Part shown: positions 1-64,000 of the stretch, one piece after another | Position numbering within the stretch: position 1 is the stretch's first letter | Layout of the letters: the number at the start of each line of letters is the position of its first letter | Assembly (NCBI GenBank): GCA_003971905.1 | Contig: RSEE01000009.1 | Location: 310,001-374,000, forward strand | Direction: 5' to 3' | From: Moniliella sp. 'wahieum' | Lineage: Eukaryota; Basidiomycota; Moniliellomycetes; Moniliellales; Moniliellaceae | Length of the DNA: 64,000 bases | Made by a program: the position numbers and the translations under genes | Notes under the pieces: model-generated | What the model saw: only the letters and a program-made list of their open reading frames with translations | Told to the model about the DNA's origin: nothing | The model's database searches: none

Positions 1-165
1 AGCCAACCAGCTACGCCTACTGAGGAACATCAAGCAGCGAGTCGCCACCAGGGGCTATACAGCTGAGCAAGGAAAACAGGGGAGAAAAACAGAACTCCCA
101 GGCATGAGGAGGAACTGAAGGGACATTGGCCAAAGCACGAGCCACCCGGTGGCTCAACAGAGCGC
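1..165. repeat. Dispersed repeat R1, copy 1 (truncated by window edge)
   Basis: About 165 bp that recur in the same orientation at 46293-46458 with a few substitutions and short indels. Both copies share the stretch that runs from 'CCTACTGAGGAACATCA' to 'GGCCAAAGCACGAGCCACC'. No coding potential is seen. The left end is cut by the window edge, so the full unit may be longer. Confidence 0.8.
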
Positions 166-1145
166 ATTCCGGCGCTCTGTGGCGGTGGCTGGCTCCCCCA
201 GGCGCGGAGGTGGAGCACTTCCGGCCTCACTAGCCCCGAGGCTCCGCAGGCGCCAAAGACTGGTGGCGCACGCATAGCCACGTAAGCGCGCGTAAGCCCC
301 AGAGACTAATAGTCTTCTCTCCTGTAGCTCTCAGACCTCATCCTGTTTCCCATCACCAACGCCAATCTCGCGCCCGCAAGAGATCGCCTACGCTACTGTC
401 CTATTATACACTTCAGCATCCATTGCGGTCTCCATAGGCGGGTGGATCAGGGCGTCGCTCCAGCTCCACACGCGTCACTCCAACAAGCAAGCGCCGCAGC
501 CCGATCCACACCTTCCACGCCTATATGGCAGGCCAGCGGTGCCGGCCAAGCCTTCTCGCCTTGCGATAGATCAAGCTTCAAGCTTCAGTCGATCACCAGG
601 GGAACGGTTGAAAAGGACTGGATATCTCAACTGGTGTTGGTGTGGTACCGTTTCAGGCCACCCCCCCCGTCCACGTCCATCTTTGGAGAGGCAACAACGA
701 TGTAGTCCAGATTGCTCCGTTGTTCTCCTGATCTAACCTACGGGGCAGGGGCCGGTGACCTGTTGCTAAGCAATGCCAACCCAGCTGGCACGGTCGATGT
801 ACCCTCTGGGACTGCGCTCTGGTGAACCCCTGCAAAAGTCCCCCGAAGAATCGGTGGAACAACATGATTCATGCCCAGCACAGTTCGCCACACCAAAAGA
901 ACCAGGCCCTAGCTCCAGCCGTAGGGAGAGGGATCCAGCAGGACCGTCCATTCCAATGAGGTCATACGAACTCTTCTGCGTTCTGTGCAAGGAGGATGCT
1001 GATGCAAGAAGAGGCAGGTGTGTGCGGGGCATGGGAGGAGAGAGAAAAGATGAGCCGGAGGCAAAGAAGGAGCAGTTGGGAAAAAGGGAGAGCTAGGGAG
1101 TCCAAGACACGTGTTGAGCGAAACTGCCGGCATGCTGCATGGACG
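166..1145. other. Intergenic, no gene recognised
   Basis: Several short open frames exist on both strands but none resembles a known protein. A HindIII-like word cluster (AAGCTTCAAGCTTCA) lies at about 571-587. The right part is the 3' flank of the VAP gene. Confidence 0.6.
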
Positions 1146-1815
1146 TTAAAAGTTGATCAGGTCGTTGGTGATCACATACCACGTTCCTGCCGCTGCCGCT
1201 GCCGCGGCAAGGGCGAGAAGGAGGGCAACCAACGGCAGGGACACCTGAGGCATGCGCGAGGTAGATGCCTTGGCTTGTGCGCGCAGCTGGGCATTCTCTG
1301 CTTGCAGCTGCGGGATGGATGGGGACGTCGGGAGCTCCTCCGCTTCTTCCTCGGGCACCACTGCCGAGGTAGGAGGCAAGTAGGCCACGCGCAACTTTTG
1401 CTCGCTAATCTCGGCCTTGTTCACCGACGCCCAAAATTCCGTAGAAGGGAGACTGGTAGCGGTGGGACTGGCAGGCGCGCTCTGTACCAGAAACTTGTCC
1501 CGGCACTTGGCACTGAGCAGCGGTTCCTCCGCCATGGCCTGCAGCATAATCAGTACCTCGGCCGAACCCCCGGCAGGGACAAGCCAGTATTGGGCTTAAC
1601 ACAGTACTGCTTGGGCGCGGTCGTCTTGATTTTGAAAGCGACGGGGTGAGAGTGTGGGTTGGTGATGGTCAACGGTTGAGTGCCCAGGCGGGTCAAGGGG
1701 CGCGGGAAGCCCAGTTGAGAGGGCGGATCGAGTCTGGGAGGTAAGGCGAGTGAGAGGGGCAGGGATGGGAGGGTGCAGGGAGACAAAGGGGAGAAAGGAC
1801 GTACTTGACAGCCAT
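1146..1815 (-). CDS. SCS2: VAP/Scs2-type MSP-domain ER membrane protein
   Basis: ER-resident tail-anchored VAP protein, which in this family binds FFAT-motif proteins and builds contacts between the ER and other membranes. Exon 1 is only 11 nt (1815-1805, starting ATGGCTGTCAA). A 71-bp GTACGT...CAG intron (1804-1734) follows, and the join reads MAVKLDPPSQLGFPRPLTR, a canonical MSP start. The core motif KIKTTAPKQYCVKPNTG is followed by IMLQAMAEEPLLSAKCRDKF and LVQS. A C-terminal hydrophobic stretch rich in Leu and Ala (about 1150-1230), preceded by a short coiled coil (QLQAENAQLRAQ), gives the tail anchor. One frame change near 1570 sits in a run of five G where six restore the frame, giving about 199 aa, slightly short for the family. 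The paralogue (Scs2 or Scs22) cannot be told. Confidence 0.9.
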
Positions 1816-2732
1816 AACGACGATCGAAGGTGGCTGGTGGCAGAGGTGGAGAAGACGGTGGTGGGGCAAGCTTCAAGCGCCTGGCGTTCAACAAAGCTTG
1901 ACAAATTGGCGTGGCGTCCTGTCGCCTTTTGCTGAGAAGGGGTTGAAACCGCTTGGACCGACCAGCCAGCCCCTCTGGCGCTCAGGCGCTCAGGCCGCCG
2001 GGTATCCCTCACTGCCCTACTGCCTGGCAGGCGCACACGACCTAGTCTACATCACAGTGTTCCTCACCAAGGGGCTGTGCCCAGATGTGATCATGTTGGG
2101 CTCGGTTTCAATCGTTCACCTGCTGCTGTTTGGTAGATCGACTGGACGCGCGGGCGAGCCTTCTGGTGCTCCCCCAGGTCCCTTCCCTTTGGGATGGCCC
2201 CGAGGTTGAGGGTCTATGTCGCATTCGGGCCGAGGATTGGTAGCCCCCTGGAAGACACCTGTCCCTGGACCAAGAAAGAGATAGGCACCCTCCAACTGGC
2301 TCAGGTGAGAGCGCTCAGCCAGCCTTCAGTGGCGCATGCGGGGCCGCAGAGTTGAAGCTACTAACCCCCGGGAACGTTTTAGCGATTACTGCCTGACGCT
2401 TCTACACTTTTGCGGTATTTATGTTTTTCCCACTTGGCACCATCTCTCCCTTGCGTCAACCAGCGCGTGAGGGTGCGCTCAGATAGATAGCTGCTGTGGT
2501 GCATCATTGTGTGCAAGGGTTGGGAGAAGCGTAAGGGGGAAGCCCGGTGGCCCCCGAGGGCAGCTATCAATCCTCCAGCCAATGATCATCCATAGCAACA
2601 AACATTGGAAGGAAGGGAGGGGGGAAGGGGCTATCAGTACATGGGGGGGGGGGGGGTAGGAAGGGGTACACTACCCTCCACAGAACAGAGGGGGGAGCAG
2701 GAAGCACGCCGCACTCCGAATCCAATCCCATT
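1816..2732. other. Intergenic between two minus-strand genes
   Basis: Holds the promoter side of the VAP gene and the 3' flank of ARF1. An AAGCTTCAAGCG word lies at about 1868-1879, 55 bp upstream of the VAP start. A run of 14 G interrupts the sequence at about 2643-2656. No further gene is recognised. Confidence 0.6.
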
Positions 2733-3516
<784 letters not shown>

Positions 3517-6317
3517 GGTGAACAGTCGTTGCCGGAGGTGGTGGTGGGTGGCGCAAAGGTGGGTCGGTTGTGTGGCAGGAAGCGCGGCCGAGGGGGGCAG
3601 GGGACGAGGGCACCAGGGCTGTGAGCCTGCCGAGCGCCTCGCTCGCTGGCCCCTCGCCGTGCCTTGGGGGGGGGAAACACTGCGCCCTGGCAGACGCACG
3701 GCTGCGCGCCCGGTAGGGTTAGGCGCGCGTGGACGACGTGCCACTCCCGGCCACTCCCCCCGCGGCCCAGGAGCGGGGGAGAGGCACAGCGCCAGCCGAG
3801 ACGGGGCACTGAGGCAATGCCAGGCGCGCGAGATGCATCGCAGAGGGCCGCTCCACCGCCTGAACATTTCATCTTGCACGCGTGGCAGTGACCTATCTTG
3901 CCGCTTGCCTCAGAAGCTCTCGCTAAAAATCTCCATCTCACCCATCTCACCCCCTTTCATCCTGCCCCACCACCCGTTGTGTCTTCGATCCACACGTGTT
4001 CAGCCCGACGAAAGAAAAAAACCGACAGCGGCCGATACATTCGTCCGGTCAACAAAACGGGTATGCCCTTGGGGCGGGAAGAGTGTCGCCTCACCCCCTC
4101 GCCCCACCGCTGTTCCATCCTCCAGACCACAACGTGCTTGGCTTGACGGTCAATCGGGCCAAAGAGATCAGCGTTCATCCGCTCAGCGTAACAGCAATCT
4201 ACAGCGGTGGTTACGCCTCCTCCACAATGGTCCCCAGATCCATCCTCCTGTGGGTTCCATGTGAACTTAGGGCCACCCAAAGGAGCCCTTTAAGGCACGT
4301 CCCTACAGGGGTGTGGTATCAATCATGGTCCACCTCACAGGACGATGTTCCCTGAGGTCCGATGATGCCAAGAGGCTTCACGTGCTGGTAGGGTCAACGC
4401 GGCTGTAGGGCGTGGTTCGCTTGGGTGGTGAGAACCACAACGGGAAGAAAAGGGAGGACAACCCCTATCTTTGGGGATACGAACTGGGAAAGAGTTGGTA
4501 CCAGAAACACATGATAATTTAGGCCCGAAATGGAAGAAGATGCCAAAATACCAAAGCAGAAACCGAGGCACAGGACACGGTAGCGCCACAGAGGATGGAA
4601 AGTGCACGAGTGGAGGGGTTCAGAGAGCAAATGGAGCGGAAAGTGCAGTAGCAAGCCCTGCACTTCACCCGTTAGCCATGCTGCGCATATGTACTAGAGT
4701 CTGCGGGACGGGTAAGTAATAGCGTATGCGCTATACAGCATGCGCGTTACCCTCATTGTGGCCGCGGGTGACCTCGGGGGGGAAACGAGTGTTGCCATGC
4801 CTTCCCGGATGGAATATAGTACACGCATCACATATGTAGGCAAAGCTGATGTGGCCCTTCTCTCGTGCTGGGTCGACTGGTGACAGGAAGACCAATATGT
4901 GGGTGCAGGCGGAGAGGGGAAGGAGAAAAAAATGTTGATATTACATGCGGGGGTGTCGGCTGTCTGATCGTGCTTTCGAGGAGGTGCGGGGGTGGGAGTG
5001 GCCAGGGGCAGCGGCGAGCTCTAGGCAGGTTTACGTGTTTCCTACCAAGTTCCGCATCCATAGCACTGGATCGTGTTTCGACGGGCAGCCAGGTGTGCGA
5101 TAGTTGAACGTTGGGACGTTGATGAGAGACGTGATGTTTTCAAAAGGAAGATATAGGGATCAGTGACTAGTATTATACCCCGGGTGGTACTGGGGACCCA
5201 GCGTGTGGGTTGCACCGAACTGGGATTGCACCGAACCGGAGAAGTTTGTGGGACTGCTGACAACTGGCATGTGCATGAGCACGCGCGCCTCTCTTGGAGC
5301 TTGAAGCTTCAAATTTCAAGCTTCAAGTCTTAAGTGGGGGAGGCGGTTCCCATGGAATTCCGTGGGGACTGGGGTTGAACGTGACGCGTGAACGTTGCAC
5401 ATTGAGACGTTGAGACGTTGTGGGCTGGTGGGGATGTGTGCCTGTGCTGCTGTGTCGATGGGCGCGATGTCGAGGAGCGCGCGCTGAGCTCAGCGCTGAG
5501 GCTGAGCGGCTGAGCGCTGGCTGAGCTCTGGGCGGCTGAGCAGCGGCGCGGGCGCTGGACACTCAGGCTGAGCTCACTAGGCCAAGCCAGCCGCCAGCAA
5601 ATCCTGTGCGTCACATCCGCGTGCGGTGTGCTGCATGTGCTGACGCCTGCTGCCGTGAGCGCGTGAGCCGCACTGGCCCTTCGCCACGTGGGAGTTCGCT
5701 CGGGTCCGCCCGGAACAGGCGGGTGCGCCGCTGCCCCTGTGCGGAGACGGGACCGGCTGGGGCGGGAGACGGGGGCCGGGCAGGCGCGGGGGTGTGTCCA
5801 CGCGGCATGGGGAGGGAGGATTCGATGGGGTAGATGACATGGGTGGCACGGCGGGCTCAGGCTCAGACTGCTCAGGCTGAACTGAGCTCAGCACGGACGC
5901 TGGGCAGCGGCTCACGTCCAGCAGAATGACAAGGCGCTGAGCGCTGCTCCGCGTTGGGTTACACCTTACGAGGCGGGGTGAGGCCGGTGAGGCCGAGGGG
6001 CCAGTGACCGGCGGGGCCTGAGATCAGGCGTGTGAGGCGCATTTCTCCCAGGCGGCAGCCGGCGGCTGTGTGTCTGGTGGGATTGGAAATGGGAGATGGG
6101 ACGCGGGTGGGAGCGCGGGCGCCTCGGCGGCGCAACTGTGTCGAGGGTTGAACTCAAGGTTGAACAACGTCGAGGTTAACACGGGCCCAGGCAGCAGGCG
6201 GCAGCCGAGAGGGCTCGAGCCGCCTGCTGCCTCTCTGATCCGCTGCCTCGTCCGCACAGACCCACGCGCCAGTACATTATCCATCCCCACGGCTGCACCC
6301 GATATCAGCTGTCACAG
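3517..6317. other. Long intergenic region with word clusters
   Basis: About 2.8 kb without a recognisable gene on either strand. It is the promoter side of both ARF1 (leftward) and the bZIP gene (rightward). It holds AAGCTTGAAGCTTCAAATTT-like words at 5298-5330, GAACGTTG/GAGACGTTG words at 5104-5125 and 5372-5421, a dense GCTGAGC/CTCAGC palindrome field at 5484-5580 and 5856-5945, and GGTTGAACTCAAGGTTGAAC at 6144-6166. Confidence 0.6.
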
Positions 6318-7737
6318 ATGCCCCCTTCTCCCTCCTCCTCCGCCGCCATGCTCCCCTCTCCTGCCCACGCCCAGCCCCCGCTCTACCCCATGCCCCCGGC
6401 CACCCCAGCCGCATCCTCCGCCCCTCGGCCCAGCTGGCTGCGCCGCCCTCTGCCCCTGCTGCCGAACCCAAGGCGCGCAACAACCCGGCCGCAAGCGGGT
6501 GGAAGATGTGCCGGCCAGCAAACGCGCCGCACAAAATCGGGCCTCCCAACGCGCCTATCGCGAACGCCAGCAAGCCCATCTACATCAGCTCGAAACCCAG
6601 GTAAAGACATACGAGACCCAATTTGCCCTCCTCAAGGCACACGTCGACTCGCTGCTCGCCGAGAACGGACGGTTGAAACAGGCCAATGTCGCCCTGCGCA
6701 CCCTTTACAACCACCCGGCCTCCCCTCCCTCGAGCTCCTCGGCCTCCTCGGACCAGCCCGCTGCCCTCCCGCCTGCGCCCGCCTCCCCACACGACGCGTC
6801 CCAAAACCATACCGACAAGCCACCCCCTACTACCCCACCCGCCCGCACCCACCACGACCAATCCTCCCACCCATTCCGATCTCGATGTGCCTCTCGTTCC
6901 TAGCGAGATGCCGCTTTCGGCCCTCGAGGGTCTGTCTCTGCCGCTCACTGCCTTTCCTTCACCCACCTCCCTCGCGCCGTTCTCTTGGACCAAACGGGAC
7001 GCTTCCTCATCGCCCTCGCGCACCCAACGCGAATCTTCTGCGTGTAGTTCCGACGGCCCTGACACTCACCCCCTCCGCCCGGACGCTATGGCAATGCACG
7101 TCCGCTCTCCTCGCTCTCCCTTGCTCCATCCTTGTACGTTCTCCCTGGCCCCCCTCCGTCGCATTGGGCGAGAACAGGATGCCATTCGCCGGGTCCCTGG
7201 CATGGAACTGGAAAAACCAGAGGACAGCCCCCTCCCCCAAGGGGGAGGGGAGGACAAGGGGACGTGCGGCGTATGTGGTGCATCGTCGGTTTGGAGTGTA
7301 TGTACCTGTGCTGGCGAAGACTTGTTCGACTTTGATTCCGTCTCGGAAGAGGAAAGTGGAAGTGGGGAGGGGAGACCGGTGCTCTTGCCTCGCTCGGGCT
7401 CGGGTACGGCGTTGCCCCCTGCCAAGCAGGAGCAGGAGCGGAACAGGGGCAGGAGCGGAAGCAGAAGAGGGAGCGGGAGCAAGAATGGGAGCAGGATCCT
7501 GAATCACTTCGTTCCTTGCCTCCTACAGACTTCCCCGATCCTCCCGAGGAACTCCCGTGTCTTCCCAATCCTCCTATCCCTCTCTTTACCCCGCCGCAAA
7601 CGAATGCGCTTCCCACAAACATCTTCGCTCCGAAGCCGATCCGTGCGATACGGAAACGACGAACGGACCTGCATCCAATCCCCGTCCTTGATCCAGTCGG
7701 CGGCTTAACCGGGAGACTGGTCCTCCTTATGGTCTGA
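6318..7737 (+). CDS. Pap1/Yap-family bZIP transcription factor
   Basis: Sequence-specific regulator; the Pap1/Yap1 family controls oxidative and drug stress responses. The basic region reads SKRAAQNRASQRAYRERQQ (about 6517-6573) with the family's NRxxQRxxRxR signature, followed by a leucine zipper LETQVKTYETQFALLKAH to about 6710. Upstream is a Pro/Ser/Ala-rich segment from ATG at 6318, in another frame until about 6470. Downstream the reading continues in a third frame after about 6890 (SDLDVPLVPSEMPLSALEG), with a cysteine-rich patch CGVCGASSVWSVCTCAGED at about 7264-7320 that could act like a Yap1-type redox-sensing domain (inference). The acidic tail after 7500 (FPDPPEELPCLPNPP) is in yet another frame. 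Start, end and frame joins are uncertain. A TTGAAC word cluster lies about 140 bp upstream. Confidence 0.8.
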
Positions 7738-9289
7738 CCTTTTCTCTGGACCCCTTGGTGTCTCCTGCCCTTGACCTTCAAGACGTCATCCCTCGTCTTT
7801 CCTCGACCCTCGAGCCGTTGCTTTTCACATTAATCCTTTCTTTCCCTCTTCGGTTTCCTCGTCCATTCTTTCTTGCGTTTTTCCCCTTCTTGCCCCCTTT
7901 CGCCTTTCGTCTTGTATGATCGAACTCTATCATTTCCCCGCCTCGCTTTACCCCCCCCCTCTCCTCCTCCCGCCGCGTCTCTTCCCAAAAGAAAAACGGT
8001 GCGCCTCGATCTCATCTGTACTGCCACATGACCAAAATGACCGATATCTTCCTATTGCCACCAATGCTCTTGCGTACGCCTCCCCAACGACCGCTTTCGA
8101 CTCTTGACTTCACGGGGTTTCGGCTGGGTAGCGAGGGGAAACAACTGGCCCAATAAAATAGAAGGAATCTGTAGCCCAATGAGAACCGAGAGGGGGGGAG
8201 CTCTCCTCGTACAGACCTTCCTTCATTCTGTGACAACTTGCGTCCGACTCCCCCATTCCTCCCCCAATCCAAGTACGCAGCACCCCACTACTCGGCTCAC
8301 CGGCAACCTGAATGGAACTATGTTTTGGTATAGACCAAAACGGGCAGGCTCCTCTCGGTACCACCTTCCCCCGGGCTTTATGTTCTCAGTGGGGGGTCTT
8401 TTATTTTCGCCAGACCTCCCATCACACACATTTCCTTCCACCTTCAAGCTTCAGGTCGCAGGTTGGTCCATTCTACTATGGGTCGAGGTTACCTAAACGG
8501 ATTCGAGAGGCTGTCAAGAATGGTTAATGCGGCTTTTGAAAAGCTTGAAGCTTGAAGCTTGACGGGGCAATTGAGCCAGATTGGGCCCCGCCCAAGTTTC
8601 GCAAAGCGATGGATTCAGTAGGTCCTATATAGGTAGGTAGGTACTCGCTGCTCGTTGGATTCAGGGTGTACACAGTCGTGTATTGTGCACCGAGCAGCAG
8701 ACCCATCACCGGGTGGGGCCAGAGGCCACCTTGTCGGATCGACAGGGCAGGCGCAGGCGCAGTGTGGGCAGGACGATGCGGTGAGCGTGGTGCGTGCCAG
8801 GTCAGGTGACCTGTTGCGCATGACATGGATGGAGGATGGATGATCATCGATCACTGTTATCATGCGCTGCAAGGGGGATGCAAGGGCTGCATGCAAGTGC
8901 CCTCTCCTTGTACCGTTCCGACGCGCCGGATATATGCCGACTGCTGCAATGATAGGCGACGATAGGCGACGGCAATGCTAGCCAGGGTGGCACTGCGTTA
9001 GAATCGTCCTGCTGCATCATCATCATGCATCCGCGTCGTCATGCATCCGCGCATCCAGCTCACCTGCCGCCTGGGCAACACGGGCCTGTTCGTGCTGCTT
9101 CGGTCACCGGTCGCCATATATATGTCACCTCTGTCACACTCTCGCCATTCTGAGCTCTTTGATCCTACCGCCGGCCCTCCTCTCCCTCCCGCCCCTTTAG
9201 ACCAAGGCACCCCCCGAGCCCTTCCTCTTCTGGCACCACCACCCCTTGCTCTCCCTTCGCTCCTTCCCCCGCACACACACACACCAACC
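7738..9289. other. Intergenic, no gene recognised
   Basis: Pyrimidine-rich stretches at 7830-8000 look like the 3' flank of the bZIP gene. Words: CTTCAAGCTTCAGG at 8443, AAGCTTGAAGCTTGAAGCTT at 8541-8560, TGATCATCGATCACTG at 8841-8856, and GATAGGCGAC twice at 8950-8970. A TATATATA-like sequence at about 9115-9122 lies some 170 bp before the next start codon and may serve as a promoter element. Confidence 0.5.
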
Positions 9290-10158
9290 ATGTCCAAGTT
9301 CTTCAAGAAACTGTTTGGCAAGAAGGACAAGAGCACTTCCGGCTCCGCGGCTCCCCCCAGGCCTCGTCCACCACGACCAGCACGCCTGCTACCGCCTCCG
9401 CTCCGGCGAGCAAGTCTGCTGCATCCCCTGCTGCGGCCGGTGCTGGTACTGCCACGTCTGCTTCTGCGGCCAAGACTGAGTCCAAACCGGCCAAGATTGC
9501 CATTATTGGCCACTCGGTACGTGTCGTGAACAGCCCCTCAAAGATAGAAGGTGAACTGACGTGATTCAATGGTCAATGGACAGCTATGGGGCCACATTGA
9601 CGAGCTGGTCAAGGCAGCCGCGGAGGGCGTCAAGTCGACGGGTGCGACGGTTGAGATCTTTAGCTTTGGCGAGACGCTGCCCTCGGACGTGCTTGCCAAG
9701 ATGCACGCGCACAGCCAACAGCCCTACCGTGCCATCACGCCCGACGCGCTGAGGAGTTTGACGGGTACCTTTTGGCGGCCGGCACTCGCTTTGGCGTCTT
9801 CCTTCCCAGGTCGACACGTTCTTTGACCAGACTGGCGGGCTGTGGGCCACGGGCGCCTTGCTGGGCAAATTTGCTGGCTGATTACTTGCACTGCTGGCCA
9901 ACACGGCGGGCAGGAGACGACGTTTGTCACGACGATACCTTGGCTCGTGCACCACGGCATCAACTACGTCCCGACCGGGTACCAGTTTGAAGAACTGTCC
10001 AACACTGACGTTGTCCAGGCGGCACGCCGTGGGGGGCTTCGACGCTGTCCAAGTCCGATGGGTCGCGCCAGGTCAATGCGGACGAGAAGCTGGTGGCGGA
10101 GAAGCAGGGTGCCTACTTTGCCAACATTGTTGGTACGTTCAAGAAAGGATCGGCTTAA
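9290..10158 (+). CDS. Flavodoxin-like NAD(P)H:quinone oxidoreductase (WrbA/Pst2 type)
   Basis: FMN-dependent two-electron quinone reductase of the WrbA/Pst2/Ycp4 group, linked in yeasts to oxidative stress defence. The start ATG at 9290 gives a basic N-terminus (MSKFFKKLFGKKDKSTSGS) and about 50 residues rich in Ala/Ser/Thr, an extension not present in bacterial WrbA. A 67-bp intron (9517-9583, GTACGT...CAG) splits IAIIGHS from LWGHIDELVKAAAEG. The flavodoxin fold continues through GATVEIFSFGETLP, ITPDAL, GTRFGVF, QTGGLWATGALLGKFAG, QHGGQETTFVTTIPWLVHHG and NYVPTGY, to ADEKLVAEKQGAYFANIVG and a stop at 10156-10158. Frame changes occur near 9355, 9757, 9805, 9880 and 10020, each repairable by one base. 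Confidence 0.9.
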
Positions 10159-11567
10159 CCATCCACTTGTCGCTGGGCATCTGCATTCCCACCCTTCCAC
10201 CCCCCGGTCTTTGTCACCTAGCATCCGTCGTACCCCCTTCAACAGCAAGGCAATCAGGCACGATGCGGGCGTGCTTGTCCGCCGAATCTCGGGCAAGCCC
10301 CCCCGCCTCCCGTTGCCCAAGCCTCGTCTGTCTACTAGATAACCCGTGCAACGGAAGTCACGACTATCTTTCTTACTATCTTTCTGTATGTGCCTCTGCG
10401 CTGTCTGTGTAGGCAGCTTGTGTGGGCATCCATTTCGAGACGCGTATTATGAATACTATCCACTCAGACTTTACTTGCATTCTACTGTAGTGGTGGTGTG
10501 TATTGTACGTCTCCATTACGGTCATCTAGTTAGATCGTTACCGTCACATCAAGGCGACAAATGGCTGAATCGTGTCAAGTAGTCCAACACGAGGACCGGC
10601 GAAAGGAAGGAGAAGCGGTGTACATCATCGTGAATATACCGGATCCTATCGCGCTTTATTCCAGACTCACCTCGGGGCTCAGTCTTGTAACACATTAGTC
10701 GCTTTCTCTTCTTATCGGTGCCCCCTCTCCCCCCATCCTCGCCGCATCTTCTCAATACGAGATCCGTCAAAACCGGGTGGAATTACGTCGCGCCTCCGGG
10801 TGGACTGATCTCAGAAATAACTTATCATGGGTGAAAGCCACTACCTTTTACAGACAATAATACCCCCCATATAAACAGGCAATCAAAAGGGGGCCTTAGG
10901 TGAAGGAAGCAACAAAATAGATCAGTAGCTTGAGCTTACTTGTTTCTCTGGCGCATATTCTGTTAATTATAGGAAGAAATGGAGACATTTCTGGTACTCT
11001 CAGCCAGCGCAAAGGGTCAACAATCCAAACGATTCCGCCGCATTACACGGGCGCGTGGAGAGGTGAGAAGGCTAGTTAAGGATTCGTGAAAACAGGGGTG
11101 AATAGCATTTGGCGCCGGATGGAAAAAGGAGTGTTTCACACGAGGCAGCAGCACAAGAAAAGATGCCAGCAACTCTCTGTTTTGTGACCCCCCCACTCAT
11201 CTTTGCGCAAATTCTCCAAATCATTAGACATTTGAACGGAAAAGCATGCGCATAGTATAGTAGGAGGCCGTCATGCATGCCATCCCGACAATGGCCGAGA
11301 AAAAAAATGAAGGCAAAGCGATTGCTGTGCGTTTCCTTTTGGTGGCGAGTAGGAAAACACGACGCGTGGTGTATCCTGTGGCTCGTGGCACGCGGGGCGC
11401 GCAGCGGCGGCTCCAAATTAAATTGCTTTCAGGACCGATATCACGCATCACCAATCACTGTTCGCCTGCCGTTCACAGCCGCTTTCGGGCGTTGCGCGCA
11501 GCACGTTGGCCCTTGCCACACCACCGCCATTACTACCTTCTGCTCCTTGTTCTTCCTCCTCCAGCCC
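10159..11567. other. Intergenic, no gene recognised
   Basis: 3' flank of the quinone reductase and promoter side of RAD54. Base composition is noticeably more AT-rich between 10350 and 11300 than in the neighbouring genes. No conserved product was found on either strand. Confidence 0.6.
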
Positions 11568-14259
11568 ATGCGCCGCAGCTTTATCTCCGCCGGTCTTGAA
11601 GGGAGATGACGCGGGCGCGCCGCTCTCGTCTGGCCACTCAGGACTCGCCAACGGCGGTGGGTTCGAAGCGTCGTTCGAAGTCAAGCCCTTCCGCCCCCCC
11701 TCGCTCGCCCGTGCCAGTCTACCGGGCAAACGCAAGCGCAAGCGCGTCGATTCGCAATATGGGAGATGGGAAGACGACGGAGAAGCTGAGATGGATGAGG
11801 CAGATGGAAAAGGCACCAAGACTCTGAAGAAGAACATCCCAAGAACGCCGATTGCAGTGGCTACAAGGGTGTCGACGCCACCGGCCGTTCGACAACGCCG
11901 ACACACGCAAGTGGCCCGTTGTACCAGCCCAATCTGATGCGCTCCGCCGTTCCTTTCACATGCCCGTGATGAAGAACAGAAGTGAGGTGAGGTGATTGAG
12001 AACCGATTGTCGCATGCTGCACTTGGCACGCGGCGCGCGATTGAGATCCCGCCTCGACCTTTGCACGACCCATGGGCGCCCATGCCATTGTTCTGTTTGA
12101 CCCTACGACCGATGACCGTGAGTCGATTGAAGCCAAGCGGAGGCTCGAGGCAGATGCGCGAGCCCAAGCGGCCGGCGAAGAAAGTAAGGAAAATATGCCC
12201 CCAGCCCCAGTTCCAATCAAACGAGGACCCCACAAGAGTCTGGCCGACATCCTAGGAATCAAGAGGGAATCCACAAAGGAGGTGGTCAAAGTGCCTGTTG
12301 TCATTGATCCTAGGTTGGGCAAAGTTTGCGGCCCCATCAAGTGGAAGGGGTACGATTCCTTTACCGTTGCTGCACCGGCTTGATGGTGGAGAATGCGTAT
12401 GGGTGCATTATGGCCGATGAGATGGGGCTGGGAAAAACGTTGCAGTGCATTGCTCTGCTTTGGACGTTGTTGCGTCAAAGCCCGATTCCCAACAAGCCTA
12501 CGATCGACAAGGTGATCATCGCTTGTCCTGCCTCGCTCGTTCGCAACTGGGCCAACGAGCTGGTTAAGTGGTTGGGCGAGGCGGCCCCCGGCGTGTTTGC
12601 CTGGACGGTAAATTGAAACAGGACGAACTGGTGGCGAGTGTACGACGTTGGTGCCAGGCCAAGGGCCGCCAAGTCACCACCCCTGTTTGATTGCGTCGTA
12701 CGAGACGCTTCGTAACCTGACCGACACGATTGGGAAACAGAGGTGGGACTGCTCTGTGCGATGAGGGCCACCGCCTCAAGAATTCAGAATCGCTCACCGT
12801 AACCACGTTGGACCGACTCAATGTCAAGCGGCGTGTCATTCTCTCTGGAACCCCGATTCAGAACGACCTAAGCGAGTACTTTAGCTTGCTCAACTTTGCC
12901 AACCCAGACCTTCTCGGTTCTCGCGTCGAGTTTCGCAAAGAATTTTGAGCTGGCCATCCTCAAGGGTCGCGACGCTGGTGCAAGCGACAAGGAGAAAGAG
13001 GAAGGTGATAAAAAGTTGGCGGAGCTTTCGACGCTCGTCTCGCGCTTTATTATTCGTCGTACCAATGACTTGTTAAGCAAGTATCTCCCCGTCAAGTACG
13101 AGCACGTCGTTTTCTGCCGCATGTCGCCCTTCCAGTTGGCGCTCTATCGCCACTTTATCACCAGCCCCGAGATCAAGACCTTGCTGCGTGGACAAGGCTC
13201 TCAACCGCTGAAGGCAATTCAGATCCTGAAAAAGCTATGCAACCATCCTGCTTTGTTGGATCTACCCGCCGAGCTTGAAGGAAGTGAAAAGTGCTTTCCT
13301 GCCGATTACGATCCTCGTGACCGGCGCAAACCGGAGTACAGCGGCAAAATGTTGGTATTGGAGCGCTTTCTCACCTCCATCCGAAACAATACAAACGACA
13401 AGATTGTTCTCATCTCCAACTATACCCAAACGCTGGACGTGTTTGAGAGCATGTGCCGCGCGAAACGCTGGGTCATTTCCGTCTGGATGGCACCATGGCC
13501 GTTCCCAAGCGCCAAAAGCTGGTGGACAAATTCAATGACCCCGAAGGCAAAGAATTTATCTTTCTCTTGTCGTCCAAAGCGGGTGGTTGTGGAATCAACT
13601 TGATTGGGGCCAACCGGCTGGTTCTCTTTGACCCAGACTGGAACCCCGCCTCGGACCAGCAAGCACTCGCTCGGTCTGGCGTGATGATGACAAAAGAAGT
13701 CGTGTTTTGTCTATCGGTTTGTAGGCACAGGTTCGATTGAAGAGAAGATTTTGCAACGGTACGTGGTTGTGCTGGTGCGTACAACAGGACTGACATTGTG
13801 CTCTTTTCTTCTGTATTGGTGGGTTCGGTGGACGACAGCCAGTCGCACAAGCAAACCCTTTCGTCGTGTGTGGTGGACGACGCACAGGATGCAGAGCGCC
13901 ATTTCCGGGGGGAGAGCTGCGGGAGCTGTTTACGTTCAAGGAACACACTTCCTCTGACACTCACGACACGTACAAGTGCAAGCGCTGCCGTGACGGCCGG
14001 CAGCGCATCCGCGCCCCGGCGATGCTCTATGGCGACACGAGTACCTGGAACCACTTTGGGCCGGCCGAGTTCAAGCACCTGCACGACGACCTGCTCCGGG
14101 CAGAGATGCAGCACCCGGAGGTGTCGTTGTCTTCCAATACTGCAGCCACTGAGGGAGCAGCCGGACGAGCAGCCGCATGGGGTGGCCACGCAATGGGAGC
14201 GATGTGCAGTGCAAGGCGTTATAGATGCGTGGGACTTGCCTAGGTGTTCCATGTTATAG
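11568..14259 (+). CDS. RAD54: Rad54 DNA repair and recombination translocase (SNF2 family)
   Basis: dsDNA translocase that works with Rad51 in homologous recombination. The probable start ATG at 11568 gives MRRS, as in other Rad54 proteins. The N-terminal region contains [18 protein letters not shown] and [11 protein letters not shown], then RPLHDP and [20 protein letters not shown], then [12 protein letters not shown] leading into [14 protein letters not shown]. Helicase motifs: [11 protein letters not shown] (I), CPASLVRNW (Ia), CDEGHRLKN (II), [20 protein letters not shown] (III), [15 protein letters not shown] (IV), [20 protein letters not shown] (V), [12 protein letters not shown] (VI). 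An 80-bp intron (13759-13838) splits EEKILQ from [15 protein letters not shown]. The C-terminus has [20 protein letters not shown] and a CKRC motif. Many frame changes occur (near 11580, 11930, 12345, 12610, 12690, 12740, 12945, 13475, 13675 and 13915). Confidence 0.95.
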
Positions 14260-14573
14260 GCCTTGGGCGTCATAGGGTGAATGGCACGTGATCAGTGTGG
14301 GCATGCGACCTGCCACGGCGACCCCCTTCGCGCCCTTTCGCTTGAAAGTTTCGCCCCGGGACCCAGAAAAAAAAACGGCGGAATGGCGGAAGCGCACGAG
14401 GGGCAGCGCTGGAGTGTGGGCGACGCACACTGGCGCCGTGCGTGGTGCAAAAATCTTCGGCACCACGACCACGCTCGTCTTTCTCTGCTCGGCGTCCGCT
14501 CGCCTGCTCGCCTCCTTTTGCCTCAACCATCGACGCCGCATCCGCATCGCCTGCCTCCTGTGTGCTGCCCAGC
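14260..14573. other. Short intergenic region RAD54 to eIF3b
   Basis: Just over 300 bp. It contains a run of nine A at 14369-14377 and the presumed promoter and 5' leader of the eIF3b gene. No gene is seen. Confidence 0.6.
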
Positions 14574-16949
14574 ATGGCCCCCGCTGCCCTCAACGACCCG
14601 TCCTTGACGACGACATCGACATCAGCGACATCGACTACTCCAGCATTGAAGAGCGCTATGCCGTGGATGAGCACGCCGGCCTGGACGACGTGATCGTCAT
14701 CTCTGGCCTCCCCGTCGTCGGCCCCTCCAAGCAAGATCGTCTGTTTGGCGCATTGTGAAGCGCTTCAAGGCCTTCAAGCTCGACCTTGACCCCGCCAAGT
14801 TCGACATGCCCTTTGAGGAGGGTGGCGCAGAGCCCAAGTCCAAGGGGTACGTCTCCCCCCCCTCCGTGGCCCTCAACAGGGGCTGGTGCTAACGCAGTTT
14901 CCTTTGCAGTTGGGTCTTTGTTGAGACAGAGAACGAGCAGGCGGCCTCGGCCGCCATCCGTCTCATGGATGGCGTCATGTTCGACAAGCGCTACCAGATG
15001 CACGTCAACCGCTTCACTGACATTGAGAAGCTCGCCGCCCTGTCGGATGAGTACGTGGAGCCCAAGGTGGATGAGTTCCAGCCCCGGGAGCATGCCCGCT
15101 GGTGGCTCTCCGACCCACAGACTCGCGACCAGCTGGTCATGATGAAGGACGATGTTGTCACTCTCATGTGGCACAACCGCACTGGCAACCCACTGAAATC
15201 GAGCAGCGCAAGCGCTGGACGATCGTACCTCCAATGGAGTCCCAGGGCACCTACCTCGCCACGTTCCGCTTCAGGGTGTTGCTCTGTTCTCAGGTCCCAA
15301 CTTTAGCTTCAAGCGTTTCGCTCATCCCGGTGTGTCCCTTGTCGACTTCAGCCCAGACGAGAAGTACATGGTTACTTGGTCGCCGCAGCCGATCCACGTG
15401 CCCGAGGGCATGCTCCAGGGCCCGGAGTACTTTGCTCCTCGGGACGAGGGCAACCGTGTGGCGGTATGGGACGTATCGACTGGTCACTTGCTCTCGACGT
15501 TCCCTGTGGAGAAGGAGGACCTGCCGGCGAGTGCCAAGGCAAATGGAACAGTCCTGAACATGCCTTGGCCCTTCCTCAAGTGGAGCGGAGACAGCAAGTA
15601 CTGCGCGCGTATCCAACCTGGCAAGCGTATCACTGTGTACGAACTGCCCACCATGCAGCGCCTTGACAAGAAGAGCATCGACATTGAGGGTGTTGTCGAC
15701 TTGAGTGGTGCCCGCTCGGGGACAAAGACAAGGACCAGATTGACACCTGGAACGAGGCCCAGCGGGTACGCGAGGCCGAGGCCGAGTACAAGGCCCGTGG
15801 GGAGAAGTACCCTGATGAGAAGGCGTTGCAGCGCGCTAAGACGGCCAAGAAGCCTCGCGACAACATGCTGGTCTACTGGGTGCCTGAGGTGGACAACCAA
15901 CCTGCTCGTGTGGCCGTCATGTCGATTCCCGACCGCCAGATTGTGCGGACGAAGAACCTGTTCAATGTTTCGGACTGCAAGCTGCACTGGCACCCGCAGG
16001 GCGACTACCTGTGCGTCAAGGTCGACCGGCACACGAAGACCAAGAAGAGCATCTTTACCAACCTCGAGCTGTTCAAGACCCGCGAGAAGAACTTCCTGTG
16101 GACACGCTTGAGCTCAAGGAACCCGTCACGGCCTTTGCTTGGGAACCGATGGGCAGTCACTTTGCTGCCATTACCACCAACAACCCTGCCCAGGGTGCCG
16201 CGTCGACGGCAGCGGTCCGTTCGCAGATCACGCTCTTCTACCTTGACCAGAAGAAGGGTGACTTCAAGCTTCTCAAGGTCCTAGACAACACGACGGCCAA
16301 CACGCTGTTCTGGTCGCCCAAGGGCCGCCATTTGGTCGCGGCCACGATGGGCAACGCGTCCAAGTCGGACTTGCAGTGGTACGATGTCGACTTCGGTCTG
16401 GAGACGCGCCAAGGCCAACCGGCCAACGACCCTGCTGAGGAAGTTCGCAAGATTGGCGAGGGAGAGCACGTGGGCATGACCGATTTGGAGTGGGACCCGT
16501 CGGGTCGGTACGTGGTTACCTCGGGTTCGGTTTGGCGGCAGCCGGTGGAGCATGGGTACGCCATTTGGGACTGGAAAGGCAAGCAACTGCAGCAGCACCA
16601 CCTCGACCGGTTCAAGCAAATTCTCTGGCGGCCGCGTCCCGTTTGCAGCTCAGCAAGGAGGAGCAGAAGGAGGTCCGTCGCAACTTGCGCGACCTGGGCA
16701 AGCATTCGACGAGGAGGATGCGGCAGAGGAGTCGAACGCTGCGCTGCGCAACAAGGAATTGTACGAGCGCAAGCTGCGCGAGTGGCATGCGTGGCGCCAG
16801 GGCAACCTGTCCTACCTCAACGCGGAGCGCGAGAAGCGTGGCCTTGGTGCCTTTGTTCCGTCCAGGTTGTGCTCGAGCAGGAGCAGATGGAGGATCTGCA
16901 GGAGTGGATGGAGGAGGTCGTCTCCGAGACGGTCGAGCCGGTCGAGTAA
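14574..16949 (+). CDS. PRT1: Eukaryotic translation initiation factor 3 subunit B
   Basis: Scaffold subunit of eIF3, which binds the 40S ribosome and helps mRNA recruitment. Order: acidic start ([20 protein letters not shown]), an RRM split by a 63-bp intron (14847-14909, GTACGT...TTGCAG, CTAAC branch site at 14889-14893) between PKSKG and [20 protein letters not shown], then a WD40-like beta-propeller ([112 protein letters not shown]) and the C-terminal helix ([37 protein letters not shown]). A charged insertion of about 45 residues (from [11 protein letters not shown] to AKKPRDN) separates FEWCPL from LVYWVPE. Frame changes occur near 14603, 14755, 15190-15290, 15700, 16100, 16640 and 16860. 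The stop is at 16947-16949. Confidence 0.95.
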
Positions 16950-17399
16950 GGAGGATACCGCACCAGTGCCTTGGCCCATGTTGCTACCGGTATCAAAACG
17001 CTTGCTGAATGCACGCCAGAGCTTACATCTGAGTCGGTTGAGTCTGTCAGTGAAAGTGTAGAGGATCGTATATAGGGAACTGTTTGGATCTATCCGTGGG
17101 AATCGCAGAGAGAGAAGAGAGGCGAAAGAAGGAAAATTGGATTTCGTCAATGCCTGGCACTTCACCGTGAAATTCGCAGGCTATAGCGCAAAAGTATGAG
17201 AAGCTTGGCGAAGGACACAATGACTTAAAAAAAGAAAGTGGATCGAAGCACGGGGGACAGACGGCAATGGTCAAGGCAGTAGTCACGTAAAAAGATAGGG
17301 AAATGATGATGTCTCGACGACGATTGGGCAAAGGGACCGGGGAGGCAGAGGGGGGAGACAAGAAAAGAAGCGAATGGCAGCAAAGAATCGTAAATGAGT
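16950..17399. other. Convergent intergenic region
   Basis: 3' flanks of eIF3b (+) and the Ala-rich gene (-). Contains an A-rich patch near 17226-17236. No gene is recognised. Confidence 0.6.
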
Positions 17400-20300
17400 T
17401 TACCACTGCGCACCAAACGCGCCCAAAAAGCTGCCCCAGCCTCACCGCCCACACCCCAACCGGCGGCGCCCGAGACGCTAGCAGACCCGTTAGCACCAAT
17501 GGCATCCTCGACGCTGGCTGCGTACTTCGCAGCCTCAAGGTCGCCCTTCAACCCGGCCTCAAGGTTCGCGCCCCAGTTGACAGCACCGGAAAGGCTTGCC
17601 GAGGCCTTGGAAGCAGCGGCAGCGGCAATGCTGACTGCCTGTTGCGCCGGTGGCAACGCCACCGTCGACGTCAGCGCCGACACTGGCAGCGGCAGAGAGC
17701 ACCAGCGGATGCCTTGGCAGCAATGGCAGCCTCGACGCTCGCCGCATACTTCTTGGCAGCCTCAAGGTCGCCCTTCAGGCCAGCCTTCAGTTCAGCGCCC
17801 CACTTGACTTCACCAGACAGTTCAGCGGAGGCCTTGGCAGCGGCGGCCGTGGCAATGCTGACAGCCTGTTGCGCAACAGTAGCAACGCCACCCTTGATGC
17901 CCGCACCAATGGCAGCCTCAATGCTCGCCGCGTACTTCTTGGCAGCCGACAGGTCGCCCTTCAACCCAGCTCCAGGTCCGCGCTCCACTTGACAGCACCG
18001 GAAAGATGAGCCGAGGCCTGGGCAGCAGCGACCGTAACAATGCTGACCGCCTGTTGCGCAGTCGCAGCAGCACCACCCTCGATGGCAGCGCCGACCAGCA
18101 GCCACCGAGACGCCAGCCGATGCCTTGGCAGCAATGGCAGCCTCAACACTCGCCGCGTACTTCTTGGCAGCAGACAGGTCGCCCTTCAGGCCAGCCTCCA
18201 GTTCAGCGGACCATTGGACAGCACCGGACAGATAGACCGAGGCTTGGCAGCGGCGGCAGCGGCAATGCTGACGGCCTGTTGCGCAGCGGTAGCAACGCCC
18301 CCTGGACCTGGGCGGCGGCCGAGACGCTAGCGGATACGTTGGCAGCGATGGCAGCCTCAATGCTCGCGGCATAGTTCTTGGCAGCCGAAAGGTCGCCCTT
18401 CAGGCCAGCCACCAGTTCAGCAGACCATTGAACGGCACCGGAAAGATGAGCCGAGGCCTGGGCAGCAGCGATCGTAACAATGCTGACGGCCTGTTGCGCA
18501 GTCGCCGCAACACCACCCTCGATGCCAGCACCAATGCTAGCGCCGACACCAGCAGCCACCGAGACGCCAGCCGATGCCTTGGCAGCAATGGCAGCCTCAA
18601 TGCTCGCCGCATACTTCTTGGCAGCTGACAGGTCGCCCTTCAGGCCAGCCTCCAGTTCAGCGGACCATTGGACAGCACCGGACAGATAGACCGAGGCTTT
18701 GGCAGCGGCGGCAGCGGTAATGCTGACGGCTTGTTGCGCAGCGGTAGCAACGGCACCCTCGACATGGGCGGCAGCCGAGACGCTAGCGGATACCTTGGTG
18801 GCAATGGCAGCCTCAATGCTCGCCGCATACTTCTTCGCGGCCGAAAGGTCGCCCTTAAACCCAGCCTCGAGATCGGCGCTCCACTGGATGGTACCGGAAA
18901 GGTGGGCCGAGCCTGGGCAGCAGCAGCAGCAGCAATGCTGACAGCCTGTTGCGCAGCCGTGGCAGCGCCAGCCTGGAAACTGGCAGCAGCCGAGACGGCA
19001 GCCGATCCCTTGGCAGCAATGGCAGCCTCAATGCTCGCCTCGTACTTCTTGGCAGCCGAAAGGTCGCCCTTCAACCCAGCCTCCAGGTCCGCGCCCCACT
19101 GGATGGCACCGGAAAGATAGGCCGAGGCCTTGGCAGCAGCACCGGCGGCAATGCTGACGGCCTGTTGCGCAGCCGTGGCAGCGCCACCCTCAATGCCAGC
19201 ACCGATGCCGGCACCAATGCCGGCGCCAACACTAGCCCCGCCCGAGAGACCAGCCGACGCCTTGGCGGCTTGCGAAGCAGCGACGCTAAGCGCTTGGTGG
19301 CCACCAGCCGAGATGCCACCCTTCCAGCTGGCAGCAACGCTCGCGGCGCCAGAGACAGCGGCGGAAGCCTGAGCCGCCTCGGAGACGGCAATGCTAGCGG
19401 CATGGTGTTGACCAATCGAGAACCCGGCGGAGGCCTTGGCAGCTTCCGAAACGGCAATGCTGGCAGCGTGGTGACCCGCAGCCGAGGCGCCGGCCTGCAC
19501 CCCGGCACCGATGCTAGCAGCCCTGTGAAGCGCCTCGGACGCACTGGCAGAGAAGGCAGCACCAAAGCTAGCCGCTTCTTGAGCCGCCTGCGACGCACCG
19601 GCAGCCAACGCACCCGAGGCGGCAGCGTGGAAACCAGCGGCAATGCTGGCCGCTTCCTGCTCCGCAGCAGAGACGGCAGCGGCGATTGAGGCCTTGTAAG
19701 CCCCGCCACGGCTGGCGCCGAACTGAGCAGCAGCCGAAATGGATGCCTGGGCCGCCGCTGCGGCGCTGGCAGCGTGCTGTTCAGCAATCGAGAGGCTAGC
19801 CAGGACCGCACCGTCGCAACCCTCGGAAGCACCGACAGAGAAGCCACCGTGGGCACCTTCAGAAAAGCCGGCCGACGCCTTGGCACCTCCAGCGGCCGAG
19901 ATAGCCGCCGACTTGCCAGCCGAGAAGCCCGCCGACTTACCAGCCGAGAAGCCCGCCGAGGCACCGGCCGACTTGCCAGCCGAAATGCCTACAGACTTGC
20001 TACCGCCCAAAGCCGACCGACTTGCTACCGCCAGCGCCAAACGACGCACCAACCGATTCCGCGGCCGATGCACCAGCGGATTCACCGAGAGAAACGCTGG
20101 CATGGCCACCTGGGGCCGCGTGAGAGGAAGCCGGCTTGACGTGCTCGATAGAGGACGACAGGTGGGGCGTGAGAAGAATGGTGCGGCTTGGACGGAGAGT
20201 GGGCCGAGTGCGATTTGTGGACCTTGTGCGACTCGGAGACGAAGATGACCCTTGTGCGACGGGTGAGAAACAGGCGACGAAGCAGGGTGGCGGTGGTGGG

Positions 20301-20898
20301 AATGAGAAGAGGTGTCAGGGAGGGAGGTAGACCAGCTACGGGAAAGGCCCCAAGTAGTGGTGGTGCCAGTGCTCGTGGCAGTGCTACTCGCAGCGCTCTT
20401 GGCCGTCGAGGCGCTAGCCGCCACACTCTTCGCGGCGCTCTTGGCCGCCGAAGCGCTTGCACCCTGAAGAACGGAGACGGAGAAACCAACGTTGCCGCCG
20501 GCGTTGCCACCGCCACCAAGGACAATTCCAAACTCGCCGAACGGGTTGGTCACGATGATCGACTCGGAGAACTTGGCAGCAACTTTCCAAGAATCGGAAG
20601 CGGACGCAGCAGCAGCAGCCGTCGCACCGTTCTTGCCGATAGCAAACACCCTCGCTGCGGCTGACGTCCCATTGCTCCGAGTCGGAAAGGTCGAATCCGC
20701 CACCGATCTGCAAACCAGGCAGGTCCAAGCTTTGGCCCACTTCAAGGTGATGGCAGCCGAGGCAGCAGCGGCAGCAGCCGCATGAAAGAAGGTCACGACG
20801 AACACCGTGGTGACGACGGAGACGGGAGGCGTTGGGGTCCGCAACCACGCCCGTGGCGGCGATGGCCAGGCGAGGGTAACGAAAGGAGTGAGGTGCAT
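17400..20898 (-). CDS. Secreted alanine-rich tandem-repeat protein of unknown function
   Basis: Not recognised as a known family. ATG at 20898 opens a signal peptide: with one base restored near 20868 it reads MHLTPFVTLALAIAATGVVA followed by DPNAS. Then come an Ala-rich stretch, a domain with SESIIVTNPFGEFGIVLGGG, an SAAKS-rich linker, a His/Ser-rich segment (about 20100-20330, HKVHKSHSAHSPSKPHHSS), a field of short SAGKSAGFSAGKSA-like repeats (about 19860-20000), a region of AASIAxxxAAxASA heptad-like units (about 19270-19850), and about eight long tandem repeats (17600-19260). The terminal frame suggests GAFGAQW and a stop at 17400-17402. Total length is roughly 1,160 residues, over a third Ala, with Ser and Gly next. 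Frame changes are frequent. Long amphipathic helices are likely; a cell-wall, adhesive or structural role is inference only. Confidence 0.75.
17600..19260 (-). repeat. Coding tandem repeats, about 8 units of 190-240 bp
   Basis: The anchor ATGCTGACNGCNTGTTGCGC (plus strand) recurs at about 17628, 17852, 18038, 18266, 18479, 18719, 18935 and 19150. On the coding strand each unit reads roughly AAQQAVSIAAAAAAKASA, then LSGAVQWSADLEAGLKGD, then LSAAKKYAASIEAAIAAK, then a variable ASAGVS linker. Spacing is typically 213-240 bp with one short interval of 186 bp. Confidence 0.9.
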
Positions 20899-22308
20899 GA
20901 GAAGAGAGTGTGTGGAAAAGAACGTGTGTAGGGGAGGTAAGGTAGGAGGTAGCCCTCTGTGCAGATACGCGGGAGGGAAGGGGGTGGAGAGATGGGGGTG
21001 GGGGGAAAGAAGAGGGAGAGGCGAAGCGACGAGAAAATGAGGGGAGGATGGGATGCTAGTGCAATATTATAGAGAGGTAAGATGATCTGGGGTCGATCGG
21101 CGGCTCACGTTGAACGATCGTTTGGCTTTGGCCCGAATGTCTGCGCGCCGGCACCCAGCGCTAGGCAATTGCAGGTAGGGCGCTGCGGCTGAGCGCAGAG
21201 CTTTAGACTCATTCAGCTCTGGCCGACTGGTGAGGCCACCGTGATTTGGCACAGTCGATCGACGGGGCGATGAAGGGAAGCGTCTGTTGTGGTGCACCCA
21301 GCGCCATATGCCTCTGCTGCGATGTGCACGCCCTGAGCCTCAGGCCTGAGGCCTCAGGCCCAGGCCTCGCGCCCCCCGGCCCTCCGGAACGCCGTGACCA
21401 GGGTTGCCTGTCCCCCAAGACCAACGGCTGGAGCTCAGCCTGAGTGCCGAGCCGATGAGTACTTAGAAACAGTAACGTGCCGCGGAGCGTAGTAAGCGCA
21501 GTAAGCACGACGCGTAGTAAGCCTGTCGGCGCACCGCAAACTAGCCACACCGGCCCAAGTGGTAATACGTACAGCGTGCTGTAATATAATGTGCTGCACT
21601 TTCAATGTGGAGCCAGCTTCTCTGGAAAGGAAAGCGAGGCGACTAGAGAAGCTAGCGACGCTGACGGAGGCAAGGGAGCACCGGGTGAGTGTGTGGTGAC
21701 AGGAGCATCGGACGGGGCAAGGGGTAGAGCGTGAGTGTGCGCCCCAGTCCCCAGTTGCACACAGTTGCACCTGGATCTGCAGCCGTCACGCGTGCGGCGG
21801 GGGACAACCAGTGGGTGGAGGTTAGGGGTGGCCGCTGGCCCGTGCCGATACCTCGGGGGATCGGTGACCGGTGGCCGGTGAAGCTGGTGAAGCACGGTGC
21901 ATGGCGGTGACGCGGTGATGCGGACATATGAGACACGATGCATGGGATCTGCGTTATGAGATGGGTGATACCGGTGGTCATCGGGAGCGCAGGGCAGTGC
22001 ACACTCTGTGCTCAATCTGGCACTCGCACGCAGCCTCAGCCTCAGCCGCTGTGGCTCGCACAGTGTACCAGTGCCAGTATGCTCAGGCAGCCAGAACAGC
22101 AGCACGCGGCCGCAGTCTTCCCATCTCCGAGTCTGGCCGGGCCGGTCGGTTGTTCCTGTAGTGTGGCTTGCACCCACTCTTCCCACTTTCGCGTGGCTTG
22201 GCAAGCGTAACCTTTCCGCGCTAGTTCCTTGCGTTTGGCGTGGAAATGTACCGATCTATACGTAATGTGGCCAATATGTTAGGCCTGTTGGCCCCGGGCC
22301 CGCATGTG
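20899..22308. other. Intergenic, start of repeat island
   Basis: Promoter side of the Ala-rich gene: purine-rich on the plus strand to about 21050. A CCTCAGGCCTGAGGCCTCAG palindromic field lies at about 21335-21366, and GTGACCGGTGGCCGGTGAAG at about 21861-21885. No gene is recognised. Confidence 0.5.
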
Positions 22309-22540
22309 TTGACTGTGATCTCTGGCTCCCAGTCGGTAGACCAGGTTCGCCTCGGTTCCATCGGCTTCCACGCTGACGTCCCTGCGTGTCACTGTCCTGT
22401 GCCCTGCACTCTTCCTGTGGACTCACTGCCCTGTGCCTAGTCCAGCCTCCTATATAGATGCCTCTGTACCCAGACCCAACTCTGGCTCCAATCCATCACC
22501 TTCTCCTCATCCTTCTGCCCGTCCGGCTCCCTAGGCCACA
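22309..22540 (+). repeat. Dispersed repeat R2, copy 1, with TATA motif
   Basis: About 230 bp beginning GTTGACTGTGATC and running through CCAGTCGGTAGACCAGGTTC, CCTCCTATATAGATGCC and ACCCAGACCCAACTCTGGCT. It matches 23451-23690 (direct) and the reverse complement of 45765-46008. The conserved CTATATAG box followed by a pyrimidine-rich stretch looks like a promoter core or an LTR-type element. No flanking coding domain of a retroelement was found. Confidence 0.85.
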
Positions 22541-22660
22541 GAGCTACAATCTGATCCCCCGGAAGGGGAGCGCTCTTCAAGCAAGCCCACCCCCAAGCCT
22601 ACAAGCCCAAGCTAAGCCGCCAAGCCCACAAGACACACCGTCCTCCCGCCCAACACACCA

Positions 22661-22740
22661 CCGCCACAATCGGCACCTTACCGCCACAATCGGCATACTA
22701 CCGCCACAATCGGCATACTACCGCCACAATCGGCACACTC
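22661..22740 (+). repeat. 20-bp minisatellite, 4 units
   Basis: Four head-to-tail units of CCGCCACAATCGGCATACTA (first and last diverge at the end: ACCTTA, ACACTC). The units start at 22661, 22681, 22701 and 22721. Confidence 0.95.
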
Positions 22741-22759
22741 GTCCCCCACAGATGGGGCA

Positions 22760-23324
22760 ATGATTTTTAGGGACAACACACGACGGAACAAACGTGTCGG
22801 GTATCGTCAACGAGACGAAATTCCTCCAACGACAAACGGCGCAGGCGAATCGCAGAAAGCGGGGGTGGCTGCTCATCAAGTGCCCCACCCACGGCTACAC
22901 GCCCCGGATTGCCAATTCATCCGGGGCACCTGGGGAAAGGATGGGGGGGGTGGTCACCCAACTTCTTCCACTCCTCTTTTTCAACAACAAAGAGAACCCA
23001 AACAGATCAAGACGGTTGACGCATAGCGCCCGTTCATTTCCCATGCCCAATGGACCCCACTGGCACCAGGCATGCGGAACCAAACAACTACCAAACGCAT
23101 CCAATTTGATGCCAAACGACTTGGACCCGCATTTACTCCAAGTTTCCAATTTTCTTTCACTACACTATAACTGGTGCTTTTTACTTTTGCCCACCAAATC
23201 GCTTCGGGGCGCAACCCCTACTACTTTTACTTCTAAGACTTCTACAAGCATCTGGCGGTCGCACAATACACCAACCACAAGCGCTCGGCTCGTTCAGGTG
23301 TCATCCTGGACAGCGGGGGTGTAG
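22760..23324 (+). other. Weak coding trace between R2 copies
   Basis: Two overlapping open frames, 22760-23026 and 22794-23324 (176 codons), plus a third-frame stretch near 23290-23400 that contains GVILDSGGVGQ. None matches a family I recognise. The ILDSG string recalls an aspartic-protease or actin-type motif but no supporting residues follow. It may be a remnant of an element bounded by the two R2 copies, or chance. Confidence 0.2.
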
Positions 23325-23450
23325 GCCAGTCGTGTGGCCATGCACAACTCAGGCCATTCGTCCCGGTTGCCACTCAAGTCCTCCCCTCTCTACATCCACT
23401 GGCAGGAGCTCATCCCACAACCGATGTCTCCGGGTTCCCTGGCCAGCGGG

Positions 23451-23690
23451 GGTGTTGACTGTGATCCTCTGGCTCCCAGTCGGTAGACCAGGTTCGCCTC
23501 GGTTCCATCGGCTTCCACGCTGACGTCCTGCGTGTCACTGTCCCTGTGCCCTGCACTCTCTCCTGTGTGACTCACTGTCCCTGTGCCTAGTCCAGCCTCC
23601 TATATAGATGCCTCTGTACCCAGACCCAACTCTGGCTCCAATCCATCACCTTTCCTCATCCTTCTGCCGTCCGGCTCCCTAGGCCAACAG
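23451..23690 (+). repeat. Dispersed repeat R2, copy 2
   Basis: Direct copy of 22309-22540 with small indels (for example CTGATCTCTGG against CTGTGATCCTCTGG, and one extra CTCTCC). The TATA motif at 23600-23607 is preserved. The two copies are about 1.14 kb apart. Confidence 0.9.
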
Positions 23691-25911
23691 CATGGGCCTC
23701 GAAGCTGCCCCAACCGTGTACGGTGCTGCATTTGGATTGTTGGCGCCCAACCCAAGCCTTCTCCCTGTGCCCAGCCTACGCCCACCGAACGTCCAAACCC
23801 CCGCTCAACAATCAGTTGATTCGATCAGTGGTCCCTCCAAAGGAGCAATTCAATATTCAGTACATTCAGTACTCGGCGAGCGATCATCGATCACTGGGTC
23901 ACCACTAGTCACTGGTCACCGGCCGGTCACCACCTTCAACCTCTCAAAGGGTTCAAGCTTTTCCAACCTAATTTACACACGTCGCTTGGTAACCACGGTC
24001 GCAACCATATGCTGCCCATCCACCCGTTCTTGGAAGATCATATGGTCGATCATCAATCATCAATCATCAATCATCGACATCAATCATTAATAATCGAAAT
24101 CATCAATCATCGTGTATTCTGATCGCTGATTCATCATGGATCTTCGGTTTTTCATCAATTTCATCGCCTTTCGCCCCCCCCTCCCACACCACAGTAATGA
24201 CCCTCTCCACTGCTTCGCCCTGAGTATGACCGCGGTGACTCTGTGACTGGTGCACTTCTGAGTCGTTGAACGTTTGTTGAACGTGTTGAACGTACGTTGA
24301 GCCTTCGGGAAGCCATGATTTAACAGGTTTTGGGGTGCACGAAACGTTCTAAATATTCATCATCATGCATCGCATGTCATCGTCATCACGCACGAGTAGG
24401 ATGTGCCGACAAGAGTCACAAAATGCCGTCTAGGTAAGGATGCTATACGGATGGTACTGGCCACCTCTTGTGCTGTTCCTGTGCCGGTGATCCATTTCGC
24501 GTGGTGGTGTGAAGCTTGTGAAGGGTTCGACTGTTGACCTCTGGTCATTTATGGCCAAGGTCACTTCCGAGTGACATCATGTGTGATGCGCGTGTGATGT
24601 TTTCTGACGTGGCGTTTCCGACTCCATGATGACTTGGATTCGCCACCGCCTTAGCAATTTGATCTCCATCGACCACCATTCCCATTTGCTGCTCTTTGAG
24701 CTCTTCCTGGGCGTTAATATACACGTTCAAGCTTCAAGAGGAACAAGGAACAGTGAGATGCCGACATTTGTCACAAAGGATTCTAGGCCCTGAAAAGCTT
24801 GAAGCAGCCTGAAGCACAGAGAGGCACAGATGAAGCTTGAGATGTAGTGTCCTGATCGAGATCGACCTGAGCTTGGTCCAGGCTTGAGGGGCTGACGCTG
24901 GGTGCCCCCAGGTGGTCGGTGGCCAAAGAGCCGATAGAGAAGCTGAAAGATCGGCAGACGGAACCGAGTGCATCCCGGTGGCACTCCGAGACCTATGCCG
25001 AAAGACAGATGAATTCGATAAATGTATTGATTCCGTTGTAGAGAACTTGATTACATCCTGTGGGCCAGACGCAGGAGAAACGGGCCGGTATAGCCAGGTG
25101 TGGGTATAAGCGCTAAGCGCTAAAACCCGAGAAGCCGAAACAGTTTGGTGCAACGATGCCGAAGAGCAAACCCTGTATGACTGGACGAGCTCGATACCCC
25201 GCAGGATCTTCAAGCTTCTATTAGCTTCAATAATCTTCTAGCCTCTCAAGCTCCAAGCTTCAAGCTTCAACCTTCAAATTTCAAACTTCATAGCTTCATC
25301 GATCATCCAGTGCCACGACGATTATGCTTTGAGATCGACAACGCTCGACAGCCTGAGCTTTCACCTTTTGCGCAGTGACATTGACAGTGACTAGTGTGAG
25401 GAGTACTAGTGGTAAGGGTCGGGCGATACACGTGAGAGCCAAGTGCCAAGCACCAAGGAAAGCAAAGGATACACTGTTGGTAGCCGGCAGAGAGAAGGAG
25501 ACAGGATCGGCGAAGTGACAATATTTGCCCGGTGATTAGCTGCGAGGGCCATGCCAGAGGCTCACTAACTTAAGCACCTGTGAGTCGCTGAGCGTTGAAC
25601 CTCAGCTCAGCGCGCTGATTAATGATTCTTGCTCGGATCATTCGGTCCCGCAAACCACCGGGCCATCCAATCTGTCATAGATCTCATAAGTTGGCGAGTT
25701 TCACTCCCATTTCCAATTTCTCTGAACCGCCCGTCTCTCATCTCTCAGATCTCAGATCTCATCATTCTTTTCCCTGTCCTTTTGGCCCGTGCTCTGTCCA
25801 TGTTAGGCTTAGTATCCACCTGCACGAACGACATATGACACAACCTATTTTTTGCCTAGTTCCTGCATAATGCAGTGGCAACTATTACAGAACCGTGCAA
25901 TGTGTGCGATC
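23691..25911. other. Gene-poor region with simple repeats
   Basis: ATCAATC/ATCATCA simple repeats at 24045-24115, GAACGTTTGTTGAACGTGTT words at 24267-24303, and AAGCTTCAAG-type words at 24727, 24795, 24832 and 25208-25300. A short frame at 24912-25109 (65 codons, with DEFDKCIDSVVENL) matches nothing known. No gene is called. Confidence 0.5.
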
Positions 25912-26112
25912 GGGTGTGTCACAGTCGGAGAAAAGCGAGGAGGGAGACCAGAGTGGGGACTCGGCCAAGGGATATATAACAATCGTTCCTCGTTCCTGGG
26001 AAGAAACAATAGCAGATGACATGTTGCGAAGCGGAAGAACTGGGAAGGGGTAGACGGTCGGGACGAAGAAATTGGAAATGGGAGCGAGGTCAGCCAAACT
26101 ATGACAAAAACG
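25912..26112 (+). repeat. Dispersed repeat R3, copy 1
   Basis: About 200 bp matching 29668-29855 in the same orientation. Shared anchors are GTCACAGTCGG, GAGGGAGACCAG, GGCCAAGGG and CGAAGAAATTGGAAATGGGA with GCGAG. No coding content is seen. Confidence 0.85.
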
Positions 26113-26944
26113 GGCCCGAAAGGAAATGACTCTTCTCAAACGCCAAAATTTATGCCTATATGTTGTAACCAACATCTTTGACAGAGCTAAGCCTGTGGGA
26201 CAAAGAAACGCTGCAACCAAACCGGCCTGCTCATCCGGCGTGTGTGGTTTGTTGGGGCCAAACCCGCCCTTTACGGAACGAGGCCGGAAATCGCCAGCAG
26301 ATCAGGACCCTCTGGTACCCACGCCGTCCGTTCCCATACCCGAGGTGCGCGTGTGGATACGAATGAACAGGGTATAGACATCTGAGATCTGAGGGGTGAA
26401 CCATCTCCATTGAGACTCAGTACTTCATTCTTTCCAGTGCCCAAACATCTTTTGCTCGCCGCCTTGGTGCCATAGTGTCCTCGCGTTGTTGTGAACATCA
26501 ACAGGAAGAAAGGTTCTTGGCTGCGGCCCTGATACTTATAGTTTTGGAGAACAGCCAACTAACGAAGTAACTGAAGGAAGGGGATTGCTTTGGATATGCT
26601 GATGATATTCAGTCAGGCAACATGTAATGTGGTGCCTTCTACCCCAGAGGAAAAGGAGAAGCAGTCATACTGTAAACAACACATGATGAGACACACGCAC
26701 ACAAAGGCATCAATGAAGAACTACAACAGGGTCATATGCCGCGATGGGCAGACCCGTCAAGCAACATGACGCACGGACGGTATATATCTGGCTTCAGATC
26801 TTGACGGAACCGAGTGGTTAAAGAGGCGCGCAGGGAAATCCTTCTAGTGTGGGTGTTGTGTCAGGTGTCGCATGTCACACCTAGACCGCAGCCTGAGGCC
26901 CGCCAGGAGTTTGGGGGGGATGCATCCCTACATTGAAGGCCGCA
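26113..26944. other. Gene-free stretch in repeat island
   Basis: No conserved product on either strand. TATATAT at 26780-26786. The sequence is less GC-rich than the genic parts. Confidence 0.5.
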
Positions 26945-27110
26945 AGGGTCGACTCACGGTAGGTTCGTGCTTGGGTTTGCTGCTGAATCCGAGCAGGGCT
27001 AAGGACAAGGAAATGTTTCTCAACAGTGTATGGCCGAAGGGGCTGCGTATTGTGCGGCAAGGCTGCGTAGAGGCAGTAAGAACCGTGTCTGAAGTCTTTG
27101 TTCCCACTTG
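26945..27110 (+). repeat. Dispersed repeat R4, copy 1
   Basis: Diverged match to 47282-47435, same orientation. Anchors are TCGACTCACNGTAGGTTCG, GCTTGGG, and TGTGCGGCAAGGCTGCGTAG against TGTGGCAAGGCTGCGTCTGC. Confidence 0.65.
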
Positions 27111-27929
27111 GCCATGGGAAAAGTGGCAGCGGAGGACAAGGTTGCCCAAACTTGGAAGTCTAGAGCGGGAACCGGGAACATTGAAGCTGTGACGCAGAAC
27201 AAGTAAGGACTGAAAACTCCACGGATTGAATACGGGAAAAGCCGAACACTTAGCTGCTGGATAAAAAGCTGCAGCTAAAAGAGATGGCAACATGAAGAGA
27301 GAGCCGGAGAGGGGGAGAGCAGAGGAGGCAACAAAGAGAAGAAATCCGGTTTGTACCATATGGATTGAAAAAGGTGGAGCCGCCAATGGATTGAAGTATG
27401 GAAGGTGAAGACAACAATGGAACGTGGAGGAGACCCATGAACCATTGCTTGTAGTAGGCAGGGATCAAAAAAGGGAAACAACAACTCACAGTATCACTAC
27501 CGACCCCTTTTTGATAGTGTACACACGTCATCAATATCCATCGTGGCCTTGATGTCGCTGATGTCAGAAACCTTATTTATTCTGACATCCAGGATGTCAG
27601 CGCCATCTCGGCTCTCCCTTGCTATCCTCGTGTCAAGGACGCGAGTGAGGTCAAATCTGTTATCGGCGATCACAACGACAGTGCCATCAGTCTTCCAGCT
27701 TCGATGTTCAAGCAAAAGACAATGGTCCCTGGATCTGCTTATGCAACCTCGATGGTGGCCGGTCAGAGGGGTCTTTGTGCGAAGCGATGGCCTTGTGTTC
27801 CGCCGCTGTTCCGCCTCCTTGGATGTGTTTGCCGCGTATTCGCTGCTTCGCGGAAGTTGACCAGCGATGGGCCAGACATTCATCAATCACACCACTACTT
27901 TTCTTTGCATCTCGTCCAACTGAGCGATC
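27111..27929. other. Gene-free stretch in repeat island
   Basis: A minus-strand frame of 129 codons (27497-27886, with SDISDIKATMDIDD) shows a loose resemblance to another at 31384-31650, but neither resembles a known family. Word repeats of the type TGATGTCAG / CTGACATCCAGGATGTCAG occur at about 27558-27602. Confidence 0.4.
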
Positions 27930-28263
27930 TGTGGGCGACCGCTATGCGCCTCACTGGGAAGCCACCGGGCCCCGGCCCGGTCTGCTGAGGCTTCGCCCCA
28001 GCCTGTTGGGCTGGGTCACCGTTGCCACCGTAGCCGCCGTTCCACTGGTCCACCGGTCCACCCTTCCACGCTGGAACCCTTCCACGCTGGAGAGACAAAA
28101 TAATATCACCAACGAGGAGACCACCGGGCCTACGGCCCGGTCAGCTCTTCGCCCCAGCTCGGTGCTTGGCCGCCACCTTAGCCACCGTTCCCCCTAGAGA
28201 TACGCGCTGGCTGGGTGGACTGGAACGTGGCACGCGTCAGCTGATGTAAAAGTGTACAGGGGC
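27930..28263 (+). repeat. Dispersed repeat R5, copy 1, with GC hairpins
   Basis: Contains two internal versions of one module: CCGGGCCCCGGCCCGG (27965-27980) and CCGGGCCTACGGCCCGG (28124-28140), each followed by a CTTCGCCCCAGC segment and CCACCGT/CCACCTTAGCCACCGTT units. The tail (28198-28263, GGAACGTGGCACGCGTCAGC then TGATGTAAAA) matches 48220-48270. The copy at 47929-48270 carries CCGTGCCTACGGCACGG at the hairpin. Confidence 0.85.
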
Positions 28264-28814
28264 GTTTCTCATGTCCCATTTTTTCACCCGGCCTCACGTA
28301 GTACGAAGAGTACTAGAGTACTGGTGGAGCTAGTGACTAGCGGCTAGTGAAGCTTGAAGCTTGAAGAGCTAGTGAAGCGAAGCTTGAAGAGATTATCGAT
28401 TGGTATGAGATCTGAGAATCGCAGTAGGCGATCAGTCGATGGCGCGCAGGCAGCGGGGTTGTACTGGTGCTCTCATGCGGCCCCGTGCGGCGCCAGCACA
28501 GGGGCTGTGTAGTGTAAGGTGCATCCCAAAGCATCTAAATACGATGGGCGTGAGAAAAATGGTCTCGTCGGCCTGAGCAAACGAGCAACTCATGTAACGC
28601 CGCAGGCGCAGACCGCGTACCGGAAGGCGGTACCTGAGAGCACCGCGACGCCTTTAAAGCTCTGTCAATGATAGGGATGCAGTATAGAGAAAACTAGAAC
28701 TCCACTCCTCCTCTCAGTGGCATGGTTCGGTGTAATCGTAATCTAATGTCCTTGACCCAAGTTGCAGCACGGTGTTGAGCAACCGGGTGCCTCCTTTGTT
28801 TTGTCCAACGTCTC
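28264..28814. other. Gene-free stretch with word repeats
   Basis: GAAGCTTGAAGCTTGAAGAG words at 28348-28392 and ACTAGTGACTAGCGGCTAGT-like words near 28310-28345. No gene is recognised. Confidence 0.5.
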
Positions 28815-29045
28815 CAATCGCCGGCGCCCCAGTATAGGGTAAAGGCGTAGTGCAAAAGCGTGGAACCTTCCTGGTCATTCCTTCTAATACTCCTTCCTGG
28901 AAGGCACAGGAGTATTCTCTAGTCTCTGTATTTTCTTGACTCTTGTTACGAGGCGCTCCGGTGTCTCCCGACGCAGAGCCCCGCATGTCATAGGCATCTC
29001 TTACTAGCACGTCAGCCTCTACATAGGCTAGCAAGAGAGAGCTTA
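28815..29045. repeat. Compound dispersed repeat R6, left part
   Basis: 28815-28935 matches 29517-29650 in direct orientation (anchors GGTAAAGGCG/GGAAAAGGCG, CTCCTTCCTGGAAGGCA and AGTATTCTCTAG). 28945-29045 matches 29214-29325 in inverted orientation (anchors GCGGGGCTCTGCGTC and AGCTCTCTCTTGCTAG). Confidence 0.8.
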
Positions 29046-29213
29046 TTATCCATGCAGCTGGCATCCTTCGCAACCCGCTCAATATGATATGAGCGCATGG
29101 GTAGGATGCTTTGTTCCCATTGCGCCCACAGTCTTGGCAGAACCCTTTGTCTGCTGCGGCCCACCGGACCCCGCATCTGACAGAACAGACTGCGCTTTAT
29201 GCCTTAATATTGT

Positions 29214-29650
29214 AGCTCTCTCTTGCTAGGCTATGTAGAGACTGACCCCTTTGGAAGAGATTCCTACGAAATGCGGGGCTCTGCGTCAGGACATAGCGGA
29301 GCGCCCCGTAACATCTCTGTAGCTCATCCGCTCATGTGTAAAATGCAATACACCGTCAACTGCTTGCTCTCTGGTCTTTCACATCATTATTCAGCCCACC
29401 GCGGACACGGTTCCATGCGCTAGTATGTCCGTCGAAGCGGAGGGTGCACTACACAGTGCAAGTACTCGCGCTATCTGTGACAGTTGCAGCACGGTTCGAT
29501 GTGGCGTATACCAGGCCAAGCGCCAAGCGCCAAGTGGCGCCACTGTAGGGAAAAGGCGCAGCCTAAGCGCGGATGCTTCCTTATCAATCCTTCCAATATT
29601 CCTTCCTGGAGGGCAGGAGTATATTCTCTAGCCTCTGTAGCTCTCATGTG
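29214..29650. repeat. Compound dispersed repeat R6, right part
   Basis: 29214-29325 is the inverted partner of 28945-29045. 29517-29650 is the direct partner of 28815-28935. The mixed orientation suggests nested or rearranged insertions of one element. Confidence 0.8.
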
Positions 29651-29667
29651 CAAATGTTTAGTAGCAC

Positions 29668-29855
29668 TATGTCACAGTCGGGGCTAAGGTGAGGGAGACC
29701 AGGATCGGACTAGGCCAAGGGGTAGCAATCGTTCGTGGGGAAGAAGCAAGAACAGAGGACATGGTGCGAAGTGGAAGGAACAGGGAAGGAGCGAGACGCT
29801 CGAGACGAAGAAATTGGAAATGGGAGCGAGATCAGCCAAACTATGACACACTAGT
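29668..29855 (+). repeat. Dispersed repeat R3, copy 2
   Basis: Direct copy of 25912-26112, diverged in its middle but near identical over CGAAGAAATTGGAAATGGGA and the following CAGCCAAACTATGACA. Confidence 0.85.
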
Positions 29856-30812
29856 GGCAGTGATTAAAGGCGAGGCCAACTCTTATTCATTCCACCGCCT
29901 GAACGCTTTCGGACCCCGCCAGTCCCGATATGGCCCCCATCAGACCCGATGTGGATATTTTGATGACAACCAGTGGCCTGGCGAGGCAACCAGACTGCAT
30001 CCAGGACCAGCCGGACGACATCCGCGCACACCTCGGCCATTATACGTTTGTTCACCTCCAAGCCGACTTCCAAGCCTCGGCCAGCCGCCTGTTGGAGAGC
30101 ATGACGTGCTCGACACCCCATGTGGAGGGCCATGATCCGACTCCAAGATCAGGTCGCAGACGTCCGCGAAGCCGTAAGTGGGGTAAACGAAATGCAACAT
30201 GAACTCCATGAAGCGCAAAACGGAAAGTTCTTCATGGGATCATGACGCGGACGGCCACATGTCGCAGGCCACTGCGAGCCAGGATGAAGGCGCAGAAAAG
30301 CGGACTCAAGATGCTGTTGGCCAAGTCCGCCCTATGTCTGTATGCCTCCATTTTTCATCTTCAGATGATTAAGGCTGACTACAGCATCTTTTTCCGTTTA
30401 AAGGCATTTTGGTTTTGCAGCGCAAGTACATTAAACATAGTCATGCGTTCCATGAAGGCTCCTTGGGAAGCGTCTCATCTAGGTGCCTTTGTGCGGTATG
30501 TACTATCTATCTTGAATCGCTCGAGACCACTCTGACAAAAGGAAGAAAGGAAAAGGTTGGGTTGAGCAGGAATGGGCCAAAAGTCACGTTGCCAGACCAA
30601 GGCCTCCTGGCACCGTTATCGATGCTGCAACTGATGATAAAGGGTGCCTAGGCAAAGAAGTACGGGCAAGAATAACGCTAGCCATAGCGGTCATCCGCTA
30701 CGAGATCGTAACTAATGTGCGTATCTTCATTTGGTTCCTTTCCTCTTCACGGTACGTTCTGAACGCTTCTACCCGAACCCACTTGCAGGTGGAGACGCAC
30801 CACTGGGTAAGT
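29856..30812 (+). other. Possible degenerate or spliced hypothetical gene
   Basis: A low-confidence coding trace. An open frame from 29930 (MAPIRPDVDILMTTSGLARQ, with HYTFVHLQADFQASASRLLE) continues after a frame change as AMIRLQDQVADVREAVSGVN with EMQHELHEAQNGKFFMGS, a coiled-coil-like stretch. A later segment reads WVEQEWAKSHVARPRPPG, EVRARITLAIAVIRYEIVTN up to a GTGCGTATC donor at about 30717. A CTTGCAG acceptor at 30781-30787 is followed by VETHHW and a GTAAGT donor at about 30807. I recognise no family. It could be a decayed gene in the repeat island. Confidence 0.3.
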
Positions 30813-32730
30813 AAGGCCCGCGGGCCCACGTTGGGTGTCGTCAGTGTCGCCTCATTTCACAAGAAGGTTGTCAAACACAACCTGGGAGACTATGACCGCA
30901 ACCTCAACGGCGTGGAGGGCAGGATCCTTCCGATGCGCATTCCCATCCTCCTTCATCTCTGTCTCGATTTGCTGAATATACAACCAGGTGGAGAAGCTGT
31001 CTAACGGACTGTAAAACCAGTGGGGCATTTTACTGGATGCCATCCCTGAGACTCCGGTGCAACTGTACCCGCTGATCCTCGTCGCAGCGCCTGTGATACT
31101 AACCCTTCGAACACATGTGGTGACTCGGCACGATATGCAATACCAATCTATCCAAATACCAGATCTCCTTTTTTGTGGTTTATTATAGGATTAGCCAACA
31201 TTATTATTGGATAGTCCCCCAAAGAAACGTGTATGCAACAGGAGCAGTCATAGTCCTCGATGTTGACAGTGTCATCGGCGGATGCAATGATGCCATGGAA
31301 AGCTGCGGAGACATTGATGTCGGGGTACCCGGGGACGTCAATGCCATCGTTGGAGATTTATTACCCCTATGGTATCACCCACGTCAATGACACCCCCGAC
31401 GTCTAAGGCACTCACGACGTCTAAGGCATCTTTGGTAGTGCTGTCCATCGCCGATATATTTGACGTTAATCCTATCATTCATAGGGCGTAACCCGTTGGT
31501 GTTTTCCCCTTCCCTGATGTCTTTGATACCCTGAGCGAGTCTCGTATCCATGGTGCCAATGACATCCATTTCGTATCTGACATCATGGATATCACTACCG
31601 TCCCCGGCATCGAAAACAGCTGTGTTATTTACTTGATATCTATGAAACACTCATTGTCGTCCCCAATCTATGACCGTCATGATCGTCATGACGGTCATGG
31701 ATGTCAGAAAGGGGTCGGTAGTGCATTATAGAGGGTACTAGTAAAAACAGAGAAGGATGGACATGCAAAAACTTGGGAGTACAGTCACCACACAAGGGAG
31801 ACTGTGTTCCCGAGAGGGGGAAACCAGGAAACAATACAAGCGGACTCACAGCGCTCCGTTCCTAATGACTCCAGGACGACACATGCCTGTATTAAGAATA
31901 GCAGAAAGAATAGCGTACTATATCCGCACCTTTGATTGGAGAGTGTAAGCGACGACGCGAAAGCCATAGATTCGTAAGGGTGACAAGAATAAAGGGGATG
32001 TCCAGCTACGATTAGGGTGTTGATCAGGTTTGATCGGAAGGAACAAATTGGTTGATAACATAAGAGGACCGGCATACACCAGCAAAAACCCCAACGGTGT
32101 AATACCACCGGTGGAATGCATGCCGTATCAGAGCACGGATCACCTCGATCACCAGGGGGCTCACTGCGCTCATCACTGTTGCAGTGCCAACACTAGCGCG
32201 ACTCTCATATAGGCAAACACGGAGCAAGGGTGCCGCGCAAGGTCTAGTGGGCTCAAGCTTCAAGCTTCAAGCTTCAGATGAAGCTTCAGACTTCTGGTCT
32301 AAGGGATCGGAAGAGACACCACTGCATACATTGCCCTTGTGTGGCATGTGACCCGCAGGTTGCGCAGGAAGAAGCGCAAGAGTCAGGTCGACCTCGCGGC
32401 GCACACCTCGGCCCAACGTGGCCAGAGAAGAATAAAAAAGAGTACAGAGCAGATAGATGGGAATATGCATGGTGCACCAAAACGAGATGACGAGGGAATC
32501 GCGGGGGAATCACAGGGTAGCCAGGCTACGCAGGAGAAGGGAAGCGAGTATCCCAACTACCCAACCACTCAAAGAAAAGGGCCAGTTCCTATACTGGCTG
32601 GTTGGTTCCTACCTCCCTCACCCCTGAGATCCGAGAGAGGGAAACGAAACCTGAGCGGAGCGAAACGAGGATGGACGCTCGATGCGCTTCACACACGCAT
32701 CCTCAGTTTGCTTAGTTGCTCAACCCCTCC
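30813..32730. other. Gene-free stretch, end of first repeat island
   Basis: No conserved product. GACGTCTAAGGCA-type words at 31396-31430, the palindrome TGACCGTCATGATCGTCATG then ACGGTCA at 31671-31697, AAGCTTCAAGCTTCAAGCTT at 32255-32274. The 3' flank of the SRPK gene lies at the right end. Confidence 0.5.
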
Positions 32731-36607
<3,877 letters not shown>

Positions 36608-37976
36608 TCAAGCCCACACACCAGCCACCCCCTTGGCCTCGGCAGCTTTGTTCAGCTCGGCCTTAGCAGCGGCACCAGCCTTCTCCACGTCAGCGCGCAG
36701 CGTAGCAACTTCAGTCGGGTCGAGCGCCTCAACCAGCGCGTCGAGACCGTTGAGCTGTGCCTCAATCACAGCGGCCGAAGCGGCGTACCAGCGGGCTGGA
36801 AGTAGTTGTTCGCGGTCAGCACCGCCGAAATGGCCTTCTTCTCCTTCTTGATCTTCTTCTTGGCCGCCTCACGCTGCTTCTTGGCCGCCTCCCGCTCGGC
36901 CTTGCCAGCAGCGTCGGCCTGCGCGGCCTGCTCCTTGCCTTCTTCTCCTCTTCCGCCTTGGCCTTCTTAGCGGCCAGCGCCTGCTGCGGCGTCAGACGCG
37001 CACCGGCCGCACCACGACCAGCCTGCTGCTGCTGCTGGGGCGCGCGAACTTTGCGGCGTGCCTCACGTGCCGCCTTCTCCTCAGCTTTGAACTTCTTAAT
37101 CCGCGGGTCGGTAGCCAACGCCTTGTCGACCAACGAGCGAAGGCGGGCATTGTCCTCCTTTTTGCGCTTGGCACGTTCAGCACGGTTCTTCTTCTCCATG
37201 TAGCGCTTCTCATCACGCGAGTCGGAACCCTCGTTGACGTCCTTGTCCAAGTACTCAAACGAGCGCCACGAGTCAAAGTTGTACCAGAACGAGTAGAAGG
37301 CATCCACATCTTCCTTGCTCGATTCCTCCGTGCCGATCGAGGCACGGGGCCGTTGGACGGCTCGGAAAAGCGCGCTTCCAGCTCAAATACAGGTGCCCAG
37401 ATCTCAAAGAACTTTTCGGCCGGCTCCTTGCCCGTGGGTTCCTTGATGTGGTCAAACGCAGGGTCGACCGAATCGAACTGCCGACGCTTCTCGGGGGTAG
37501 AGAGGATCTCATGCGCCTTGGCAATGCACTTGAAGAAGGCATCGTCCGACGCCAGACCACCCGCACCGGCTTTCTTGTCAGGGTGGTGCTTCAGGACCTT
37601 TTTGCGATGCGCAATCTTGATCTGATCGGGAGTGGCCTTGTAGCGGAACTTGGACAGACCAAGCACAGCGTAGTGGTCCTGGTGCTTCCACTCCTTGGGG
37701 TCGGACGACAAGATCCTCCGACTCGGACTCTTCGCCCACACCCAAGTCGTCCTCCTCCTCATCGCCCTCGAGCTCCGCCGCCACACGCGCCGATTCTTCC
37801 TCGTCGTCCTCGGCAAAGGAACGAGCGTTGAGGTTGCGACGGACGTGGCCAAGGTACGAAGGGCCGGCAGGGAAGAGGACGACAGGCTCCACCTTGGAGA
37901 TGGAGCTGGTCGAGCCCGGCTTGAAATCCGCCGGGGCAGCGCCCAGCTCAAACGGCAGCGTCAGGATCGTCGCCAT
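36608..37976 (-). CDS. ZUO1: Zuotin, ribosome-associated J-protein
   Basis: J-domain partner of an Hsp70 in the ribosome-associated complex, acting at the exit tunnel on nascent chains. ATG at 37976: [20 protein letters not shown], then [20 protein letters not shown], an acidic linker ([20 protein letters not shown]), [20 protein letters not shown], and the J domain with [12 protein letters not shown] (HPD intact) to about 37440. Then [52 protein letters not shown] and [20 protein letters not shown], the zuotin homology region. A charged, Lys/Gln/Ala-rich middle follows (ribosome-binding in yeast). The C-terminal helical bundle is [20 protein letters not shown] through [17 protein letters not shown] to GVAGVWA, stop at 36608-36610. 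No SANT repeats are seen, so it is the yeast form. Frame changes occur near 37710, 37340, 36945 and 36800. Divergent from MTR3. Confidence 0.93.
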
Positions 37977-38235
37977 GGTGGGGGGAAGGGAAAGAGCAAG
38001 CCGCCGCCAACTACGCTGAAGATTCGGGTGGCCCAAAGTGGCCACGTTTCTTTTCTTTTTTTTTTCCTTCTTCCGCGGGCGCAAACCGATTAGGTCAGCA
38101 TGCCGCGGTGGGTGCGTTTTTGCAATGTTGCGAGACCAACGCTTTTTTTTGGGTTGGGCGTTCTCGTAACTGCAGGGCATGGCCCCTCCCGTCTCCACCC
38201 CCACCAGAACTGCCGTGTGTGCAATGAGCGCCGCC
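37977..38235. promoter_or_regulatory. Shared divergent promoter, ZUO1 and MTR3
   Basis: Only 259 bp separate the start codons of zuotin (37976, minus) and MTR3 (38236, plus). The interval contains a pyrimidine-rich strip with nine T at about 38057-38065 and TTTTTTTT at about 38142. Shared control of a ribosome-linked chaperone and an RNA exosome subunit is an inference from spacing only. Confidence 0.6.
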
Positions 38236-39456
38236 ATGGACAGGAGGCGTAACAACGGGCCCGAGACGTCTATGCCCCCTTGGTGCTGAGTCCATCCGAC
38301 TGGTCTCGCATCGCATCGGCTCCCAGCGCCGACGTATCCAAGCCCCCACCCACCGCGGCCTTGCCCCGCCCGACGGCCGGCAGGCCGATGCTCTGCGTCC
38401 AATGTGTATGTCGCCTCCCCCTCCCCCTCCTGTTTTGGTATTGGCAGGGCCCCTTCTCACCACTCATTATGTTCATTGATTATTCAATGTGGTCTCATTG
38501 GACAAGGTAGCGGGAGCGCGTACCTCGAAGCTGGGCAACTCAAGTTGGCCTGCGCTGTGTACGGCCCGCGACAAGTTCGCGGAAAACAGTACTTGGGCCA
38601 TGGCGAGCTCAATGTCGACGTGCGCTATGCTCCATTCGCTTCGATGCGGAGGAAACGGCCAGGAAAGGTAAGTTTTGTCCCCCCCCCCCTCCCCCTTCAC
38701 CTGGGTGGAACGTGCACCTATGATCTGGTAGATTGTTTTTTTTCTTTTGTCCTAACCGAACGCCCCTCCCCTTGTCTTCCTTCTGTCCCTCTGTAGGACG
38801 CTGAATCTTCCACCTTGTCCGAGCTGGTCCACGCTGCGCTGTACCCGCGTTGCGACTGGACTTGCTGCCCAAAGCGAGCATCGATGTTTTCATCACTGTG
38901 CTCGAGGCCGATGGACCGGAGGAAACGACGGTCGCCGCCTCGGTTACGGCCGCGAGCACTGCGCTGGCCCAAGCTGGCATCGAGATGTATGGCTTGGTGG
39001 CCGGGGTCACGGGGCTCTTGGTTGAGGCTCCACGACGGGCCCCAGTCGGATCCGGACCGGGGGGCGCTGGATGGCACGCATGAGCAGCGGCTTCGACCCG
39101 CTCCTGGTGGTGGATCCTACGTTGCAAGAGGCTACGTCTGCCTTTGTTCGGGGTACGGTGCAGTGAATGCCATGCCGGCTTTGGGCAGTGTCACGTCCCT
39201 TCGTCATCTCATCAGCCAAGGAACTGAATACGAAGTGATTGATGCGGTGTGTACTCCTCTTCCCCTTTTTTGCTTGCTTTCTTGCTTTCGAGGGTTCTGT
39301 TCGCGAGCATGGCAGACGATGGGAGGCTGACCGGTTCCTTTTTTGTCTTGTTTTATTGTGGTGTTTGCTTTGTAGGCGGTGGAAACGTTGATGGCCAAAG
39401 CGACCGAGGTGCATTATGTCATGGCCAATGCCTTGGCCAAGCACTTTGACCAATAA
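38236..39456 (+). CDS. MTR3: Exosome complex subunit Mtr3 (RNase PH-like)
   Basis: Catalytically inactive RNase PH-fold subunit of the nine-subunit RNA exosome ring. The start MDRRRNNGPETSMPP is followed, after one base is restored, by VLSPSDWSRIASAPSADVSK. A first intron probably begins GTATGT at 38405. The core reads GLIGQGSGSAYLEAGQLKLA with CAVYGPRQVRGKQYLG, then LNVDVRYAPFASMRRKRPGK. Intron 2 (38668-38796, GTAAGT...CTGTAG) leads to DAESSTLSELVHAALYPALR, then LLPKASIDVFITVLEADGPE and AQAGIEMYGLVAGVTG. Then GFDPLLVVDPTLQEATSAFV and ALGSVTSLRHLISQ. Intron 3 (39247-39375) leads to VETLMAKATEVHYVMANALA, stop at 39454-39456. The match to EXOSC6/Mtr3 (GSAYLEAG, AVYGPRQ, DAGIEMYDLV-like) is better than to Rrp41 or Rrp46. 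Confidence 0.88.
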
Positions 39457-39854
39457 GAATGCAATCGTGCCAATTGACTCGGCGGGTAGAGAAAGGCGAA
39501 GGGGAAGCGGGGGGGCCAGGCCAGGCCAGGGAGATGAAGATGAAGGGCAGGAAGGGAAAGGTGATCGGTCGCTCCAGAGAGATCGAGCCAGAGAAAGGAT
39601 GGATGTATGAGCTTACGAGAGCGAACCGATCGCGTTGCGTCCAAGGAGGCCTGAGTTTGACTTGTGAGGTCGTTCACGTCGGCCTGCCTCTGGTATCACC
39701 ATTTCATCACGCCCCGATGCCGCTATTCCGCTTGAATATCATTCCGCTTGTGCTCCTTCACGCGTCACTGCGTCACACGTCCATCCTGGTCGGGGCAGTT
39801 CGCACTTTGAGCACGAAAGCGTCGTCTCGGGGCCCACCACACCGTGTGGCAACC
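39457..39854. other. Short intergenic region MTR3 to FAM32A-like gene
   Basis: About 400 bp. It holds the MTR3 3' flank and the promoter of the next plus-strand gene. No motif stands out. Confidence 0.6.
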
Positions 39855-40504
39855 ATGCCGCCCGCTGCGGTTGACGACTCGACGCGTACGACGTGCCTCT
39901 TGGTGGCTCGCTCCGGATCAAGGGCGGCGCATCCAAGTCCAAATCCAAGTCCAAGTCCAAGGCCACGTCCACGTCCAAGTCGCATAAGAAGCGATCCCAC
40001 CGTGCGGCGGGGGAAGACGAGCGCAAGTCCAAGGACGGATCCCGCTCCCACCAGTCCCACCGGTCTTCCCATTCTTCCCACCGTTCCTCCGATCCTGCTG
40101 CTGGAACAGGTACCGAGCATGAACCAGCTCTGCGCGATAGCCCCACTGGTTCTTCCCACCTCCCCCCCTCCCCGAGCGAGAAGCAAGAGGAACGGGAGGA
40201 ACGGCAAGACCGGCGCCGGTACCGCACCAAGTCCGAGGCCAAGTTTGAAGAAGCTCGATTGCGTCGGTTGGGACAGCGGGTGGCCAAGGAAGCTACGTTT
40301 TCCCACAAAGATCGGGTGGAAGCATTCAACAATCACCTTGCTTCGCTACGGAGCACTTTGATATGCCCAAGGTACGTTGCTGTCGATGTTTGGTGCCTAG
40401 GTCCTGTGGTCCTTTGGTCCTCTGGTTCTCTGATCCCTGGGTCCTTTGATTCGTTATTTGGGTGGCTGACTATGAGACGTTTCTGCCAGATCGGACCGGG
40501 CTAA
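39855..40504 (+). CDS. FAM32A-like protein
   Basis: Small conserved eukaryotic protein; the human relative FAM32A is found in the late spliceosome. ATG at 39855 gives MPPAAVDDSTRT. A frame change near 39885 leads to DVPLGGSLRIKGGASKSKSK, matching the family start (xxGSLKLKG). A long Ser/Lys/His-rich middle (SHKKRSHRAAGEDERKSKDG, SHQSHRSSHSSHRS) is much longer than in the human protein. The conserved C-terminal half has YRTKSEAKFEEARLRRLGQR, VAKEATFSHKDRVEAFNNHL and, across a frame change at 40346, ASL-EHFDMPK. A 118-bp intron (40372-40489, GTACGT...TGCCAG) separates the last codons IGPG and the stop (40502-40504). Confidence 0.85.
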
Positions 40505-41231
40505 GGTGGATGGGGGTGGGCCCTGCACGGAGTTCGGGGGGATGCCACGTACGTTGCGTTGGGTGCGAGAGCGTGAATGCCACTCGCATTTTCGACAGTA
40601 TTCTATTGGAAGTTACCGATAACACTCACGTGCCAGAGGGTTCAACCTAGAGGGATGAAGTGGGGGAGAGAAAGGTTGGAAGAAGAGACGACAAAGACGA
40701 TCGAGCTGCCAGAAACGATCGTTCCTACCACCCACCTACAGTCAAGGGGTTAAACGTTAAGGGTTAAGGCCTAAGGGGTTCGATCTGAAACTTCTCAGAT
40801 TGGGAGCATCAATCACAGAATGGAGAGAGGTAAGTGGGCGAAGCCGTGACTGTGGACGTGAGCGCCTAGATCGAGTTGGCGCAAAACGTGTATGAACAGA
40901 ACACCAATTGGGGGCGCGCGCAGGGGGGAGGGGGGGGGGACGTCGCGGGAGGGGGCAAAGGAGGAAGACAAAAACGAAAGTGAGGTGGCATTGGACAAAA
41001 GGGGAGGGACGGGGTCGGGGCGACGATAACAGAGTTATGGGTATGCGATGTCTCCCAGTATCGAGAGAGGGAGATCAGTCTGAGGCCCAAGCGGACTCGG
41101 GCCAGGCGAGAAGGGACAACCGAAACGGCAGAGACAGAAGAGACAGCACAAACAAAAAAATGAGACGGCAAAGACACAGTAGAGATAGAAAACAGGAACA
41201 AGACACGATGGAGAGCCACACCCAAGGTTTA
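40505..41231. other. Convergent intergenic region
   Basis: 3' flanks of the FAM32A-like gene (+) and the ArfGAP gene (-). Word repeats GGTTAAACGTTAAGGGTTAA at 40747-40766. The stretch is purine-rich on the plus strand. No gene is recognised. Confidence 0.55.
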
Positions 41232-44200
41232 CTACTGCATCGTCGACACCGCCACGCTCGCCAAGGGAGCAGACTTCTTCCTGCCCGCAACGAGTGGGAG
41301 GGGGGGTCGCGTTGTCGCCTTGCCCTGGGAGGGAGGAAGAAGAAGAGCGAGGGACGGTGGATCCCCCGACTACGGGGTTGGGCGCGGCATACGTCTCCAA
41401 CGAGCCGGGCGCAGCCCAGCGTCGTTCCACGTACTTGTGAATCCAAAATAGATCCGCTTCCCGTTTCGGGCAAGATGGCCGCGAGGGAGACACGACCCAG
41501 TGGATAGAGTGGACGTTGCAGTGGGCGTAGCCGTAGCCAGTCCCTCTGTCTCGGGATGGTGCGCAAAGGCGATGATCCACCCCGATCGAAACCAGGGGAA
41601 GGGCAGGAGATGTCGTTCTCGTCCGTCCACGCACGGACGGAAACGCGGGCGGGGCGGGAAGAGAAGGGACCTCATTTCCATTCCCATCTTCGCGCGTGAT
41701 CTCAGTGGGTATTCCTTCACGCGCTCCCGCGCCACGCGGCGGCGCAAAGCCACTACCGTACACAGGCAGAATGTGCCCCCGTGACGATCGCGTAAGGTCC
41801 GTTTCACTTCCTGATCCAGAAGCGGTGTACCGCGGTGGGGCATCACAACCTCTCTCCTCTACCATCCCACGGTCAAGGGGAGGGGCAGACATGTCCTGGT
41901 CACGCTGATCGAGGCAGCACGGAGGGAGATGCTGATGATGTGGCGGTAGCATGGTTGTGGTGCAGAGAGGGCTTGGTTGCAACGCGAAGATTTGTGGGTT
42001 AGAGTGGGTTCCGATGTGGGTGCTGTCTCCCCCCTGCGGAGGAATAGGGCCGAGGCGGGGTCGAATCTGTTCCTGCTCCCATGGTGGATTGGGACCTTGC
42101 CACACTCGCACTGCGGGGGGGTAAAGAGGAGATGGGGATGTTCATAGCTTGGGCCACAACATGGGTCGCATGGGGTGACGGTGCATGACGGACAAAGTCG
42201 CCGGAAGCGAGTGTTCCCAATAGGCGTTGGCTCGTGCATTACCCCAGGCTCGCGCGGCGGCAGTTTGGGGCTCGTTCCAGGTATCAAAGTCGATGCTCTT
42301 GACCTTGCTTACGTGCACGCCCAAAGCACGGTGGACAGAAGTGCACTGGATGCACAAAATATACAGCAAGGTTGCTCAAATAAAGACCAAGATGCCCATC
42401 GCGGATCTACCAACGTATGCAAGAGTTAGCAATGGTGCGTCACGCACAAACATAGTGGCCAACGAGTCAGAAACGACGTACTGGGTGCATGGCAGTCCGC
42501 ACACATGCGGTTCTCGGGTAACTGGGCCAAGCCCTCACCTCGGCCACATAATTGACGGGGGGTGGTGTAGAGCTGGGGACGGCTGCGGTGGAAGAGAACG
42601 GTAAGGAAGGTGGGGCCGCAGCGGGATTCGTCAAGGCAGAAGGATTCTTGTGCTTAGGGTCGGCTCCTGCGGGCAGGGCATCACCAAAAGAGGTAGTGGA
42701 CACGTAAGAACCTGGAGCGATAGTGTCGGATGGCGCCGAGATTACATTTCCCGTCGATCCGGCCGTTGCGGTGGTGGTAGGAGGGAGGTCGGAGCTAGAC
42801 ATCGTATTCATGATGCTGGCGGAGCTCAGAGCGGGAGAGGAGGGGTCGCTGGTGGTTATGGACGAGCCAGGGTAGAATGACTTGCCCGCCGGGGTAGGCG
42901 ATCTGGCTAGATCGATAGCCGAAGCATTTCCTTCTCGCAAACTAGCGCTTCTTGACGCCTGGGTAGTGGCGTCCACGTCCACTTGCGCGGCGGAGGAGCC
43001 GGTACGACCCTCGTCCGGTATGGCCGATGTGTGAGAGGGCATGTGAAGCAGCGCATCGGCGATGCCTTCTCGGATAGCATGCACCCACTCTGCCAGGTCT
43101 GCCGGGTCGCGCGCGGTAACAAAGCGACGGTCGTTGAGAGAGACCAACTCAAACACATTGTCCCGGCCACGATGGCTGTTCCCACTGCTTGCCCCACGCA
43201 GGAAGGGGAAAAACTTGTGGCTGTGGTATTCTTGTCCCCGTTGATGCACACATACCGCTTGTAGGAGATGCAGCGGCAGTCCGGCCGAAAACGGGGCTTC
43301 GGCGTTGGAAGTGTCGTGGTGGGCAGATGGGAAGAAACAGAATCCAAACCAACAGGGTTGGAAGTTGAATCAGAATTTGAGGGAAGGGGACCCAGGCCGG
43401 CTGTACCTGGACCACCAACGCCTCGGCCCATCAAGTTGGTCGTCAAACTGTGTTGAGAACCTGCCGCGCCAGCAGGTACCCCAGGGATCCGGATCGTGGT
43501 CATAATCAGGGGAGCTCATGAACCATTACCGCTGCTTCCGCGCCAGGGCTATACGCTTTCCCACCATTCGACTTGGATCCCTGGGCACTGGGTTCGGGCA
43601 CCGCGCTTTTCCTTTCCTCGGCCGATGGGGAACGGTCGAGGCCTGTGTAGATCAACACTGATTCTGCGCCCACTTCCATCCAGCAGGGCCGCCAGGTGGA
43701 AGCCTTGAACAGCTCGCTGGGGTAATCCTTGTTGCTGCGAAGAGTCATCCGTCCATTTCCTACTGGCATTTTCATCTTGCGCGAGACGAGCATCACACCA
43801 CGCTTCGCCCCCAGTATGGGGATGGGTAGGGCGGAACCATGTGGGTAGCGTCCTTGGCCGACGACCTGGGCAGTCGGAACGACGTGCGGGGGTGGGGGAT
43901 CAGGTAAAGTAGGTGGGCCCGGTCGGAGGGTTGTCGACGAAGTATGCGAGAAGCGGGTCGGGGAGGAGGGCGCGTGAGAGCAGGGCAGGGAGCGCGAGGT
44001 TGGAGGGGACTCGACGGTGGTTGTGGCAGTGGCAACGGGGGCTGGAGAGCGATGCCGGAGCCAAGGGCGGAAGCGCCAACGGGCCATCACGGCTGGCAGC
44101 CCGAAAGACGAAGGCTGACGAGGGAAGCGGAGCGCAGGGAGGCTGCGGTGCCGTACTCGGAATCGGCATGGGACGCATAGGAAGACCGTCGGAACGGACG

Positions 44201-44621
44201 CGGCCTGGGGAACAAGAGGCGGGGAGGGTCGCGGTGTGTCGGAGGAGCGGCGGAGACCAAAGCGCCCCAAGGGGGCATGGGGCCCGGAGCGGGGCAGGCC
44301 AAGGTGGGGGGAGCTTGCGGGTGCGTTTGGGTGGGGGGGGGTAGGCGGGAGTGGAGGAAGGGGGAAGGGATCGGCCAGGACCTCGGTGGCTTCGGGGGGT
44401 GAGTAAGGGCGGGGGGGAGAGAGGGGGCCGAGGCCGAGGCCGAGGGGGTGTGCATGGACAGAAGGGGGGGGGGGGGGGAGTCGGCGGAGAGGGTGGTGGA
44501 GCCGGGGGAGGGAGAGCTGGAGTCGATGGTGGGAGGGAGGGAGGAGGAGGGCTGCGTACCTAGGCAGCTGCCGGCCGCGTGCAGGCATCAGGCATGAGGC
44601 GGGAGAGGTGACCGGTGACAT
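41232..44621 (-). CDS. PH-ArfGAP domain protein (centaurin/Csx2-like)
   Basis: GTPase-activating protein for Arf, membrane-targeted by a PH domain. A Pro/Ser-rich N-terminus (44600-43900) precedes the PH domain: YPSELFKASTWRPCWMEVGA, VLIYTGL, then YKRYVCING, RGRDNVFELVSLNDRRFVTA and DPADLAEWVHAIREGI. A Ser/Thr/Ala-rich linker follows. The ArfGAP zinc finger starts NRMCADCHAP; a 75-bp intron (42481-42407, GTACGT...GTAG) joins to NPRWAS, then LCIQCTSVHRALGVHVSKVK (with the arginine finger), SIDFDTWNEPQ, WGNARANAYWEHSLP. The expected continuation WIHKYVERRWAAPGSLETY comes only about 250 codons later (near 41440), so the domain carries a large Pro/Ser/His-rich insertion. The end reads AGRKKSAPLASVAVSTMQ, stop at 41232-41234. 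No BAR domain is seen upstream. The start is uncertain. Confidence 0.85.
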
Positions 44622-45764
44622 GAGCACCGAGTAGCATTAATGATGGGCGTCGCAAGCAGCCCCCGCGCCCAGCCAGCGCCACCGCGCCAGTGCCGAGGCC
44701 CGCCCCGATGGGATGCATGGCGTGGGATGGCGTGGGCTGGCACGGGACAGCACTGGCCCACCCCCGGCCGGGCACTGCAGGGCACGCGGATGCCACTCGA
44801 CGGCCCGCAGCACGCATGCTCCAGCATGCTCCTGCCGCGGCGTCCTCGACGGCATCCACATGCTTGGGCGCTGCCCCCGTGCTACGCCCTCGCGCCACCG
44901 CCCCCTGGGCGTGGCCCAGTGCGTCGGCGTGGCTGCCCCGAGCGCCCAGTGCCTATCGCTGCGTTCCCTTGCGATTCCGGGTGGCGCATGAACAGTGCCC
45001 CCTGCGCCCCGTGCGCCCCGCGACCCACATGCATTGGTCTGTGATGATCGATCATCGATGGGCACCGATCAGGTCGGTCATCGATCACGTGCAGAAGACA
45101 TTCCAGCGTCAAGCTCCCAAGAGGAAGAAAATGGGAAAAGTGAAAAGTACCTCTCATCCACTCTCCTCCTCCACCGCCCCGGGTCTGTACCACAGTCCCC
45201 GTGTGACTTGTAACTAGCCACTTCAGATCTTCAGAGCAGACCGACGAAGATGGGTCCACATCCCATCCTTGCTGTGATACCGCCCGGCTCACGCAAACAG
45301 CACTCCGGCATCAAGACGGGCCCAGAATGATAAGCGTAGCAGAGACTAGAAAACATATATAGGTGTGATAGCACTCTGCACAGTAAGTGCAAGTACGCAC
45401 ACGGCACTAAGTCGCTGGGACTGGGAGGCCCGGAAGAATGAAGAACTTGGTAGAGATGAAAGCGGTGGATGTGGGGAGAAGGAGGTCTCCTTTTTAGTAT
45501 CACAATTAGACGACATCACCTTTTTTGTAGAGAAAAACGAGCCAATTGTCAATTCATTCAAAAATATATAGTAGGTGCGATATATGGTGGAGAAGAGACA
45601 AAGGCAAAGAAGAGACGGAATCGATCTGACGGAGGAGAGGAAAAGCTCAGAGGAACTCTGTACAGTAGCTCACTAAAGAAACAATAAATGGCAACACTCA
45701 GCGGGGAAACTTTGGTAATATAGTATGGCCCAGAAATGGAGGGAAAATGAGGACTTCTTGTTAG
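44622..45764. other. Intergenic, start of second repeat island
   Basis: Very GC-rich to about 45020, then more AT-rich. Palindromic words GATGATCGATCATCGATGGG (45042-45061) and GGTCATCGATCACGTG at 45075-45090. No gene is recognised on either strand. Confidence 0.55.
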
Positions 45765-46008
45765 TCTATAGGGGCCGGACGGGCAGAAAGATGAGGAAAG
45801 GTGATGTACTAGAACCAGAGTTGGGTCTGGGTACAGAGGCAGCTATATAGGAGGCCGGACTAGGCACAGGGTCAGTGGTTCAAACAGGATAGTAGAATGC
45901 TGGGCACAGGGACAGTGACATGCTGGGACACCTGCAGCGTGGAAGCCAATGGAACCGAAGCGAACTTGGTTTACCGACTGGGAGTCGGAGGATCACAGTC
46001 AACACTTC
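45765..46008 (-). repeat. Dispersed repeat R2, copy 3 (inverted)
   Basis: Reverse complement of the R2 unit at 22309-22540 and 23451-23690. It preserves CTATATAG (45844-45851), AGAGTTGGGTCTGGGTACAG and GTCGGAGGATCACAGTCAAC. It is more diverged than the first two copies are from each other. Confidence 0.85.
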
Positions 46009-46292
46009 TCAAACGAATCGATTCGTGCGTGGGGGATTTGAACACCAACGAGCGTCTGCCGTGGATCCTTTTCATATCCGCCATTTTCGTCTGCTACTCC
46101 TGTTTTCCGAGGAAAAGTCCTCCCATTGTACTGTCTCTTCTCTCCATACTGCAGTGCGACCATCAGGTATCCTCTCTGTATATCATGAAGACACACCATG
46201 TAATGGCCCGTGCATATCACAAGTGATGAGACCTGGAGTCCAGATGGTCCTCGAGGGTGATGCAATCGCACTAGTGGTGGTGGTGGTGGTCT

Positions 46293-46458
46293 AAGCCAAC
46301 CAGCAACGCCTACTGAGGAACATCAGGCAGCGAGTCGCCACCAGGGGCTAAGCTGCGGAACAAGGAAAAACAGGAGAGAGAAAAAACAACGGAACTCCTA
46401 GGCCTGAGGAGGAACTGAAGGGACATTGGCCAAAGCACGAGCCACCTGGCTCAACAAC
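46293..46458 (+). repeat. Dispersed repeat R1, copy 2
   Basis: Matches 1-165 in the same orientation. This copy begins just after a short GGT microsatellite (46273-46290), so the left boundary of the element may be near 46293. Confidence 0.85.
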
Positions 46459-47281
46459 AAGTTCCCTCCACTTTCCTTATGGGGGGGCGGCCCTAAAGGC
46501 TAGTCATCAACACTACTTTTTTAACTTATTATTTGTGGCCTCTTATTTCTCTCTACCTGTGCGCTATATACTATCCATTTCTTCTCCGTCGGTTCCTTTG
46601 CGCCCGCATCCATGATCTGCTGGCGAATCCCTGGTTCTCTAAACGGTTTTTTGGCGCCAACAAAAAGCAACACACGCCCGGGATGAGTAGGTCAGTTTAT
46701 CTTTGTCCCAACTTTAGTAAACACTGTCAATGACATGGTTACCCAATATAGAGAGTATGCCTCTTTTTTCGTACAATATATTCTCTTAGACCACATTAGT
46801 ACTATCGCGCAGTGTAAAAGCGGTTTAGCAGGGTTCCTCAGCTCTCAGCCTGTAAGAAGGCCTCGCTGAGGTCTGATAGTCAGAGGAGGTCTCTACTGTG
46901 ACTTGGACGGATGCCTGAGCGCCTGATGTAAGGGTCCAAGATCGAGGCTATAGTCTGAGAAATTCTAAGGAGGGTGGGATGGTCTAGGGAAAAGGTCAGC
47001 GGGATATGGGTATGAGTGGGATATTTGATGGTCGAGATGGTCAAGAACTGCAATGGTTTTGACAACTATCCTATAGGGACGTGCTGACCCTGAATCACCA
47101 GCTCTTTCCTGCCTTCACCGCGCTGATCGCACCAGTCTTCGCACCAATCTTCTGGATGATTCAGTCGCAGAAGCTTCGTCCGATCCGTTCAGCCCTCCTG
47201 AGGGCAGTATAGCCATGTCACGGGGCGGAGCCCGCCAGGGGACTCTCCCGGGGTTTGGGGGTACGATACCTTAGGAACGGT
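46459..47281. other. Gene-free stretch in second repeat island
   Basis: Relatively AT-rich, no conserved product. A plus-strand frame at 46533-46733 (66 codons) matches nothing known. Confidence 0.5.
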
Positions 47282-47435
47282 AGGTCGACTCACAGTAGGT
47301 TCGGGCTTGGGCTAGTTGGTGGATCTGAGCGGAGCTAGGGATGAGGAGAGGCCTTTTGATGGGACGGCTGCACGTGTGGCAAGGCTGCGTCTGCACCGGC
47401 TTGAGTGTGCCGTATAGTAACGTGTTTGAAGCCTC
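47282..47435 (+). repeat. Dispersed repeat R4, copy 2
   Basis: Diverged copy of 26945-27110 in the same orientation. It is followed about 500 bp later by R5, the same order as at 26.9-28.3 kb. Confidence 0.65.
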
Positions 47436-47928
47436 CGGGACTTAGGGACGGGAGGAGGCAGTGGCGGTCAAACACTGCCTCAACTGAGAGCGGATAGAGA
47501 CTGGAAATCGACGCGGCTATTAGTCTGATGGTGTTGGAGGACGAGGTCGGCAGAGGGAGCGGGAGCTACGAGGGGATGAGGCCGCCTGTACTGGATCAGG
47601 TGGCTGGAAAACGGACAGGATCGGACATGATAGGCGGGAGGGGGCGAGGGTGGAGATGAGAGATGACGAGAATGGAAGGTCGAGGAAAGAATTCCGATCA
47701 ACCAGGGTACAGGCAAGATCAAAAGGGAAACGGATACAAGAGAGGGTGTAGAAAAGAAGACACGTCAAAAGAGGGGTTGTGGTCGCCGCAGGCGCGACCG
47801 AGAAAGGAAAAGGAGAAACGGGGACAGATGCGACAGTCGTCGCAAAGACGCTGGGAGCTCCCCGTGGCCTTATTTAAGCCAGCCGACTTGGACTTAGGTG
47901 GGGGGCGACTATTGTCGCGCGGATGCAT
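47436..47928. other. Gene-free stretch between R4 and R5
   Basis: Purine-rich on the plus strand. A plus-strand frame of 98 codons (47663-47959) lacks known motifs. No gene is called. Confidence 0.45.
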
Positions 47929-48270
47929 ATGGCCCTTCGGGCCACCGTACCTAATTTAACCACAACCATCATCACACTTGGTTGGCCTGCGGAGCACGCT
48001 CTATATTGGGCACAAGGAGGACACCGTGCCTACGGCACGGTCGGCTGGGGCTTCGCCCCAGCTGTGCTGCGTCGCCACCTTAGCCACCGTTCCCCCTTCG
48101 CCACCGTAGCCACCGTTCCCCCTTCGCCACCGTAGCCACCGTTCCACCGTCGCCAACACCGACATAGAGAAATAATATCACCGATGCGTGCTGCTGGCTG
48201 TGGGTGGGGGATGGTGTGGGGGTGGCGTGGAACGTGGCACGGGCAGCTGATGTAAAAAGTGCACAGGGCG
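47929..48270 (+). repeat. Dispersed repeat R5, copy 2, with GC hairpins
   Basis: Three perfect hairpins: TGGCCCTTCGGGCCA (47930-47944), CCGTGCCTACGGCACGG (48024-48040) and CTGGGGCTTCGCCCCAG (48045-48061). They are followed by CCACCGTAGCCACCGTTCCC units and a tail with GGAACGTGGCACGGGCAGC and TGATGTAAAAAGTGCACAG. It matches 27930-28263. Confidence 0.85.
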
Positions 48271-50349
48271 AATGGAGGAATATATAACTTGGGATTAGGG
48301 ATGTGCGAAGCCGGCGGGCCTTCGCTTGAATAGAACCATCTGGTGTCCACCGTAGAGCGCAAAGCCGGGCTGACGTGCATGACACCACAAGTATTCGCGA
48401 AAAGGCGCTTTTGCCAAAAAAAACCACCCACACCCGTGCACACACAAATACAAAAAATGACATCAACAAACTCGGAAATGTGATCGGTGAAGGTAGTGAA
48501 GTCTTTTACCAAATAACAGCTAGCTAGTCTGCAGCTGCAAACAAAACCGACAAAAAGGATGGGAGTTCTAAGGGCAGGACACCAGGACCCGCGGTCACGC
48601 GATCACGGGGAGCGCGCGCTTCCAGGCCAGGTCACCGGTCTCACTAGTCAGCTAGTCAGGCCTGAGGCGCTGAGGCCTGTTGGCCGCCTGAGGTGACCTC
48701 AGGCTATTATTAGTCACTAGTCACCAGTCACTAGTCACTCACCTCAGGCTGACCTCAGGCCGGCAGGATTCTCCCTAGGCCTTCTCAGATCTGTAATCGG
48801 GGCCTCAGGCCTCAGGGGCTATGACTGTCGCATGATCCACAGGCAAAGGTGTCCCAGGTCACCGGTTCCCCTCAGCGCTTCCGCGTCACCCCCTCCGGCC
48901 TGAGCCTCAGGGCCTACTGGTAAGGGCATCAGATCGACTTTAGACCTGCCATGTGACACCAAACAAAACATGCCCGCCACCACAACCACCACACCAGACC
49001 GCACCTCCGCTTCCCCTACCATTATGCATACAATGCATGATGAACTACTAGTTACTAGTTACTAAAAAATATTGTCCTTGGTCGCGGCACCTAGCTTAAG
49101 GAGCTTGAGGGGCGGGCCGTAGTACTCAGTTACGACTTAGGACTAACGAAACCCCCTTGAGCGAGTGGCCTGGTTTTGCTTATTGTGGGAAAGGAATAAG
49201 GGGGGGGGGGACATGTGACATGTGAAGAGGCCCAAAGAGCTATTGCTGTGGGCTTGTAAGCGCTGAGCCCAGCGATCGGGAAACGGGTTGGTTGGTCAAA
49301 AGGATGGTCGATGGGGGGGGTCTGGGGGTTCTTGCGCGGCTGAAAAGAACCGAGCGAAAGGGGGGGCGATCGATATGTAAGCAGTGTGGACCCTACTTGC
49401 CCTAACCTACCCAGTAAACATTGGTAACGTGTAAACAGAGGCACAGAGCTAGCGCAGGCCAGCGCTTTGCTGGTGGGGTTGCCCAGTCACGCGCACGGTC
49501 ACGCGATCGTCAAGGGTCGCCTGTCGCCGGTCTCGATCATTGCATGCGCCACGCGTCACACGTCAGGCTTCAGCGCGCCAGGCCTCAGGTCGCTCTCGGG
49601 GGGACTGGAGGAGGGCGGTGTAGTCTGGCGCTAATTTCAAAGTGTGTGGCGCACCCACCCGCGCCCTGGCGGGGTTTCAGGCAGGGGTAGATCTGCGGCG
49701 GTGACCGGTGACATGTGACAGTGACAGTGACTAGTGACATGTGACATGTCAGCATGTCGGGGAGTAGAGGCACTCAGGCGCTCAGGCCAGCGCCTCGGGC
49801 CAGGGGGCGTGGGAGGGTGTGAACGTCGGCCGAGGGCGCGTGCCGTCAGTGTGGGGCATGGGGTGCGTTGGACGCTGGGTGGCCTGCAGGCGGCACGCCG
49901 CATGGCGCTTGTGCCGACTGGCGCAGCAGCCCTGGCGCCAGCCCCCGCCCACTGTGCTCTGCGGCCTGCCGGGGGGGGGGCTGAGGTCTGAGACTCAGAT
50001 CTGAGTCTGAGGCAGCACCTTGCATCATGCATTCTGCATCATGCGTCGGCTGCCTCCCCCGTCCAACGTCCAACGTACTATAGCGTCCAGGCTGCTGCCC
50101 CGGCTGCCCCCCTGCCCAGGCACGGGAGTGCCCTGGCGCTTTGTGTTCTGCGGCTCGGCTTTGTCAGGCCCAGCGGTGATGTCTGTGGCATATGCATGGC
50201 ATGCTGCGATCAGCGCAGCAACGCTCTGTCGCTCAGCTCGCACGTCTTGATCTTCACTGGTCACCTCGACTGCTCAACGCCAACCCACACACCGTGCAAG
50301 AGGCCGTGCACGGTCTGCCCCACGCAGTGGGCCTGGCCCAAAGCCGCAT
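48271..50349. other. Gene-free stretch with palindromic word clusters
   Basis: CCTGAGGC/GCCTCAGG words at 48658-48830, TCACTAGTCACCAGTCACTA words at 48714-48738, ACATGTGACATGTGA at 49211-49225, GTGACCGGTGACATGTGACA at 49700-49719 and TGACATGTGACATGTCAG at 49735-49752, GTCCAACGTCCAACGT at 50062-50077. Long GC-driven frames around 49640-50030 lack conserved motifs. Confidence 0.5.
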
Positions 50350-53300
50350 TTGATTCCCCTCCTTCTGCCCGTCCACCTCCTCCCACAGCATCCCCTCCGT
50401 ACGCCTCAATCGCGCCCTGTCGCTCGCCTGAGTGCGCCCCCCTCCCCTCCCCCGGCCCGCGTGCGGGAGACCTCGTCGATTGCCATGGGGTCCCATCCGA
50501 CATCGGGCCATCGGATGCTCAACCAGTACCTCCTTCTCTCCGAACTGGGACGGGGCGTCCATGGCCGCGTCCGCATGGCCCGCGACACCACCACCGGCAC
50601 AACCGCTGCCATCAAGATTGTCAACCGTTCCTCCCCCCGTCTTGGCAGCGACCACGTCCTACGTCGTCTCCCCGTCAGCCGTACGCCCGGGGCTCCACCT
50701 CCGCTGCCTGCTCTGCCCACCCCGCCCCTGCTCCTCGCGCGACGGACGATAAAGTCCTTCGCGAACTAGCTATCCTTCGCAAGTGTTCCAGCCAATTCAT
50801 TGTCCGTCTTCTCGAAGTGATGGACGATCCCCAGAGCAAGAAAATCTTCATGGTACGTGTCCCCCTTCCTGGGGTGGGTTTCAATTGAAGAAGTACTGAC
50901 CTTCTTTGTTGCAACGTAACATCTTCCCTCTCGTTCAACAATACCTTGAAAAGTGATGGAATACTTATCGGGCGGCGAAGTGTGCTGGCGTGAGACAACT
51001 GGTCACCCGCTTTTGCCAGTGGAAACGGTGCGGCAGATCGGGAGGGATGTTGTGTGGGCTGCAGTACCTGCATTACAATGGTATCATCCACGGGACCTCA
51101 CCGGACCTCAAGCCAATCTACTCTGGACCGACGCCCGTCGTACTCACGTCAAGATCTCTGACTTTGGTGTGAGTCACTTTAGTGCGCCCCTGTTCAGCGC
51201 GGCCGTGGGCAGTCACTAGAGTACGACGAGATGGCCGAGCCTCTTTTGGTGAGCAATCCAGTGTCAACACACACACATCTCGATGCGGCCGACCAGCAAG
51301 AATTGTCGCGCACCGCGGGCACGCCTGCATTTTTGGCGCCGGAACTGTGCTTGACTGGTGCGTGTCCGTTGAGCACGCAACAGTGCCATGCTTTGGGTGC
51401 CCTTGCTCCTCCCGAGTCCGAACCCAGGCCAAGCTGTCGGGAACAGCCGCCTCGAATCAGCGAGGCGATCGATATTTGGGCCTTGGGCGTGACGTTGTAC
51501 TGCTTGCTCTTTGCTACCCTCCCCTTTGACTCGGCCAGTGAGTTGGGCTGTTTTCAGTGATTCCATGGTACGATTATGCCATTCCTTCCACCATGGGAGC
51601 TGATCAGGTCCTTGTGGGGCCCCGCGCACGCAGATGGGATGCGAGCCGGGTCCAATCGGCCGTTGAAGAACAAGAACGCGTGTCCTCCATCAGCATCAGC
51701 CGCTACGCGCAACTACAGGACCGACCCTGGGGCTTCCCTCCGTCGCCAACGATGATGCAAGTGTTGGAGAATGAGGAGGAGGATGTGGACCAGGGGAGAT
51801 TGGGTCAAGATGCGCGTGCGCTTTGGACCCTGCTTGATGGGTTGCTGAGAAAAGGATCCGGACGCTCGCATGCCACTTGACCAGATCAAATCCCATCCTT
51901 GGATTACTCTGGTATGGCCAATCCTACCGTTTGGCTGACGCCACCGACCCGGGGCTCGATCCGTATGTACCCATTTACACCTCCGACGCGCCGCCCCCCA
52001 CCAGGCGATCAAGGCGGCCCACCCTTCTCTGCGGATTGGGAAAAAGAGCGTGTCGACAAGCAAGCTGCGCGCGTTGAGCTTCAATGGTCAAACCCACCGT
52101 CCTACCCTATCTTTGGGCTTGAACTCCAGCCCGGCTTGGAAGAACATGGACATTCCAACCGGCTCACGCTCCCGGGCGGAATCACAAGGGTCCATTCAGT
52201 TGGGCGCGTTGGTCAAGAGCCAACTGGTCCGGATGCGGTCGTACAGTAAAGGACGTTCTGCTACGTCCGCATCAGTGGGACCAGCAGAGTCGACCCAGGT
52301 GCTAGACGCACTGCCACTACGCTCACGGTTAGATGAGCCGAATACCATCTCTATGGGTACAGCAGCCTCCGGAAATAACGCCACTTCTTCACGACCATTC
52401 GAGTCGCTTCCTTCGCGTGGGAAAGCGGGACGACCGGCTCTCCAGTCCCTTTTCCCCGACCCCATTCGTACTTCTAGCCCGTCCCCACTGCCTTTGTCTT
52501 CCCAACGCGATGACTGCCGCCTCTCTCTCACCTGATGGTAACTGCACCACTCTTCCACCGCATTCCTCCACACAACCCTCCACACAACCTTCGCCCCAGT
52601 TGGAAACCGCCCCCATCGGCTCCGACCCAAGTTCCGCCTCGTATCTCTCGGATGAAAGTGCGATCACCACCACCCCCTGTTCCATCACCAGTTCATCCCA
52701 TTCCGACAGCAAGAACGATCCCAAGCGGTCCCTTGCCTCTTTGATTCCTGCACGTCTCCGACAGTTGACTCGACCCAACTCCAACTCGTCTCTTCGGCTT
52801 GCTGGGCGCGTACGTCGAACGTCGGTCGACACGCCCGCTCAGTCGTCGCCCAAATCTTCCTTCCACGGCCATATTGGAGATCCGACCACGACCCAGGATC
52901 CCCCTCTGGTGGAAAAGGGTGGTCGGAGGCTCAAATTGCACATTATGCGCCATGTCCACTCGGCCCGCTCGTTGCGACCTTTCCCCGAGAAGACGCAGGA
53001 TGCCCAAGAGCTGCTGCCTACTGCAACCCCCTCCCACACCACGCCTCGTTCACTTAAGACCTCATGCGCTACGCCCGTGCCAGATCAGGGAGAACTTGAC
53101 ACCGTTCCACTGGAGTCCTCTGCTTCTCCTCGTCCTGACCCCTGCTCTGCTCCGCCGTCCCCAGCACTGACATCACCATCACCCGTGGGGAACCTGCTTC
53201 CGGCTCACCTCCCCTGCTCGACATCACCACGACCCAACCCGCACTCTCACCTACCCGTACATCCACCCCCCCGGCTACGATCCCATTCCCACCTCGATCC

Positions 53301-53935
53301 TACATATCGCCTACTCGGGGCGGTGGTACGCCCCCAGCTTCGCCCCCGCCTCTGGACAGTGGTGCGTTTGACGATGCAGAGGAATACGGCCAACGTAGGT
53401 CGGAGGACCGAGAGAGTCAGTTTGCCGATGCGGACGAAGACCCCGAGTATAACAACTACGGAACTATGTGGCCGGGGTTCAGTTTCCGTGCGCATCCGGC
53501 TTCTTTGTTCCGCCGTCGCGCTCGGGTTTTGTCGCCCGAAGGGTCGGCAGCTTCTCTTCCGTCGGCGTCGGCCTGCGCGTCGCTGTCGGGGTCTGGGCTC
53601 GGGCTAAGCTCAACGTTGGGATCTACGTTATTGGGATTAGGATCGGCTCCGGGATCGGCCTCGGGTTCGGTCTCGGGTGGCAGCCTGCGGTCGACTCCGC
53701 TGTTGGGCTCGGGTGTATCCCAGTCGACTTGCCTCACCGCCACCACTACCACGGGCTCCTACTCCCGCTCGCCATGCCATACCCTTGCTTCGGGGATGGG
53801 GCCAGGATGGGATCATCACGCGCTCGGGACCGAGCTGTCGCCTTCGACGGGCCCTGTGTCCTCGGTCCCGGGTGTGCGCACGTCTCCCTCCCTCCTCCCC
53901 CCCGTACGCCGTCGGGGTTGAAGCGCCGGGGATAG
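50350..53935 (+). CDS. CaMKK-type protein kinase (Ssp1/Sak1/Tos3-like)
   Basis: Upstream activating kinase of the AMPK/Snf1 type (family knowledge). Glycine loop: HRMLNQYLLLSELGRGVHGR with VRMARD, then AAIKIVNR (catalytic Lys) and an Arg/Pro-rich insert typical of CaMKKs. Then DDKVLRELAILRKCSSQFIV with RLLEVMDDPQSKKIFM. An intron at about 50853-50953 (GTACGT...AG) is followed by MEYLSGGEV. The catalytic loop near 51080-51125 is scrambled: a 9-10 base partial duplication (GGGACCTCA / CGGACCTCA) breaks HRDLKP as assembled. Then RRTHVKISDFGVSHFSAPL, RTAGTPAFLAPELCLTG, AIDIWALGVTLYCLLFATLP and DPDARMPLDQIKSHPWIT. A long Ser/Pro-rich tail follows (LRALSFNGQTHRP, LVRMRSYSKGRSATSASVG, NNYGTMWPGFSFRAHP), ending near 53935. 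The start is uncertain (50350 or ATG at 50485). Many frame changes. Confidence 0.87.
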
Positions 53936-55225
53936 CGCTCAACATTTTGTTCTCACACCTAACATCGTTTGCCGTGCACCGTTCGCCGTCCAGCGGAAAG
54001 GTCGCCATTCGCCTCTGCTCTGTGTATCTTAAGGGTATCCATGTCCCCATGAGCAGTGCACCCCACCCCTCCTTCACAGTATAACATGCACTTGTCTCGT
54101 TCGTGTGCTTGCTCAGTTCATCATATCTTTTTTTAATTGGCTTGGCTTTTGGGCTTTCTCCATGCTTTTGGGCTTTCTCCATCCTCATCTTCTGCATCCT
54201 CATCCCGATTATGTTCTTCTCCCGTTTCATCCATCCACTCGCCCCCCTTGTCTCATCCCTGCCTTCGTTTTCATTCACCCTCACCTTCCTTGTCTTTTCT
54301 GTTTCATCCCTGGTTTCCTTGATCGGCCTTCCTCTTCTTCCTCCTTCCAGGAAGCTACTACTCATACGCGCGCTTGCCTTTACTATGGCACACAAGATCC
54401 CCTCTTGACTGGGATCTCCATATGGTTCCTTTTCCAATGATATCCTCATCCCTAGCTACCCCCTGTTATGCATTATGCACCGCCCTTCTTCCCCTTCAGT
54501 ACCCCTTAGAATCCCTGGTTATACGCTGAAAGCTCCGCTGGCTGAAACACGGATTGAGTTGGCCTGGGACACACAAGCTTTCTCTCCGATTCTACTGTAG
54601 TAGTTCGTAACCATTCTTTGGGGCGGTGCGTCGACATAGCGCACATCAGCGTTCAACATTGGAGACATCCCGAATGGGTTGAACAAACCTACAGACTCCT
54701 CTCCTTGACCTCAGCGCTCATTCCCACTACACACAGCCGCCTCAGCTGTATGCAGTGCATCCCATACGTCATTGCCCATACAAAGTAACGATACTTGGTT
54801 GAAGCCTACTGGGCGCATGGTACCCGCGTCCGCTGAGCTGTTGGATGTCAGCTGCTGACACTCAGACCGACCTCTGTCTGTCCGCGATCACGCCCCCCCC
54901 TCTCGAAATACGAGGTGGCAGCCATGCAAAACCCGCCAGTCCATCTTTCTTCTCAATGACATACAGTCCTCAGAAGCCATCTCCTGTGCCCTTTTGGCAT
55001 CCACTGGCGACGCTGCGACCGAGCATGCTGGGCTATGGAGAACCAAGGTAGGCCTACTTAAGACACGCGCGGCACAGGTACTAACCCCACGATCGTACCC
55101 CGCGGAAGAGTAAAGGCAACACATAAATAGCCGGATTATTCACGGCAGAAGTCGCGAGGATGGCCGAAGGAGATGGGACAGGCAGGGGAGAAGGCAGAAG
55201 GCAGAACAGGATGAGGGAAACAAGG
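53936..55225. other. Convergent intergenic region
   Basis: 3' flanks of the kinase gene (+) and the transporter gene (-). Pyrimidine-rich to about 54420. No conserved product is seen. Confidence 0.55.
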
Positions 55226-56800
55226 CTAAATGTTGTTAGGTTTGCAGGTAAACGGGTGGTGTTTGGAACCAGTGTTGTAGTCGTCGACGATCTGCTGCAC
55301 CGAGGTATAGATGCCAGGGCCAAGGATGTAGAGGCCACAAGGGATCAGCATCGCATTGAACACCGTGCAAGCCCGACGGAACCAGCCTTGCCCGACCCAC
55401 AGTTGGCCCCGGTGGAGTTGGAGGTAAGCGAGACCCCAGAAAATAAATCCCATGCTGGAGTCGCACAGCGCTGAAGTGAGAGAGACTGTGGCAAATTAAA
55501 GCGAAAAGGGTCAGTGCTCAGTTCCGAAAGGAAGAGGGGAGGGGAGGTGAAAAACAGAGGTGAAAGAGAGACGCACCGATATCTCCAAAGGAAGGAATGG
55601 CGTTGCCCAGAACCCAAGCGACGACCCAAAGCACCACAAGGATGCTTACCCACACAGCGTACGCACGGTGCGACTTGTGGTCCATTGGCCTACCGCCCAT
55701 GATAGCCGCAAACAGCGCACGGGCCGTGGCCGAGGCGTAGATACAACCAATTACGACCGTTGGTACCATCGCAAAGGAGAAGGCAATCTTCTTTAGGGTT
55801 TCGTTCTTGATGATCGCAACGGCAGGCGCTTGGGCGTACTGGCCCGAGAAGGCATATATAAACGCTCCCACGCCCGAGAAGACAACCAATTCGAAAATGG
55901 TAAGGGCCACAACGGCAATAGGGAAGTCCCGTCGCGGATTCTCCATTTCAGCCAGAAAGGAAGGGTAGACAATCTGCCCCACAAAGAGGAAGATGATGCT
56001 GAGCATAGCATTGTTGCCATTAACAAATGATGTGCCCCGGGGGCGATGGCTGTCAAATGTACGGGAGCATCCCCGGCAGCGAGCGTGGCAGGATGTTGGT
56101 GCTGCCGCCCGACAAAAATGAGGGTGAGGAGAACGCAGATGCACATGCAAACTGCGATGAGGTGTTAGTACAGTCTACAAGAGACTGTGCAGGGTCCGGA
56201 GAAGAACATACTGGAGGAACAGATACCCATCGCCCCAATGTGTTCGAATCGTCGGGGCAAGCTGCCCAGGAAGGAGACAAGGGCGATGAAGGAGGCGAGG
56301 GCGACGGTGCACCACGCATTGCCCGGGTGGTAGGCAAACGTGTTGAGAATTTCAGCACCAGTGAGGGTGTGAAAGCCCATGATGAAAACGTTGTTGACAA
56401 TGAGCAGAAACATGCCCAAATACCATCCAAACCGACTCGGATTGCCGTTCCAGGAGAAGAGGTGAGCACCAATGTCGGGTACGCCACGCTGGGATGGATG
56501 AGCGAGGCAGTAGCGCCAGAGGGTAAGGGAAGTGATCAGATTGAGTGCACCGACCAGTACATTAGCCAGCACGCCACCCACAAAGCCCAATTGTGCATAG
56601 CTCCACGGTTCAGCAAGGATGGCAAGAGGTATATTCTCGCCAAACAGAAGACCGATGGTGGCGAAGAGGCCCAAGCCCTTGGCACCGGTGCTGAGCGAGG
56701 CGGCCGAGGAGGAGGCGGGATCAGTAATATCTTTCTCGACGACTTCAACGTCGATGTCGCCGTCGTCCTTGAGCGTGCGGGTCTTCTGGACGGCGTCCAT
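55226..56800 (-). CDS. Amino acid transporter, AAAP family (Mtr-like)
   Basis: Integral membrane transporter of the amino acid/auxin permease type, as in fungal neutral and aromatic amino acid permeases. ATG at 56800: MDAVQKTRTLKDDGDIDVEV, a cytosolic N-terminus, then GLGLFATIGLLFGENIPLAI and WSYAQLGFVGGVLANVLVGA with LNLITSLTLWRY, KYxP-like HPSQRGVPDIGAHLF, FGWYLGMFLLIVNNVFIMGF, ALASFIALVSFLGSLPRRFE. Intron 56211-56151 (61 bp) joins GICSS to ICMCICVLLTLIFVG. Then AMLSIIFLFVGQIVYPSFLA with EMENPRRDFP (family motif), VVALTIFELVVFSGVGAFIY, YASATARALFAAIMG, VWVSILVVLWVVAWVLG, intron 55576-55471 (106 bp), ALCDSSMGFIFWG, and a last helix region FNAMLIPCGLYILGPGIYTS before stop 55226-55228. About ten membrane segments. 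Few frame changes (near 56090 and 56035). Confidence 0.88.
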
Positions 56801-58913
56801 GCTGGTGGGGGGACTGACGGTGATGGAGGGGTGATGGAGAAGGTAGGGGTAGCGGAAGGTGCTCCGCTCCGGCCCTCTCCACAGGCGAGTGTGAGATGAT
56901 ACGAAGGCGATAATCGTAATCAATCTTCAATGTTCAATGTCCAACGTTCAATCTCCGTTGGATCGGTGCCTGGCTGATAGTGCGCCGATACATGAGGCCG
57001 CGGGTTATGCACTGTCCCGGTGCCGCATGAAAATTTTGTCACGCGGTGCAAACGCCGTTCGGCAAATCCGGACATCCATTTCCGCCGTCTGCCCCGCGGC
57101 GCACGAGGACGCACTCGGCACAATGAGGCCCTGAGGCCGGACGCTGAGGCGCTGAGGAACCTGAAGCCCTGGGGCCTCCTGGGGCCTGGAGCCCTGATCG
57201 ACCTGATGCATGATCGATGCAGTAGAGGACGTGCGTCTTGGCAAGCCCGCTTAAAGTATACCAAGGTACACAGTACGTACGAGTACTCAAACACGCCTGG
57301 CAAGCGCACGCCAGCGCCAAGCCTTATCAATTATCGCCAGCCACAGCAAGCCTGGGCTTGGAGAGAGTGCTGCACAGACTTCAGGTTGTTCGGTGAGTCG
57401 GTGAGCCGGTGACGCCGCTTAATTCGCATACGTAATAGGCTCCACACTCGCGCGCTGTGCGCACTCCCTCTCGACTCCCAGGATCTCTCTCCATCTCAGA
57501 TGTCGCAGGCCTGAGGGAACGAGGGGCCGGAGGGTCATGCTCAAGAGACATTCGCCTTACTAGTTACTCCATCGTCCTAGCCATGATTCGTGACTATAGG
57601 ATCTTCTCTTCCGATATGACCGATGACCGTCGGTGACCGTAACCATCAATGTCCGCGGCGGAGCGACCAGACGCCCTCCAGACTGGACCCACCAGGTCTT
57701 CGCTCCGTGTCATGACCGTTCTCGTGCCTGTTTCTCTGATTTGTCCCTTTCCTTAGTTCTTACGCGTTACGCCTTAAGGGGGTGGGGCAGGGGGGCTTGG
57801 GCCTTATCGGTCACCAATGATGTCTTCCTGGCGTAGTCACTCTGTCTGGCCTTGTTCCACACCATCATAACATTCAACCTCTGTTTTGCCGTAAGATAGT
57901 CCCTGAGATGCATATATTAGTAGCCGATACCTAAATTGCCTCTTTTAGCGTCGACACCTCAGCAACGTTTTCAGGTACCAAGCTCCAAGCTTCACCTGCC
58001 ATAATAAACGCTCCAGCGTCCAACCTCCACAACCTCCACAAGCCCCAAGCTTCAGCCTGCTTCATGTTTAACCACACTGAGAGAGCCACAAGGTGAAAAA
58101 ACACTTTTGAGAGAAGACCAGCGGCTCGCAGAGACGCAAATGCGATTTATTGTGTAGGCGAGAGCTGAGCCCCTCAGAGCTGAGGCTCAGCCCTCTCAGT
58201 GGCGCTCAGCCTGAGCGCTCAAGCGCTCAAGCCGGCAGGAAGCACATGTAATCGATAATGAAAACGTGCACAACACATGTATGTATATTCTGCGGCGATA
58301 TGTGTCTCATATTCTCAATGGAGGATGGATGGTGCGGTGGTCCAGATGTGCACACGAAGAGAGGGGATGCTATCGTAACAGTAGAGACGATATATAACGC
58401 TGAAGGTCAGTACGGTCACCTTTGACCTGCCACATCTGTTGGGACATACATCACTTGTCTCTCCGCCTTTTCCCTCTCAAGGAGGAAAACCAGCTGCTCG
58501 ACGCCCGCCCCTTCCGCTTGAAAAGAAATGGCTGTGGTCTGCGAAATTAAGGTGGCCAAGTGGGTCATATTATATTGCTGTACACTGAAAGGATCCTCAT
58601 CCTCATTCATAACGCTGCATTATTTCCGACCATCCTCCAGTAAATAAGACCGATAGTATGGTGTGACATGTCGTCTCCCCTTCCCCTTTTCCCCTTTGCC
58701 TTCTTCACCATCTTTCCCCTCCTCTTCCTCCTCGCATTGCCTCCTTTCGGGGAAAAGATATCACTGCTGTATTTCGTCTCACTTTCCCCTCCGTTCATAA
58801 ACTTCTACTATAAATGCGGCAACATCGACACCTCTTTCGATGCTTCCTTCTTCTTCTTCACGTTGACGATTAACGGCATGTAATACAACCGAACTGTAAT
58901 CCGTATAACACTT
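56801..58913. other. Intergenic, no gene recognised
   Basis: Upstream of the transporter gene (leftward) there is a TTCAATGTTCAATGTCCAAC cluster at 56927-56956, about 130 bp from its start. GAGGCGCTGAGG words at 57140-57160, GATGCATGATCGATGCAG at 57205-57222, a dense CTGAGC/GCTCAG palindrome field at 58163-58235, and AAGCTCCAAGCTTCA-like words near 57980 and 58045. No gene is recognised. Confidence 0.5.
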
Positions 58914-61410
58914 TTAGCTCCTTCGCTTCTTGTGCGTCCGTGAGGGAGGGCTAGTGGCCACTCTGTGTATCAAACTCTGGCCAGTGAGCTTTGGCTCCAC
59001 GTTGCCTGACAATTTACCTTGGGGTGGGGTCTCGGGCGGAAGCTGGGCACAATGCGCAGCGGCGATGGAAGGTTGCGGCGGATTGAGTGGGGGCTTGGCC
59101 ACGGGCAATGAGGCAATCGTACGTGCACTGCCCTTGATTGATACCACTGTGGGGGTTAGAGTTCCATTCACCAAGTGCACGCTTTCCTCTTCGACGTGGG
59201 GTCGCTTCGTGCCCCCGGCTATGCCACGGATGCTCAGCGGCCTTACCGCAGCTGTCGCGAAGGGGGGAGATGGTCGTCTGGGTAGATCAAGTGAAAGCCC
59301 ATTGAGAAGCTGGGCACTTGGGATCGAGAGGGGCGCCGAGATGCCAATCCAGACGGGTGGTAAGTCGAGTGCGGTCCGCTGGTAGGCAGGGAGGAGCAAC
59401 TGGCAACTGATCTCTTCAATGGTTCGAAGCAAGATTGAGAGGTAAACCTTCTCGCTGGCCCCTCTTTTGGCCACCTCCTGTGTAACTTGCGATCCGCGCG
59501 CAGCAGCTTCAACCCAGCGTTGCAAGACTTCTTGTGCCGCAGGGCTGTCCGTCACCGACCCCATGGGTGCCGAATGTTGGGAGCGCTAGTCACCGGCAAG
59601 GGATATGATAGTCAGGGTGTGTATCAAAGCAAAGAGAGAAAAACATAACATACCAAAGGTAAAGCCATGGAAAGACCCCAAAATGCGGCCTCCGCGCACT
59701 CGAGCGCAAGTACATGCTCAGCGCTCCACTCCCCAGACGGGATGGGGGTGCTGATCAAACCTTCAAACAACGGCTGGACAAGGTGCGTATCATAAGCTCC
59801 GCCGGTCATGTGTCGTAGAGCAACCTGTCGGCGTGCCAGCGCCGCGAGCGCTGCCAGTCTGGTCAAGCATACCTTCACCCCGGGCGACACGAGCTGCAGG
59901 GTTGAAACCCCATCGTCCCCGAGGCAACCAATGCGGAAACTCTCATAGATAACTTGCACTTTGGCCGCCCTCTTGCCCCCCTGCGGGTGGGAACGTGACA
60001 GGAGCAAAGGCTCGTCCTGGCGGAGGTACTGGAGCACTCGTATGATGGCCCTTTTGGTCCGTTGTGCGAGCCCAACCGAACGGTCGATGGTCACCACATG
60101 ATCAGTATTAGTGCGGTCCTCATTCTTACTAAGACGAGGAAGTGTGTCCTTCCACACTTCCAATATTGCCTCTGTCTCACCTGGATTTGGTCCGACGCGC
60201 GCATTGGGCGGCAGAGAGCGCAAATAAAGCATCATCATCACCAGTTTTTCTGCTCCCCGTAAAAGGAGGGAGTCGAGCAGCGATTGCCTAGCCGCTTGGA
60301 CGCGATACGAACTGGGTTCTTCGCTCCAGAGGTGAGTCAGGCCGCTTTCCCCATCATGACCGAAGAGTAACCGAGAGACAATATCCAAGTCCCATTTCTG
60401 ATCGGGAAGCGTGACCACGTACGGCTCCACCATACTCTCCTCTTTCTCCTCTTGAGATGGAAGGATGAGATTCTCTGCGAGACGAAGGGCGAGAGTTGCC
60501 TGAAGTTCTTGGTTAGAAGCCAGTAGGTTAGGAAAGCTGTCCTTTTCTGTGGCGGGCATGCCATCTGACGCTTCCTTCCCGGGAGACGGCATCACTGCCA
60601 CTGCGAAAAAGTAAAGAAGGGATTTGCGTATGTTGGGGGATGAAAGCGATTCGGGCGCCAGCAGCATTTCCAGTGTCTTCTCAGGTTCAAGGCTGAGCAA
60701 GGTGCGCAAGCCCGCCTTGATCAACCGTTCTTCTTCCTTATGCTGTATCACCAATAGCTGGATCAGTACATCCACGTTGCGTCGCACCACAAGCGGATCG
60801 GCAAAGGCAAGCTCCACCAAGCTGCGGTAACCAATGAAGCGAACGGAGCGCGAGGAGCTCTCGCAATAGTCGTACAGTATATTGAGTGCACCGTTGCGGA
60901 TCTCGGGTGTGACGCGGTCTCTTGCTTGGTCAAAGTGGACCGCCAAAGATGCGAGCCCAAGCAGCCGACAAAGCTGGAACGCAACCATCCTCCGCCCGTT
61001 AATCGAGTCCATCTCGGCATTTTTCTCTGACTCGGGGTTAGGATAGACAGGGCTGGAAGAGTGGGCGCCTACGGTGTCGATAAAGTGGCGAAGGGCATGG
61101 GTGTGATATGGACGCCAATAGAAGGCTTGGCCGTTGATATTTCCGCTGGGCGTGTATGTAGGAGCGGCGGATGTGAAAAGCAAATTGGCCAGGAGGGGGA
61201 ACGGCGGAAGGCGGGAAGGGAGGGAGTGGAACGGTGCCACGAGGGCCCAGAGCCAGTCGGGCGTGTCCAGTGGGCGAGGAGGGTGTGTGGCGGGAGGCAT
61301 AGTGCCACGGTGTCCATTGCGACCTGCACCACCATGGTCGCCGCCACGCTTTTGGCGGGTACGGGGTGCCGCAGACAACTTTTTGCGCCCGCTGTCGGTG
61401 GAGAGCCCAT
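58914..61410 (-). CDS. Large helical-repeat protein of unknown function
   Basis: Not recognised. Exon 1 is a nearly unbroken frame of over 570 codons (61378-59654), the cleanest long frame in the window. The true start is probably ATG 61410 (MGSPPTAGAK): one extra A in the AAAAA run near 61380 joins it to KLSAAPRTRQKRGGDHGG. The body reads as armadillo/HEAT-like paired helices (RMVAFQLCRLLGLASLAVHF, SVRFIGYRSLVELAFADPLV, DVLIQLLVIQHKEEERLIKA, GLRTLLSLEPEKTLEMLLAP, RAIIRVLQYLRQDEPLLLSR, CLTRLAALAALARRQVALRH). Intron 59653-59586 (68 bp, GTATGT...CTAG) joins FWGLSMALPL to RSQHSAPMGSVTDSP. The second exon is helical to SAPLSIPSAQLLNGLSLDLP, then Pro/Ser-rich, ending in a basic SRTHKKRRS tail (possible nuclear signal). 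About 830 residues in all. Confidence 0.75.
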
Positions 61411-61780
61411 GGGGGAGGAAAGTGAGGTGGCGGGAGGAAAGGAAGGACCTCTACTCGATCGCGATTGCCGCGAACTCAGCTGTCCACGCAGCTGGCTAGC
61501 TTGTCACAGTGACAAGTCAAGCTAGTACAGGCTAACAACACACATGTTACACATGAGAGGCTCACATCCTGAGATCTCAGACCGGTTAGGTCTCAGTGGC
61601 AAATTACGGCCAGACGGGCCAGAAATAGAGCGCACGGCTATTTCAATGTTCAACGTTCAACATTCAATATTCAGGCCGGCTAATGCCTGCCATTGCAGCT
61701 GCCATCTCTCCACACTTCTTCCATCCATCCACAACCGCCGTACCCCTCCCTCCCCGCCACCGAGCGCCTTGCCGGCAAGC
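61411..61780. promoter_or_regulatory. Divergent intergenic region
   Basis: 370 bp between the start of the helical protein (minus) and the small gene at 61781 (plus). Contains CAATGTTCAACGTTCAACAT at 61645-61664 plus TCAATATTCA, about 107 bp before the right-hand start, and GTGACAAGT/GTCACAGTGAC words at 61502-61518. Confidence 0.5.
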
Positions 61781-62243
61781 ATGGTCAGCAAGGAGGCCAA
61801 CGCGGCGGCGTACGAGTACGACCCACGTATGTATGCGTTTCCTTAATTTGTGCTTCCGTCTCTAACATCTGGGATCTCTGGCGGCGGCGAATGGCAGGAC
61901 CCTCAATCCGCTCATCTTCCACCTCAGCGCCCGCCCCAGCACCGAGGCCTCTACCCAAGCTCGACTTGCGCTCCATTCCTCTCCCGCCGGGACCTGCACC
62001 CCCTTCGGCTAGGATTGAAGGCTGGACCGAAAAGGACGAGCCACCATCCTATTGGAGTGGCAACGAGTCCTCTTCTGCGGCTACGACCGCCCCAGCCCCC
62101 GCTCCCACCCCCGCCTCTGCAACCACCCCGCTCCTGCCAGCAAGGGCGGTGTGATTGCCTCGGCGGCACCAGTGCTACGGGACCTGCAGAAGGAGGCGGC
62201 TGTTTTTACGCCTGCCAGTGTACGCCGGAAGGCACGGGAATAG
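61781..62243 (+). CDS. Small protein of unknown function, Pro/Ala-rich
   Basis: Not recognised with certainty. ATG at 61781 gives MVSKEANAAAYEYDP. A 71-bp intron (61827-61897, GTATGT...GGCAG, CTAAC branch site at 61862-61866) joins to RPSIRSSSTSAPAPAPRPLP. Then LDLRSIPLPPGPAPP, EGWTEKDEPPSYWSG and a Pro/Ala/Thr stretch. One C missing in the CCCC run near 62130 restores the frame to ASKGGVIASAAPVLRDLQKE with AAVFTPASVRRKARE, stop at 62241-62243. The short C-terminal block (APVLRDLQKEA.xF.P.SVRRK) looks like a conserved tail, of the kind seen at the ends of some splicing-linked proteins, but I cannot assign it. About 130 residues. Confidence 0.65.
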
Positions 62244-62815
62244 CTTGAGTCATGCATTGTAACGCCATCAGCGACTATGCCGTCCCAAAGAGCAGCAGGA
62301 AATGGACCGAGCGAACTGTGGGTAGTTGAGCGCTCGCAACCAGGTTGGTACAGTTTGGCCAGTCCACGCTCCCCCGCCAGAAATGGCTGATGGATGGGGG
62401 AGTCACTCTACGCGGCAAGCAGAAGCTCGTCACTTGGGCGGAGTAGTATTTTGACCCCCTCGGTACAGCGATTCGCGTCGGAGTTTTGAGATGGTTGGCC
62501 TCGATGCCCGATGGGCCTCTTGTGCAATATGAAATGGTCCATGTGACACGAGAAATTGAAATTGAGCGGAAGGGACATGATGCATGATGCATGATGCATG
62601 AGATCTGGGACAGTTCTCACTTGAGTGTGATATTCCGTGTCGTGATGCTTGTGACATGTGACATGTGTCATGTGACGCCGCATGTCACATGTGACACACC
62701 CTGGAGACTGAACGTTCAAATTGAACGTGGGTGGCTTGGGCTGGGGCTACGCTGAGCAACATCAGCCTCGGTCGCAGGCTCGGCCGCGTTCAGCAAGACC
62801 CGCATCCTCCCCGCC
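62244..62815. promoter_or_regulatory. Intergenic region upstream of JAC1 with palindromic words
   Basis: TGACATGTGACATGTGTCAT at 62650-62669, followed by GTCACATGTGAC at 62684-62695, an almost continuous palindromic array. GATGCATGATGCATGATGCA at 62579-62598. TGAACGTTCAAATTGAACGT at 62710-62729, about 90 bp before the JAC1 start. No gene is seen. Confidence 0.5.
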
Positions 62816-63511
62816 ATGCTGCCTTTCCGCCTCGCACGCCCGGCGCTGGCGCTGGAGGCGCGTGTAGCGCTGGTGCGCGCGCTGCATGCGACACTCCGCG
62901 TCGGGACTCCCCCCGACTACTACCAGCTGCTGGCGCCCCACCTCGCCAACGCCTCGCTCGGCGCCAAATGGGCGGTGGACGCCGGGGCGCTCAAGGCAGC
63001 CTGGCGCCGCGCCCAGGCGCTCACCCACCCCGATCGCATGGTCAACGCCACCCCCGCCGAACAGCAGGCTGCAGCAGAGCGCTCAGCCGTTGTCAACCGA
63101 GCGTACGAAACACTACGGGACCCCCTGCCCCGCGCTACCTACCTTGTACGCACCCCTCTCCCCTCCCCCCACCCCCCGCATCACGCATTGCCTAACTCCT
63201 TTGCTCTCTTTTAGCTCGAGACCTACACTCCTGCCAACATTGACGAAGAGGCGCGTCTGACCGATCCGGTGCTGTTGGCGCATGTGTTCGAGTTGCAAGA
63301 GCAGTTGGAGGAGGCGGAGGACAAGGAAGCGTTCCAGGATGTCTTGGCAACCGCCCAACCGCCCCTGGCCGAGGCGGAACAGGCCATTGCCGACCAACTG
63401 GCCGCCGAGGCCCCCGATTGGGAGGTGATCAAGAGCCAAATCGCTAGCCTCAAGTACTTTGGCAACATTATCCAGCAAGCCCGCCAGGGCTTGAGTCAAT
63501 TCGACGAATAA
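62816..63511 (+). CDS. JAC1: Mitochondrial iron-sulphur co-chaperone Jac1/HscB
   Basis: J-type co-chaperone that delivers the Isu scaffold to mitochondrial Hsp70 for Fe-S cluster transfer. ATG at 62816: MLPFRLARPALALEARVALV, an Arg/Ala/Leu-rich start fitting a mitochondrial targeting sequence. J domain: PPDYYQLLAP, LKAAWRRAQALTHPDRMVNA (HPD at residues 71-73) and NRAYETLRDPLPRATYL. A 69-bp intron (63146-63214, GTACGC...TTTTAG) lies exactly between ATYL and LETYTPANIDEEA. The C-terminal helical domain has LLAHVFELQEQLEEAEDKEA and WEVIKSQIASLKYFGNIIQQ, ending ARQGLSQFDE. 208 residues, usual length, with no frame change at all, in contrast to most neighbours. Confidence 0.95.
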
Positions 63512-64000
63512 GGTCTCTCCTCCCCGCCCGCAACCAACGACTGAACGTTCTGTGTCTGTCTCTTTTCCTCTTTCCACTATAATGTGTCGTATATCCCTTC
63601 GGCTCTCTACACCACTATTGCATACTCGGCAACTAGTTACGGCCCCAGCTTGACTGGGGCCCGAACAAGGATGACATCCTAGCTCCCTCGGTAAACGGAG
63701 TCCAATTCAAATGAGACGCAAGTGCCACAGACTGCAGGGAGGGAAAAGGGGTGAGTTGTTGTTGCAGGAGGTAGAGCCTCCATCTGATTGCCTTGCCAGT
63801 TGCCTTGCCTCATGGGATATAGCAAGTCATGCTGCCCTCGACGAGCAGTATTATTGAGCCCTCTCGTCCGCGCGACATCCTTGTTCACGCTAGGCCATGA
63901 TCGTCGAAGCAAAGCTTGAACCACCACTGCATGATCGAGCCAGATCGAGGCGTTCAAAGGCGCCTCTGATGCCAAGTGGCGAGAAGCATACGGTCAGATA
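63512..64000. other. 3' flank of JAC1, no gene recognised
   Basis: About 490 bp to the window edge. A minus-strand frame of 98 codons (63679-63975) has no known motif. Nothing else stands out. Confidence 0.55.

What the first reader, a model, noticed from the sequence alone, without database searches (positions are those of the whole stretch)
17400..20898. Secreted alanine-rich protein with long tandem repeats, family unknown
A signal peptide followed by roughly 1,100 residues dominated by Ala, Ser and Gly, in three repeat tiers: short SAGKSAGFS units, AASIA-type units, and about eight 72-residue repeats with a conserved Trp-containing core (SGAVQWSADLEAGLKGD) and a helical AAKKYAASIEAAIAAK arm. 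The regular helical, secreted design suggests a fibre, coat or surface-active protein. I know no described fungal family with this architecture.
Basis: partly seen in the sequence, partly recalled or inferred. Interest (0 to 1): 0.7.

Follow-up and report, generated by a model that had tools for sequence, protein, structure and literature searches.

The report
Silk-like two-faced secreted fungal protein
A probable fungus carries a gene for a long secreted repeat protein whose water-loving and water-avoiding building blocks alternate almost perfectly, the pattern of a silk-like flat sheet, so it may assemble into a coat or fibre outside the cell; no relative was found in the collections that could be searched.

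Summary
On the minus strand (17400-20898) lies a gene, broken in frame many times, for a secreted Ala/Ser/Gly-rich protein of about 1,100 residues with three repeat tiers. The assembly holds one other copy, syntenic on contig C38 (96.3% identical), whose signal peptide reads through unbroken. Both copies carry eight W-core repeats. Most frame breaks look like assembly errors (27 of 30 gaps between copies are 1-2 bases; in-frame differences fall on codon positions 28/20/62; dN/dS about 0.18), but one break, in unit 6, is shared by both copies and could be real. The helical reading is not supported: in 792 residues of in-frame repeat, 146 of 156 bulky hydrophobics sit on alternate positions and 217 of 263 polar residues on the others; hydrophobicity has a period of exactly two (0 of 500 shuffles in each of four pieces), and every measured unit spacing is even. 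That is a beta-strand design. AlphaFold2 gave only low-confidence helices, so the fold is open. No Pfam, NCBIfam or PDB entry matches above cut-off. Best reading: a self-assembling silk- or amyloid-like structural protein that works like the smut repellent Rep1, membership untested. No eukaryotic sequence collection could be searched, so novelty is provisional.

The parts
17400..20898 (-). whole gene, frame broken many times, mostly by what look like assembly errors; about 1,100 residues
   Evidence: other copy C38:301563 to about 305120 +
20840..20898 (-). signal peptide region (broken here; unbroken in the C38 copy)
   Evidence: judged by eye, no predictor run
20789..20824 (-). stretch with two RR dibasic (Kex2-like) sites, RLRRHHGVRRDL, if frame 0 is right here
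   Evidence: frame 0 and C38 frame 0; the frame of 20725-20823 is uncertain (differences 5/5/4 in the other reading)
20300..20788 (-). N-terminal non-repeat region, ends Ser/Thr/Ala-rich; no period-2 pattern
   Evidence: N144: 0.358 of shuffles reach the peak; no Pfam match at E up to 1; best PDB E 0.052, a designed protein
20100..20300 (-). His/Ser/Lys-rich linker; a 46-base difference between the copies
19897..20007 (-). tier 1: SAGK/SAGF/SAAI tetrads; a 23-base difference between the copies
19189..19896 (-). tier 2: AASIA-type units, self-similar at lags such as 18, 22 and 40 residues
17468..19188 (-). tier 3: eight units (QQ module, W-core, KK module, Gly-rich spacer); a frame break shared by both copies at about 17970 in unit 6
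17400..17467 (-). Gly/Ala/Trp-rich C-terminal tail; exact end uncertain because the frame is not settled
   Evidence: by eye

Best explanation
A secreted structural protein built as one very long amphipathic beta-polymer. It enters the secretory pathway by its signal peptide, is perhaps trimmed at N-terminal dibasic sites, and assembles outside the cell. Every second residue (Ala, Val, Ile, Leu, Trp, Tyr) makes an apolar face; the residues between (Ser, Ala, Gly, Lys, Glu, Gln, Asp) make a polar face. Extended strands would stack into silk- or amyloid-like sheets that hide the apolar face or turn it to air or a hydrophobic surface, giving a coat, film or fibre. Conserved QQ and KK pairs and Gly-rich spacers would be turns. 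Shown: signal-peptide-like start, coding constraint, strict alternation, even unit spacings, eight units in both copies. Inferred: beta structure, turns, assembly, the coat or fibre role.
For: Alternation: 146 of 156 bulky hydrophobics on one face and 217 of 263 polar residues on the other, over 792 residues of six in-frame pieces. Spectral peak at 180 degrees with 0 of 500 shuffles reaching it in each of T366, R205, R50 and R91; power at 100 degrees stays below the 95th percentile of the shuffles' maxima. The four repeat-region pieces of the other copy show the same (44:2, 32:4, 23:3, 36:1). Five neighbouring gene pieces as controls: largest imbalance 0.26 in 200-residue windows. The unit spacings that can be measured inside single in-frame pieces are 62, 72, 76 or 80 residues, all even, so the phase is kept (gaps of 0, 4, 8). 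Coding constraint: 28/20/62 differences at codon positions 1/2/3, dN/dS about 0.18 over 1,124 codons.
Against: AlphaFold2 drew no strand: helices at pLDDT 62.6 and 43.5. Ala-rich sequence often gives helix by default, but that is an argument, not a result. The apolar face is mostly Ala, only weakly hydrophobic. The five pieces N-terminal to the T366 piece show no significant alternation. One frame break (unit 6) is shared by both copies, so the chain might really end there; behind it the differences are only 4/0/4 on codon positions 1/2/3, too few to show constraint. No expression, localisation or homologue data.
Confidence: 0.5

Rival explanations
1. Kex2-processed repeat precursor (KEP): the protein is cut at the KK pair in each large unit and the released amphipathic peptides act outside the cell, as with Rep1.
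For: Signal-peptide-like start and near-identical repeats; KK in 8 of 8 units of the C38 copy and 6 of 8 in the window copy. A KEP survey names KR, RR or KK as recognition sites (PMC7329392, passages). Rep1 is an amphipathic, Kex2-cut repeat protein whose peptides form surface-active amyloid-like fibrils (PMC4617103, passages).
Against: No KR or RR in the 14 pieces examined. KK is, from general knowledge, a poor Kex2 site. The window copy has KN in unit 4 and a single K in unit 8 (either could be an assembly error). The tier 1 and 2 piece carries no dibasic site before the first large unit.
Confidence: 0.2
2. Beta-solenoid: modules of about 22 residues each make one turn of a rigid beta-helix with the apolar positions inside, used as a stalk, adhesin or ice-active rod.
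For: Period-2 pattern; a recurring module in tiers 2 and 3 (whole-sequence score -50.2 against a maximum of -51.3 in 500 parity-keeping shuffles, but the best single domain, 8.9, is below the shuffles' maximum of 11.0).
Against: Alternation runs through almost unbroken where solenoid corners would be expected to disturb it; no match above cut-off in Pfam or NCBIfam and none at E below 0.3 in the PDB profile search; AlphaFold2 did not build one.
Confidence: 0.15
3. Ala-rich helical or coiled-coil fibre protein.
For: Ala 30.7% over 14 pieces and 35.8% in the units; both AlphaFold2 runs give helices.
Against: No helix periodicity above shuffles; pLDDT 62.6 and 43.5; strict alternation spreads hydrophobic residues evenly around a helix.
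Confidence: 0.12
4. Degenerate OAA-type lectin repeats that keep a beta-barrel.
For: NCBIfam NF050073 at E 0.0011, 18.9 bits against a cut-off of 150, for 1 of 5 proteins; PDB 4fbr at E 0.18; ungapped fit of the W-core; best domain of R205 reached by 0 of the 805 scored of 1,000 parity-keeping shuffles, of C3755 by 2 of 832, and by 0 of 815 in unit-wise shuffles.
Against: hhalign probability 0.07%, 36 of 200 column permutations score as high; 0 of 10 single units match NCBIfam at E up to 10; the WGG..APW stretch is absent; T366 does not exceed shuffles (58 of 617, 52 of 619), C4553 weakly (26 of 909, 6 of 924); the unit-wise control for R205 (35 of 1,000) left its last 61 residues unshuffled and is no fair test.
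Confidence: 0.03

Closest known systems
Rep1 repellent of Ustilago maydis
   Same: Secreted, amphipathic tandem repeats; assembly proposed here, and reported there as surface-active amyloid-like fibrils (PMC4617103, passages)
   Different: Rep1: 652 residues, repeats of 34-55 residues cut at Kex2 sites; here about 1,100 residues, units of 62-80, no KR/RR in the pieces examined. Sequence relationship not tested: no Rep1 sequence was on hand
Silk fibroins (Bombyx GAGAGS type; recalled)
   Same: Ala/Ser/Gly-rich, two-residue alternation over long stretches, tetrad tier SAGK/SAGF
   Different: Probably fungal; charged residues and V, I, L, W, Y in fixed places; a more complex unit. Comparison from memory only
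Rsp3, repetitive secreted protein of U. maydis
   Same: Secreted, long array of several kinds of repeat, length variation between alleles (PMC5923269, passages)
   Different: Rsp3 has a Cys-rich and a Gln/Pro-rich region; here a single Cys in 1,107 residues. No sequence comparison made
OAA-family lectins (MBHA, BOA, OAA, SfL-1)
   Same: Tandem units of similar size; W-core reads like their L-x-G...G-F-K-G-x-L stretch
   Different: Profile comparison not above controls; WGG..APW stretch absent

Membership tests
KEP (Kex2-processed repeat proteins) | ER signal peptide | tested here: met
   Unbroken N-terminus of the C38 copy, judged by eye; no predictor available
KEP (Kex2-processed repeat proteins) | repeats separated by Kex2 sites (KR, RR or KK) | tested here: inconclusive
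   Only KK: 8 of 8 units in C38, 6 of 8 in the window; no KR/RR in 14 pieces
KEP (Kex2-processed repeat proteins) | released peptides detected | not testable with these tools
   needs mass spectrometry
Silk-like / amyloid-like beta-sheet structural proteins | long two-residue alternation of small or apolar and polar residues (criterion recalled) | tested here: met
Silk-like / amyloid-like beta-sheet structural proteins | beta-sheet fibre or film shown physically | not testable with these tools
   AlphaFold2 uninformative, helices at low confidence
Rep1 repellents | sequence relationship to Rep1 | not tested
   no Rep1 sequence on hand; primary paper not held
OAA-family lectins | profile similarity above curated cut-off | tested here: not met
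   18.9 of 150 bits; hhalign 0.07%
OAA-family lectins | W-G-G-x-x-A-P-W stretch, seen in the lectins | tested here: not met
   absent from the ten units of A2
Ala-rich helical/coiled-coil fibre proteins | 3.5-3.6-residue hydrophobic periodicity | tested here: not met
Hydrophobins | eight conserved cysteines | tested here: not met
   one Cys in 1,107 residues of in-frame pieces; criterion from an abstract start in a search listing (PMC2253510)

The most novel reading that the evidence does not exclude
A fungal silk: a single-locus secreted protein family, unrelated to insect or spider silks, hydrophobins or repellents, that reached by itself the strictly alternating two-faced beta design and uses it for an extracellular coat or fibre.
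Probability: 0.25. Interest if true: 0.8.

Novelty: new variant of a known kind. Interest (0 to 1): 0.5.

Why it matters
If the beta reading is right, a fungus makes a silk-like, genetically encoded amphipathic polymer of about 1,100 residues with a readable design rule: keep the two-residue phase through every repeat and spacer. That would add an independent origin to the natural silk- or amyloid-type materials and give fungal surfaces a coat type besides hydrophobins and repellents. It would also explain why AlphaFold2 finds no confident fold: there may be no single-chain fold to find.

Tried and rejected
Helical repeat model: rejected as the main reading because of the period-2 spectrum, although AlphaFold2 drew helices. 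Fold searches with the two models were not run: confidence too low to mean anything.

Decaying pseudogene: thought unlikely, not excluded. Of 30 gaps between the copies inside the gene, 27 are of one or two bases, 12 lacking in the window copy and 18 in the other, all 30 counted; neighbouring conserved genes are broken in frame too (by eye; Pfam names); dN/dS is about 0.18. In that count 14 codons with more than one difference were left out of the ratio, and one piece (20725-20823; 5/5/4 differences) did not show coding behaviour. Against: the break at about 17970 in unit 6 is the same in both copies, with no gap between them there, so it is either a shared systematic error or a real early end.

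OAA lectin homology: pursued and not supported. Shared module of tiers 2 and 3: suggestive only. Pfam hits below cut-off taken as chance: DUF4085 (E 0.00031, 20.9 of 24.1 bits) and DNAJC11_beta-barrel (E 0.0096, 15.9 of 27) for the 205-residue piece; among ten single units they match 1 and 3, at best E 0.18 and 0.042. NCBIfam's serine-rich family matched two pieces at 19.1 and 12.9 of 650 bits.

Relatives: genome-contig scan, 597 pattern stretches, none confirmed; viral contigs, 171, none confirmed. Neither collection is meant to hold fungal genomes, so this says little. Species not identified: one literature search on assembly size and one on dikaryotic smut genomes gave nothing usable; the rRNA and hydrophobin family searches of the genome did not complete. 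Part (spectrum of whole units) failed on an empty row; one search replaced it.

Full report
What is there. The finding lies on the minus strand. The window is C9:310001-374000 of an unnamed 69.5-Mb assembly in 223 contigs. Translating the three minus frames and locating open pieces gives 16 in-frame pieces between 20898 and 17384 that hand over from frame to frame. They read: a hydrophobic start, a non-repeat region, a Ser/Thr-rich and His-rich linker, SAGK/SAGF tetrads (tier 1), AASIA-type units (tier 2), eight large W-core units (tier 3), and a short Gly/Ala/Trp tail. Composition over 14 of the pieces (1,107 residues, short overlaps counted twice) is Ala 30.7%, Ser 14.5%, Gly 11.8%, with one Cys.

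Is it a real gene? A search of the assembly with three pieces found one other locus, on C38 (the tool scores only its best candidates, and the further hits of the N-terminal piece have E 0.099 or worse). C38 is syntenic: 94.6% identity over 13.2 kb around the gene, 96.3% over 3,780 aligned bases. It is therefore probably the other haplotype or a homeologue. Inside the gene there are 30 gaps between the copies; 27 are of one or two bases, and of the 30, 12 are lacking in the window copy and 18 in the other, the mark of sequencing errors. In the in-frame pieces, differences fall 28/20/62 on codon positions 1/2/3, and dN/dS is about 0.18 over 1,124 codons, with 14 multi-difference codons left out of the ratio. 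One short piece (20725-20823) did not behave as coding, so the frame there is uncertain. One result goes the other way: at about 17970, in unit 6, both copies leave the frame at the same place with no gap between them. That is a shared systematic error or a real early end. Behind it only 8 differences remain (4/0/4), too few to decide; before it, in five repeat pieces, they are 14/11/36.

Secretion. The window copy is broken inside the signal peptide, but the C38 copy gives 39 unbroken residues: a typical signal peptide followed by a stretch with two RR pairs. No predictor was available; this is a reading by eye.

Repeat number. A pattern finds six W-cores in each copy, and two more per copy start with V, making eight in both. 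The gaps longer than 3 bases are 46 bases in the His-rich linker and 23 in the SAGK tier, none in the large units. Spacings measured inside single in-frame pieces are 62, 72, 76 and 80 residues.

The key result. Hydrophobicity has a period of exactly two residues. In pieces T366, R205, R50 and R91 the spectrum peaks at 180 degrees and 0 of 500 shuffles reach it; power at the helix angle is below the 95th percentile of the shuffles' maxima. The five other pieces of that call (N144, S51, N33, N23, H33), all N-terminal to T366, show no significant peak (0.116 to 0.358 of shuffles reach it). Over six repeat pieces (792 residues) 146 of 156 bulky hydrophobics are on one face and 217 of 263 polar residues on the other. 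The four C38 repeat pieces agree (44:2, 32:4, 23:3, 36:1); its two N-terminal pieces give 11:2 (signal peptide) and 8:10. All measured unit spacings are even, so the phase survives. In A2 the polar exceptions on the apolar face are mainly the second Q of QQ, the first K of KK, and some T; I read QQ and KK as turns (inference).

Structure. AlphaFold2 gave helices at pLDDT 62.6 and pTM 0.31 for 205 residues alone, and pLDDT 43.5 and pTM 0.33 for 152 residues with six rows. These do not decide the fold. Alternation would spread hydrophobic residues evenly around a helix; it is the textbook pattern of an amphipathic beta-strand (general knowledge). I therefore prefer beta, at moderate confidence, and report the models as evidence against.

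Families. Pfam: nothing above cut-off for eight pieces (nearest DUF4085, 20.9 of 24.1 bits) or in ten units (best E 0.042). NCBIfam: LectinOAAFamily at 18.9 of 150 bits for one of five proteins, and a serine-rich family far below its cut-off for two; none for ten units. PDB: best E 0.094, 0.32, 0.052, none at E up to 1. The OAA lead was tested: sequence-profile scores beat some shuffle controls, not all, and the profile-profile comparison is within its null, 36 of 200. I drop it as homology. It may reflect a shared hairpin pattern.

How it most likely works. Secreted, possibly trimmed after RR, the chain extends and stacks with others into two-faced sheets. One face (Ala, Val, Ile, Leu, Trp, Tyr) packs against another sheet, air or a hydrophobic surface; the other (Ser, Lys, Glu, Gln, Gly) meets water or wall polysaccharide. 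[quoted passage not shown] the primary paper PMC2666566 is not held). Membership in that family was not tested. The chief rival is a precursor cut at KK, which a KEP survey names among the sites (PMC7329392, passages).

Limits. No eukaryotic sequence collection was searchable; the scans of prokaryote genomes and viral contigs confirmed no relative. Literature searches for secreted Ala-rich repeat or silk-like fungal proteins listed nothing that I recognised as this protein; only listings were seen, plus passages of PMC5923269, PMC7329392, PMC4617103, PMC9769878 and PMC6339444.

Noticed in passing
window 27494-31744 and 22306-23690: Stretches of about 4.2 and 1.4 kb with almost no counterpart in the 20 kb fetched from C38, i.e. 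apparent haplotype-specific insertions near the gene; a 209-column match at 29670-29854 to C38 is 73%. No family searches were made on them.
   Followed up: partly
window 22654-22739: A 20-base unit repeated 4.3 times (CACACTACCGCCACAATCGG) inside the 1.4-kb stretch that C38 lacks.
   Followed up: no
window 32909-33058: 25 copies of a 6-base unit, reading as an Ala-Pro/Ala-Ser-rich stretch on the minus strand, near the kinase gene pieces.
   Followed up: no
G000 C9 versus C38: The 69.5-Mb assembly holds two copies of this region at about 95% identity, so it may be an uncollapsed dikaryon, diploid or hybrid; only this region was compared.
   Followed up: partly
window 20100-20300: His-rich linker whose length differs between the copies; might bind metal or be a cross-linking site (inference).
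   Followed up: no
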